Shown piece after piece: positions 1 to 64,000 of a stretch of 64,000 nt of DNA; the stretch's first letter is position 1, and the number at the start of each line of letters is the position of its first letter. Origin of the DNA: Sialis fuliginosa. Its lineage: Eukaryota; Arthropoda; Insecta; Megaloptera; Sialidae. Below the pieces are notes generated by a model that saw nothing but the letters and a program-made list of their open reading frames with translations, did no database searches and was not told where the DNA came from. The DNA is taken from positions 11,718,001-11,782,000 of the forward strand of contig OY540820.1 in NCBI GenBank assembly GCA_961205875.1, read 5' to 3'. The translations under genes were made by a program, and so were the position numbers.

Positions 1-897
1 ATATAGCATCTTGTTTATTATATAAATTATAAGGTTTGCCTATTATACCTGTTGGACCTCCTGGTCCAACTAAAATACCATTTTCTGGTCTATTATGAAA
101 TTGTGATGGTTTCCCTATAATTCCTGTGGGACCAACAGGCCCAACAAGTATACCATTGTGTATAGGTTTTCCAATAATACCTGTAGGACCACCAGGACCA
201 ACTAGAATTCCATTTTCTGGACTATTTATATTATGTGGCCTACCAATAATTCCTGTTGGACCTCCAGGTCCTACTAGAATTCCTGGACCGCCAGGTCTGC
301 CTCCAGATCCCCCAGGACCTCCAAAGGGTCTATTAAACGGTGGTCTACTAGGATTAAATCCAGGATCTAGTGATTCTAATTCACCTCCAGGTCTGTATAG
401 TTCTTCAGGCCGATAGCCACCAGCCCCGTTACCATATCCACCTGGACGGCCAAAACCACCAGGCCCAATTCCGTTCCCTCCCGGACCAACTCCATTTCCA
501 TATAAGTTTCCTGGACCTCCGCCATAAATTCCACCTTGCCCTCCGTTCACAAAATTACCGTTTGGACCTCCTCCGTTTCCGAAATTACCACCCGGACCTC
601 CTCCGTTTCCGAAATTACCACCCGGACCACCTCCGTTCCCAAAATTACCACCTGGGCCACCTCCATAACCATACACTCCACCTGGTCCACCTCCGTTGCC
701 ATACAATCCTCCAGGACCTCCTCCGTTACCATATACTCCACCTGGCCCACCTCCATTACCATATATACCCGCAGGACCTCCACCGTTTCCATATATTCCT
801 CCTGGACCTCCTCCAAAAGGTCCACCTGGACCATCTATACCTCCTGGTCTGTTAAACTGGCCGCCACTACCGAAATTGTTATTTTGTGGTCTTCCTC
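1..897 (-). CDS. Repeat exon of the Gly/Pro-rich gene (runs off the window)
   Basis: The acceptor AG is at 899-898, preceded by a T-rich tract. From 897 the frame stays open for 298 codons to base 1. The Pro-rich open frames on the plus strand here are shadows. Content in protein order: an introductory RPQNNNFGSGGQ segment, nine GGGPGG-x-[YF]-GN units, degenerate Gly-rich units, a non-repetitive bridge (RPEELYRPGGELESLDPG), and four GILVGPGGPTGIIG units separated by short Asn/Pro spacers. Glycine codons dominate, which explains the locally high GC in an otherwise AT-rich window. Confidence 0.85.
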
Positions 898-2431
898 CTA
901 AATAAAATTTTTAATTTTATTAAATGTTAAAGGTACTTCTATGATATTATAAATATATTAACCAAAATTATTTCCTTGAAATCCAATCGGTCCTCCTCCA
1001 CCACCCTGAAATCTGTCTATATTATTTCCTGGATATGCATTCCCAGGTCTATTGTTGTAGTTTCCTGGTCTAAAATCATCTCCGTTAAAGTCTCCTTCAT
1101 CTCCTGGGTATGGCGAATCACTTTGCGGTCGGTTTAAAGCAGTATTTGATCCGGAATTTGATTGTTGTTGGCTAGAACCGGAACTACCAGTATCGATTAC
1201 ATAATCTTTAGGTGGCCGAAAATCTGTCGGTTTAGCAATAGGACGTGGAGCAATGCCTTCTTGGAATTCCCCCACCTCATATTGGGGAAGGGGACCGTTA
1301 AGGCTATGAAAAATTTTAGCAAATAGAATTTTGTAATTTAAAATATATCAATATCCCAAATTTACCAAACATGCCAATTTTTATTAAAAAAATATTTTAA
1401 AATTAATTTATGTATTAAATTTATAAGAGATTTTTATAAATCTTGCAGTTAATTCAAATTGAAATTTTGTGTTCAAAAAGGAGGATGGCAAAGTAAGCTT
1501 ATTTTTCGAGAAAAAATTGGATTAATTTATTTATATTAATTTTGTTGCACATAATTGTTCATATTTTTCTGATCACGCAAAATGACTTCAGTACAAAGCA
1601 GCATAGGCAATTAAATGGTACAGTCAAGTATCACGAACTGCGTGTATTTTGTTCATGTCGAAACTAGAGCTGGGCGCAGACCGTGAGCGTGAGCGATTTT
1701 CAAATCTTGAATCGTGAGCGTGTGTGAGTGTGAGTCAAATTGTAGATAATTTTTTTTATAAACTTATTTGATCTTTTTTTTAATATCTGAACTAATAATG
1801 CTGAATATAATAATGTTTTAAAACGAATTTTGACAGTAAAAATACAGTATAAAAAAATAAATGTCATTTCTAGAAGCACTTTCACTGGTCAATATTGTCA
1901 ACTATATCAGAACACTAAAAAAAGATTTAGAAATGCATTTTAGCTTTATTTTCTTATTGTTTTGTTTACTATTATTTGTACTAGAATGCAGTTTAGAAGA
2001 AATATGAATATGAAATATACACAATACACAATTTTCATTATTTCAAAATTTAATTTACAACAATTACATTAAATCGTGTCACGAGCGTGACCCGCCGTGC
2101 GCGATTGGGCGTGAGTAAAAAAATAGGATTCGTGAGCGTGCATGATTGTGAATACTTTTTTTTGTAGTCGTGAGTGAGTGGGCGTAACTAAAAAAAATTC
2201 TCTCGTGACTCACGCGCCCAGCTCTAATCGAAACTAACTACGAATTGGTCAGGGATAAGATATAATACTCGTATAATACAGACCTGCCAACATAATCATG
2301 TTGATTTTGTGGTTTGAATATAGAAGGTCCTCGAGTATCCTTTCTTGAATCCGCGCGGTCACTGTGTTTCCATTTCCATTCTTCTGCTTGAGACGAGGCT
2401 AGCACAAGGAAGAACAATGCTACCGTGATTT
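1..2431 (-). CDS. Secreted Gly/Pro-rich repeat protein, 5' coding part (three exons, open at both ends)
   Basis: Three exons (2431-2284, 1303-963, 897 to beyond base 1) splice in one frame into about 460 residues. The order is: signal peptide with hydrophobic core ITVALFFLVLASSQA; a polar segment; a Ser/Gln/Asn linker; nine tandem Gly-rich decapeptides; a bridge rich in Arg, Pro and Glu; then four units built on GILVGPGGPTGIIG, continuing past the window edge. No cysteines are visible after the signal peptide. Signal peptide, low complexity and Gly/Pro/Asn/Tyr content fit an extracellular structural protein (cuticle, eggshell, silk or resilin-like matrix), but I recognise no named family and no chitin-binding RR consensus. 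It is not collagen, since Gly does not recur every third residue. The start codon is missing: the first exon here begins mid-codon (phase 1), so a short upstream exon such as ATG plus one base is expected, as in many insect secreted proteins. The join is well supported; the function is inferred. Confidence 0.85.
32..283 (-). repeat. Second coding repeat, four GILVGPGGPTGIIG units
   Basis: Four units with core GILVGPGGPTGIIG followed by Arg-Pro or Lys-Pro; one unit has GPVGPTG instead of GPGGPTG. Spacers differ in length (about 3 to 11 residues, rich in Asn, Glu, Pro and His), so the DNA period is irregular, unlike the strict 30-bp array upstream. The block may continue beyond the left edge. 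Confidence 0.85.
545..814 (-). repeat. Coding tandem repeat, 9 x 30 bp
   Basis: Nine consecutive 30-bp units encode GGGPGG-x-[YF]-GN. The variable position is Ile, Ile, Val, Leu, Val, Asn, Asn, Asn, Asn in protein order, so the first five units carry an aliphatic-Tyr pair and the last four Asn-Phe. The Asn-Phe units are nearly identical at DNA level, suggesting recent unit duplication or conversion. The array keeps the reading frame. Confidence 0.9.
963..1303 (-). CDS. Linker exon of the Gly/Pro-rich gene
   Basis: The acceptor AG is at 1305-1304 and the donor GT at 962-961. It encodes about 114 residues: an N-terminal LNGPLPQYEVGEFQEG stretch, a Pro/Lys part containing FRPPKDYVIDTG, a Ser/Gln/Asn-rich low-complexity part, and a Gly/Asn/Pro tail. 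The frame appears to end in TAA at 960-958, but those bases lie inside the 65-bp intron 962-898. Splicing at G|GT gives a Gly codon and keeps the frame into the next exon. Confidence 0.8.
1665..2226. mobile_element. hAT-type MITE in the intron between signal and linker exons
   Basis: Termini are TAGAGCTGGGCGC and its inverse, flanked by 8-bp direct repeats TCGAAAC with one mismatch in the first base (GTCGAAAC / ATCGAAAC), the duplication size of hAT transposons. The interior near both ends is filled with CGTGAGCGTGAG-like subterminal repeats. There is no coding capacity. The short antisense open frame at 1700-1885 lies inside it and is spurious. Confidence 0.75.
2284..2431 (-). CDS. Signal-peptide exon of the Gly/Pro-rich gene
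   Basis: The acceptor is a T-run followed by AG at 2433-2432 and the donor is GT at 2283-2282. The 148 bases carry 2 + 48 codons + 2. The product starts with ITVALFFLVLASSQA, a hydrophobic core with a likely cleavage after SSQA, then a charged segment beginning EEWKWKHSDRADSRK. The incoming phase needs one base from the previous exon; an ATG-A first exon would give the N-terminus Met-Lys-Ile-Thr. The outgoing AG joins C at 1303 to make a Ser codon. Confidence 0.8.
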
Positions 2432-2494
2432 CTAAAAAAATATAAATATATTTATAGTTTTATAAAAAAAATGGCATTATAATATACATAAATA

Positions 2495-2972
2495 AGGTAG
2501 TAATGGCAGAAAGATGTGTTGATAATTGATTACTACCATTTCTGATTATTAATTTGATGACAATCGGCCAATAGGTGTCAAAATGGTGGACATTTAAATT
2601 ATGTATTTGTATAATTTATTAATTAATTATATTATTATATTATCATAGCAACTGCTTTATATTATTTCAAAGACGATTCTTTCTTTTATATCTTTTGTGT
2701 CGTAGTCGTAGTACTTATCATTTTGTGATCATTAGCAAGTGTCCATCACTGCGTGCTCATTACTGGTTTTACCTTTGCCATTATTGGAGAAAAAATATGA
2801 ACAAAATAAAAGGCTATAGTTTAAAAAACAAACTTTGGTAATTAAATTGATTAAATAAAGAGTTACTTGTTTTATTAGTAACATGAGTTCATGAGAATTA
2901 CAAAAAATAAGCCCATTAATAAAAAAAAACGAAAACTTGCTCTTATAGCAGCCATAACTGGTGCCTTTACCT
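2495..2972 (+). mobile_element. MITE-A copy 1 (internally deleted left end)
   Basis: Family defined here by a left end AGGTACTGGCACCAG, a right end CTGGTGCCAGTACCT, the internal landmark GACAATCGGCCAATAGGTG, and a right subterminal TTGCTCTTATAGCGGCC. This copy has TA on both sides, a short left arm starting AGGTAGTAATGGC, and an intact right half. It lies upstream of the signal-peptide exon, probably in the first intron of the Gly/Pro-rich gene. Confidence 0.7.
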
Positions 2973-3849
2973 TATTATAATACATATAATATTTGTATTA
3001 TAAATATTGTATTTATAAATGACATATAATTGAGATATACATTGAGATATACTTATGAAATTGCAATGGTAATAAATCACACATGCTGTTTACGACAAAA
3101 ATAAAACATCTGTTTCAATATTTATTTTTAATTTGTATTATTTATTTTGTCCTGGGATATGGGCAGGATGCTGCTAGATTTCTACATCCCCTAATGAATG
3201 TGCATAATTTTGTAACAGTGAACAACGGACTATATACAACAATAAATCACAAAAGTTTTTCATACAGTTCGATAGTGGTGCATATAATCGAATGACATAG
3301 GTGCGTACTGAAATATTTTTCTGGGGATTATGTTTTTTATTATTATTATTTAATATAATTTATATTTCAGATAGAGGTGTACCGGAATTCCGACCGGAAC
3401 TCACGATGTATAATTAAAGTGAATATTTTAACGTATGCTATACAAATAATTTAACGAAATTATAGCTATACAAATAATTTACGAATCTGTAAAAATTACA
3501 GATTATGTAGAAAACACTATTTGCATAATTTAATGTATTTTCTTAAAGAAACACCGTATAAAATAATGTTATATTAATTTAAGATAATAATCTATGTATT
3601 TATATTTCAAATATATAATATAAATAGACATTAGACGTGAATTCCAACATCGTGTCTTTTTGACAAAAGTGCAATAAACCCTATACATTTTTAAATACAA
3701 TGTGTTTTCAAACACCGCGTTGCTGTTTTGTTTTCTTTGATCTAAACACGGCATAAATCGCAGCGTGCGCGATGACAGCGCCGACTAGCGGTTACAGTTA
3801 GGGCGGGCTTTGACATAGTTGTCAAAAAAACAATTAATTTCAATAAAAT
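2973..3849. other. Non-coding stretch without recognised content
   Basis: AT-rich sequence. A short open frame at 3083-3295 has no coding character. From about 3740 the GC content rises, leading into the mobile element that follows. I see no gene here. Confidence 0.5.
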
Positions 3850-5300
3850 ATACGCTAGGAAACCATCTGTCAAAAACGACACGTCGCCACCTAGTGAGCG
3901 ACGCTGGCAAAACTGGGTTTGTACTTTCAAAAATACTATAGTCGGGATAGCCGTATGTGTCATTAGCAGTGTGCCTATGTTTCGCTTTCGCTAATTTTTT
4001 TTTTATCTATGCACCTTTATCTGAAGAAGTATTTCACTAAGTTTTAATTAATTTTGAAAATTATTTTAGCTGTAATTAATTAAAATTTGAAAAACGAAAA
4101 CATTTTTTTTTTTACTTAATGGCTTTATATAATTGGATGAAATTTTCAGGAAAACTTTAGGTTGATATATGGTCTTATAAACCATTTTTTTAAATTTTTT
4201 ATTAACTTTATTTTGGCATTTTTATTTTTTTTTATTTTCAAATTTCTTATTTTATCCAATACGAAAATTACGGAGGTCGAACATAAATTTATGTATGTTA
4301 TATTAAGGCGAAATATTCCTATTGTGATTCATGGATATGCGTATCTAATGTAAATGTATATGGCGGATTACAAAAGTACGGATATCTCCGATAAGTCCAA
4401 CCAATGAAACAGAGAAAATGATCAAAATGGGAAATTTTCCGGAACAACGATGTTTAAGTTAATTCTTCTAGATTTTGAGCCGCTGAACAAAAAAAAAATA
4501 ACTTCACCTCTAAAAATTGGATAAAAGGGTGAACATCAAGTTCCCCTCCCCCCGTTTTTTCGATTTATTTCACAATCTAAATCGACGATAGGGTTATATT
4601 ATGATTGATATTTGTAACTGATACTTAAACGAATCAATTGAGATCAGTTAGATAAAATACAATCAAAAAACACCACTTTCACAGGGTGAAAAAGCCATAA
4701 CATTGCTAATTTTCGGTCGTAAGCAGTAAAAATTGAATAACTCGGGGGGACATCATCGCGTAAACTCGTAATTTAGCTGAAATTCTTCCTAAAGCTCCAA
4801 AAAATTGAGATCAACCATAATATAACCAAATATGAATAGCGTTACCAATGATATTAGCCAATATAAGGGTACAGAAATACATATTTAAAAAAAATATGTT
4901 GCACTAAAAACTAAGTAAAAAAATCAGGAATCAATATTTTTTTATCAAATTACACTTCTAGCTTCAATTTATACAGCGTTGATCGTAGGGTGTACAAGAA
5001 ACAAAGTTTTTAAAATGCATATTAAAATGTAAGAAAACGTAATTCTGGTATATAACAAAGCGATGCACTTTTTGATTGGGTACACAACAAATGCGGCTGC
5101 TTTTATTTTTAGCCATTACTCGAGGGAATACAAATTCGTGTGAGTCACAAAAATATTCGTTATATTGATTAGTCACAATAAATTATATAGATTTTTTAAT
5201 AATAATTTTGACAGTTTGAATTTATCTACGTTTGACATAAACCCAAAAATGTTAATTTTCGCCACTGGGCGGCGCTAGTAGCGATGGTTTCCTAGCGTAT
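3850..5300. mobile_element. Tc1/mariner-like MITE, 1.45 kb
   Basis: Perfect inverted termini TACGCTAGGAAACCATC at both ends, flanked by TA, with further rough symmetry just inside (GTCGCCACC and GGCGGCGC near opposite ends). The interior is AT-rich with no transposase frame. TA target duplications and short inverted repeats suggest the Tc1/mariner superfamily; assignment below that level is not possible. Confidence 0.65.
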
Positions 5301-6260
5301 AGTAAAAAATATTTTTTTTAGTTGATTCTTTATAACAATAGTGTGGTTAATTATATTGACCTTTCAATTTTTAGTTAAAAATGAGCCCGCCACAAGTTCC
5401 CTTTTGGCCACCTCGTGCGTTGCGATCGATTTCGTTTCCCCCACTACCTACTTCGCACTCAGCCTAAGTCTTAAAAGATTATATATAAGCATGTAATATT
5501 GTTCATAGATTCGACATTATATCTACCCCCAGCACCTCTTTACTGCTGATGTTCCATCTGTGTTTACTTATTGATGTTTTACATACATACACATGCGTTC
5601 AAACTTTGATACTACATTATGTATAAGAGAAACTGGAACTTTGTTAGAATCTATGTAAATATACATACATATATGGTATCTCGTAGTACATATATGAGTT
5701 AATTTTGCAATATGATGTATTTATAGCGTTTCTATTTTCATTGAGTGATACTAAACAACAATGTTACGATGCACAAGATAATAGAAGATGATGCTATTTT
5801 TTAATCAGGAAACAGTTTAACAATCTAGGTATTCTGTATGTTTCAGATTAAATTCCGCAGCCATTTATATGTGATTTTATTTGATATAGTTAAATGAAAC
5901 CTCAGGGATTATTTGATTCTAAAGAACGTAAATTTGTATCGTCAGTAAAATTTTACCTGCTACTGTGAACGAGAGGTTAAAATGGAAATTTTAAATGGAA
6001 ATCTATATCTTATGCTATTCTTTTTAAGGTGTTTTAATGTTGAATTCAGTTAAAATAAAAAGTATAGGTTTGCGGCGTCTTAACTAAAATTCATATTACG
6101 GAAAATTTACAATTTTTCAAATATATATTTTGAAAGGTACATTGTATATAAAAATCTAACTGAATTCAGTTTTGAAGTCCTTTATAATGATATCATAAGG
6201 TATATCTTTCCATTTAAAATATTAATATTATATAAAGAGCAAAACAATTTGAATCTGTGT
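5301..6260. other. Non-coding stretch; one GC-richer 90-bp segment
   Basis: Bases 5380-5465 are GC-richer than their surroundings and contain a 27-codon open frame starting MSPPQVPFWPP. I see no splice sites or homology to support it. The rest is AT-rich and featureless. Confidence 0.4.
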
Positions 6261-6263
6261 TAT

Positions 6264-6378
6264 CGGCCAACGTTTCGTCACACATTGCAGTGGATATGTT
6301 CAGGGTTCTTTTAAAAGTGTACTTTTAGTCCACTGCAATGTGTGTCGAAACGTTGATCACCGCGGAAGCCTCAAAACA
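6264..6378. repeat. Degenerate inverted pair of hammerhead-like tail repeats
   Basis: Two copies of a segment containing GTGTGACGAAACGTTG face each other around 6266-6294 (minus strand) and 6328-6355 (plus strand), followed by CGCGGAAGCCTCAAAAC. The same segments, in the same order, occur at 43.6 kb with a better-preserved core. Here the minus-strand copy reads CTGAACA where a hammerhead core would need CTGANGA, so it is likely dead. Confidence 0.55.
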
Positions 6379-7344
6379 GTTTACTGATCATTATAATCTA
6401 TATTGTTTTCATAAAAATTATTTGTATTATAATAATTAGGAATTATAAAGTATATAAATCTTTTGTTCTTATATTAAATACGAGTATATTATTCAATTAA
6501 AATATGTAGACAATTGACATATTTAAAAAGATTTTTTAGGTATGTATGTTTTGTGCTTATAACATTTATTGAAACCAATAATAATAAAAATCGACAAAAT
6601 ATAAACATTTGAACAAAAGTGTGCAATAGAGTGGAAAAGATTTTATTGATTTTATAATTTTTGCTTGCTTTCTTTTTATATATTGTCCAAATTAAATTAC
6701 AATTATTTACAACTTTGAATTCAGAAATCGCAACAAATGCAAAAAATGAAAGTATAAAAAATATTATAATATTATTATACTTTTACTATTAAAATCTCAA
6801 TATTCCATACCACAAATTTATCCTTACTGCTTCCTTCCCTTTCTATCCCGTAATTATGATTGATGAGTATATATCTACAAGCGTATATAAACACTACGCC
6901 CTTCATTTCTGTTTTCTCTCACACTTCGGTACCGTCTGACGAAAATGTAAATGAAAACTCTGTATAATTTGTTATTAATCTAACGCGGTGAATGAATGCA
7001 ATGTTTAACAGTCCACATTTTCGGTAAATACAAAAAGAGAGACTACCCAGTTTAGGGAAGAGAATAATTATATGTATATAGAATTAAAAATAAGTGAAAA
7101 TATACTAGACCGGGCTAGAAATAAAAATAAGTAGTTGCAGTTAGGTTTCATGTTGTATTCTATATGTTTTTGTATGTGAATTGTATGAGGTTGGTTTGTT
7201 ATGGTCACAAGAATAATGAGAAGGTTGATAATGACCCGATCATAGCAGCAGAGCTGGCCTTAGCAAGTCTGGCGCCCTGGGCGAGATTTATTTTTCCGCC
7301 CTCTTTCTCCATAAAAAATGTTCAAAAATCATCGAAATGGTCAA

Positions 7345-7622
7345 TTAAAATTGATAAATTAACAAATTAGTTGAACAGTTAATATCTCAGCTTGGCGCGA
7401 TCCTACAGACTCCAACTTAAAAAAAATACAGTTTACATCATTAACTTTAAGACTATCAGATGCCCTAAGACCGTTGAGACCCCTTTCCCGTATTATTAAC
7501 AAATTAAAATTGATAAATTAACAAAAGAGTTGATTTTTTTTTAAATATAGCTTACATCATTAACTTTAAGACTATCAAATGCCTTAAGGCCGTCGAGACC
7601 CCCTTCCCCTATTATTAACAAG
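7345..7622. repeat. Two-unit tandem duplication (about 150 bp period)
   Basis: Each unit begins near AATTAAAATTGATAAATTAAC and contains TTAACTTTAAGACTATCA and a GAGACCCC stretch. Units diverge by several substitutions. Just upstream, 7246-7290 contains GGCGCCCTGGGCGAGA, typical of hAT termini, so the duplication may be the interior of an old hAT element whose right end is not visible. Confidence 0.55.
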
Positions 7623-7694
7623 TAAACATCCGTATCCGGTTCAAAGATCGTTTTCAAAAATAAGAAGTTTTCTTCCCAACCAAAAATTAAATTA

Positions 7695-7812
7695 AATCAC
7701 CATTCTACGATTTGTCGTATTTGAGTTACAGCGTCTACAGACAGACATCATGGTGAAAATAGTCAGAATGGATTCAGGGAAGGTTAAAATGGATAATTCC
7801 ATTAAAATCCGG
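7695..7812 (+). repeat. Dispersed repeat D, copy 1
   Basis: Shared with 22125-22256: a run beginning near TACGATTTGTCGTATTTGAG, containing a GACAGACAT block, GAATGGATTCAGGGAA and AATGGATAATTCCAT. Layout resembles the 3' non-coding tail of a non-LTR retrotransposon. No coding sequence is preserved. Confidence 0.5.
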
Positions 7813-8592
7813 AGTTACAATTAGTAATACTTACTTATACTAGGTATATGTATATTTCATATTTTTTGAATATAGATATATGCCCATTATTAATTTTTCT
7901 TTTTTCTTGTTTTGAATTTAGGTCAAATAATTAAAAGGACAATAGTTTTTAATAAATTTTAATTTCATATACATACATGGATATAAGAAAAAAGTAAAAA
8001 ATGATAAATTTATGAAAGACTTATTTTAAATAATCAATACAAAAATTATGTCATACATGTTAAATATCCATTAATCATAGCAAGTTTTACTATAAAATAT
8101 ATATTTTTAATTATTAAGTCATACGTTGTAATAAAAAATCTGAGAAAGGTATGAAATATAGCGTAAAATATGTAACGATTTCAGTATATTAATTTGTCAA
8201 ACAGCAATTGCCAAGCGTTTTAATAAAACAATGATGGATAGTAGCGCAGAGTTTAGAAGAAAATGGTATAAAAGCAATGAATTAATCTTCTTTATCCAAT
8301 AAATTCAATTAATCGCAAAGAATATGAGAGAAAGACAACTGTATTGTGAAATAAAACTGCTTTGTCTTTTAAATGGTTATTTTAAAATAAAGGCACTTGC
8401 TTAACACAATGAAGCAGAAAGAGGGTGTCTAATGATGGAGAAATTAAACTTAAAAAAAGCATTAAAGAATTATTATTAATGACTTGAAAAATTGGAGAGA
8501 AAGCTTGAAATTAAATCAAAATTATAGTGTTTAACGAAATTTAAAAATCGTAGGCAAATTAAATCAAAATTATAGTGTCTGACGAAATTAAA

Positions 8593-9369
8593 AAACATCT
8601 GCCAAGTAAATGCACAGTGCTTCCTCGTGCTAAATTCACTAAAACCGATAGTGCTCAAATAAATTGCCTGGCATTGGTTAACCATTTAATTTTTATACAA
8701 ATTTTACTAAAAAATCTTAGTTCGAAATTTTTCTTAAAACGCATTTTTTCATATATTTTTAATTTTTTGGCAATTTCAATCTAAATCTAAATTTATGCAA
8801 ATGTCAAAATGACATTTAAGCGTCAAAGTGACATTTAAAAAGCCAAAATGATATTTAAAACGTCAAAATATATCCAATCAAATATCAATTTAGAAAAATA
8901 AAACACGAATTTTTAAAATAAATTGAGATAAATCTTTGTAAGGGAATATTTTACAACAAACGTAGTAGACCCATATTATAGGAAATTTAATGCTCTACAA
9001 AAAATATTCTATAAAATTTTCTCGTAACATGTGTCGTTTTTGAGATATCTTGAAAAAAGAAATATTTTGGGGTGTCACACCTCCCCCTTATACACGATTT
9101 TGAAATGGGACCGTCCTCAAACCAAACCCAACCATCCGACCAAGTTTCAATAATATCGGTTCAGTGGTTTATGAGTTATGCGTGTGACAAGGATTCAGGG
9201 GACAGACGTACGGACGGACGGACAGACAGACAGACACGGAACGAAAAGTGTTTGTCTTGACGTGAAACGGATAAATAATTTTAAAATTTTGAAATTGGAG
9301 AACTTTTTTTTTGTCTCAATCTGAAACGATCACATAGCTTCTCGTATTTTCGATATTGCGAGGAAGCAA
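8593..9369 (+). mobile_element. Dispersed repeat C, copy 1 (non-LTR-like tail)
   Basis: It starts at ACATCTGCCAAGTAAATGCA, contains TTCAGTGGTTTATGAG, a GGACGGACGGACAGACAGAC microsatellite and a GAAACGATCACA block, and ends near GCGAGGAAGCAA. Other copies: 29098-29535, 47885-48115 and 56190-56500. The order of a target-recognition-like phrase, GACA repeats and short tail resembles 3' ends of insect non-LTR retrotransposons. No reverse transcriptase is present. Confidence 0.55.
8802..8870. repeat. Short minisatellite, about 20 bp x 3.5
   Basis: Imperfect tandem copies of GTCAAAATGACATTTAA-type units inside repeat C copy 1. Absent from the other copies, so it is a private expansion. Confidence 0.55.
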
Positions 9370-9478
9370 AAATCATAGGCAAATTAAATCAAAATTATAG
9401 TGTCTGACGAAATTTAAAAAATCATAGACAAATTAAATCAAAATTATAGTGTTTGACGAAATTAAAAAAATCATAGAC

Positions 9479-10555
9479 CATTCCAAGTCAACAAAGACAC
9501 TTATGAATTCGATTTTTCGCTGCGTTCCCAAAACTACCCTTTTTTTGAGCATCAATTGCAAGAGGAGACTGGGAATTAGCCGAATAGAACACATGACATT
9601 TTTTACGCAATATTTCATGTAGAATCTTTAATTCCTGTTATATTTTTTTTCTGAGCAATGGTTCGTATGAAAAATGAGAAAAACTGGGATAAACTCCACT
9701 CCGGGGGTAGTTTTTTACGTGAAAGGGGATGTTCCATCCACGATTTAGATGGGAACTTTTTGGACCTTTATTTCGAACGCTACTGAGAGTTCGTGGACAA
9801 AGTTTTATACTTTTTTTCTTCTAGTTGACGAATTTTAATCTAATTACAAATGTATTATTACATTTCTTACCCTCAAAAAATTTTCCGTATTTTTATTTTA
9901 TTTTTATCTATGAAATATTTTGTTATTAAAAATTTATTTATTGATAATTTTAATCATCAGACCACAACTATTTATTTTACAATATAAGAAATCATTTAAA
10001 AATACGTATGTAATTTGTGTGGAATTATAAATCAAAATTGTGCTTTTATTATTTTTAATGTTTTGTGTGTTTTACTGACAGATAGATCAAAAACCTAAAT
10101 TCGGTTCTGTATTATTTACATAACATTCAAATTCACTGCACGCTGGCATGCACATAATAATATGAAATTTAATTAGAAATTTAATTCATAAACCATTATT
10201 ACAAAAACAAATAACCATTGTTTTGTGATTATCTGTATATATATAAATTGTTGTCAGATTATCACTGCTATGTATACAATAACTGGCACTGAAATATCAT
10301 GACGATATTACAACTTGTTTTGTTCTTCTATCCTATTATTTTATAAAAAGCAACTATTGAGTTTTAATTATTAATATCTACATAATATTATGTTGGAAAT
10401 TACATTGTTTTATTTTACAAAGGTATATACATAGGTACATATATACTGAATTTAAAATTGAAAACCTTTTATGTTTGTATACCAGGGGTGGGTATATACT
10501 TTTGACGGAGAGTCAAGCAGGGGTTATTTTAAGAAAATTTTACAACTGCACATTT
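9479..10555. other. Non-coding stretch
   Basis: AT-rich. A GC-slightly-richer block at 9650-9810 (around ACTCCACTCCGGGGGTAG) has no open frame of note. A CCAGGGGTGGGTATA motif at 10483 resembles a hAT terminus but has no partner. Confidence 0.4.
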
Positions 10556-10958
10556 TAGTACTGAATTAGAAATATTTGTTGATATACATATTACACATAC
10601 ATTTACTGTCTTACAGCGTGATTTTATGACAATCGGCCAATAGGTGTCAAAATGGTGGACATTTAAACTAATTATTAGTATAATTTATATATCAATTATA
10701 TAGCAACTGCTTTATATTATTTCAAAGACGATTCTTTCTTTTATATCTTTTGTCTCGTAGTGCTCATTACTGGTTTTACTTTATTCATTACTAGAGAAAA
10801 AACATAAATAAAATAAAATGTTATAATTTAAAAAAACAAACTATATAGTTACTTGTTTTATTAGTAACGTGAGTTCATGAGAATTATAAAAAAGAAGCCA
10901 GTCAATCACAAAAACAGTAAACCTTGCTCTTATAGCGGCCATAACTGATACCAGTACT
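10556..10958 (+). mobile_element. MITE-A copy 2 (left end lost)
   Basis: It starts within the family consensus at TACTGAATTAGAAATATTTG, keeps CAATCGGCCAATAGGTGTC and the right-terminal CGGCCATAACTG, and ends at ACCAGTACTTTAT. The first 60 or so terminal bases and parts of the middle are missing. Confidence 0.65.
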
Positions 10959-11381
10959 TTATATACATATATGTTATATGTACATTAAATTTGTAGGTCG
11001 CGTGCGTTTTGAATACTTATAAAGCCTAAATATGGATAAAAAAGGTAACAATTTTGAAAAAAAAATTAAGGTTGAGATGACTGAAACTAGTGAAATAAAT
11101 TATATCTTGTTCACGATTAGTTAAGTGGTTACATACCTCCAGAATTAAAAAAAAAAACGTTCGAAAAATGTGACCGCACAACCGATTAAAACATGCCAGG
11201 ATTCGTGCGACTCAGGCGACGAAAGAAGCTCGAACAGATTACAAAAAAAAAAAACATAAAAAATACGAAATACAAAAATTTAGAAGAAGAATGGTAGATT
11301 AAATGAAAGTTAACCACAAAAATTTAATACACAAAATTCGTGTTTTCTCAAAACTATCTTTTTCTATACGATCTACTAGTC

Positions 11382-12841
11382 CAAGAGCCCGTGAGTGCCA
11401 GACCTTCGGATTTTTATAAAAGCTGAAAGTTCTTCTATGTGTGTCCCTAGTACAGGTAAGAATGATCCCCACTCATGAAGTTGAGGCAGCGGTGGCTTTG
11501 GCAGGTAACAGGTAACAAAGGTGTGTAAAATTCCATCTCAAATTCATCATGAAATAAAACTGAATTTTTTTATATTTGATTCATAATAATATCAAAACTC
11601 GCGTTGCTCATTGCCAGACAGTTAGTATGGTTACAACCCTCTGCCGGACACCCCTAAACTATTATAATTTATAATTATACTTACGTTATATTATAAAACC
11701 TAAATTTTATATATAATTTTTTGGGAGCCTATGAAACTATGTTTACATAGTAGCCGGACAGTTTCGAAGGTTCTATCATCTTGCCAGACGCATTCAAATT
11801 GAGCAGTAATAGGGAGAGCAAGGAGCGTATACAGTAACTAGTGCGAGTGAAACAGAGCGCTTGGTCTATTGCGGCCCTTCACTGTGCATCCACTGTTATT
11901 AATTTCAAATTGTGCAGTTTATTTTTTTCTTAATCCAGAAATTTCATTAAATAAATTTTTACAGTTTGAATAACAAATATTTAAAATAATACTCAGTTAA
12001 ATTTTTCTAATACAATGTCAATCATGTCGAAAATCTAATAATTTAATTGATATTATTTTTCATTTTTAAGAAGTTTATTATTTTCAATGCTATTAAAATT
12101 ATAAAGCCAATGAATCAAAGTAAATCAAATTTTATTGTTTATTAAACCAAAGGACACATTTTTTTTTAGATAAGAAATTTACAGAGAAATTCATTTATTT
12201 TAATTAAATCTAAATATTTTCATCATTTTCATCGTTATCGTCAATATATCCATATTTTATAAACTGCACAGAAAAATAATACGTTTATTATGAGCATAAC
12301 CGTTCACCAAATGATTACAATAAACAGCAGCTGATGCGCAGTGAAGGGCCGCAATAGACCAAGCGCTCTGTTTCACTCGCACTAGTTACTGTATACGCTC
12401 CTTGCTCTCCCGATTACTGCTCACTTTGAATGCGTCTGGCAAGATGATAGAACCTTCGAAACTGTCCGGCTACTATGTAAACATAGTTTAATAGGCTCCC
12501 AAAAAATTATATATAAAATTTAGGTTTTATAATATAACGTAAGTATAATTATAAATTATAATAGTTTAGGGGTGTCCGGCAGAGGGTTGTAACCATACTA
12601 ACTGTCTGGCAATGAGTAACGCGAGTTTTGATATTATTATGAATCAAATATAAAAAAATTCAGTTTTATTTCATGATGAATTTGAGATGGAATTTTACAC
12701 ACCTTTGTTACCTGTTACCTGCCAAAGCCACCGCTGCCTCAGCTTCATGAGTGGGGATCATTCTTACCTGTACTAGGGACACACATAGAAGAACTTTCAG
12801 CTTTTATAAAAATCCGAAGGTCTGGCACTCACGGGCTCTTG
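11382..12841. mobile_element. Foldback element with nearly identical 0.5-kb inverted arms
   Basis: Left arm 11382-11892 and right arm 12331-12841 are inverted copies differing at only a few percent of positions; the spacer is about 440 bp. Ends are CAAGAGCCCGTGAGTGCCAG and inverse. Each arm carries five GCC[AG]GAC heptamers; in the left arm they start at 11397, 11613, 11643, 11753 and 11783, so two pairs are exactly 30 bp apart. No transposase is encoded. Target duplications are not evident. Low arm divergence suggests recent activity or gene conversion between arms. Confidence 0.75.
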
Positions 12842-13219
12842 CTCTATACAGATTGTCTCTAAAATGCAACCGTAAATAATGATATTTAGTGGTTTAGTTT
12901 TACGTGACTTACCGTATATATCAGCGCGGCGTAAAAGGCGACCTACGTATAAAACAAGGGCTAATTTATACGCAACGAAGGACTTAAAAAAATTGAAATG
13001 GATAATCGAACAAAAAGACAAAAGTAGTTAGAAGCATTTTGTACTTGTACCTAACATATTAAACAATCTCCTATTCACAGGTGTATTTTATGGATTTTAC
13101 GTCGGTCTATACGGTACGTGTTACGTTTACGTATCAAATGTTACCACTATGAAACTATTTTTCATTATTTAATTGTCATGTTAACTAAATAATAGTAATT
13201 TTAAGCATGAATAATAAAA

Positions 13220-13302
13220 ATTTTGGAAAAACTGCGGGATCCCGCGGGATTTTCAGATTTCCCGCGGGAAAAAAAAGTTTGCGGGATTGCAAACCCTAGT
13301 TA
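13220..13302. mobile_element. hAT terminus remnant
   Basis: Repeated CCCGCGGGA palindromes followed by GCGGGATTGCAAACCCTAG, the typical form of a hAT right terminus. No left partner was found nearby. Confidence 0.4.
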
Positions 13303-14589
13303 TATGGTCAGTAGAAAAGTCATTGAGAAAAGGTAATCGACGAATATTTTTTAGTCCATTTTCAGTCCATTTAAAAATTAGTCTTTTATATCGAAGGATT
13401 AAGGACCAATGATATGAAATACATAATTTTTATTTTTGTACTAAATACGATCCTTTATATTACAAACTATAGAATGTTGTTATAAATTTTGATTAAAATA
13501 CTAATATTCAATAATTTGTTTCCCAGTACGCTTGGGTTAAATATAACACCCCGAGTGTGTCACAACCTAATAACAAAGCCGTATATACTTTTATGTATCA
13601 TATCACATTAGACTGTGAATACTTTCCAACATTTGTTAGTATAATAAAGTTTAATGAATTAAAATATTTCATTGATTTGATTTTTAGAACAATCGCAATT
13701 TTAGTAAATAAAATATATACCTACAATTTATATACATATGTGGAACATGAAATGCAAATACAATATTTAATAATATTAATTGAATAAAAAAAAAACAATA
13801 TGTATGTATGAGGGTACATATTGGTAATACTATAATATAAACTAAAGTAATATTTTTGCGTATTTAATCTTATTTTGCACTAAATTGACAGTCACAAAAT
13901 GATGACCCGTAGCCCGAGTTCAGCTCGCGAAATGTTTTTATCAGGCCTGTAATTATGTTTTATATATATAAATAATTCATTTTTAATTTTCTATTAATTA
14001 CAGTTTACCGAATAAACGACTAGCTATTTTGTTACAGTGTATATCAATTAACGTTCGTCGATAAAGTTGAGTTCTGTTTTACCGATGTAACCACAACCAT
14101 ACTAGAGGTACAGTGTACACGTCTGGCCTGCTTTTTTCCAGCTCGCCACTTCTCCTTGTTGATTAAAATGGAGACGTACTGTTGCGGAGGATCTCCTTGT
14201 AAATGTTGATTTTTTACTACCACTATAATTCCAGTTTTTATAATGAACTTACTGGCTGCTATTATTTAAAGTACAGTTTGAAAAGGTTTTTTTTTAAATG
14301 TTCATATGTCAAAGAGAATATTATTATTTAATTATTTATATGTCTGAAGTATTTTTTATTAGAATATTTTTGTACATTATTTTTAGAATTTTATTTTGGT
14401 TTTAAATTATTCATTTGTTAATTATCTACATTTGAATGCGGAGGATTTATGTGTGCTTTTAATAAACTTAAATATAAATGTCTAAATAAATATATTAATA
14501 TTTATGTAACTTTATGTCAGTTGGTTACATTTAAATTAAAATAGGAATATAATTGTTTTAGTTATCCATACCAATAATATTAATTCGAA

Positions 14590-14908
14590 AGTGTCTCTGT
14601 CTCTCTGTTTGTCTGTCTATTTGTTACTTTTTCACGGCTAAATTGCTGAACCGATTTTGAAGAAATTTTTCAGGGAGATAACTTGCATATCATAGGTTAG
14701 GTTTAGATAAAAAAATGAATGTGTGACATTTGTGCACGCGTGCAAATACGAAACCTAAACAGCTTTTTTATCGACTATCATAACAGAAATCTGTATTACC
14801 TAACCTTCTCCTTCAAGAGTTATATGTTAAATTGATTTTATCCTTTTGTGACAGCTCCTACGTAACCTAAATTCCACACGAACGAAGTTTCGGGTAACAG
14901 CTAGTTTA
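14590..14908 (+). mobile_element. Helitron or non-LTR type tail ending in AACAGCTAGT
   Basis: It starts with GTCTCTGTCTCTCTG, then GCTGAACCGATTTTGAAG, two copies of a short inverted AACCTAA motif, and ends ACGAAGTTTCGGGTAACAGC followed by TAGT. This wording is widespread in insect genomes. A CTAG end suits Helitrons, but no hairpin or 5' end can be shown. Confidence 0.5.
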
Positions 14909-15541
14909 TCATATTTTTACAGAAATTTTAAGCTCTTAATAGGGCAGTGAATACGCATTACTTAGATTTAAATTTAAGATAAAAGAATACAAATGATACT
15001 TATATTGTTAATTATATTATATTTTTTTCAATTTCTCCAAAATTTGAAATGCTGTTATTGACTTTAGTATTTTTCGTTGGTAGTATAGCTATCATGAATT
15101 TTTTAGATACAAACTGAGAAATAGGGGGAGAAGTTTATAAAATGATTGCTTGAGTAAGAAAAATAGAGTAAACTTCTTTTAATAAAGACTTACTTTTTAA
15201 TATCCTGCATGTTTAGGTATCGACAAAAAATAATTTTTAGGCAATTCTAGGTTTACTGCGTCCGCTTGAAAAAAATCAAACATTTTTCATCTCTACTTGT
15301 AAGTTATTAAGCATGTTTAGATAAACTAAAAATGGCAGATGTAAGATTTAAAGGGTTTTAATAAAAAATAATGAATACTTCTTAACTTTTTATACCTACT
15401 ACGTATATCTATTCTCATTTTGTTACTTAAATTAAAAGAGGATAGTATTAAATTAAAAAAACGGCTTTAAATATGTTTAAATCAAAATATACAAGTACTT
15501 ACTAGTAATATTATTAAAAGAGTAAAAAAGACAATACATAC

Positions 15542-15668
15542 CGTGTTTTTCAGTTTTCGTATCTTTCATTCTAGAAAACCAACTGTAACGAATAGTCTGT
15601 ACTAACAAATTAAAACAAACATTGAATGTTGACAATGAAAATAGTAAAAATAAATTGGTTCGTTGCAT
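15542..15668 (-). CDS. Possible first coding exon (candidate start for a secreted protein)
   Basis: Minus-strand ATG at 15668 opens a 42-codon frame with hydrophobic start MQRTNLFLLFSLSTFNVCF and a later in-frame Met (MKDTKTEKH), ending at a fair donor CACG|GTATGT in phase 1. Phase 1 is what the signal-peptide exon at 2431 needs; joining from the inner Met would give a charged n-region before ITVALFFLVLASS. The implied intron would be 13 kb, the phase match has a one-in-three chance, and no homology supports it. Confidence 0.18.
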
Positions 15669-15825
15669 CTGTAATATATACGAGTGCCTGTGAAAATATT
15701 GTTATTAATATCAATCACTTTTTTGTATACATATACATTATTAATATCGATGATAAATAATTATAATGGATTTAGAACAATTAATTTACTCATGCTCTGT
15801 ATTATAAAGAATTTGCTAATTTGTT

Positions 15826-16108
15826 TGAGTGCAAAAGCAAATTAGCTTCCATCTATTACTATTTGCTAGGTATTAAATATAAATGACGGATACACTTCAC
15901 AATGAAATCGTACATATGATAACCTTGACGCATGCGCGATAAGTACAATCAGCAACTTAAAATAAGTGCTGTCAAGTACACCTTATAAAATTCATAGCAT
16001 TTACATTATTATACATTTATTACCACTGCTTTAAAACGTCGAGCAATTTCATGACAATTTGACATCTAGTAGATAGCGTTAGCTGGAAGCTAATTTACAT
16101 TTGCACTC
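15826..16108. mobile_element. MITE-E copy 1
   Basis: Inverted ends: GAGTGCAAA...AAATTAGCTTCCA on the left and GGAAGCTAATTT...TTTGCACTC on the right. The same 280-bp family occurs at 40679-40946 with shared interior TTAAAATAAGTGCTG and ACCACTGCTTTAAAA. Superfamily unknown. Confidence 0.6.
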
Positions 16109-17150
16109 GGGCATTAAACATGCATAATACTTAATGAATGGTTCACTCGTGGATTTGCCCGCGTTGTTTAAATTTTTATGAACATTTACAAAATTTATAA
16201 AATGTAATACCATTTATAGTTATGTTAATTTGGAATCATTTTGTACCCCTATTAAGGTGAAAATTTAAAAAATCATGATACACGTGTACTTTTATTTTAA
16301 TAGTAGAATAATTTGTCTGAAATTCATTAGATAAACGTATAAAACTTTCACATTTGTAGGTCTAGGGAATTGATTATGGTGTTGATGAGTCAGTCACGTA
16401 GGATTTCTTTCTTTACATATCGAAAACAATTTTGCTGTGAACGCCAAAACTGCATTTTTACAGAAGAGACAGTATAATTAAAAAAAAAATATATTGTCCA
16501 CAATTGATTAAAATTTTGTATAGGATTCTTTTGTAAAATGAGCTAAAGAGTATATTTTATAATAACTAAAATTGCTGAAAAACCAATAATTTATGAGATA
16601 TTTGGAAAAACGATTGTCGCAACCTTTGACCTTAAATAACTTTTTTTGCGGGCGCACATGATTTCGCAATGAACTCTTCACACGTTATTTCTTATGCTTA
16701 AATAAAGATTATCCATGTGAGAAAACTTCACTTGGATTTTTTTCGTAGAAAAATCCTTATTTTCCTGGGCTAAAAAACAATCCAAAATACTCGTATCATA
16801 TTTCTGCAATTTGTTGATAATTTTGTAAGAACTTTTTTTTGCGCTACTCTTTAAAACAAAAATTTACTACGACATATCAATACGAGAATAAATATTTACA
16901 TGTATCAATAGATATGAAACAACATTGATTTTCTTACATTCCATAGTTAAATTGTACGCTGACGTAAATAAATAAACGTATAATAAATATTACATTTTAT
17001 AGAACAGCTAATTTGTATCAATAGGATTAAAACACTTTTATCTGATATATGTTAATAAAATTAACTGTTGTGCAATGATTACTTGCATTTGAATCGAGGT
17101 AGAGGTTAAACTTGCTTATTTATTTTTATTTAGTTATTATTAAATTTATT
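16109..17150. other. Non-coding stretch
   Basis: AT-rich, no open frame of interest. Phrases around 16380-16660 (ACGTAGGATTT, AACGCCAAAACTGCATTTTT) weakly resemble 26480-26760, suggesting an old shared repeat that I cannot delimit. Confidence 0.4.
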
Positions 17151-17154
17151 ATAC

Positions 17155-17775
17155 AGGGTGATTTACAACTAGCGTAAAAAAAATTAACAGTAGATCGTAA
17201 TTTTAAGCAAAAAACCTTATGTGAACCTATGTCCGGAATTTCTTCGTGAGGGAGCTACAGTCTTTTACCTAAAATTAGTGTTTATTTAATATCTATAGAG
17301 AACGCATTGTACTACAGTTATGAATTTGATACAGGGTTTGATATTAATAAATGTTATTGATTTATAATAATTTAGACCAGGGATGTATGAGACCAGTGGG
17401 CCCACCGATTTTTATCAAGTATTTTTTTGTTCTTGAATTTTTTCCTGAGTTGGGTATTTGTAGAAGATTATATGAAACAAAATACACAAAAATATACTTT
17501 GTTCATTTGTCATAAGATCAACTGTTCTCTTAAAATATCGAAAAAAAGAAAGTACTGCAAAATTTTATTTGATACTGAAAATCGATAACATTTATTAATA
17601 TCAAATTTCATAACTGTACCACAATGGGTTCTCTAGATATTAATTTAACACTAATTTTAGGTAAAGGACTGTAGCTCCCTCACGAAGAATTTCTGGACAT
17701 AGGTTCACATATGGTTTTTTGCTTAAAATTACATCCTCGATCTTCTGTTAATTCTTTTTACAATAGTTGTAAATA
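17155..17775. mobile_element. Foldback element with CAGGGTGA end, copy G
   Basis: Left arm (17155-17345) and right arm (17580-17775) are inverted copies sharing TTTTAAGCAAAAAACC, GTGAACCTATGTCC and GTGAGGGAGCTACAGTC. The left end reads TATACAGGGTGATTTACAAC. A related element in the potassium channel intron (34748-35870) shares AAGCAAAAAA and GAGCTACAG. Confidence 0.65.
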
Positions 17776-20700
17776 TATATTTATTAGATACTCAGATATT
17801 ATTTATTAAATTATATAATTCTAATAAAAAAATGTACTTGTATAATAGAAGTATCAAGGCTATATGATAAAATACAGTTATTTTGTAAAAAAGCGAAATG
17901 ATTGGCATGCTTTTGATTTTCTATTTGCATTTTGTTCATAAAAATAGCGATAATTAACATTTCTTGTTAAGAAAATGTAGTTTTTATCGGATAGTCATAG
18001 CTAATTAAATACAAGTAGGTAGTGTTTTAGATACTTATGTACATAAATATAAAATAATAACAATAAAATACAATACTTCCATGTTATGTAATGTGAAAAA
18101 ACATATTTAATCTATTTTTAATTACAGAAATATACGTTCTTTAATGATTTTTTTAATGCATATATTATTTTGTTTTTGACCTTACATATCCAATACTAAA
18201 AAAACTGCGTCCTTAACACATTATAGTTATTTACATATAAACTTTCAAATTTTATATTGACTTTCTTATAATCTAAAAAATACTTTAAAAAGTAGTTTAT
18301 CTAAATTTGGTAAGTTTAACTTTTTCGTATTTTTTCGTACTGTACAACTGTTGTTATCGATTTTTTTCTCTGAATTATTTATCTCTATTATAACACCCTA
18401 ATTCAATTTGAAAAGTTACAATTGGTTGTATGTTCGGAACTAAAAAATGTATCAAAAACTCCCTACGTGTGATTAATCATTGTACCACCCTTGATATATG
18501 CTCTCCTAGGATATCAAATGCAGTTGCATTTATCAAACATGTTAATTAATTAATGATAAAAATATCTGATTAGAAGAGACGCACAAAATTGAAATAATTT
18601 AAATTTAAGTTAATATTTAAATCCTTTTATTTCAGAATGCCGGGATATTTAATGAGAAACATTTGAAAATGTTCGTGAAGAGTTTATAATAGACAATATT
18701 ATTGTCTGGAAAATAACTGAAACCATTTCGCGCATTTATTGTAACAGTAAATTTGAATAACTTATTAAATATAAATCTTAGTCTTTTATCCTTGAACTAA
18801 TCGAAAACTGCCCTACCAATTTAATTATTCCTATCAAAATAATCTGCGGTATTCTTAAGTATACTTAAATAACGTATTAAATAATAATTTATAATTAAAT
18901 AAGTTCTGTTTCTTTTTCACGTCTTTTTTAATCTATAATTAGTTATAGCGAATACATATCATGAATTAATTAATTGCTACCATTGTAAAACATTTTTCGA
19001 GTTGCCATGTACGATTTTAAGTTAAAATAGCTGGGACTTAGAGGGTACTTGGGCAAAAGTTACTTATTACATCAATCTAGTACCCCCTTTATATAACATA
19101 AACGGTTTTGAGTGATTTTTGATATATTTTATAGCTCTGTTATAACTTTTTAAATTCATTCGATGTGTTCAGTGAAAAGTAACAAAAAAATAAAAAATAA
19201 ATGATTTTCATCGTTTAAATTTTCATCCTATATCTGATAGTTTCCGTGGAAAACACCTGCTCCACAAACTGCGTCCTACCCGCCATACATATATTCGCAT
19301 TATCTTACACATGACTAATAACAAACAATCAAAAACCGAGCATCTCCGATTTGACGCCGTTTCATATGCACGGACGTATATATTATATATGTATGTGTAT
19401 ATGTGTGTGTGTGTCTGCATGGGCGCCTGTAGATAAGGCAAAAAGATAAAATTTCTTTACCTCTTAATTTTTCTAATTAAAGTCACTAAAATAAATTATA
19501 ATTAATTGTTGATATTAAATTTTAAAATATTTACTCTATCACTTCTATCGTCTTTTGCGTCATATTTTTTGCGTTATATAATTCTGTATTTTCTTCAAAA
19601 AATCTATTAATATTGTTAGTTTCTTAAGGTGTGAGGAGAGAAAGATAGACAAAAAAAAATGAAAAAAAATAGTATGTACATATTGATAAGGCCCTAATAT
19701 TATCTTTAAATCATAGACGCCTATGCGTATGTGCAAACAGATTATTAGGAAAATCTGTTCTTGCACATCAATGCGCATCGTTAGAGGGACAAAGAGGGCA
19801 ATTAGAGAGATTTCAACGCGCAAGAGGCGCTCATAACGATAAGGAACCGAGCTGCTGCTATCATAAACGATTCAGATCACTAATGTGTCCTTCGTTTTGA
19901 AAAATGTTTAATAATTATTAACCAATGATTATTATCGGTATATATACATTTCAAGTTTTGGACAGTAATCATATAAATAAACTGCCCTGGTCAGCACAAG
20001 ATTTTTTTATACATCATGTTACAGAAGAAATTATATAAGTTAACACTTTCTGCTATGAAATTGAATATAAACAATATTACGTTAATTGTTGTTTTTGTTA
20101 ATGTTTGAGATATATTTTAATTCTATTCTGTAATTTTATTTCAATTGTTTTTATTATAAATGTTATAATAATTTTTCTGTTTGAAAAAATTTTGTTTTGT
20201 CAAAGGCTTCTTATTTATTTGATATTTCATTGACAGTTTTAATAATAAATGCTTTTATTTTCATAGATACTTACTAGATTATTCATATTATGATTAAAAT
20301 GAATGGTTAGTTTTTAGACTGGTTTTAATTTTATTATATTAAGATTTACTTATACGTTCATTTGTATTTACTTATTACTTTATTAGCAATACAAATGCGT
20401 CCCTCCCGAAATAAACTTTTTATCTCTGTGATTAGGGGTTGCACAGAAAAATAATAAAAATTAATATATGCTGGCGAATATAATATAATATATAACAGTA
20501 ATATAGTTAACAATTAAACGGTTTAAATACAAACAAACAATTTTTTTTCTAAGGAAATGAGAATAATAATACTGCTCAAACTTTTCATTAGATTTAAAAT
20601 TGCCTTTTAATTCTTCAGTATTGTGCAAGTGTTTTCAAAACTTTTTCATCGTTTTTTACTTTACGAGAGAATAAAGTTTAAAGTTAGTTAAAGTTTTTAT

Positions 20701-20925
20701 TTGCAGTTAAGTTATGGTTTTCTTATTTCACTTTATTTTTCCAATGTTGGAACTTTATATTATTTTCTTCGTATTTTTTACTATATTAATCCACAAAAGT
20801 ATCAAAACTTGTACAACTGTTTTAATTCTTTTATTTTATTTACAAAAAAGATATTTTACACGTTCGAATATCTGATGTAGGTATTTCAAATTTATTTAAA
20901 ATCAAATTTAACTTAAAATTTTTTA
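17776..20925. other. Non-coding stretch of 3.1 kb
   Basis: AT-rich with a TG microsatellite at 19394-19415 and GC-richer patches at 19220-19330 and 19720-19870. Open frames there (minus 19223-19441, minus 19560-19823) lack protein-like composition and splice context. I see no gene. Confidence 0.4.
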
Positions 20926-21554
20926 AGGTGGCCACACACGTAACTGCAAACTTGACAAGTATGCATGATCCATTTTTTTGTACAAGTACGCACAATTTCT
21001 CTGACACTACCACACGGTACAAGTATGCTTAAACAAGCGCCAGTTTGCGCTTGGACTATATTAAGCTCGGACGACGATGCGCTCGTTTTGGCTGCTTTTT
21101 GCCTTATATATCCACAAGAGAAACACGCGAAAGAAGAATCGTGGTGTAAAGATTGGTTAATAAAAAAAAAACATATTCCCACATTAATTTACTGAGTAAA
21201 TTGAAGATATACCCGCGTGATTGGCATAATCATCTCAGAATTAATGAAGAAACTTATTTGAATCTTTTGTCACCTTTAATTAAAAAGGATACGATCATGA
21301 GAGAAGCTTTAACCCCTCAGGAAAGATTTACAGCAACCTGTAGAGCTCATTTACGATTGACGTTTGCTTGTACAAATTTGCACGTTCATAGTATACACAC
21401 GTTCAGTTTCGCTTCTGCAAGCGTGGCTTGCTAAGCTTGTCAAGCTTGCATGATTTAGGCGGCTTGTACAATTAAAATGATTGCGCAAAATTATCCTACA
21501 GACTGCTTGAACAAAAAGATGGATCATGCATGCTTGTTACGTGTGTAGCTACCT
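20926..21554 (+). mobile_element. PIF/Harbinger derivative, 629 bp
   Basis: Terminal inverted repeats start AGGTGGCCACACACGTAAC on the left and AGGTAGCTACACACGTAAC on the right (inverse), with ATGCATGATCCAT shared further in. Both ends abut TTA, the 3-bp target duplication of PIF/Harbinger. The interior carries the transposase fragment listed next. It is far shorter than an autonomous element (several kb), so it is a deletion derivative that kept some coding sequence. Confidence 0.85.
21064..21344 (+). pseudogene. PIF/Harbinger transposase, N-terminal fragment, frameshifted
   Basis: Two overlapping frames give SSDDDALVLAAFCLIY...EESWCKDWLIKKK and then YSHINLLSKLKIYPRDWHNH, LRINEETYLNLLSPLIKKKD-like sequence and ALTPQERFTATCR. 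This is the N-terminal region of insect Harbinger transposases (WC/WV..WL..R, DP..F.NFLRM, L...I.K.DT..R..I.P.ERL..TLR). The shift falls at a run of A near 21166-21176. The DDE catalytic part is entirely absent, so no transposition activity is possible. Confidence 0.8.
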
Positions 21555-23520
21555 TTAGAATATGTAAAAAAATTGCAAAAAAGGGAAACTTTAGATAGCA
21601 GTAACCAAAAAGTGTCTTTTGTTTTTATATTTAAGAGAAAAAGTAACAAAGTTGAAAGTAGTAAATTAAGTTTTTAAAGTTATAGAGCTAACATTTAATA
21701 CCCGATAGTTCTTGCTGGATAAAATAAATATATGCAAATTCTAAAGTCTATTCAAAGACTGTAAAACTGTAAAGTCATAAATGTTAAAATTGTATTCATG
21801 TATGCAAATAGGAAGACTTGAGGTACAATGTTTTTGTTTCTACAGATCGAAAGAAAATGCACAAGTTCGTTTTCAACTATATATTCTTTTAAATGCGAAG
21901 TGCAACCTACTGTTTATGTCATTGATTTTTTTTCACTTCATGTTATGTTTAAAATTATTTTTTTATCTTTAATAATAATAGTTATAAATTAAATAAAAAT
22001 AAAAATTTGAATTGTTTCCTCATTTTGATGTTATAATTTACTGTTGGAAACTGATTCATCAATAAAATATTTTTCCCAGACTTATTACCTATTAAAGACA
22101 AAAATTAATCTTAAATATAAAACTTCACCCTTCTATGATTTGACGTATTTGAGTTACAGTGCTTACAGACAGAAGGACACACAGACTTCATGGCGAAAAT
22201 GGCCAGAATGGATTCAGGGAATGTCAAAATGGATAATTCCATCAAAATCCAGATTTCGAAAAAAATCGGCTTAACAATACTTATACCTACTGTTGTATAT
22301 TTCATATATGTACAACAGTATAAATAAGTATTAACAACGATAACAAGTGGAAGTTAATTATATATATCTAACAAACAAATAAGTACATAGGATAAAAATA
22401 GAATGAGAAGTTAAAAAATGTACATAACACATTGTTTGATGTCAAAGGTAATACCGTGACATTTTTGTATAAAACATAATAATTTTGTTATTCCGACCTG
22501 ACATCTTTTGACATACTCACGTATTTTACTTGACAGCAGATATTTGAATACGCTGTCTATGACATGCAAGACTTAAATTATAATAACAATCGCTATGAAA
22601 TATTGTATGCAACAACGTTATGTTTGGAAATAATTTTTTAATATTTGATACTAAATCAGAGGATTATCATTATCATATCCAAAAATTAAGTTTTGTATAA
22701 AATGAATGTTATTGTTATATTTGATATGTACCACAGATTCATACATTACATGGTTTTGTTAAATTTCATAAAACAGGGGAGAGATAAAGCCAGCTCATTG
22801 TTAATTGTATTTTTCAATACTAGACTAGTGCCAATACCTTTTTGAAAAAATAAAAATTAATACGTGGATTATTGTTTGGGTAATAACATGATTCAAAAAT
22901 GCAAATTTAATAAAAATTGGTTTACATTTAGTGACTTTTTATTGAACGACGACGTTTTAAATATTTTAAATTTTAAAATCATTAAACATTTTTTTCCTAT
23001 TTATACTTGTAATAAAAAATTTTAAGTCAATGCATATTTACTAACGAAGAAATACATTTATTAAAATGAATGAACTAAAGTAAAATTATAGTCAGAAAAG
23101 AAGATAATTATGCTAATTTCCTAAGTATAGAATATTTCGAGTAAGAAAAACCTGCAGTTTGGTAGTTGTAAATTGACTATTTTTTTCATGGATTCAGAAG
23201 TATCTAATATCACAGGCCTGCGATGGTTTTACCCTTACAAAACAAAATGACAATTTTGATAGGTATTAAGTACTAATTTGAGAGAAAAATATTAAAATAA
23301 TTCTATTTTTCTGAGAATTTTTTTCTGATTTCGTAGTACCTACTACTAGAGTGAGCTTCCATTTTCTGTTTTAGAAATATATTTGAACGATCGTGTTGAT
23401 CTTTAAAAACTCATCTACCCTCCCTAGTTGTTAATCGTGATTCAAAACTTATTTAGAGCTAAGTGTGTCGTATTTTTGTTGGCCCTAACTTTCGGAAGTT
23501 AATGCACAATACTGACTGAA
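21555..23520. other. Non-coding stretch with one dispersed repeat
   Basis: Apart from dispersed repeat D at 22125-22256, AT-rich sequence without protein-like frames. Confidence 0.4.
22125..22256 (+). repeat. Dispersed repeat D, copy 2
   Basis: Matches 7695-7812 over GATTTGACGTATTTGAG (one substitution), the GACAGA block, GAATGGATTCAGGGAA and AATGGATAATTCCAT. Short open frames on both strands here are chance readings of the repeat. Confidence 0.5.
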
Positions 23521-23525
23521 AAAAA

Positions 23526-23830
23526 CTATGAAAAAGACTGAAAAGCTAGCTTGGAAATCATTCGAAGAGGTTGTAGAAGTTTTTTTAGGAAACAGAAAAA
23601 GTCCTAATTATGAAAATCTAGTCAATAAAAAGCTTAACAATATCAAAAAGCTGGGCTGCAATATGAACATAAAGCTGCATTTTCTGCATTCTCATATTTG
23701 ATTTCTTTCCCGAGGATCTTAGTGCCGTAAGAGCATGGGGAGAGATTTCATCAAGACTTAAATGTTATAGAGAAAATACATCAAGAAAGGTAGCATGATG
23801 GCTGATTGTTACTGGATAGAAAGAGAGTGA
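23526..23830 (+). pseudogene. Frameshifted remnant of a repeated insect protein family (AWxSFxxVVxxFLGN / EHGERFHQD)
   Basis: Frame 1 reads KLAWKSFEEVVEVFLGNRK, NYENLVNKKL and KLGCNMNIKLHFLHSH and then meets a stop. A second frame continues with DFFPEDLSAV, and a third with EHGERFHQDLNVIEK before another stop; ADYCW-like sequence follows. From memory this motif order (FLGN.K..NY..LV, LGCNM..K.HFL.SH, FPE.LG..S.EHGERFHQD) is a multi-copy uncharacterised protein in many insect genomes, probably of transposon origin. At least two frameshifts and several stops show it is dead. I cannot name the element superfamily. Confidence 0.7.
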
Positions 23831-24734
23831 AAACGATTGAACAGGAGTTTTGAAGAAAGTAGAAAAATATATCATAAGTCTTAATGATTTAGCTGGTTTC
23901 TTAAGTCCCATTTAAAACTTATTCCGCGCATTTTAATACTAAACATTAAGTTTTATTCTTATTATATTGTATTTTTCTGAAAATTGATTTAAAATTCTGT
24001 AAATATATATATCTTGCTAAAAACAAATCTTGATGTGCTATGAAAAAACTAGTGCTATAATTTAATTCAACATACCAAAATACCTCAAAAAAGGTATTAT
24101 TATTTAAAGGGGATATTAAAAGTTAGGCCTGTATATTTAATTAAGTTTTACTTCAATCATTATTTTAAAAAAATCGGAAAACTGTATCAATAATGACAAA
24201 ATCACAAGAACTTTCTATTCGTCAGTTACAAAAACAATAACAGCTATGTACCTTACCTTTACGTAACCACCGCATTTCTGCAGTAGGCGTTGTTACACAC
24301 ACACACTCGCGCACACACTATACACTCACACACCCACAGTATTGAGTCTAGTCCATGAAGTTGGGTCGATTGATCACTGTAGCAGGTGTCGGTATGATTT
24401 GGCGTTCTCTGTTGGAACTTGGGTTAGTTATATGGCATTCGTAGAGGAAACCATTACCAGTGGTGCTCAAAAGTTTTTTCATTGAGGTTTTATGGTAGGG
24501 ACCAAATTTAAATTAAATAAAATTAAATTAATTATAAGAATTTAAATAAAATTAAATAAATTATAAGAATTTAATTTAGGACCGAGAAATGATAAATAAA
24601 TAGTAAAATATTCACTAGTATTTACTATCAGGTTTAAAATTCGTTGTATAAATCATTGGTTGAATGTACTGGACCGATTTGGATGAAACTTTCATCAACA
24701 TGTTTCATGCGTTGACAAAAGTACCAGAGATATA
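23831..24734. other. Non-coding stretch with CA microsatellite
   Basis: A CA/CACT microsatellite spans about 24294-24341. A GC-richer piece at 24340-24470 has no open frame of note. Two near-copies of AATTTAAATAAAATTAAAT lie at 24509-24560. Confidence 0.4.
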
Positions 24735-25213
24735 AAATACTGGCACCAGTCTTGGCCGCTTTAAGAGCAAAGTATACTATTTTTAAGGATTGTAACTAAT
24801 AAAACAAGTAACTTTTTTTAAATGATAGCCTTTCATTTTGTTTATTTTATTTTTTCTAGTGATGGATAAAGTAAAACTAGTAATAGGTACACAGTGATGG
24901 ACACTTACTAATGATTACAAAATGATAAGTACTACGACACAAAAGCTATAAAAGAAAGAATCGTAATATTTGAAACAATGTAAAGCAGTTGCTATGATAA
25001 TATGTAAATTACACTAATAATTAGTTTAAATGCTACCATTTTGACACCCATTGGCCGATTGTCATCAAATTAAGTTGTTTTACAATTAAGTGTCTATAGA
25101 ATATTTTTTTCAATAATGGCAGTAGTCAAATATCAGCAAATATTTCTAATTTAATACATTTAATTAAACAAGTATCCAACACTGGGGTATGATCCAAGAC
25201 TGGTGCCAGTACC
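24735..25213 (-). mobile_element. MITE-A copy 3 (inverted)
   Basis: Both ends are present: ACTGGCACCAGTCTTGG on the left and AAGACTGGTGCCAGTACCTTA on the right read in part. The internal landmark appears inverted as CCATTGGCCGATTGTCATC. The order of subterminal motifs shows inverted orientation relative to copies 4, 6 and 7. Confidence 0.75.
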
Positions 25214-27079
25214 TTATCACAGAAGAATAGATTTAATAACAATTTGACATCCTCTCGAGTAAAGCTTATAAATATAAAGCAGAAATATTTTTTTAGAATC
25301 GTGATTGTTTTAAATAAAATCTTAATACTCCCTTAAAATGCAATTGCAATCCAGAAATTTAATTGGAAAATGAAAATGTATATAAATCGTAATACGTAAT
25401 TTTTTACGACCGCTGTTCAAGAATATAACGCGTTGTCGTAGGCTCCATTAACTAAATGAAAGTGCAAGTGGTTCTGCATCGGTGGGGACGTCCTTGACCC
25501 ACTAAAGACCGGTGGTCGGCGGACGACTGAATCAACAAAAATCACAACATGGTCAATTTTTGCATGATTTAATACAAGCGGCAATTTTGAGAGATGAATG
25601 ATCCACCAAATACTTTTTTGGACAATTCATTAATAAGTGTTAATCCATACTTACTCTCTGTTCAAAGTTCCAGAATATATTATTTTATAGTTACAGAAAT
25701 ATTAATATTCGATTACCCCTTCACAACAAAATATTTTTTGGTCTAAACATATTTTTTAAATGTGCGATGATTCTGAGATAATAATTTATTACACTTTAAA
25801 TGCTCCACTCTGTATAAAGTGATTGTTCCCACAGTTTGTTTCGAAAATCAAAACCAAAACACAAATGTCCCTTCAATGCGGACAAAAAGTTTATATTTTT
25901 TAAGATGAGTTCCTTTAATTTGCAAGAGCAAAATCTATTAACATTCATTTACAGAAAGTTCTTGAAAAACTGCAGAAGCTTTAATTGAAAAATATTAAAG
26001 TTTTTTTTTTATGATTTTGCCAATAGCTGTTTATTTCAAAAATTCAGATAAAATTTTATAAATGCTAATGCTTATTTTTTACATTCTTTCGATTCATACT
26101 TTAACACCTTCTCTTTCTTGGCCGCTTCGTTCAACAGTGTACCGCCGTTTTGTAGTACACAAGGCCTTTGGGAATTCCCCATTGATGTGTAGATTCATCA
26201 CATGACTATAATTTAAATTCTTGCATTGTTTTTTTTTACCAACGGATGCAATAACAGTTTCAATGCAATATATACGTAATAATTACCATGAAATAAAACC
26301 TACATTGTTATTGTTTATAAACTCACGTATCTTACAGAAGGTCTCTGTTCGAAAGGGATGATTACAAATATTACAAATCTAAAAAATAATAGACAATAGG
26401 AAATTTTCATAAATTTTTCTCATATTTGCACTAACCTTTTTGCAGCCTCTAACTTTTACTCTTAAAAATACGTATGAAATTTTTTTTATTATACATAACA
26501 ACAGCTAGAGAAGTACGTAGGATTTTTTTGATATATTGATTTTTGGCCGAATGGTGCACTTCCAAAGTCAAACTTACAAAATTCACCAAAAAATAGCTAG
26601 AAAATTGTTAATAACAAATGAACTATGCCATATAAAAAAAAATCCTACGTAATTATTTAGACAATATATTTTTATAGATCAAGTTAAAATTTGAAGTAAA
26701 TTGGTTGAAAATTGTTCGAGTTATGGGTGCGGCCAACTTGAAAAATGCAGTTTTGAGATAAACGCGTTTAGTTGTAAGTTATAGAAAGTCATGAAAAAAT
26801 CTTCTTCCAGATATTTTCAGTCTCTTGCTGTATGTACGTGTCTCTTTTGCACCTTTTTGACCACAATACACTTTGTCACTCATTATAAAAACGAATCAAT
26901 AACATTCACAAAACAAAACAAAAGTTAGCACAATTATCGATAAAAAACAAACCTGGCGGTCTTGTACTATACTTTGAAAAACAAGAACTTTGAGATATCT
27001 CCCGGCCATAATCTTTTCGGATATTATTTTTGAGGTCCTTATTTTTAAATTCTAGAGTGGCCTAACCCCTACGTGATGG
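25214..27079. other. Non-coding stretch with a GC-richer island at 25390-25550
   Basis: Bases 25390-25550 (around GTGGGGACGTCCTTGACCC and GGTGGTCGGCGGACGACTG) are clearly GC-richer and hold several CpGs, but no long open frame on either strand. It could be an untranslated exon or promoter of the channel gene, or a mobile-element fragment. The remainder is AT-rich. Confidence 0.35.
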
Positions 27080-27190
27080 TTTAAAACATACTAGTTTTTT
27101 TTATTAAATACATATATCAAATTTTTTAATAAATAATATAACACTTTGATATATGTATTTAATAAAAAAAACTATTATGTTTTAAACAAC
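27080..27190. repeat. Short hairpin element
   Basis: Inverted arms of about 44 bp around a 20-bp loop: GTTTAAAACATACTAG on the left, TTATGTTTTAAACAAC on the right, both with ATTAAATACATATATCAAA inside. It resembles a very small MITE. Confidence 0.6.
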
Positions 27191-27279
27191 CCCGTACTCA
27201 AATGTGCATTCCGGCACTTAACAACGGGCATGCACATGCATATAAATCAATTCATCACCGCAGCATGTCCATATTTGTC

Positions 27280-27440
27280 AATGAGATAAGAGCATCGCAT
27301 TCCTATTTACCGATCACACGCCACACTTCACATAGACGGCTTTGGTCCGTGAACACGAATGACGTAACCGATGTGACGTCACGCGTGGCTGAACGGTGCA
27401 AATCATACGCTGACAACAATGGATTGTCGTTGCATTATCT
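27280..27440. promoter_or_regulatory. GC-richer island with CRE-like palindrome
   Basis: CpG-rich relative to its surroundings and contains GATGTGACGTCACGCG, which includes the full TGACGTCA CRE palindrome. Together with the islands at 25.4, 31.4, 48.4 and 59.4 kb, it is a candidate promoter. The 88-codon frame through it (27202-27468) has no recognised product. Evidence is compositional only. Confidence 0.25.
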
Positions 27441-28002
27441 ATTGTTACAGTTCTCACTAAGTATATAGTGTTGATTACTCAGTAATTGGTACGAGAGTTA
27501 CTGATGCAGTTAAAGATGATGGAAAGATTCTCATTGGTTAATACAGTGTTTGTTTTCTCGTGACAATATAACATGATTTTAATTGGAAACACATCTGATA
27601 ATTAATTGCACAGTATTTCCTCGTGTTAAATTCATTAGAGGCATGGGCGTACCCAGGCAATGGCTGGAGGGGGGGGGGGGTTTCTTGGCAAAATAAAAGA
27701 AGAATTGAAAAAAAGAACGATTTTTCATTATTACTTTTTGCGCACCTATCTATATGAAGATATAATAAATAATGGAAATGATATTTTTTTTCATTGTCTT
27801 TTTACAATTCCTCGATAAGTCTAGAAAACATTTTTATTATTACAATTCGATAATTTAATAATCAAGAACACACTGAAAAATTGATTGATCGAGATGAGAA
27901 AATCACGGAATTAAGGAGTTAAGGTTCAAAATTACAACCGAAACGATAGAATATTTAAAAAAAAAAGAAAAATTACCCAAAAGTTTACATTAATGGCCAT
28001 TT

Positions 28003-28235
28003 ATCAGAGCCGTATTTACATATTTCGAGGCCCGAGGCGCCAAAAATTTATAAAAATTTTATTTATTTATTTATTTTTATAAAACTTTTAGGTAAGGTTA
28101 CCATAATAATGTAAGAGCTTTTTTTGCTCTTCAACACTCAAAAAGTTAAACTACCAGCTCTTTGAGCCCCTCACCCCCCTTCATTTATCACGGGGTCCTA
28201 GGCAAAATACGTCTACTAAATCGGTTTCAAAAAAA
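28003..28235. mobile_element. Decayed hAT-like fragment
   Basis: The left end reads CAGAGCCGTATTTACATATT followed by GAGGCCCGAGGCGCC. The right side contains GGGGTCCTAGGCAAAATACG, which is partly inverse to it. Wording of this kind marks hAT ends in insects. Ends are too eroded to find target duplications. Confidence 0.4.
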
Positions 28236-29097
28236 AATTTTTGCTCCCCTCCCGCTGAACAAAATCCTAATGAAAAAAAGGTAGTTAATTATCAATGAAT
28301 TTTTAATAAATACCGATAAAGTATTCATACGAACTGTCTTTAGGTAACCATTCTATTTAATTTAGAATAAATTGAATTAAAAGATAAGCGAGAAAGCTTA
28401 AAACTTTTCAGGATTGAAATTTGAAAAAAAAGTAAAATTAAATAACAAAAAAATAAATAAACTTTCATTACATTACTTAAGATACAAGGCTAGTTTTATT
28501 TAATAAATATATATATTTACGATGAAACAAATAACAATACATTTTTTTAGATTATTTAGTCCAATTTCATAGAATAAAGAGGAAGTACAGATATTACGTA
28601 TTTAGAAAGTGTAAATAATGAAATGTTACGCTAGTTTTTTTTATCAATAAGATTAGTTATTGTAAAATATTGTACGTTTAAAATCTACGTTACTGGACGT
28701 TCTAATCTATTTTTTGTAAATATGGAATGTTTCATACTGAACATTTGTAGTAAAATTTATATTAATACATGACGACAGACGAAAAATAAGTTTTATATCT
28801 TTTTTTTTCTTTTATAATTAAAAAAAAGAACTACACTGCGAATATGGGGTTAATTGTTAAAAGAATATGTGGTCTCTATGCTGTCTTGTTTTATAATATA
28901 ATCTTATTGTAATAATGGTGATTCTAACCATCAAAAGCAAGAACAATCGATTTTGAACATAAAACAAAAACTCGCCTAGACGATGAAATTGGAGTATTTG
29001 CGATATTTGTGAAAAAACTGATATGTAACGTATTTTACAACAACCCTCGTATAAATGATATATTTACGAGACATTTTCAACAGATATTGTGAACTAG
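28236..29097. other. Non-coding stretch
   Basis: AT-rich, without open frames or recognisable repeats. Confidence 0.4.
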
Positions 29098-29535
29098 AAA
29101 AAGCATCTGCCAAGTAAATGCTCTGTGCTTCTTCGTGCTAAATTCACCAAACGAAGTTAATTATTGGACGATTTAAATAAAAACCGATAAAGTGTCTGGA
29201 ATTGGTTAACATTTAATTTTTATACAATTTTTCTCAAAAATATTAGTTTAAAATTTTTCTTAAGATGCACCTGATTATTTTTTCGTATATTTTTAATTTT
29301 TTGACCCAACCATCCAACCAAGTTTCATTAATATTAGTCCAGTAGGTTCATGAGTTATGCGTGTGACATGGATTCATGGTACAGATACACAGACAGACAC
29401 GGAACGAAAAGAGTTTGTCTTGACCTGAAATGGAAAGATCAATTTAAAATTTTGAAATCGAAGAACAATTTTTTTGTCTCAATTTAAAACAATCACAAAG
29501 CTTTCCGTATCTTCGATATTGCAAGGAAGCAATAA
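29098..29535 (+). mobile_element. Dispersed repeat C, copy 2
   Basis: Shares the start (AGCATCTGCCAAGTAAATGC), the middle (AGTTTCATTAATATT, GTTCATGAGTTATGCGTGTG), the GACAGACAC block and the TCGATATTGCAAGGAAGCAA end with copy 1, with a shorter middle. Confidence 0.55.
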
Positions 29536-32211
29536 TTAAAATTAAATTATTTTGAAAAACGGCAGTACTAATTTGTTGAAAATAAATATACATACATATT
29601 TTATGTTTGAAATATTTACTTATAAAAATAAAAAAAACGTGTCTAATTATATTATGTAGAATTGAAGATGTAATCGTCGAGGCTTTAAAAAGTCACTTCA
29701 TTCTAAAGAAAAAATGTATTAATATTATAATTTCGAAGAAAAAACTCATCTATTGAAAAGCAAGGATACATTATATAAATATATATAAATATACAATATA
29801 ACGAAACCATATATTAACTTCCTTTGAAAAAAGTCCCAGATCACACAACGAGGTCATCTCCAATAACCTTTTCATGTTTTTATTACATTTTACATAGTGT
29901 GGATGTATGTAACATGAGAATAAGAAGAAATAATACTATCTTAGTAATATTACGTAATATGTTTATTTGCACATGGATTTAAAAGTTTTATGATTTATTG
30001 TATGTATAATATATATATCATCTTTTCGGGTATGGAATTTATTTTCGTAAAAGCGTTGTTATTATACTTCGAGTTTTTATTTTAGTTTTTGCGAATACAA
30101 ATGTTTTGTTCAATTTTTTTTGTTCCAGTGCGAAATAAATTTTGTAATATTTCAAAATATGTACAGATAAAAACAAATATTCGAATCACTACAAATACTT
30201 TTTCAATTAAATTCTTGTGCTATGTAAGTACAAACATATTTGTGCTTAGGGTCGGGTGGTGCAGTTTATGGAACTAAATAAAAAGATTTCAGAGAGGATG
30301 TTATAGTTTATTTATTATCTTAGGTAATTTAGCTACCAAAAAAAATATTAATTAATTTATAAGTAACGCTTTAGGAACTATTAAAAATATTGAAAGCCGC
30401 CTGAATGTGCACTCTTGCACTACCGTTATTTTATTTACTTCGCATTTTTAGACTAATATAAATATATTTTGTAAATTAATAATATTAAATAATTATTTAA
30501 TGGCTATTAAGTATAAAAATTAATTAATTTTTGATTGCAATTCTAGCATTTGTAAGTATAATATTTTTATAATTATTATTCGCATATACTATGAAAGGCG
30601 AAACTAAAAATAATAAAATAAAAATATTTATTTTCCTATCTCTAATGTAGGTAATAGGTATGTAAAAAATGTAGATAATTATATTCAGTGAACTACTAGT
30701 CTCTACAAAAAATATAAAATATACATTAAAAATAACCAGGAAAATAGTTTATGTAAGATAGGTATAACATGCAATATTTTATATGTTTTATTTTACTGTA
30801 TAATATTATTTTTTGTTTATTTTTATTTTACTATAATATACGGTTTATGTTATGATAGTGGTGGGAGACACAATACTGCTAGGATGGAAGATGTATTAAA
30901 ATCTTTTACAAATAAACAATGATTTAGAATAAACTAAAGATTGCATTCAAGCCAAAAAAACTACACAAACTACAATGAAAATTAATGCTTTATAAATAAC
31001 TGCTTCATATTTACGTAACGTTCGTTCTAAAGGATAAAATTTTCTTTGTTAATAATTTAAATAAATTTTGCAAAATTTTCACAAAATAATTTATTTTAAT
31101 ACCTGTTGGTACGTTCCTTAAACAGTAATAAATACCAATATAATTTAAAGTAAGGTAAAATACGTGTCTATATGTACGTATGTATATCGTTTTTAATATA
31201 CTTATCTCTATTCGTTAAGTTGTGAATGTGAAAAGTTCGTTTAGAATGAACAGGAAGAACAAATGCATACAATAATATTTCCCATCCTTTTCTACATCAC
31301 TATTGTTATCGTTATATTAGAAAAGAACAAAATGATAAAATTGTGTTTGAAACAATATCCCTATCTTTGTTTTACATTGTGTTATTGATGCATGCCTGCT
31401 GCATAATGCGATAACGGCCGTTATACGGCGCTAGCTCGTTGCTTCCGGCGTTTACTTCAACTTCCGGTGTACATCGCCTTCATGGATCTGTGTTAAAACG
31501 AAATAATAATTTTTAATAGAGTTCAGATATTGTGTTCCTCACACTGTAAAAGACTATTTATATTTATTAAGGGTATTATACCTGCATTATTTTCATCATT
31601 ATTATAATTTAGTTAGGTAAAGTAAGATAATGCTTGTTCTATGTATATTTTTTAAATAAATAAGAATACATTTTGTCATTAATATTTCCAAAACTAATTT
31701 TAATATTTATTAAACATAAATATGATACAAATTTAAGAGCTTAAAACATAAACATTTATGTCCGGTATTATATATGTAGGAGCTCACAAAGCAAGCTAGA
31801 GCAAGCTCTCTCGAATGGTGTATTAATTCTGTGATAGTATCTATGGATTTGTTATAGAATTTGGAGCAGTGATACATTAACTTATTGTAACACAGTTGGC
31901 GATTCTGACCGTACAAAATAATTTTCATAATATTGCCACTGTTCTAATACCGTTGGTGTTTATTTACCACGAGTACGCGAAAATTGTTAAACACTTCCTG
32001 AAACTTCAAGAGAACTGTCAGATAGGTTTGAATTGAACCATATTTGATAGTGCTTGCGAACTTGAAATTTTTTTTACATATTAATTAATTATCAAAAATT
32101 GGAAATTCTATTAGTATGGAGTTACACACTTTAACTATTGAATTTAATATTAGATGTAATTGCGGTTATGTAAAATACTAATAAGCAATCAATTATTTTA
32201 TAAAATTTCAG
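29536..32211. other. Non-coding stretch, presumably intron of the potassium channel gene
   Basis: AT-rich. A GC-richer patch at 31405-31495 contains the 14-bp palindrome ATAACGGCCGTTAT and CTTCCGGTGTACATCGCC; it could be a promoter or untranslated exon. I searched for an exon ending in a TTIG-type pore sequence with a phase-1 donor, which must precede 32212, and did not find one. Confidence 0.35.
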
Positions 32212-32434
32212 GTTATGGCCATATCGCACCCAAAACACATTGGGGTAAGGTGGTGACAATATTTTATGCAATCCTTGGTATTCCCCTAATGCTGTTATGT
32301 CTGTCAAATATTGGTGACATAATGGCGACATCTTTCCGATTTTTGTACTGGAGAGTATGCTGCTATGTTTGTACGAAACGTCCACGAAGAAAAAAATCGG
32401 CAAGAAGAGCTCGTAGTGGAAGAGGGACAATCAG
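32212..32434 (+). CDS. K2P exon a: filter 1, TM2 and basic linker
   Basis: The acceptor TTTCAG ends at 32211. The first two bases complete a Gly codon begun in the missing exon, giving GYGHIAPKTHWGKV. After TM2 comes SFRFLYWRVCCYVCTKR, with three cysteines at the membrane face, then an Arg/Lys cluster (RPRRKKSARRARSGRG). Two in-phase donors exist: AG|GTACCA at 32435 and GG|GTAAAT at 32444; use of the second adds three residues. Confidence 0.93.
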
Positions 32435-35400
32435 GTACCAAGGGTAAATGTTTAATGATACATTCATCTTTAACAGATAATTAAAAGTTTTAATTAAAAT
32501 AAACAAATACTGGCGTATTGTTTTCGTAGAATCATTTGATGCAGTTTATTTATTATTTATGCTTCTAATTAAACTTTTCTTAATATTTTTAATGAGTAGC
32601 TTGATATATATTTTTATTATTTTATTCAAGCGTATTTTTAATTGGAAAAATTGTAACCGCGTGTATAATGGAGCAGTGGCAGCTTATGGAAGGTTGGGGC
32701 TTGGGGTAGAATTTAGTACCTCCATTCCTTTTTTAAAAATATTTTTCACAAATATTTTTAAAATAAAATAAAAATTCATGCAATCGAATGACCTTTTCTT
32801 TTGTTAGATGTCACTTCAATTTTGACACCCTCTAAAAATTATTTTTTCAACCCTTTTAAATTATTAAAAATAATAAAATGTCAAATACAAATTTTACTAC
32901 ATACATACATAATATATAACATTTTATTTTATCTAGTATTTAATGTATTACTATATACAAAACAAAATTTTATTATTTTTAGAAGTCGATACGATAGAGG
33001 CAGAGGGACATCTTTCAGAAAATCGGGAAGAACATCAACCAGATCAGCAGACAGTGGTTTTGGTTTATCAGAAGTTACACCATCATCTTATTCAGACACA
33101 GAATGCAGGTATACTTGTTAATATGACCGTTTTAAGTAATTCATTATGTACAATATCCACATTAACATCCTACTTTTGTAAAGATTTTATTATAAAGAAT
33201 TATAATCATAAGAATTATTCTTTATATAAACGAAGTTTGACTGAAAGCTCAACAGAAAGTATTTTACGTTAATCTCACCTCACTTGAATTGATTCCTGAA
33301 TCCTAATACATACATAGTTCAATCGAATCATTCATTATTAATAATCGATAATTAAAATATTTAACACTATTTTTTAGAGTTCCGAAGAAACCCTATTAAT
33401 CTTACTTTGTCGTCCGTCCGTCCTTTTCACTCAAAGCAAAATATCTCGTAAACTATATAAACTAGAAACTTGAAATGTTTACTGAATATATCAAATGATA
33501 CCCTCTAGTAAAAGATGTACAAACTTGTGGAAAAAATAATTTTTCAGGCATGTGGCACGTTTAAATGTATAATCTTGCGGAATTTGAATCACTTTCTTAT
33601 TTTTTTCTAAATCAAAAATATCGCCTGCAGAGTACTTTAAAGCAAATAAAAAAAATTATATACCAAGGCGTGTGGGGTATCGAAATGTAGATCTTAATTA
33701 GTAGAGTATGACTCAAAAATGGCACCTGTAGGGGTCTCTAAATAATAATTTATTTTGTCTACCCCCCTCTAGCTCAGTAACTACTGGCTCAAAAATTCTG
33801 AAAAAAATTTGGTAACGAGACTTTGGCAAGACTATCAACGACAAATACTCAAGTCAACAGAATCAATTAAAATTTTGGAGAAATAGGGAAGGGGCGTCAT
33901 AGATTTTTTTTTGATATCTAGGCAAGTGGGTGTCAAAATGTAGAATCTCAATTAGTAGAACATGACTCTTTTTTATATTTTTATCTAACTCAAAAATGCA
34001 CCTGTAAGTGGCTCCAAACAGTCCACGTAGTAAGTACTTCGAAACTCTTGACCGAATTATTATATTTTACCACTTGGGTTTTACTCTAAAATCGAGTATT
34101 ATAAATTCTTTGTTTATAATTTCATCAAGTCATAATATTTCGTTGGGCATGAAGTTACGTAGATTACAAAATAACCAGCATTTAGTTTTAAATTTAATTT
34201 CCTTTAAAACCAGGTATAACGGTGAAACCGGAGTAGGTATACAACGTATACTTCGCCCGTCTCAAATATCCCGATTTTCCGACTCGGCAGCCCCTTCTAC
34301 GTCAGGAGGAGTTGCTCCAGCCGTGCCGGGAGGCGGTAGAGTCTTGCAGAACGTCGTTAGAGGTGGATCTTTAGATCGAAGACGTCGTTCTGATGGAGGT
34401 GGACACGGAGTGCCTCTTCGTACCCCTGTGCTGTGTAACAGATATGCCGTCGACAGAGAAGTTGCCGCTGGCGGGGATCTTGACAACATTCAAGTTGCTG
34501 ATGCAGGTAATTGTTGAAAACTTTGGAGTATCTGTGGTGATATGAAGGTGGTACTTCTTAGCATGTTAGTGTAGTTTTTGCTAACATTTCGTCATCGTTA
34601 CATACAGTTGCTTAGTAATATTTAGTTTTTTAAAAAGATAAATTGCTAAATCCACAAAAGACAGGCAAGGAAAATGGATACAAACTTCTTTTCCAATTTA
34701 TTAATAAAATATTGGGCCTTGTGAATAAAAATCTTTGATTTTATTATACAGGGTGAGTACAGGTACAGGTGGAAAAAACTTGAACAGTTGATCGAGAAAA
34801 ATATTTTAAGCAAAAAAGATTATATGAAAATGTATCCAGAAAATCTTCGTGAGAGAGCTACAGACCTCCACAGTTTAGTTTTTATTTAATATTTGGCGAA
34901 CCTATTTTGATATAGTAATGAAATTCGATTATCTGTTTAGTATCAATATGTATTGATTTGATTTTTGTTCAGTATGTTTTTGTTCTTTAATTTTTTCCAG
35001 AGGTTGGCACTTTTATAAGATTGTATGACACAAAATATGTACATATAAAAATATACTTTTCTAATTTGTCATAGGATTAACCGTTTACGAGAAATACGAC
35101 ATAATAGTAAATATAGTACTGAAGAATTATACTTGATACGAATGCCTCAAATTATATAAAATACAATTATATTCATGTTCTAGGATTAAAAATAATAAAA
35201 AAGTTTATGTAAATATGCCTCAAAAAATGCATCCCTATCAACAAACAGCAATTTTTGGTTTCGTTTTTAGTCAAGTTCGTCAAGTTTGTGTAACAGTAAT
35301 AAAACTGGCTATATAGTAGATCTTAGAGGACACGTATTAAGAGTTATACTTACATAAACTTTTTATCTCAGTTTTAATTACAGAACAAAAATATAATCTT

Positions 35401-38208
35401 ATTTTATGTAATTTGAAGCATCCGTAAAATATCCGTTAAATATAATTATCAGTACATTCTTCAGTATCGAATTTCTCGTAAATGGTTAATCCTATGACCA
35501 ATTAGAAAAGTATATTTTTATGTATTTTGTGTCATATACATAATCTTATAAAAGTGCCAAACTCGGGAAAAAATTAAAGAATAAAAAATTACTCAATAAA
35601 AATTAATCCTGCTGGCCCCATATACTCCTCGTTAAAATTGGTAATCAATAACACGTATTTATACTAAACCACTTATAAAATTTTATCAAACAAAAAAGGG
35701 TTCTCTAGATATTAAATAAGAACTAATTTTGGGCAAAATCTTTGGAGGGATGTAGCTCACACATGAGGATTTTTCGAACAAGTGTTCATATAAACTTTTT
35801 TGCTTAAAATATTTTTCTCGATCAACTGTTCAAGTTTGTTCCAACTGATATGACTTAATCTGTATATTCAGATAAAATAAGTTTAAGCTACTGCTGCTAG
35901 TAAGAGCTCTTATTTATTATATTATATTATACCTAGATCAAATATATTGAATAATAATGCATTAAAAACAATTAAGCTGAATAAAAATATATAACTTTAT
36001 TTTATGTATAGTTAACAATAATTTAACAATCAATTAATTTCAGAATTCAGAATCATAATCAAATATCAAGTCTCACCCTTTTTATATAAAAAAAATATAT
36101 TTTTGATTTATTTTTTGTCGCAACATCAAAAACTGGCTAAGTGCCTGATTAATACTTGTTCATATAAAAATGAAATATATTTTACACATTGTTACAGAAA
36201 GATTGAATAAACCAAAATTAACACAGCGGTCTCTGTCAGTCCCAAGACAAGAGTTCTTAGAACCTCCTGGTGGAACATTCGAAGCGCCAACAAGAAAAAG
36301 AGACAGAAGACGTGGTAATTGAAATTGTAGTATTTTTAAATGAAAAACAAAATATTATAAAAATAGTTTATAGTAAAAACCACATCTTGTTAGTGAAATA
36401 TATTTATCTTTAATTTAAAAAGTTCAGGAAATTCGAGCGAAATATAAATACATTATGAAGTCACCATGATTAAATTAAATAAATAGATCTTTTAAAAGTA
36501 TAGGAAGAGTAAATATTTTATTTTAAAACATATATGACAGGAAATAAAATAGAAATATTAAAAATGATGTAGAATTATTTAAAATGTTTTCTATTTTAAA
36601 ATAATCAGAGCAAGCAACTAAACGGTAAATCCTTATTTATATTTGATATGTTTGGCCGAACTTTACCACTTCAAATAAATAAAAGTTATTTTGGAGAGAA
36701 AATAAGCCAGGAAGATAAATAGTTTTTGTTCTAATAAATAAAATTTTGATATCTTTTTACTACCTACATGAATATTAGAAAAAAACATCGATCTTGAAAT
36801 CAATAGGTTGATAAATTTCAAAATATATTTCTACCGTCATAATTTGAATTTAAAACGTGACATTTATTTTTATTTTTTATTTTATTTTAAAAGTGATCGT
36901 TTTTATGTTCCTTTTCATTTCATATCAATCCTTTTCATTTTAATTAAATTAGAAAGTATCAATTGCAATTTTTTTCTTAATACGCACCTCACCTAATTAT
37001 TTAATATAACTTGTTAGTTTAATTACATTAACATTACAATTACTGTTGATTTTTCTGTTAATTTTTATATATTTTTATTATACGTATATATATTAAAAAT
37101 CTTTAATTTTTCTTGATACGGACCTGTCCAAACAACATCAATTATTATTTAGTCAAAAATAATTGTAAGGATCTTAGACTTTATAACAGTGTAAGTCCCA
37201 TCCAAACCGGTACAGGAGTTTATGTGTCAAGTCAGAACAAAAAACAGACAGACAGGTAGACAATCATTATAAAAATTATCGAATATATTGTCTATAAAAC
37301 GACATATAAATATATACAAACATATTAATTAGTTAACCCTAGAATGCATAAATTTTTTTTGAGACCCAATAATTTTTATGTGTATTAATTTCACTATTTT
37401 TTACAAAATTCTATTTGCACTCGACTTTGTGGCCGAACTACTTAAGCTACAGTAACGAAACTTTGATCTCATGTAGCCAAAATAATTCTCCTAAAGGCAG
37501 TGTGAAAAAACCGTCCGCCTTAAGAGGGTTAATGCACTATTTTACACAAGTTTACTGTAAAACTCTCTCAGAAGAAATGGATGAACATTTGATTTAAATA
37601 GAAACAAATGTTTATATTAATTTGGACATCAACAATCAACAATAACTGTTATTTTAGATTCTCAGTAGCTCAAATAAAGAAATGAATTCTTTAATGTAGG
37701 TCATCATCCACCAAGTCCTCGTATTATGTCTCCAATGGGATTTGCTGTCCAAAGACAACCCACATACGTTGACGAGGATGACGATGACGACGATGATTAT
37801 GAAGACGGTTTCGACGTTGAATACGGAGGAAGCGGCGGCAGCGAAAGCCGACGAAATGTTGTAATGAAACCCGTACCAATATGGCTTTGCGTATTCCTCG
37901 TTGTCAGTTACATTCTCGCAGGAGCTTGGCTATTCAACAAATGGGAAGGTTGGGATTACCTGGATTCAGCCTATTTCTGCTTTATCACTTTGACAACGAT
38001 CGGGTTTGGTGACTTTGTGCCAGCGAAAAGAGTCACCCAAGATGCGGAAATCAGTATTGCATTATGTTCACTTTATTTGTTGTTTGGAATCGCTCTTTTG
38101 GCTATGAGTTTTAATCTGGTACAAGAAGAAGTCATTGCTAATGTGAAAAGTGTGGCTAAGAGGTTAGGGATTATTAAAGATGATGAAGAACATGAAGAAG
38201 AAGATTGA
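32212..38208 (+). CDS. Two-pore-domain (K2P/KCNK) potassium channel, last five coding exons
   Basis: Exons 32212-32434, 32983-33108, 34214-34506, 36198-36314 and 37700-38208 join in frame (phases 2, 2, 1, 1) into 422 residues and a TGA. Visible order: end of the first selectivity filter (GYGHIAP), TM2 (KVVTIFYAILGIPLMLLCLS) ending in NIGD, an intracellular loop of about 265 residues, TM3 (IWLCVFLVVSYILAGAWLF), pore helix and second filter TTIGFGD, TM4 (SIALCSLYLLFGIALLAMSF), and a short acidic C-terminus. GYG in pore 1 and GFG in pore 2 is the K2P signature. These channels form dimers that pass background K+ current at the plasma membrane. The long TM2-TM3 loop resembles the TRESK-like layout and several insect K2Ps, rather than TASK or TREK with their long C-termini. 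The N-terminus, TM1, cap and first pore helix are encoded further upstream, not found here. Confidence 0.95.
32983..33108 (+). CDS. K2P exon b: Ser/Arg-rich loop
   Basis: Acceptor TTTTTAG ends at 32982; donor AG|GTATAC at 33109. The exon is 126 bp, phase 2 to phase 2, so it could be skipped without a frameshift. It encodes SRYDRGRGTSFRKSGRTSTR and ADSGFGLSEVTPSSYSDTEC, with many Ser/Thr next to Arg that could be kinase sites. Extended open frames on either side are intron. Confidence 0.88.
33109..34213. mobile_element. K2P intron b-c, mostly a dispersed repeat
   Basis: From about 33377 the intron reads AGAGTTCCGAAGAAACCC then TCGTCCGTCCGTCC. Further on, a module is repeated loosely three times (near 33545, 33665 and 33920): GTGTGGGGTATCGAAATGTA-like sequence, then ATTAGTAGA and ACTCAAAAATGGCACCTGTA. 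It is the same broad family as 43290-43425 and 53181-53690. Confidence 0.5.
34214..34506 (+). CDS. K2P exon c: low-complexity loop
   Basis: Acceptor ACCAG ends at 34213; donor G|GTAATT at 34507. It encodes 97 codons: YNGETGVGIQRILRPSQISR, a Ser/Ala/Pro/Gly stretch (PSTSGGVAPAVPGGGRV), the basic run SLDRRRRSDGGG, and PLRTPVLCNRYAVDREVAAG. GC content is far above the flanking introns. The antisense open frame here is a shadow. Confidence 0.9.
34748..35870. mobile_element. Foldback element in K2P intron c-d
   Basis: Left arm near 34748-34910 and right arm near 35690-35870 are inverted copies sharing TTGAACAGTTGATCGAGAAA, then ATATTTTAAGCAAAAAAG. The left edge reads TTATACAGGGTGAGTACAGG. It is related to the element at 17155-17775. 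In the transcript this would form a long imperfect hairpin between exons c and d. Confidence 0.65.
36198..36314 (+). CDS. K2P exon d: short loop exon
   Basis: Acceptor TTACAG ends at 36197; donor G|GTAATT at 36315. The exon is 117 bp, phase 1 to phase 1, also skippable in frame. It encodes ERLNKPKLTQRSLSVPRQEF and LEPPGGTFEAPTRKRDRRR. RSLSVP resembles a 14-3-3 or basophilic-kinase site (R-S-x-pS-x-P), known in the loops of some K2Ps; its use here is inference. Confidence 0.88.
36315..37699. other. K2P intron d-e
   Basis: AT-rich. Bases 37110-37265 contain GACCTGTCCAAACAACATC and a GACAGACAGGTAGACA tail, resembling a non-LTR 3' end. Nothing else recognisable. Confidence 0.4.
37700..38208 (+). 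CDS. K2P exon e: acidic segment, TM3, pore 2, TM4, C-terminus
   Basis: The acceptor TAATGTAG ends at 37699. It encodes HHPPSPRIMSPMGFAVQRQ, a near-continuous run of Asp (VDEDDDDDDDYEDG), then TM3, the pore loop WDYLDSAYFCFITLTTIGFG, TM4, and a 30-residue tail ending KDDEEHEEED before TGA at 38206-38208. The second filter is TTIGFGD, intact. The tail is short for the superfamily. Confidence 0.95.
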
Positions 38209-38481
38209 TTTTAGTGTTATTTTGTATTGTAAATGTAGGTATTTAATAATTTGTATAGACCTTATGCATAAATATTTTGATTTATATTTTTATACATCTA
38301 CATTTATGCAATGCAATCCCGTTGTTAAATATGTTGTTTTATTTAGAAACTGTTATACATATATCACGTATTTTAAAGACTTTGTGCACATTATTTGAGT
38401 AATAACAGTAAGAAAGAGTATTTGTGAAAAGTTGATTTTTTACTGACATTAGTTAATTAAATTAATTAATTTGTATTTATT

Positions 38482-38487
38482 AATAAA
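38482..38487 (+). terminator. Likely polyadenylation signal of the K2P gene
   Basis: AATAAA about 275 bp after the stop codon, just before an AT-rich stretch and the Tc1-like element at 38529. No closer canonical signal was seen; the frame 38180-38398 is 3' UTR. Confidence 0.45.
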
Positions 38488-38528
38488 TATATTTTAATAT
38501 AGGGATTTACATTATTTATAATATTCTA

Positions 38529-38953
38529 CACTATTCTGCAAAAGTTTAAGACCACTTGAAAATTTTTCCTGACCGCTATATTCAACGTGTTTGTATTTAC
38601 CGGCAACAGAATATGTTCCTCATCCAATGACTGAATGGTCGGTTAGTTACCCACATGTATTTATTTCAAGTGCCAATTCAAATGACAATTTCTTTTTCCC
38701 AAATTTTTTTTCACGTTACAAATAACTTAACCTCAATATTGTGTGATCCCTAAAAAAATCTTTTTTTTACAGAAAACACAAAATGGGGAAAGTATAGCAA
38801 ATTTTGAAAGAAAAACGAGCTCAAATAGTTATTTTGAATTAATTCAACAGCGAAAAATTATTGAGACGAATTGAATAAACCGGTTAAAAATATTAGTAAA
38901 AAATCCAAAAATCGACATTTTTTCAGGTGGTCTTAAACTTTTACTGGGTAGTG
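38529..38953 (+). mobile_element. Tc1-like element, deletion derivative
   Basis: Flanked by TA. Terminal inverted repeats of about 40 bp: CACTATTCTGCAAAAGTTTA on the left and the inverse of CACTACCCAGTAAAAGTTTA on the right, both followed by AGACCAC(C/T)TGAAAA. Inside, ATGGGGAAAGTATAGC opens a relic of a transposase start (MGKV, stop, QILKEKRAQIVILN). A second, truncated copy lies at 48812-49165. Confidence 0.75.
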
Positions 38954-39817
38954 TATGTCTTAAATTTTACATGTATGTATAAGATTTTTACAATAATTCA
39001 TGTGTGCCAATTTTTTCATTTAATGTAATATCATAATACTAAATTAAGTTTGATGAATTGCTAAATTGTTGAGTTTCGTATTATCAAAATAAATAAAAAA
39101 ATTTCCATTTGATCTGTTAATTTAGTTATTGTATTATTTTATAAGCTTGAACTGATCTGTCACTTTTTAACCTAATTTTGAAAAAAAAAATGTTTCAGAC
39201 TCTCTTCTTATTTAAAATCAACTCATTTGAATTTCGCTATTAAATTATAAATATAAATATATAAATAAAGAAGGTTAGTACTCGGGGTGCAATGTTTTAC
39301 CTCCACTAGTTTTTTTTGTAAATTGGTTTTAGAAGAATATTAAAAAAATATATTTACAAAAAACATTTGATAAGCAAAAAGGTACTAACTATTTAAAGTG
39401 CTATTGATAATATCTTTGTAAAACACCCCTACAAAATGTGAGAACGATGTGAGAACGATATCGTTATCTCACATTTTGTTCTTTCTTAATAGCCTGACGA
39501 TGATTCTGTGAATCGAAAGCTTGCGATACTTACTCTTCAATAAATTTTTTGACGTTTTAGACAATTATTTTGTTTTATTTAATATATTAACGTCACTATA
39601 ATATATATTATAAATATACATACCTCTTTCAAAAATAAAAACGTATGAATTGGATTTATATCAACTAATTAATTTTTAAATAAATTTTGAAGAGATTGAT
39701 TCAGTAAAAAAAATACGAATGTCCCATCTGCTTCATTCCACTGTCCATTTTTGAAAGTAAACCAATTTAAAATTACATTAGAAACAACTGGAAATCTCTC
39801 CCGAACGTATAATATGA
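38954..39817. other. Non-coding stretch with one hairpin
   Basis: Bases 39434-39480 form AAAATGTGAGAACGAT / ATCGTTATCTCACATTTT with the half-site GTGAGAACGAT duplicated in tandem on one side. Otherwise AT-rich and featureless. Confidence 0.4.
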
Positions 39818-40180
39818 TTGATCAGCAGTGTCGGGTGTGAAAATAAGGTGGAATGTGAAGGTAGGCGTACAGAATCCTTTTTGAAAGGAACCTTTTCGCG
39901 ACGTTATCCTACGATACAATGGTGCGAATCGTTCACGGTCGTTTTACCTCAAAGCCACGAGGCTTTGTTAGAACGCACCGCGGACGGAATATACGTAACA
40001 AATGATTACGCAGGTATTCGGGATGAAAGCGAAGTTTTTTTGTAAGGTAGATTGTACATGTTTTGTCAAGTTAACTGTTTAAAATAGTAACGGGGACAAA
40101 TGGTGTGTTTTCTTTCAGCACAAAACCGATCTCCTAAACGTACGGCTTTGTGGCCTAAAAGAGATTCTTGTTATTTTTGA
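39818..40180 (+). CDS. Possible two-exon 3' end of an unknown gene
   Basis: An open frame to 40013 has clearly higher GC than its surroundings. It encodes LKGTFSRRYPTIQWCESFTV, VLPQSHEALLERTADGIYV, and ends at NDYA with a donor G|GTATTC at 40014. A strong acceptor (TGTTTTCTTTCAG, ending 40118) follows after 105 bp. Reading on in phase gives QNRSPKRTALWPKRDSCYF and TGA at 40178-40180. The composition, in-phase splice and acceptor argue for coding; the lack of a convincing acceptor before the first exon, and of any homology I recognise, argue against. The tail has two Lys-Arg pairs, but no neuropeptide consensus fits. It may also be an exon relic. Confidence 0.3.
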
Positions 40181-41767
40181 ATATATAGGTACGTATAAGT
40201 GCATGAGTACAGTCTGTGTCAAAAAAAAGTCAGGATAAATAATTTATAAAAAATACATATGAAGAATGAACATATAAAATAGTTAATTTATCTCATTTAT
40301 ATTATAAATATTTTTATTAATGAGATATTCTCTGAGTTTATTTTTGAAAACATTAACGCTTTTCTCAATCTTAATATTTGCAGGTAATTTATAAAAAACC
40401 TTTCTCATAGAAAGTGGTTCTATCTATATAATCCTTTATTTGATTTCTGGGGTTGTACTGTACTGTATGCTTCAGCTTTTTCAAAATATTTGTTTTGAAT
40501 CATATAAGAAATAGTTTCGTACTTATAAGTATATCCCATAAAAAGTTAAAGTGTTTTTATTTAAAAATATATCCTTACAAGAGTCTCTGCTTCGTCCGTA
40601 AACAAATATACCATACTTTATAGTCGAGTATACACAGGCGTAATAATATATTATAAATAGTTCTTGGGTGAGAAAATTCAAATTAGCTCCCAGCTAACGC
40701 TATCTGTTAGGTATTAAATATATTTGACAACCACTCACAAATGTAGCTAATGAAATCGTATATATAATGATTTTAACACATGCGTTTAAGTAGAAATCAA
40801 CGACTTAAAATAAGTGCTGGCAAGTGTACCTCATAAAATGCATTGCATTCACATTATTATAGATTTGTTACCACTGCTTTAAAATATCGAGTAATTTCAC
40901 AACAATTTGACTCTCAGTAGATAGTGTTAGCTGGAAGTAAATTTGCGTGCATATTTTTTATAAGCAATTTGCTCCAATTCTTTCATGCTAGTTGATAGCT
41001 ACGCCCCTGAATTGACAATAACATAATTTATATCAATATATGAATCATTTTTTTAAAGTTTAAGTAATGGAAGATAATGACAAAAAATACAATAAATAAT
41101 TGAAATATCTTTCATCATCTTAATAAAAACGATAAAATGTCAAATAATTTACGTATTCTTTTCAAAAAGACGCAACAATCAAAGTTCTTATAGAAAACTT
41201 ACAATAAATCCGAACAAATGAATATCGTTCGAGGGAAAATAAACGAAATAAATAAATCTACAATGCTCACAGCACACTACGTATGTATATGTATAATACT
41301 TGACGCTCGAATTGGCAGATTTGAAATCGTTTTTCGGGCTGCATTTTTCATGCTGACACACGGTCTGAATAGTTGGTTGACACAAGAACCGTTTTCAATT
41401 GTGCGTGGCAGGATATTTATGTGTGCTTGCAAGGGGGGGGGGGGACGGACGAAAAGGATCGATTGTGGAGGGGAGGTGAAGACGACAGACAAGCAGTCTT
41501 TTGAAAATCTTGTGTGAAATGAGAAAATACTTGAACATGTTTGTTGATGTATTTTATTACTACTTGAAATATAAGCATGGTCAAAATTTAAGAAATACTG
41601 TTTTTTTTAAGTTACAAATATTAACGAGATTGTACAGTATCACAACTCTCCCAAAATGTAACATATAATTTATTATTTAATGAATAATGAATTATAAAAA
41701 ACAAACAAATTAATATTTTCGCCAGTGTGAGATGCACCTTTTGTATTACAACGTAGTAGCCTGTAAG
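40181..41767. other. Non-coding stretch with MITE-E copy 2
   Basis: It contains MITE-E copy 2 (listed separately), a 12-base G run near 41432 and GC-richer sequence at 41310-41510. Overlapping open frames on both strands in that patch have no recognised product. Confidence 0.4.
40679..40946. mobile_element. MITE-E copy 2
   Basis: Inverted ends CAAATTAGCTCCCAGCTAAC and GTTAGCTGGAAGTAAATTTG. The interior shares ACTTAAAATAAGTGCTG and GTTACCACTGCTTTAAAA with copy 1. Confidence 0.6.
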
Positions 41768-42100
41768 CAGGGCCGTAACTACAGGCTCGGGGAGCCCAGG
41801 GCATGAAGAGACCGAGGGGCCATAAAAATATGAATTTTTTTTATCTATAATTTAGATTTTAATGACCTTTTTTTTCGACAATCTCAAGTTTTTTATTTAA
41901 TTGTACGCTAATTTTATTTTCATGAACAATAAATGTAAAATGTAAAATTCAAGTTGACAATGAAAAAAAAAGTGATTAAAATCAAAATTAAAGTGTAACA
42001 TTTAACATAAAAATAAAAGTTTTACGCTACCGCGGAGGGCCCCTAACCTCAGGGGCCCCGGGGAACTACCAAGGCTGCCCCGGTGGTAGTTACGGCCCTG
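41768..42100. mobile_element. hAT-type MITE, 333 bp
   Basis: Perfect 15-bp inverted termini CAGGGCCGTAACTAC / GTAGTTACGGCCCTG, with GGGGCCCC-rich subterminal sequence. CAGGG(C) ends are typical of hAT. Flanking 8-mers (CCTGTAAG, TTCCCAGG) do not match, so the target duplication has decayed or a flank was lost. Confidence 0.65.
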
Positions 42101-42639
42101 TTCCCAGGAAAGTATTAAGTTTATAAATTCCTGGAAATACACATAAACATAAAATACATAAACAAGTTTAGTATAGTATTTTATAAAAAATAGATTTTAT
42201 ATGTCCAAAAATTAAGAATAAAGATTAAAATCTAAATATGATTTATATTCAAAACACATATTGATAACCACGAAAGTCTTGTATCTAACATTAAAATATA
42301 ATATCTTGGAATGTTATATCATTGGTATGCAAGATTAATTTCTAAACCATATACAAGATGGCTAATATGCAAGGAAATCCATTAGACATCTTGATTTTCG
42401 TGTTATATGGGGCGTGCATTCTGATGTCAAAACATCCGTTCAAAGGTATTTACAGACATACCTTCTAATCTAATTAATTGGCTATTATGTAGAGCTATTG
42501 TTTGGCAAATGTTTGCGCTATCTATCGTTGCGAAATAAAATCTATAGACACGGGTAGAACAGATGAACTCAAATTCTTCGACGTTTAGATTAATCAATAC
42601 TAAAATATAAATCTATAGGCTCTATACTCTGTACCAATA

Positions 42640-43207
42640 AGGTACTGGCACCAGTATTGGATATGGCCCCAGTAATGGCTATTTTTTAACTAAATGTACT
42701 GTATTTGAAATATTTGTTGATATTTGATTACTACCATTTCTGAATATTAATATATATACATTTAACTGTCTTACAGCGTGATTTGATGACAATCGGCCAA
42801 TAGGTGTCAAAATGGTGAACGTTTAACCTAATTATTAGTATAATTTATTTATTAATTATTATATTATCATAGCAACTGCTTTACATTGTTTCAAATTTGA
42901 CGATTCTTTCTTTTATATATTTTGTATCGTAGTACTTATCATTTTGTAATGATTAGCATGTGTCCATCACTGCGTGTTCATTACTAGTTTTACTTTATCC
43001 ATTACTGGAGAAAAAACATAAAAAAATAAAAGGCTATAATTTAAAAAATAAACTATATTTGCGGATTTTGGTAATTAAGTTGATTAAATAAAGAGTTACT
43101 TGTTTCATTAGTAAACATGAGTTCATGAGAATTACAAAAAAGAAGCCCGTTAATCACAAAAATAGTAAACCTTGCTCTTATAGCAGCCATAACTGGTGTC
43201 AGTACCT
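42640..43207 (+). mobile_element. MITE-A copy 4 (near full length)
   Basis: Ends AGGTACTGGCACCAG and GGTGTCAGTACCT, both next to TA. The interior has the complete landmark order, including CAATCGGCCAATAGGTGTC and TTGCTCTTATAGCAGCC. This copy is a useful family reference. Confidence 0.8.
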
Positions 43208-43289
43208 TATTTATAAATAGAAAGTTAATTTTTTGAGTCTATACGTATTTTTTTAAAATTTATGTTTAGCTGTTTATTATTTTTTTTTT

Positions 43290-43425
43290 CAAAAATCTTA
43301 TCATTTCTGTTTTTGGGTTATCAGTATTCGTCCATATATCTAAATTGGTCTAAAATTTTTGAGGACGGACGGAAATGGCGAAACTATAAGAGTTCCTAGT
43401 TTTCTACGGAACCCTAAAAAAACAA
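43290..43425. mobile_element. Fragment of the AGGGTTCCGTA repeat family
   Basis: TCTTATCATTTCTGTTTTTG, a GGACGGACGG stretch and CTACGGAACCCTAAAAAA match the right half of the element at 53181-53690. Confidence 0.55.
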
Positions 43426-43564
43426 CTTAATTTTTGACAATTGAAGCTGTACGTTCTAATATAAGTCTCAAGGCATATTAGAAGTACACAAAGTAGTTGC
43501 TGCAAATTTAAATACAAGTTTATAGACATATTCAGTCATTGTCTTTTTAAATCGTTTGCTACGT

Positions 43565-43715
43565 GGATCTTGGCTTCTGGGTGTAAGCCGCGTCGGTTTG
43601 GTCGTGTTATCGGCTCTTCTAGAAGAGCCCTGAAGATGTCCACTGTAATGTGTGACGAAACGTTGGCCGATAACACGACCAAACCGACGCGGCTTACACC
43701 CAGAAGCCAAGATCC
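43565..43715 (+). ncRNA. Hammerhead-ribozyme-like core inside a perfect 50-bp inverted repeat
   Basis: Arms 43565-43614 and 43666-43715 are perfectly complementary over 50 bp. The 51-bp centre holds, in order, the palindrome GGCTCTTCTAGAAGAGCC (overlapping the left arm), CTGAAGA (43630-43636, fits core CUGANGA), a stem II (GTCCAC with GTGTGAC), and GAAACGTT (43657-43664, fits GAAA plus a self-complementary minimal stem III and UH). One unpaired T follows the CUGANGA box. Hammerheads with minimal stem III acting as dimers are known in Penelope-like elements and retrozymes. The downstream CCACCGCGGAAGCCTCAA also follows the degenerate copy at 6.3 kb, so this is a repeated mobile sequence. Self-cleavage is not shown. 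Confidence 0.5.
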
Positions 43716-44446
43716 ATATCAAGACCACCGCGGAAGCCTCAAGACTCGTTTGCTACGTGTTATAATACGTGGCATTTAAAAAAATTGAATTATTTCACTT
43801 CTTGATTTTTGGAATCAAAATTGAATCACAACCTATAGTTTATGCGCCATTTAAATGTAATATTCGTAGCCCTAAGTTTATACTCGACCTTAGTAAACAG
43901 ACAAAACACCATGTAAATGTTTCGGGGATGTGATCCGGTTGTAATTAACGACAACACGGTTGTCAAACGTTGCATAATTATTCCGGATTCTGAAACTAGA
44001 TGGCATTGTTGTACGTGTACTGCCTGGTGCCGGGGGTCCAAAACTTTGTTATCTACCTGTGGCGATTACTAATTCACTTTACAATTTATATTGTCATTAT
44101 ATATCATGAAATATTTATAGGTAGTATAAGTACCCGAAAATACAGTGAATCTATTTCTGTATGTCAGACTTGAATAATGTCTTGTAGTCAACGGATTCTA
44201 TTTTATTTTATCTCTTGCAATTTATTTAAAAGTAATATCAAGACATAATAGTAATAAGCCCTTCATAAATAAAAATAATTTATCGTTATAATTTAAAAAT
44301 AAATAGGTACATTTTCATTATTAATGCGCAATGATACACTGTGATATCTTATCAAGTAAATTAAAATTGGTATAATGGTGTAATATCTGAGGAATTCAGA
44401 AATCATAATGAGTTTAAAATTGATTTTTTTACATTTTTTAATAAAC

Positions 44447-44513
44447 TAGCAGTGCCCACGCGATTTCGTTCGAATGAACTACGGAATTCTCTCTCTCCCC
44501 CCCCCCCCCCCCC
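44447..44513 (-). mobile_element. AACAGCTAGT-type tail fragment plus 17-base C run
   Basis: ACTAGCAGTGCCCACGCGAT then TTCGTTCGAATG is the inverse of the tail family seen at 14590-14908. It runs into CTCTCTC and a 17-base C tract. Confidence 0.45.
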
Positions 44514-45396
44514 AACTAAAGCCGACGTAAGCGGCGACAATGAATTATTAAATGTTCATATATGATAAACATATAAACTATAAACTTTTCTTTCTATAAG
44601 ATATTATCCAAGGAATCATCCCCTGAAATTTTAGTCACTTGTTAGGAATATTCAGGAATAAAATCTCTCTTTTTATTCAATGCGTTTTTATAAAATAAAT
44701 ATTATTAAATTTATTTTTATGAAATTTTTTCTCTACTTTATTCATTAAAATTTAGGATCCATAATAACAAAAAAATCGCCATAACTTGAAGTTCGTTGTT
44801 TTAGAATTTAAACGACTCGCATGCACATAGATTACAAGACTTTGCATATAATTCGTTTAAAGTCGGACAGATGAAATCACCACACGTCGCGAATTTCGGC
44901 CGACCATTATTATACTAATTAGCAGAGATTGTGAAACAGAGCGTTCACGGAATGCCACAATAACAACAACAACCTGTGAGTCATCAGCAAATTAGATCTA
45001 AGAGTACACAGTCTAACATAAATCAGCTGCGGTAAATGGTCTCCTCTCATTCCGTTACACTGCACTGTCATTATTTCCGGCTCGCTTGAATTTGGCAAAA
45101 CGTGTTTTGATAGTAATGAGAAGGAATAGCTGAGTCTATATTATTATAAACTTGAACGGTTTAAATTTGAAAAAAATTTAATCGAAAAAATAAATTCGTT
45201 ATGAGGTGCATCATTGTATACTTGTATAACATTATTCAATATAATAATATACAAGGCAAATAAATAAAATGGTGAAATATCAAGAAATTGCCATTCAGTT
45301 TTATTATAAAAATGAATTTAACCCTGTCTACCTGTGTACACAGAAAAAAAGAATTTACCTGTCATTGTTAAATTGAACCAAAATACATACAATGTA
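44514..45396. other. Non-coding stretch with a GC-richer part at 44880-45120
   Basis: The part around 44880-45120 contains an AP-1-like TGAGTCATC, AACAACAACAAC and CAGCTG. It has no long open frame. It may be regulatory; the evidence is weak. Confidence 0.3.
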
Positions 45397-45828
45397 AAGG
45401 CACCAGTTATGGCCGCTATAATGGGCTTGTTTTTTGTAATTCTCATGAACTCATGTTAGGTACTAATAAAACAAGTAGGTTTATTTAATCAATTTAACTA
45501 CCAAAGTCACCAAATATAGTTTTTTTTTAATTATAGCCTTTTATTTTGTTCATATTTTTTCTCCAGTAATGGCAAAGGTAAAACCAATAATGAGCACGTA
45601 GTGATGGACACTTGCTAATGATTACAAAATGATAAGCACTACGACACATAAGATATAAAAGAAAGAATCGTCAAATTTGAAACATTGTAAAGCAGTGGTA
45701 ATGATAATATAATAATAATTAATAAATAAATTATACTAATAATTAGTTTAAATATCCACCATTTTGACACCTATTGGCCGATTTTCATCAAGCCACGCTG
45801 TAAGACAGCTAAATGTATGTATATAGAT
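45397..45828 (-). mobile_element. MITE-A copy 5 (inverted, one end truncated)
   Basis: It begins at TA followed by AAGGCACCAGTTATGGCCGC (the family's right end, inverted), keeps CACCTATTGGCCGATT, and stops near AGACAGCTAAATGTATG, so the other terminus is missing. Confidence 0.7.
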
Positions 45829-46054
45829 TAGTAAGTAAGTAGCTGGCTCTCACAATACACAAAAATCATTTAATAAAAAATATATCTTGACAATGAGTAA
45901 ACCAAAAAATTATATTTTTGAACTTAAAAAAATTAACTATGACAACTAAATCAGTCATATATTACATACATAGATCCATAAGAAAATCTGCAGTGTATGG
46001 TATATTAAAGGACATTAATTCTATTACATTCTCTCTGCTCATTCAATTCCCCAG

Positions 46055-46171
46055 CGTCAATCAGGTGCCTTAGATTTTGACAGACGTGCTTCACATTCTT
46101 CCCCCACTCGACCCAGACAAGGAGAGGAGGTACTGTTGTACGAAAACCCCGGAATGTACCCCGGAGATTGA
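46055..46171 (+). CDS. Possible 3'-terminal coding exon of an unknown gene
   Basis: A long pyrimidine tract ending CAATTCCCCAG (46054) precedes 38 codons, open only in phase 0, that end in TGA. The product starts RQSGALDFDRRASHSSPTRP and ends GEEVLLYENPGMYPGD. GC content is well above the flanks. The acceptor is among the best in the window, but no upstream exon or family is recognised, and an antisense frame (46342-46091) competes for the same GC-rich block. Confidence 0.3.
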   Translation, partial: RQSGALDFDRRASHSSPTRPRQGEEVLLYENPGMYPGD

Positions 46172-46342
46172 TGATTGATTTCCAGGACGCACAGTTTTAC
46201 CTCCTCCTCTTTTCCCGAAATATCCTAACTTTGTACAGACGCTAACTTTGTGTAGAGTTATTTCGTCACTCCTACCTTCGACAGAAGTTTCTGTACTCCT
46301 ACTCATGGATATCTCACTCCCCTCGTCGCTAATTCTAGACAT
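46091..46342 (-). CDS. Alternative antisense open frame, Ser/Glu-rich
   Basis: Minus-strand frame starting MSRISDEGSEISMSRSTETS followed by VEGRSDEITLHKVSVCTKL, then a Gly/Lys-rich end. The first half looks protein-like; the second half overlaps the antisense of the exon at 46055-46171. Only one of the two is likely real. No family recognised. Confidence 0.2.
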   Translation of the reverse strand: MSRISDEGSEISMSRSTETSVEGRSDEITLHKVSVCTKLGYFGKRGGGKTVRPGNQSSISGVHSGVFVQQYLLSLSGSSGGRM

Positions 46343-46727
46343 GAGTTTCGGTACACAGCAACCGATGGGTATGTTTAATTAGAAAATAAGCACATTCTTT
46401 GCCTTCTTGACATTTTTACACGAGAAAAAATGCAAGTAAACTTTATTTTATAAATACCTACATAACATCAGTGGAGTGCAATAAGACAAAAAACTGATTC
46501 TAACAGAATATTATAAATCTGCAAATTTCGTTATGTGTATTTTCTACGAAAAACAAATCGTTCATATGTTATTTGAATAAATAAAGCAAAAAGTACAGTA
46601 TATATGCGCGAACCCTTTGTTAAATTATTATATATATATGTGTATATATAATTTGCGAGCCCCTTGTTCTCCTTGGTAACCATTTTCTCAAAAAGAAATT
46701 TTTTTTATTATATACGTACCTATACAG

Positions 46728-47475
46728 GGTATTCCGTTAACATATCGACAAACTTTTATAAGTGGTCGAGGATATTAAAACATTCGCTTTTTGTTATTAA
46801 ACTCATGTCCGCAAATGTGCCGTTTTAGCAGTAGAGCAAAAGAAAGGATCCTATACAAATGCAATGGATTTTTCAATTTGGTTGAAATTTTTTGTAACTT
46901 AGGGAAATGATAGTTTAAAGTATGCTGATCAAAAGTTGTAATGGGTGTAACCTACTAAAATCTATAACTTATACTTCAAAGGGCAACCAAACATACTATG
47001 TTTATGTTTATCTCTTAAACGATCAACTTTTAGAAAATAATTCAAAGGAATAAAATGCCATACAATATAATAAAAAATTGTTATAATTTTTTATAACATT
47101 TATTAGTTTTATAAAAAAGTGCCCAACCAAAAAACTAAAAAACGTCACCTAATGTTCTAAAAAAATTCTTTGTATTGACTAATTAGAAGCACTTTTTATT
47201 CATTACTTTGTCTGAAAGTCGTCTCTTTATGAAGGAAAAATAAAAATAAACATAAACATAAAATTATGTATTAAACATAAAATGTTTCGATGCCCCCTGG
47301 AGCAGAAATTATAAATTGCACGTTACATGCACCCTTTACAACTTTTAATCAGCGCACTTTGAACTATCATTTCCACTAAAAAATTCAATCAAAAACAAAA
47401 TTCATTGTTTTTGTGCGAGGTCTTTTTTTGCTCTACTACTCAAATAGCTCGTTTTTGAATATGGGTAAAAAAATA
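46728..47475. mobile_element. Foldback element with CAGGGTATTCCG end, copy H
   Basis: The left edge TATACAGGGTATTCCGTTAA is followed by an arm (about 46801-47040) whose inverse appears at about 47230-47457. Shared pieces include TAGAGCAAAA / TTTTGCTCTA, GGAAATGATAGTT / AACTATCATTTCC and TGATCAAAAGTTGTAA (near-inverse TTACAACTTTTAATCA-like). Same general class as the elements at 17.2 and 34.7 kb, but a different sequence. Confidence 0.6.
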
Positions 47476-48330
47476 TAAATATATAATATGTATATAGATT
47501 TAACATATTTTGGTGGATTTTGTTTTATGTATTAATTATTAATTCTATTAAGCCAAAAGATCGTCTATTGACAAATCAATTTATTACTTTTCACAAATAT
47601 AATATAGGTATTAATTAAACAAGTATAATAATTCAAAGTATTATACATTTACACAAGACTGTGGCTATAAACAAAGTCATTTCATGGATATTTCCATAAT
47701 TTCTTTAGATGTCACGGTTGCTGTATTGAGCAAAACTAAAACACTAATGTTCTGTGTCGAATGTGTCAAACATTCCGTAATTAAAGGGTTAATAAATAAA
47801 AACATTCCACGCTTAATAAAGAATAGTGTTGTCTATTAATAAGTTTAACTAGCTAAAGTTTGTTGGTTTTCCAAAATATAATAATTTAAAAAAACATCAG
47901 CCAAGTATTGCACAGTGCTTCCTCGTGCTAAATTCACCAAAGGTAGTTAATTATTAAACAATTTAAATAAAAACCAAAAGAGTTAAGATAAATTGCCTAG
48001 CATTTAATTTTTATACAATTTATGCAAATATTTTACAACACACGTTGTAGACCTATATTATAGGAAATTGAATGCTCTACAAATTTTTACGTAACATGTA
48101 TTGTTTATATTCCTTAAAAAAATATCAGGTTATTAAAACAATAAATAATTTGTTTTCTATGTTGAGGTAATTTATTTTGATCTATATACATATTCCAACG
48201 TATTCATTGACATAGTTTTTTTTATGAAGATGGATTTTAAATTATTACTGCTATTGCATTGTCGCTTAAAATCAAGCTTGACTTTCGGGTGATTTTTGAA
48301 ACGACCTAATTATAAAATCATATTCAATTT
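47476..48330. other. Non-coding stretch with a fragment of repeat C
   Basis: Bases 47885-48115 match repeat C (CATCAGCCAAGTATTGCACA, ATTTAATTTTTATACAATTT, then CACGTTGTAGACCTATATTA, also seen near 8960). The rest is AT-rich. Confidence 0.4.
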
Positions 48331-48339
48331 CCTACATGT

Positions 48340-48570
48340 CCCGAGGGTTGATAAACAAAAGTAGTGAGTTCGGCAGACGGTCACAAGCAGAGCTAGTGTT
48401 TTCTAATAATAATATCTGCGGTGATCGCAGATGGCCGCGGTGTGTCACCATCACCGCCGTGACGACACGAATCGCGGCGTGTCGACGTGACGTCATCAGT
48501 CACACAACGGCGTACATTGACACCGTACATGCGTCGGGTAGTGTAGGGATGGTTTGTCTGTTATACAGGA
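48340..48570. promoter_or_regulatory. CpG-rich island with CRE-like site
   Basis: The strongest GC-rich island outside genes: many CpGs and TCGACGTGACGTCATCAG, containing TGACGTCA. It also has small palindromes such as CTGCGGTGATCGCAG. An 80-codon plus-strand frame runs through it but has a promoter-like rather than protein-like composition. It could be the promoter of a gene outside the window or of the uncertain exon at 46 kb. Confidence 0.3.
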
Positions 48571-48811
48571 AATTGTGATTAATGCTGCCAGGAAAAACAT
48601 CACAATAATCGGGATTCGTAGAAAATGTGTTATTGTTGCCAACTGGTTTTAATGTATTTCTTTTCAGAATTATTTAGTTTTTTGTACTTGAATAAATAAT
48701 TGCATTATTTTTTTTTATCTGAGTTATATGTGCGAAGAAAAATAATATTCATAATTTTTTTTTTTTTTGTGAATTGTTTTCAATTTCGGTTGGCGCTATT
48801 GCTGGAAGAAC

Positions 48812-49165
48812 ACTACCTTGCAAAAGTTTAAAACCACCTGAAAAATTTTCCCTTTTTGGACTTTTGCTAATATTTCTCAGTCTCTGATAATAAAATATGT
48901 GTCAATTCAAATTGTCTCAGTTTTGCTATAGTGACAATTTCTTTTTCCCAAAAATAAGTGAGTATATTCTATATTTACAATACCTATTATCATGTTATTT
49001 ATTATTGTACCTTGTATTTCGATTTCAGTGTTTTCACAATTTAAATGACCTAACCTCAATATTGTGTGATCCCCAAAAAAATCTTTTTATTTACAGAAAA
49101 CACGAAAATGGGGAAAGCATAGCAAATTTCGAAAGAAAAACGAGCTGAAATAGTCATTTGGAATA
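48812..49165 (+). mobile_element. Tc1-like element, truncated second copy
   Basis: Starts CACTACCTTGCAAAAGTTTA and AAACCACCTGAAAAATTTT, then matches 38529-38880 through AACCTCAATATTGTGTGATC and ATGGGGAAAGCATAGCAAAT to ATTTGGAATAAATTGGGCC. The right terminus is absent. Confidence 0.65.
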
Positions 49166-49265
49166 AATTGGGCCATTGTATGTAAGTAACCTCATCAGAC
49201 CTAAACCACTGGACGTGTCGAAGCCATATTCACACCATATATTCATTTGGTGCCCTTATAAGTTT

Positions 49266-49545
49266 ATAAATTTTTTGGACCCGGTAGGTGGTACTGGGGT
49301 CGATTATGTGTATTTATGATCAAATTTGGCTCACATTCAGAATAAGTATATTAGGTTAGTTACGTGGAAAAAATATTTTTACAAAAAATGGACCCGGTAG
49401 GTGACACTGGAGTCGAGATATTCATGAAAATGTATATTTATGATTTGATTTTTAAACAAATTATTTTTAGGCAGAACAACGTTTACCGGGTAAAACAATA
49501 TAAAAAACTCTTTAAAAATGACAGGGGGTGCAACCAGGACGGGTC
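49266..49545 (+). repeat. 111-bp-period duplication and GGGTCTGCTAGT tail
   Basis: GGACCCGGTAGGTGGTACTG at about 49279 and GGACCCGGTAGGTGACACTG at about 49390 begin two diverged units. The region ends with ACGGGTCTGCTAGT, a common ending of dispersed insect repeats. No gene. Confidence 0.5.
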
Positions 49546-51292
49546 TGCTAGTATTTTATATATCATATTTCTAAAAATATAACAATCTGTTTTATTACTT
49601 ATTCTCATTCTGTTTGCCTATTTTCTAATAAAGGGAATTGCTCGTTTTGTCTTCTGAACGATCACATATGCAGGAAAATACATAAATTGTAGCAAGCGAA
49701 GTAATGCCAATAATATTATCTGTAGTGCAAATATTTCATTTTATAAAAGTGTGCTCTAAATTGCATCGTATCTTCACTTTACTGTATTTGCTTTCAATCA
49801 GTCTGAATAGATCTATTATTGCAAGTTGAAATATATATTGTTTTTTTTTACAAAAATAATAATTTCTCGACTGGTTCAAGGTTTCAATGCAATTACTTAT
49901 TATTCCAATTTAGTTTTTGCAAATTATATTTATAAATTGAAATCTTACGGTTTAGTACAACTCACCGCGAGTTCAATTCAAAATCCTTTTTCTCTGTACC
50001 CCCTTTAAAAGCCATTATTAGGTTCTTAGGTATATTTTATTAGATATTTTGTGGGGAGCTCCGCCTCCGCCCTCTAGCCCCTAAAATGCCATTAGTTATA
50101 TAGGAATATTTGTTTTGATCTTTTACCCCTCTTTAACGTTATTATTGAACTATTTGCCTCTTCTGTAACGACCAGTATATTATATTAGATCTAACGCGGG
50201 GGGCTATGTCCCCTGCATTCCCTTTAATGCTAGAAGTAATATAGTATATATATGTATATATAGATTATTATTAGAATAATTACAAAGCTCAATTCAAGCT
50301 TTTGCAGTTTTTTTTTGATATGAACCATTAAAAAAAAAAAAAATTCCACTTCTTCGACTAGCACCTAAGGAGTGCATGGTTATTTTAATAAAATAAAAAA
50401 CAATAAAAAAATAATAAAAAAAATAAAATTAATTTTTAATCCCGACATTCCTTTACTTCTATTATTCCTTACACGTGAGTGCGTATATATCTATACACAT
50501 TGCGAGTGTGTGTACGTGGGTGTTTGTATGTATTGTCCGTCTGTTCGGGCGCTCGTTCGCTGTTGTTTATTTTTAGTGTATCGAGACTACATTTCCATCT
50601 ATTTTTGCCTGTTTGTATCATACGTCAATATGTGTGCGTCTGCATGCGTGTGTATGTAAAACATATGAAATAGATAATAATACTACTGGAACCTAGAGAG
50701 AACATTCACAAAGTTTGCATATATCTATTGTAATAAAGCAAAATACATATTGAATCAAACAGCTTTGACAAGAAAAATCTAACAATAAAATTTTATAATA
50801 AAACTATACTATTTTCTGAGTGAAGTCATACTAGATAGTTGATAGTAAAAGGCGAGAATCAACAAAACAGAAAACTTATAATAGAAAATAAGATCTTTTT
50901 ATAAGGTAGGTATTGTATGTAAATAAACAAAAATCAATATTATTAATAAGTGAACAATCCTGTACATATGCAAAATGACAACCTGTACGTTTTGTTTGGA
51001 TACAATATAAAGCATGTATGTATGTGTATTGTGTATACACATATGTATATATTCAGTATGCAGCAGATAGATAAACATTCATAATGTAAATATTACATAC
51101 AACATAGTGCATTTTCCATATTGACTAGAGTATATCGCATTCGTTTGTGAACGCTAGTCTAGATGATGTAAAAATCTAATTTTAATCCAGCTTTGTTGTC
51201 AACAGGGCTGTCAATTGTGTGTCGATACGTGCATTTTTATTTCAGGGTTTATATTGTTGTTTTTATTGATAAACGATATTACAAAACAATTA
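49546..51292. other. Non-coding stretch with TG/TATG microsatellites
   Basis: Bases 50480-50660 and 51010-51050 are TG/TATG/CGTGTG-rich microsatellite. The overlapping open frames there are translations of the microsatellite. Nothing else stands out. Confidence 0.45.
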
Positions 51293-51825
51293 AGGTAGTG
51301 GCACCAATCATGGCAAGGACCCCAAAAATGGCAAATTTTTAATTAAATACACTGAATTAAAAATATGTGTTGATATTTTGATTACTACCATTTCTGAATA
51401 TTAATCTATATACATATAACTATCTTGCAGCGTGATTTGATGACAATCGGTCAATAGGTGTCAAAATGGTGGACATTATATATTAATTATTATTATATTA
51501 TCATAGCAACTGCTTTACATTGTTTCAAATTTGACGATTCTTTCATTTATATCTTTTGTGTCGTAGTACTTATCATTTTGTAATCAGTGTCACTGCGTGC
51601 TCTTTACTGGTTTTACCTTTGCCATTACTGGAGAAAAACATGAACAAAATAAAAGGTTATAATTTAAAAAACAAACTATATTTGCGGACTTTGGTATTCC
51701 ATTGAATAAATAAAGAGTTACTTGTTTTATTAGTAACATGCGTTCATGAGAGTTACAAAAACAAGCCCATAGTTAAAAAAAACGAAAACTTGCTCTTATA
51801 GCGGCCATAACTGGTGCATTTACCT
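51293..51825 (+). mobile_element. MITE-A copy 6
   Basis: Ends AGGTAGTGGCACCAATCATG and CTGGTGCATTTACCT, flanked by TA on both sides. It contains GACAATCGGTCAATAGGTG and TTGCTCTTATAGCGGCC. Only 80 bp separate it from the larger related element at 51906. Confidence 0.75.
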
Positions 51826-52659
51826 TACACCGTTTAATAAAGAGAAGATATTCTTCTTCTTCTTGTTACCTTTTCAGACAGCTCATTTTTGTTTGTATTT
51901 ATGTAAGGTAAAGTACCCAGTTATGGCACAACGCGAAAAACAGCGGCTATTGTGGAACACACGTATATTAATCAATTTTAATAATATTCATACTTCGTTT
52001 TGCGTACTAAAAAAATTTACCTAGTGTCATTAAACCTTTTAATTTAACTATAGTACTAAAAATCAAAGTATTATTTAAATATAAATAGTCGAAAAAAATT
52101 ATTTTATTATAGCCTACATAAAAGTTGGTATTCACTGACATGTTTATCACAAATGTAGTGATTTGTACAGTTCACTGTTTTGATGTAATTCTTAATATTT
52201 CAAGTATTTTACGATATAAATAATAGTTCAAATTGTAGGTAAGTCTTTAATAAATGATATGATATAATTATTTCATAGATTTAAGTAAAGTCATTATTGA
52301 TAAATACATGTTTCTTTATAGGAACGTTGAATGTCATTATTAACCAATATATGAAACAACCGAAATGCTTGTGCCTGGAGTGGGACTTTTTCAATCATCT
52401 GTTGGAACGTATTGTTTGCAACTAATTTGTGTCATTATCGTATTATTTCTGTATTTGAATTATTATTTTATCATCAAAGTGGTGTGATCAATCAATATTC
52501 ATGCATTTTATTTAAGAATATACGAAATAGGTGAGTGAAATAAAGTAAAAACCTAACCTCAAAATATTACCTGTCAATAATATTTATAATTTAATCCTAT
52601 ACTTATATTTGTTTTAGCAATGAAAACTAGAAAAATAAAGAGTATTAATCAAAATAAAT

Positions 52660-53180
52660 AAATAAAAAAATAAAATTAGAAGGAAAAATAGTACATCTAA
52701 AACGATTCAGTGTCAGCTGTCACATTATTAAGAAAGGAAATGTTTTGAATTCTTCAAAGGCGAAAGAATTGATTGAAATAACAAATGTTCTAGTATAAAC
52801 TGGACTAGATAGATTAAAATTACCATCTTAACCTCTCCGAGGTATGTACGATGAAAGATACAGAAACTTTACAATGCAAAATAATGAAAACGCATTTGAT
52901 CAAATTATCACAGTGGTTACCAAAGAATCAATATATTATTATGAAGAAGGTGTTACAAAGACACTTAATGATCCCTTAATTGTATTCGATGGTAGGTACT
53001 GATTGTTTGAATTAATTAATTAATTAATGTTGAATATTTATCTATATTATTTATAATTCTAGATATAATTGATTTACAACATAATGAAATTACCATCGTA
53101 ACAATTGCAAGAAGAGAAACGAATGATTAGCTGAAAAAAATAAAGAATTTGAAGAACAAATGAAACAATTAAAAAAATAA
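52660..53180 (+). pseudogene. Fossil transposon gene, last two exons
   Basis: One frame reads KLEGKIVHLKRFSVSCHIIK, SSKAKELIEITNVLV, stop, TGLDRLKLPS, stop, PLRGMYDERYRNFTMQNN, IITVVTKESIYYYEEGVTK and LNDPLIVFD, and reaches a donor G|GTAGGT at 52992. A T-rich acceptor (AATTCTAG, ending 53062) follows after 71 bp and continues in phase: DIIDLQHNEITIVTIARRE. After one frameshift near 53125 comes LAEKNKEFEEQMKQLKK and TAA, a short coiled-coil-like tail. Two stops and a frameshift make it dead. I recognise no catalytic motif or family, so it may represent an undescribed transposon protein. Confidence 0.6.
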
Positions 53181-53690
53181 AACGGCCAAGTGCATGTTCG
53201 GTACGCACATGATGGGTTCCGTAGTCATTATGATTTGTAAAAAAGTTATTTCAAAATTTTTCATAAACTATTTTTGCTACAGTGTTTGTTATAATTAAAA
53301 GCTACATTCTGGATTTTTTTCAGATTTTTTGAATTGATAGTTTAGTTAGCTCTGACAACGACATTTAAAAGAAAATAATTCATGACTGGAGGGTTAAAAT
53401 TAAAATATAACATACTTTATTGCATTTTAGGAGACCTATCTAAAGACACCCCACCTAACGGATTAAGTGAAATTTTTTTTAAATATACTTTTCAGTCTAT
53501 GAGAAGGGGGTCCAAATAATTTTTTTTTTTCAATAATCTTATCATTTCTGTTTTTGGGTTATCAGTCTTCGTCCGTATACCAAATTTCATTTTAATCGGT
53601 ATAAAATTTATATAGACAGACAGATTGACAGAGCGAAACTATAAGGTTTCGTAGTTTTCTACGAAACCCTAAAAATTAAGCAAGAAACTT
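53181..53690 (+). mobile_element. AGGGTTCCGTA-type repeat inserted in the fossil transposon
   Basis: It starts AAAACGGCCAAGTGCATG, then GGGTTCCGTAG; later TTCTGTTTTTGGGTTATCAG, a GACAGACAGATTGACAGA tail and TTTCTACGAAACCCTAAAAA. Repeats with this opening and the inverse GGGTTCCGTA ending are widespread in insects. It sits directly behind the fossil gene's stop codon, so it postdates the host element. Confidence 0.6.
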
Positions 53691-54902
53691 AATTTTTCAT
53701 AAACTTTGTTACCTTATTTTTAATATTTTATATTTTTCATATAGGTACAGCCAATTCTGTTTTCAAACAAATTTTTTTTACACGATTTTGAAGAAGCACG
53801 GTCGATAACAATAAAAAACTTTTTTTTATGCGTACTGATTTGATTTTACATGATCCATTTATTCTAAATCACTGTAAAATTTATACAATTTATTATTTTC
53901 ATACAATGAAGTTCTTTTTCTTGTTAAATTTTAAATTAATAGGCTGAACGTATCGTGAGAAAACAGAATTGGGTGTATTAAATTTGTATATTTAAATTTT
54001 ATAACTTTATATTATTGATATTTATATTTTATTATGATTTATAACATTTAAAAAATTTAATAAAGTTCTGCTTAAGATTAATGTATGTTAATGATGTTTT
54101 CAAATTATTTTTCTTATTTCCTTTCATCATTAATATTATTTTAGGTGCATTTCCAATAAAAATAAAAATCTAATATTTTAAATCCAATTAATATTACTGA
54201 TACACTGCTTGTCACAATTAGTGGGAGACTTTTTGAATGGAACAGTTTTGTTAAAAATTGTCATTAATATGAAATTTCAGAAAAATCATTAATGTGGTGT
54301 TGTCTCAAAGTCCAAGAAATAACAACTTTGTACGTTAATCACTCCAACCCCAATTTATTACAATTAATTCGAAGGACACAGGTAAAGATAAAACTGTGAA
54401 ATTTACAAACTGGGTAGTAAACCCTGTATACAAAGGTACTGTATATTAAAAATTTAAAATAAATTATAAGGGTAAGAATCAACCCTTAAATACTAAACCG
54501 TCTTCAATAGTAGAATAGAAGATTGAATTCAAGTGTAATTTTATAAAAAAAATCAATGAAAGCGGTTGATTTAATTATTTAAAATCAATAAAATTATAAA
54601 AATCAATGGAAAAATAACTTATAGAAGAAAAACTACTGTTCCATATTAGGTGAATGAATTATGGAACATAGGTGCCAATGCAAAAATCTTGTTTCATAAT
54701 AGTGGACATTAGTTCATTCACTTTTTTTTTTATATCATGAAAAATATTATATTTATTTGAGTTTTGTAAGTATGACGTTATAGAGGAAACATAGGCCCAT
54801 CAAATAATGTATTACAATGTTCCATTTAATAACTTATAGATTTTTTATATGAGCGCAAAAAAAAGGTGTGGAAAAATCGTTCCATAACTGGGTACTTTAC
54901 CT

Positions 54903-56189
54903 TATGTGTTATGTAGTGATGTTTTTGTTGGGGGTACATTGGGACAAACAAGGTGACCATGAAACAGGGGAGTTGGGGGGAGGGTTAACATGTTTTTTTT
55001 ATCATGTATTACATATATTTTATATTTTAATTTCGGTTTCTTTTAGGAATTACATGATATGTTTGTATGACGATGGGTTCTCTAATAATTCTTTTACTGA
55101 TTGTATTGACTTGTTTTTGATATTTTCTTTGAGGGTGTTATTACATGTGCAGTGAAGAGTAGATATGAAAAGTAATTTTATCTTAATAAATTATTAACGT
55201 AATTATTATAAATCATAAATTATAAACGTCGTTGTATATATTTCATTAACCACTGACATCTATATATTTGTTTTGGGGGGAAAAAGTGCTTTTATTTTTA
55301 TTTTAATAAAGAGAATATAATACTTAAAGAAAATTTTCCTTAACAAGTTTATGATTCTATAGTAATAAATGAAATTATAAAAGGATGGGCAACTGGGTAT
55401 AAAAATATTGTGTTGTTTCAAGAAAACATCAAGAGTTAAAATGTTTTTTTTTAAACAGGGGTAACAGAATTTAATAAAATATTTGTTTGTTCAATTTTAT
55501 AGCTTAGACAGAGTCTTTCAGCGTAAAATCAAATAATTATTGTTCAATTTAAATTACATACGTTCTCCGATAATGATCATTATTCGTCAAATATTTTACA
55601 AATTGTCTCAGTTGCAAGCTAGAAAAGTCAAACTATTTAATGTTGGTAAGAGCACATGTTAGTATAAAACCCGGGATTTCACCCTTGTCCCCTGGGCCTC
55701 GCGAGTGTCACCTGCTTTGACAACCCTTGGGAAACATCCCTTCCATCCGTACTTCACGTCTAGTATGACAATTAATGTCTATAAAAAAATATTGGTCAGT
55801 TTGAACATCCCTAAAACGTTGAGTTATATAATAGTTTCTTTGTTGTTTATTGTAAACTTACTCTTAATAAATATTAAAATTTCAAGCAGTTTTTTTTTAA
55901 TTCTATTTTTATGTAGTACCTACATTATACATATAAGTTATAAATTTTTATTTTTTTAAAACTTTGTGAAATATTAGGTACTTCAGTTAAAGTAAAATTT
56001 AATGAAATATTTTTTTGTAAAAATAACCTTCATATGACTTTCTTATTATAATCATTTGTGTATTCAAGAGATTATAAATAAACATTATTCAGTACAAGAC
56101 GAGGTAAGTTTTGTCTCGTCTGGTGCTGCCCTAGTAATTGCATAAAATTTTGAAGAAATGTTTTTATAAATACTGGTAGTAACACTGAA
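54903..56189. other. Non-coding stretch
   Basis: AT-rich; frames at 54868-55155 and 55705-55959 are hydrophobic and Phe/Ile/Leu-rich as expected from T-rich DNA. A hairpin AAGACGAGGTAAGTTTTGTC followed by TCGTCT lies at 56095-56125 and recurs at 58346-58378. Confidence 0.45.
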
Positions 56190-56500
56190 AAAAAAAACAT
56201 CTGCCAAGTAAATGCACAGTGTTTGCTCATGCTTCATCAAAGGTAGTTAATTATTTCATAATTGAAATAAAAACCGATGAAGTATTCAGATAAACTGCCT
56301 ATCATTGGTTAACCATTTAATTTTCATACAATTTTATTTAAAAATATAAATTCGAAATTTTTTAAAACGTGCTTGGTTTGTTATTCGTATATTTTCAATT
56401 TTTTATATTATTTTCAAATTTTGAAATCAGAAAACAATTTTTTTTCTCATTTTAAAACGATCACAAAGCTTCTCGTATCTTCGATAGGGCGAGAAAGCAA
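56190..56500 (+). mobile_element. Dispersed repeat C, copy 4 (deleted middle)
   Basis: Start ACATCTGCCAAGTAAATGCA, middle ATTGGTTAACCATTTAATTT, end GATCACAAAGCTTCTCGTAT then CGATAGGGCGAGAAAGCAA. The GACA block is missing. Confidence 0.55.
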
Positions 56501-58897
56501 TATCACAAAATAAATAGCAAAGTTAATTTTAAATAAATAAAGTTGGTCAATTAAGTGAATACAAAAAGTAGATCAGTTAGGATACAAAATTATAATTGCA
56601 AAAAATCTTTCGTCAATCGTTTTGACTATTTTTTCATTCAGTTATATTTTCGAATTTAAAAAAAAATGTTTTATTTCATTAAAACTTTAAGCATATGAAC
56701 TGAAAATATTAGAATAAATAAAACTTATTTCTTCCTCTCTTGTTTCATTTTACAATCTTTTATTTCTTTAAAGCTCCCACGCAAAAAAAGTTTTTTTCCA
56801 TTGTAATTGGAAAACGACCAAAACAACAATGTAAAAAGTATTAAATTTTGGCTTTGTACATTTGCTGTAGTAGAATGCTATTTTAGAAACATGAAAAGGA
56901 GTTTCAATAAATTGTCCTGACAAGTTTTGAAATGAAAATGAAATAATATTATTTTTCTTTATATTTCTTTGTGTATATTTTTAGAAGTTAATTTGATATT
57001 CTAGCCGCATATGCGCTACAGTTTTTTTATATTTTTACACTTATTTTCGTAACTTAATCTATGAAACAAAATAAAAATGTACTATAAAGTAATTAAGGCT
57101 GGGTTGTATTTTAAATTGTGATAAATGTTTCCATTTCCACAATATAATAAAAATTGGTTACACATTTTTTTATCCTCTGACATAATCAGTTAGATACATA
57201 CATACGTTTTGAGTTAAGTAAAATTTTGTAAAAAATACTTCCTTGCCATATCCGAAAGATAAGGGAAGCTGTAATTATTTTCGAAGGCAGAATAATTTTT
57301 ATTATTTATATTTTTTTTATCTGATTTCAAAATTTCCACTTGATCTTTCTATTTCAGGACAAAACAATAAGTTTTCAAGGTGTATCAATCTGTATGTCTG
57401 TCCGTGAATCTGTCCCTTGTCATATGCATGGACCACTCAGCTAATTTTAATGAAACTTGCTGTAATAGTTAAATCTGGTTAATAGATGACCTCATATAAA
57501 AATTGTGTATAGGGGAAGGGGCGATATCAAAAATTGTTATTTTTGCAATTTTTTTTTCAGACCATTATATTTTCTATAAAAAAATTCACAAGTATCGTCA
57601 TATAGAATCAATTTTCTGTCATAAAAATGATCTTAGCAGAAATAAATTTTGAATAATTTTCAATAATATATGGGTATTTTGTCTTACTGTAATGAGATTT
57701 TTATTTATCTCGAGATAAAATATTTTAAAGAAAATAAATTAAAGGAGTTTTATACTATACTCTATTTCATTTAAGTTTGTAGTGGTTACCGGGGTTTCGC
57801 GAAATCGCACTGTTAAAAAACCTCAGCAATCAATGCAAACTTAAATGAAACAGAGTAAAGCTTAGACAAGGAAAGATAAAGGACAAATAACACATTACCT
57901 AGCGTTGTTACCATATCGCACCATGAAAAATCGCACCACGGATCATTGGCGTATCATTCAGATTTTAAAATAAATATCAATTGTTTTGAATTATAAAATT
58001 AATTAATAAAAAATGTTTTATATTGAGTTTAAAAATATTTCAGTGATAATTGATTAACAGAGAAACGTCTATTTGAAACTATCATCTCTCATACATACTA
58101 AATTCAATTGTAATTTAAAGCATATTTGCATATTATAAATTTTCAACTGACGCCTATGGGATAATATGCGGTTTTGACAATTAAAACAAGATGGCCGCCG
58201 ACAAATTTTGGTAACACTTTCATATACGAGCTGGCATTGGTTGTTATGTATCCATAGTATTTCCTAATCTAAGGAGTAAAGTATAACCGAATAATGTTCA
58301 TTTATAATTTCTTGAATGCGCAACTGAATAAAATAGGGTAGCATACAAGACGAGACCAGGTAAGTTTCGTCTCGTCTCAGTTTTTGGAACTCAAATTGTC
58401 TCGGTCTAGAATTTTACAACTGATAGTCTCGTAGTCGGTTTCTTCCCGTTCCATTGGCATAACCAGAGGAAGTAAAAAAAAATACCGATTATTTTTTTAT
58501 TTGTGGTGCAACTGAATAACCTTTGCTCTTCAATTCACAAAATACTCTCAATATTTCGACGTTTTCTTAAATTTTCACAAAACGATTGAGAGGGGGGGAA
58601 GGGGGGCATTTACAAACGAATGTAGATATCTATATTTATAACACACCACTCTGCTCGTTTCGAGTCAATATTTTGTAGGATTTTAAAACAATAAATATTA
58701 AAGTTACTATATTATTATATAAGCTATTATAATTATTTTTACCAGCCCCTAAAATTTCAACTTTCCTCTTAAAATGGTATAAATATTTGCAAGTCTGATA
58801 GACTTGGAGCCATGACTAATGTCAAGGTCGTTAGAAAGCACTATTGGTTTAATGTTTTATTTCTATTAGGATTTATTCTATTAACTTCTGAATGAAT
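56501..58897. other. Non-coding stretch with two hairpins
   Basis: Bases 57763-57856 form an inverted pair (CTATTTCATTTAAGTTTG / CAAACTTAAATGAAACAG). Bases 57350-57420 look like a non-LTR tail (GTATGTCTGTCCGTGAATC). The hairpin at 58346-58378 repeats the one at 56.1 kb. A GGGGGGGAAGGGGGG tract is at 58591-58606. No gene seen. Confidence 0.4.
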
Positions 58898-59163
58898 CAG
58901 TGGCGTAGATAGGGGGGGGGGGGGATTGAGATGATCAATCGCCCCCCATGAGAAAACTTTAAAATTAGAAGGAATAAAATAGTAGAAGCAAATAGGAAAA
59001 ATTGGGAAGTTAAGAGTAAAAAAAAGTAGACTAAGTACACTTTATATGATCAAAAAAAAAAGAAAAGTTTTTTTATTATAATATTGTTTTTTATAGTAAT
59101 GTTTTTAATTTTACATATCATATCCCCCCCCCCCCCCATTGCAAAAAGCTATCTACGCCACTG
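58898..59163. mobile_element. hAT-type MITE, 266 bp, with G and C runs
   Basis: Termini CAGTGGCGTAGATAG / CTATCTACGCCACTG, flanked by a perfect 8-bp duplication GAATGAAT. A G run lies just inside the left end and a C run just inside the right end, so the ends can pair further. One of the best-defined elements in the window. Confidence 0.85.
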
Positions 59164-59324
59164 GAATGAATCAATTAAAAGAATGTTGTATTGAAAATAT
59201 TGTTTTAAGAATTACACATGAATAAAAATGAATTAAACAAGACGTTAAGTGATAATTTACTCAACCCTACGTGCTGAGCCGTTTCCAAATATCTGATTTT
59301 CACACATCGTTTGAGTTAACAGAA

Positions 59325-59470
59325 TCTTTAGTACACGGGCAACACCGACTGAGCGATGTCGACTTGCGTATAGTGGCGGCGCATAGCGGCATTCGCTAGA
59401 AGCACGACGTCGTGTATTTTTGTTAGGTTATGTGTGAAATGTGACACTGCCAGAGCTTGTATTGGGATAT
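59325..59470. promoter_or_regulatory. GC-richer island, possible promoter or untranslated exon
   Basis: CpG-rich around GTGGCGGCGCATAGCGGC and AGCACGACGTCGTG, in AT-rich surroundings, without an open frame. Could mark the start of a gene outside the window. Confidence 0.25.
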
Positions 59471-60929
59471 TTGTGACCAATTGTTTCAATCTGTGTTAAT
59501 ATTTGAACTGAAATATTAGTTTGTGTATTGGTAATTCAGTTTTTTATATAAAAAAACGTATAAATGAGTGAATTTGATTTGTTTTATTGTTTTCACACAA
59601 CTTTATAATGATTTCTTATTTTTTCTTTTTTATTATGAAAATTATATGGCTATTTCGTTTTATTAAAATGTGTATACAAAAAGAATACAATTTTTAAATG
59701 TCATATTTTATAAGTAAAAATAGAAGCTAAAATTAAATAAAAATAATTTCATCATTACAAATTGTGACATTAAAATAATGTTTTTTATATCAAAAGATGC
59801 TATAATTTAAATTATTTACATATTTTTTTATTAGAAGACAGATTTATTTGTGATTCACCATAAAGAAATCATTTGAAATTTTCTTTTAAGTTTTCTATTT
59901 AAAAAAATAACGTCAACATTTTTATAGTACGTATGTTTTTTATAAAGCTGTTAACATTTTTGTATAGAGACTTGTAATAAAAAACAAATGTGATTTTGAC
60001 CAGGATATTTTATAATTTTGAGTTGTTAGTCGATGACATTTTTATATTTTGTGGATACTGTTTTTGTTGAAATGATTTTTATGATTGTGAAAAATATAAT
60101 TCAGAAAAAGCGCAGAAGATTATTAAAGTATATTACTGATTTATATCAAAAGGTAAGATTTTATTTGTCCTTTTTTTAAAAATATTTTAGTTTTACAAAT
60201 GTTTTTTCGATGCACCAGATGCAAATATATCTAATCTATTTAAACTGATGTATAAGGGTAGAAAAAAAATTAAAATTTTAAATGCAAAAGCATTTTCAAT
60301 TTTGTAGATATATGTTAATATAGAAAACTATGTTTTTTTCAAAATTCAACAATTTTATTTATCGTATCAAATAATATAAAAAAATTTAAAAAAATTGGTA
60401 CGCTGGAGGAAAACATTACTAATTTGTACATTTTTCATTTTGTTTGTTTAATTTTTAATTGATATAACTCATAAATGTGGTTGTTAAACAAGGATCTTTT
60501 AGGTAACAGCCAGGGGTCTACAGATGAAAGTCTGAGTTTCAGGAATACCCTTTCAAATAAACGAAGGGGTCCCCAAAACTATACTAAATTATGTAGGTTT
60601 GCGGGTTTGCACTGGTTTTAAAATTATTGTCATATAATTTTAATGTAATATTTAACAAATAAGTGAAATGTGGAATATTTTAAATAAAATAACGTTCTTG
60701 TGTTATCAAATAAATTAGCTGTATTTTTTCAGTTTTTTACTTAGTTTTATGTAAATACTATGTACATATATCTATATTTAAAATTTGTTTAGTTCAAAGA
60801 ATTTTGCAATTAACTTAATGTACTTATTTTCCGGTAACATCAAAAGAAAATATGTAATGTAATTTTATTTAGGTTTTACTTTTTATCATACTTCTATTTT
60901 TAACATATAATTAGAACTATGATACGTAC
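59471..60929. other. Non-coding stretch
   Basis: Very AT-rich, no frames or recognisable repeats. Confidence 0.45.
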
Positions 60930-61235
60930 CATGGGCGCCCGGAGGGGGGTGCAAGGAGGTGCACTTGCACCCCCCTGGCAAAAAAGAAAAAATTAAGAAA
61001 TACAATTTTTATTTTAAAATTCACTCTTTGAATAGCAGTTTAAATCATGAACTTTCTGGGCTGCAGGTCAGAATAAAAAACTGAAGACCTTTTTTTTTAG
61101 TCATGTTAATTTCAGTGCTGGTTTATTATTACAAAATTATTATTATTATTTTTTTAGATTATCCTCGCGAGCCGCATGTAATTTAATTAATATCTAGAAG
61201 CACCCCCTCTGAAAGAAATTCTGCTGGCGCCCATG
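60930..61235. mobile_element. hAT-type MITE, 306 bp
   Basis: Termini CATGGGCGCC / GGCGCCCATG, with GGGGGGTGCAAGGAGGTGCA inside the left end and its CCCCCT-type partner inside the right. Flanks ATACGTAC and ATACGAAC are an 8-bp duplication with one mismatch. Confidence 0.75.
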
Positions 61236-61313
61236 ATACGAACATATAGTAATTTCTCGTTTGTATAAATAGAGCTAGTTCAAAATACCTGCAATTTGTT
61301 CGGGGTATCTATA

Positions 61314-62003
61314 CCTTTTAGAGTATGATTTCACACTTATGAAATATAATTTCACATTAACGAAAACAGATTTCACATTAAAGAAAACTGATTTCACACG
61401 AATGAAAACAGAATTCACAAAAATTGAGATTAATATAAACAAATCGATGCAGATTTAAAAGTTTTTTATTCCTTATAATATTAAATACACTTGTTAATTA
61501 TATCACATTTCAATAAGGTCTTCCTGGCGCATTGATGCAGCATAATATCGTTCGACATGGTTTGCATAGCCTAGATATTGTGAAATCTCTTGAATTGCCA
61601 CATTAGCAATGTTTTTTTATGTGGAGTTCCTTTAAATCGTCTGTAAAACGACATATCCAGGGAAGAATGCATGACATATTGAATATACATCAAGCACTAA
61701 TCATTTCAGAATTTTTAATACGTATTCTGGAAGACATTGCTCTTTGTCAAACGATATTATTATGTTGCATCAATACGCCAGGAAGATCTTATTAAATGTG
61801 TGGTTTTCGTAACCCCTGTGTAGGATCCTAGGGTTAATATAATAAGAAATAAAAAACCTTTAAATATGTATTATTTTGTTGAAATTAATTTTACACTTGA
61901 CAAATTAATTTTCCTATATGTGAATTCTGTTTTCATTTGTGTGAAATCTGTTTTCGTTAATGTGAAATTATGTTTCATAAGTGTGAATTCATACTGTAAA
62001 AGG
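61314..62003. mobile_element. Palindromic element with TTTCACA subterminal repeats
   Basis: The left end carries five or six units of the type ATTTCACAnnAAnGAAAAC; the right end carries the inverse with one unit fewer. A second inverted pair sits inside: CCTGGCGCATTGATGCAGCA near 61523 and TGTTGCATCAATACGCCAGG near 61760. The whole 690 bp is therefore a nested imperfect palindrome. No coding sequence. Superfamily unknown. Confidence 0.65.
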
Positions 62004-63300
62004 CATAGTACTATAGCAGAGATTTTCTGACTGACTGCATTGATTTTTAAATGGCTTTAATTAAAATTTTTGGTTATTTTATGTAAGTATGTATTTCAAT
62101 TCTTTATCTTGATTCTTTGCCTTTCTGAAGACGTCTCGGCTAAGAATTTGAAAAGTACTATTTATTATGTAAAGCTATCAAGTTTCTTGGTTGATGGTGT
62201 GCGAACAAGTACAATTATTCCAATAACAGTATAAATAACGATTATAAGTTATAATAAATAGACTTTAAATGTCTTAAATCTGTCACAAACCTACCAACGG
62301 TACTGTCGTTAAATCACATTTTAATAATTGAATGTGTGTAACTGAGTAAGTTTGCCAAAGGATTTTCTGTGTGTTTGTTCAGATATAAAGAGAACAACTA
62401 TTAATTATGCTGATTTGTCAGAGAGATCAAACGTCCAGCCATTGATCGAACAATAAAAACCGAAATAAACCGCCACGGTTTGATTTGAAAAGCCAGACGT
62501 TCGTTTTTTATTGTTCGTTTGTTTAAAATGCCGTACAGTTTTATGATTGCTGTTAAAAAAGACTGGGAGTCGATTTTATAATAATATATACATACTCGTA
62601 TATGTTCTTATTCTTTCTCTTTCTTATAAACATTTTCAAACTTTCTACTTGTAATTTTTCAACTGGATGTACATTTTTTGTAGTACATATATCTTTTTAT
62701 ACAACATATAATATATTTTATAATTTACAACTACACAAATTAGCTTTTACAACTGCAGTTTTAATTTTTAGAACTGCAGAAACAAGCTACAACTACACAC
62801 TAAAATAACGCCTGGTTTGTTAGTAATATGTATAAATGAAATAAAAATGCGGGTTCATTTTAGTTTTAGGGGTTACGTATATAATATATCTTATTTTATC
62901 ACAAATGTGAATGCAATATACGGTACTTGTATTATTATTATATCTGTTTATGTATATGTATTCTAAAATTAGAAAATTACATTACAAACATTTTCGAGAT
63001 TAAGGGCGAACTATTGTTTATAAACAAAACAAACTAATGTATTCAAATTGCAACCCTTTGTTTCTGGTATGCATCTATAATCCATCAATCTAACATTAAT
63101 TAACCTCGGATTCTAACTATCCCATGAATTTACAAATGTAATGTAATGTAATGTAGAATGAAGATTGTAGATTTTAGGAAAATTAGATCAAAATTCTATT
63201 ATCTATATTCTATGTATAACTATGGCTAGGAAATTTATATTACTAAATTAATTGAGTTTTTTGAGAATTAAAAAAAAAACGTGGAATTAATTTTACAATA
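62004..63300. other. Non-coding stretch
   Basis: A small inverted pair around 62448-62512 (CGAACAATAAAAA / TTTTTATTGTTCG) and an ATGTA pentanucleotide run at 63137-63156. The frame at 62602-62808 is T-rich and not convincing. Confidence 0.4.
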
Positions 63301-63837
63301 AGGTACTTGCACTAGTCTTGGATATGACCCCTGTAATAGCTATTTTTTAATTAAATGTACCGAATTAGAAATATTTGTTTATATTTGATTACTACCATTT
63401 CTGAATATGAATCTATATACATTTAACTGTCTTACAGCGTGATTTGATGACAATCGGCCAATAGGTGTCAAAATAGTGGACATTAGTATGATTTATTTAG
63501 CAACTGCTTTACATTGTTTCGTTGACATTTCTTTCTTTTATATATTTTGTGTCATAGTACTTATCATTTTGTAATCATTAGCAAGTGTGTCCATCACTGC
63601 GTGCTTATTACTTGTTTTACTTTAACCATATTACTGGAGAAAAAACATAAACAAAATAAAATGTTATAATTTAAAATAACAAACTATATTTTTGGACTTT
63701 GGTAATTAAATTGATTAAATATAATGTTACTCGTTTTATTAGTAACATGAGTTCATGAAAATTATAAAAACGAAGCCCGTAAATAACAAAAACAGTAAAC
63801 TTTGCTCTTATAACGGCCATAACTGGTGGCAGTACCT
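63301..63837 (+). mobile_element. MITE-A copy 7, with 10-bp flanking direct repeats
   Basis: Ends AGGTACTTGCACTAGTCTTG and ACTGGTGGCAGTACCT. The exact 10-mer TTTTACAATA abuts both ends (63291-63300 and 63838-63847), unlike the plain TA of other copies. The interior has the family order, including CAATCGGCCAATAGGTGTC. Confidence 0.75.
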
Positions 63838-64000
63838 TTTTACAATAATTCACCACTATTTGAAATACTATACTACACATGTTCTGTATTAAAAAACAAA
63901 ATACCATTTATAAATGTTAATATAACTACAAATGTTTTAAAGAAAAATTATTTTATATATTTTGGATTTGTGCCAGATTTTTTCTCTGGGTTTTTCCTAA

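Follow-up and report, generated by a model that had tools for sequence, protein, structure and literature searches.

A young TA-flanked DNA transposon family of Sialis fuliginosa and its relation to MITE-A

The element at positions 51906–54902 of the window, a 64,000-nucleotide stretch of contig OY540820.1 of Sialis fuliginosa, is one copy of a young, recently mobile DNA transposon family, as is evident from its ends, its TA flanks, its copy number and the recency of its spread. We consider it likely that this is a young non-autonomous cut-and-paste family which relies on a transposase encoded at another locus for its movement in trans and uses TA as its target; the superfamily suggested by ends and target is probably IS630-Tc1-mariner.

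Structure of the element and its copies in the genome

The 2997-bp unit is bounded by 21-bp inverted ends, which match each other without a mismatch (left TIR AGGTAAAGTACCCAGTTATGG, 51906–51926, plus strand; right TIR, 54882–54902, minus strand). A TA dinucleotide lies outside each end (51904–51905 and 54903–54904). Shuffled controls for the 21-bp end gave a mean of 0.00 matches with three mismatches allowed, and the TA-flanked transposon proposed in the initial annotation is thus well founded. The left interior (51927–52657) contains no recognised coding sequence, and a six-frame translation of L010, a related copy, had no match to Pfam at E values of up to 1. It is followed by a putative fossil gene (52658–53180, plus strand). 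Further downstream are a nested repeat with bounds set by eye (53185–53676), part of which recurs at window positions 43280–43435 (77%, blastn), a nested TA-flanked palindromic MITE (53748–53975, with 19-bp inverted arms at 53746–53764 and 53959–53977), and the right interior (53976–54881), which includes a TIR-like stretch at 54408–54423.

The search with the TIR pair, which had been proposed as a check, covered the window's own genome (392 Mb, 20 contigs). With up to two mismatches, the 21-mer end was present at 75 + 77 sites, compared to 0 + 0 for the reversed control; the first 100 of these sites were listed and all of them were exact. With up to three mismatches over 31 nt, 57 left-type and 60 right-type ends were detected. 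Pairing of each end with its nearest partner within 13 kb resulted in 53 end pairs across 14 contigs, and four left and seven right ends stayed unpaired. The pair length was 2953–3008 bp in 31 cases and 3279–3347 bp in 15; of the remaining seven pairs, two fell below these lengths (1881 and 2653 bp) and five exceeded them (4840, 5656, 6731, 7245, and 11650 bp). Full-length reading comprised 21 of the 53 pairs, namely 20 copies picked from the listed exact end pairs and the window copy, and all 21 are flanked by TA on both sides. TA was also found outside four of the five unpaired ends that were read (L007, L008, and L082–L084), the exception being L007, which has AG directly outside where TA is expected.

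The full copies of the 3.0-kb subgroup (n = 11) deviate from their majority sequence by 0.07–0.27%. Pairwise, they differ by 0.36% on average and by 0.53% at most. The mean divergence of 0.19% from the majority therefore indicates a recent spread. Four of the 3.3-kb copies (L010, L015, L019, and L023) share 95.2–97.6% identity with the window copy in the aligned parts, and a fifth (L024) shares 90.4–98.1%.

Of the five longer spans, the four that were read (L020, L027, L018, and L012) all owe their length to insertions. L020 (7245 bp) and L027 (5656 bp) carry one LINE at the same insertion site. In L020, the main frame of this LINE encodes a reverse transcriptase domain (E 2.3e-37) and an endonuclease domain (E 2.1e-6), and approximately 1.6 kb of the LINE is missing in L027. 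Identity between L020 and L027 amounts to 99.37% across 2049 positions and to 99.95% across 3607, but their flanks are unrelated, with a separate TA at each. The common LINE site, the near identity of the copies and the unrelated TA flanks argue for movement of the LINE composite as a unit; the simplest account, strongly suggested by this comparison, is that a single LINE landed in the element and that the composite then transposed. Among the non-autonomous Tc1/mariner elements of Heliconius, PMC4016481 reports a composite that continued to move with a SINE inside it. The insertion in L018 contains a frame with a THAP domain (E 2.3e-8). A very young family of such long non-autonomous elements is useful for the study of movement in trans and of cargo carriage, as with the LINE in two of its copies.

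Relation to MITE-A and superfamily assignment

The element had been regarded as a possible parent of MITE-A, a family represented in the window by the copy at 51291–51827 (including its TAs) and by others. The resemblance of the ends, on which this idea was based, was confirmed: the MITE-A end at 2952–2972 matches the element's end at 18 of 21 positions (three mismatches) and has TA flanks, and both families display the motif AGGTA...CCA...TGG. MITE-A-type ends with TA are located in the window at 2952–2974, 25194–25216, 42638–42660, 51291–51313, 51805–51827, and 63299–63321. The degenerate motif AGGTAAAGNNNCCAGTTATGG had 694 + 776 matches in the genome, including the element's own family, and its reversed control had 0 + 0, which agrees with the earlier suggestion of many non-autonomous members with such ends.

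Apart from the end motif and the TA flanks, the two families are different. MITE-A is approximately 0.5 kb long, its interior and subterminal sequences are not those of the element, and its copies appear more diverged by eye. Its left ends also follow another pattern (near AGGTA[CG]TGGCACCA..C.TGG). A blastn comparison of the element with the rest of the window and with L079, a 2.5-kb MITE-A-like element, gave nine matches, none of which coincided with a MITE-A copy in the window or fell in L079; the 21-bp ends themselves are below the reach of this search. Deletion derivatives should share the subterminal sequence of their parent, yet none was found, so the parent reading is not supported. 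That MITE-A is a direct internal-deletion product of the element is hardly credible despite the agreement at 2952–2972, as the left-end patterns differ as well and no copy was seen in which the subterminal sequences of both families are joined. Judged by their ends, the element and MITE-A look like siblings and not like parent and offspring. The MITE-A-like element of L079 (114–2625) contains degenerate internal repeats and gave no Pfam match.

For the element, which has no recognisable transposase of its own, we propose that both 21-bp ends would be recognised in trans and that the unit, once excised, would integrate at a TA and duplicate it. MITE-A, as a separate family, would use the same end type, and because this end type is common to both, a single transposase lineage probably serves, or once served, the two families. 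The identity of the transposase for this family would therefore probably classify MITE-A, too. Duplication of a TA is suggestive of the IS630-Tc1-mariner superfamily, for which a TA target and TIRs are given as traits in PMC7325037. Both traits are present in the family, the TA duplication in 21 of 21 read copies (the unpaired end L007 lacks the TA) and the inverted repeats as the perfect 21-bp TIR. We infer the cut-and-paste mode, the movement in trans and the superfamily; among the matches listed in the searches described below, no transposase was seen between such ends. Among the closest known systems are the non-autonomous Tc1/mariner elements of insects, such as nMar-16_Hm of Heliconius (PMC4016481), which likewise are recently amplified non-autonomous DNA elements. 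Compared to non-autonomous Tc1/mariner elements of insects, the element is long (approximately 3 kb), and its ends are unlike the CAGT-type ends of the Tc1-like loci L086 and L087.

The family could instead belong to the PHIS superfamily (Harbinger, ISL2EU) and have an unusual target, which we regard as improbable. Open frames of DDE_Tnp_4 type are numerous in the genome and some of YqaJ type are present, short TIRs and AT-rich targets are common to ISL2EU, PIF/Harbinger and the element, and Harbinger ends mostly start with A or G according to PMC4482050. However, that paper gives AT (ISL2EU) and TWA (PIF/Harbinger) as the PHIS targets, whereas the duplication is TA in all 21 read copies. The flank and the first base of the end read TAA on the left and TTA on the right around GGTAAAG, so that only TA is repeated directly and the 3-bp TWA duplication of PIF/Harbinger is absent; the AT duplication within an A|AT|T target that defines ISL2EU is absent, too. 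The DDE_Tnp_4 and YqaJ domains expected between ISL2EU ends were not detected in the six frames of L010, which carries little weight for a non-autonomous member. In addition, a scan of 30 DDE_Tnp_4 loci (approximately 1.5 kb on each side, up to four mismatches) revealed a similar end in L064 only, and this end belongs to the neighbouring 2.5-kb MITE-A-like element in L079, so L064 was rejected as an autonomous partner.

The putative fossil gene at 52658–53180

The initial annotation described a decayed two-exon gene within the element. The first exon-like frame (52658–52991) is interrupted by two TAA stops and is followed by an intron-like GT...AG interval (52992–53062). The second exon-like stretch (53063–53180) runs into an in-frame TAG, and a change to the neighbouring frame is required for the charged end that stops at 53178–53180. 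In the copies L010 and L024, approximately 44 extra bases are located within the corresponding stretch.

In a sequence this rich in A+T, the low-stop span of the region is unremarkable. Over six frames, the longest span with up to two stops in the window element comprises 114 codons, a value that was reached by 214 of 300 dinucleotide shuffles; the corresponding maxima of L010 and L024 were reached by 171 and 115 of 300. For spans free of stops, 292 (window), 31 (L010), and 31 (L024) of 300 shuffles attained the observed value, and the stop-free frame of 98 codons in L010 differs from the proposed gene, as it runs along the minus strand. The codon periodicity in the first exon-like frame is suggestive. 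The codon-phase bias of the element peaks at this frame (19.4; reached by 7 of 2000 local shuffles), the maximum was matched somewhere by 27 of 200 whole-element shuffles, and 2.6% of 1062 windows across the 64 kb have a bias of this size. No such bias was present in the second stretch (427 of 1000 shuffles). Substitutions at the first, second, and third codon position numbered 2, 3, and 4 (window–L010) and 3, 3, and 7 (window–L024) in the first stretch, and 0, 0, and 0 and 1, 6, and 1, respectively, in the second. No clear excess at third positions was thus seen between the subgroups, a comparison which covers evolution after decay only.

A protein search of the genome with the putative protein yielded 157 matches, and those listed lie within the family except for two weak ones on contig C13. 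One of these (1467738, E 4.5e-4; sequence L085) was set aside because it appeared palindromic by eye, and the other (319581, E 0.0034) lies close to C13:321084, where a left end of divergent sequence was detected. Among the matches listed, none has an unbroken frame across the putative protein, and the stop-free ones are partial. The putative protein had no match among PDB sequences, NCBIfam or viral contigs. Against Pfam, one query gave nothing above the cut-off, with negligible scores below it (Fib_alpha, E 0.058; DDR1-2_DS-like, E 0.1), and the second query set gave no match at all; the initial annotation was thus right that the protein-like stretch is not recognised by any family model. 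The single-sequence structure model (pLDDT 32.8) was uninformative. RNA families were not detected at E up to 0.1.

A gene at 52658–53180 is therefore described here as possible. The GT...AG interval and the codon periodicity speak for the earlier two-exon description, whereas the chance-length low-stop span and the frame change speak against it. If the element were a decayed autonomous transposon, this region would be what is left of a transposase or accessory protein that is as yet undescribed. Such a remnant would fit the codon-phase bias, which is the strongest in the element, the intron-like interval, the charged end, and the lack of any counterpart in NCBIfam or PDB, with no more than two negligible scores in Pfam. 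We nevertheless consider it unlikely, as the low-stop span is no longer than expected by chance, the second stretch can be read through to its charged end only if the frame shifts, third positions show no clear excess between subgroups in the evolution after decay, none of the listed matches spans the frame without a stop, and the structure model is meaningless. Somewhat less probable still is the wider proposal that the AGGTA...CCA...TGG ends define an undescribed TA-targeting group in this lineage with its own transposase, a small accessory protein (the fossil at 52658–53180) and at least two large non-autonomous families.

Search for the transposase

For the preferred reading of a family moved in trans, an autonomous partner with these ends was sought in the same genome by comparisons with DDE_Tnp_4 (146 matches; 150 scored out of 189 candidates), YqaJ (16 matches), DDE_3 (150 matches; 150 scored out of 454 candidates), and DDE_1 (100 matches among 137 candidates), and none was found among the matches listed. 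The listed matches and the ends were compared by eye, and the list for AGGTAAAGNNNCCAGTTATGG covered part of contig C1. A Tc1/mariner-type DDE/D transposase was not detected in L010, and no partner of this type was seen when the DDE_3 hits (150 of the 454 candidates) and the DDE_1 hits were compared by eye with the ends listed. Two intact Tc1-like elements (L086 and L087) were dismissed as partners on account of their CAGT-type ends, and a third Tc1-like element, L088, which like these two has a long frame, displays no clear ends. No match among those listed was seen by eye inside the 11.65-kb span on C14. Inward of the 11 unpaired ends, the closest match noticed by eye was a DDE_Tnp_4 fragment at C1:36895487, which is separated by approximately 9.5 kb from the unpaired end at C1:36905231. 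The copies outside the set that was read may include an autonomous member; these are the 11.65-kb copy (C14:1933990–1945639) and several divergent relatives, located around C13:318900–321110 and C8:19853200–19856240, from C14:6459185 onwards, and at C11:5045525–5047405.

Other candidates were rejected. L007 and L008 have only 76 bp in common with the window element, at the right end; their region contains repeated LRR-like genes (named by eye), and an apparent protein in it is part of an inverted repeat that recurs in L083. L082 and L084 proved to be copies that had been rearranged or had diverged. The two end patterns had no exact match in viral contigs, and six TIR strings had none in the literature searched, which carries little weight, as such strings are mostly placed in supplements or repeat databases.

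In L080 and L081, LRR-like frames (by eye) recur approximately 12 kb apart, beside two terminal fragments of the element's family. L068–L078 contain DDE_Tnp_4 open frames of approximately 173–176 amino acids, which belong to a family with long inverted, repeated copies. Many of the listed DDE_Tnp_4, YqaJ, DDE_3, and DDE_1 matches appear, by eye, in the section of contig C14 between approximately 2 and 8 Mb.
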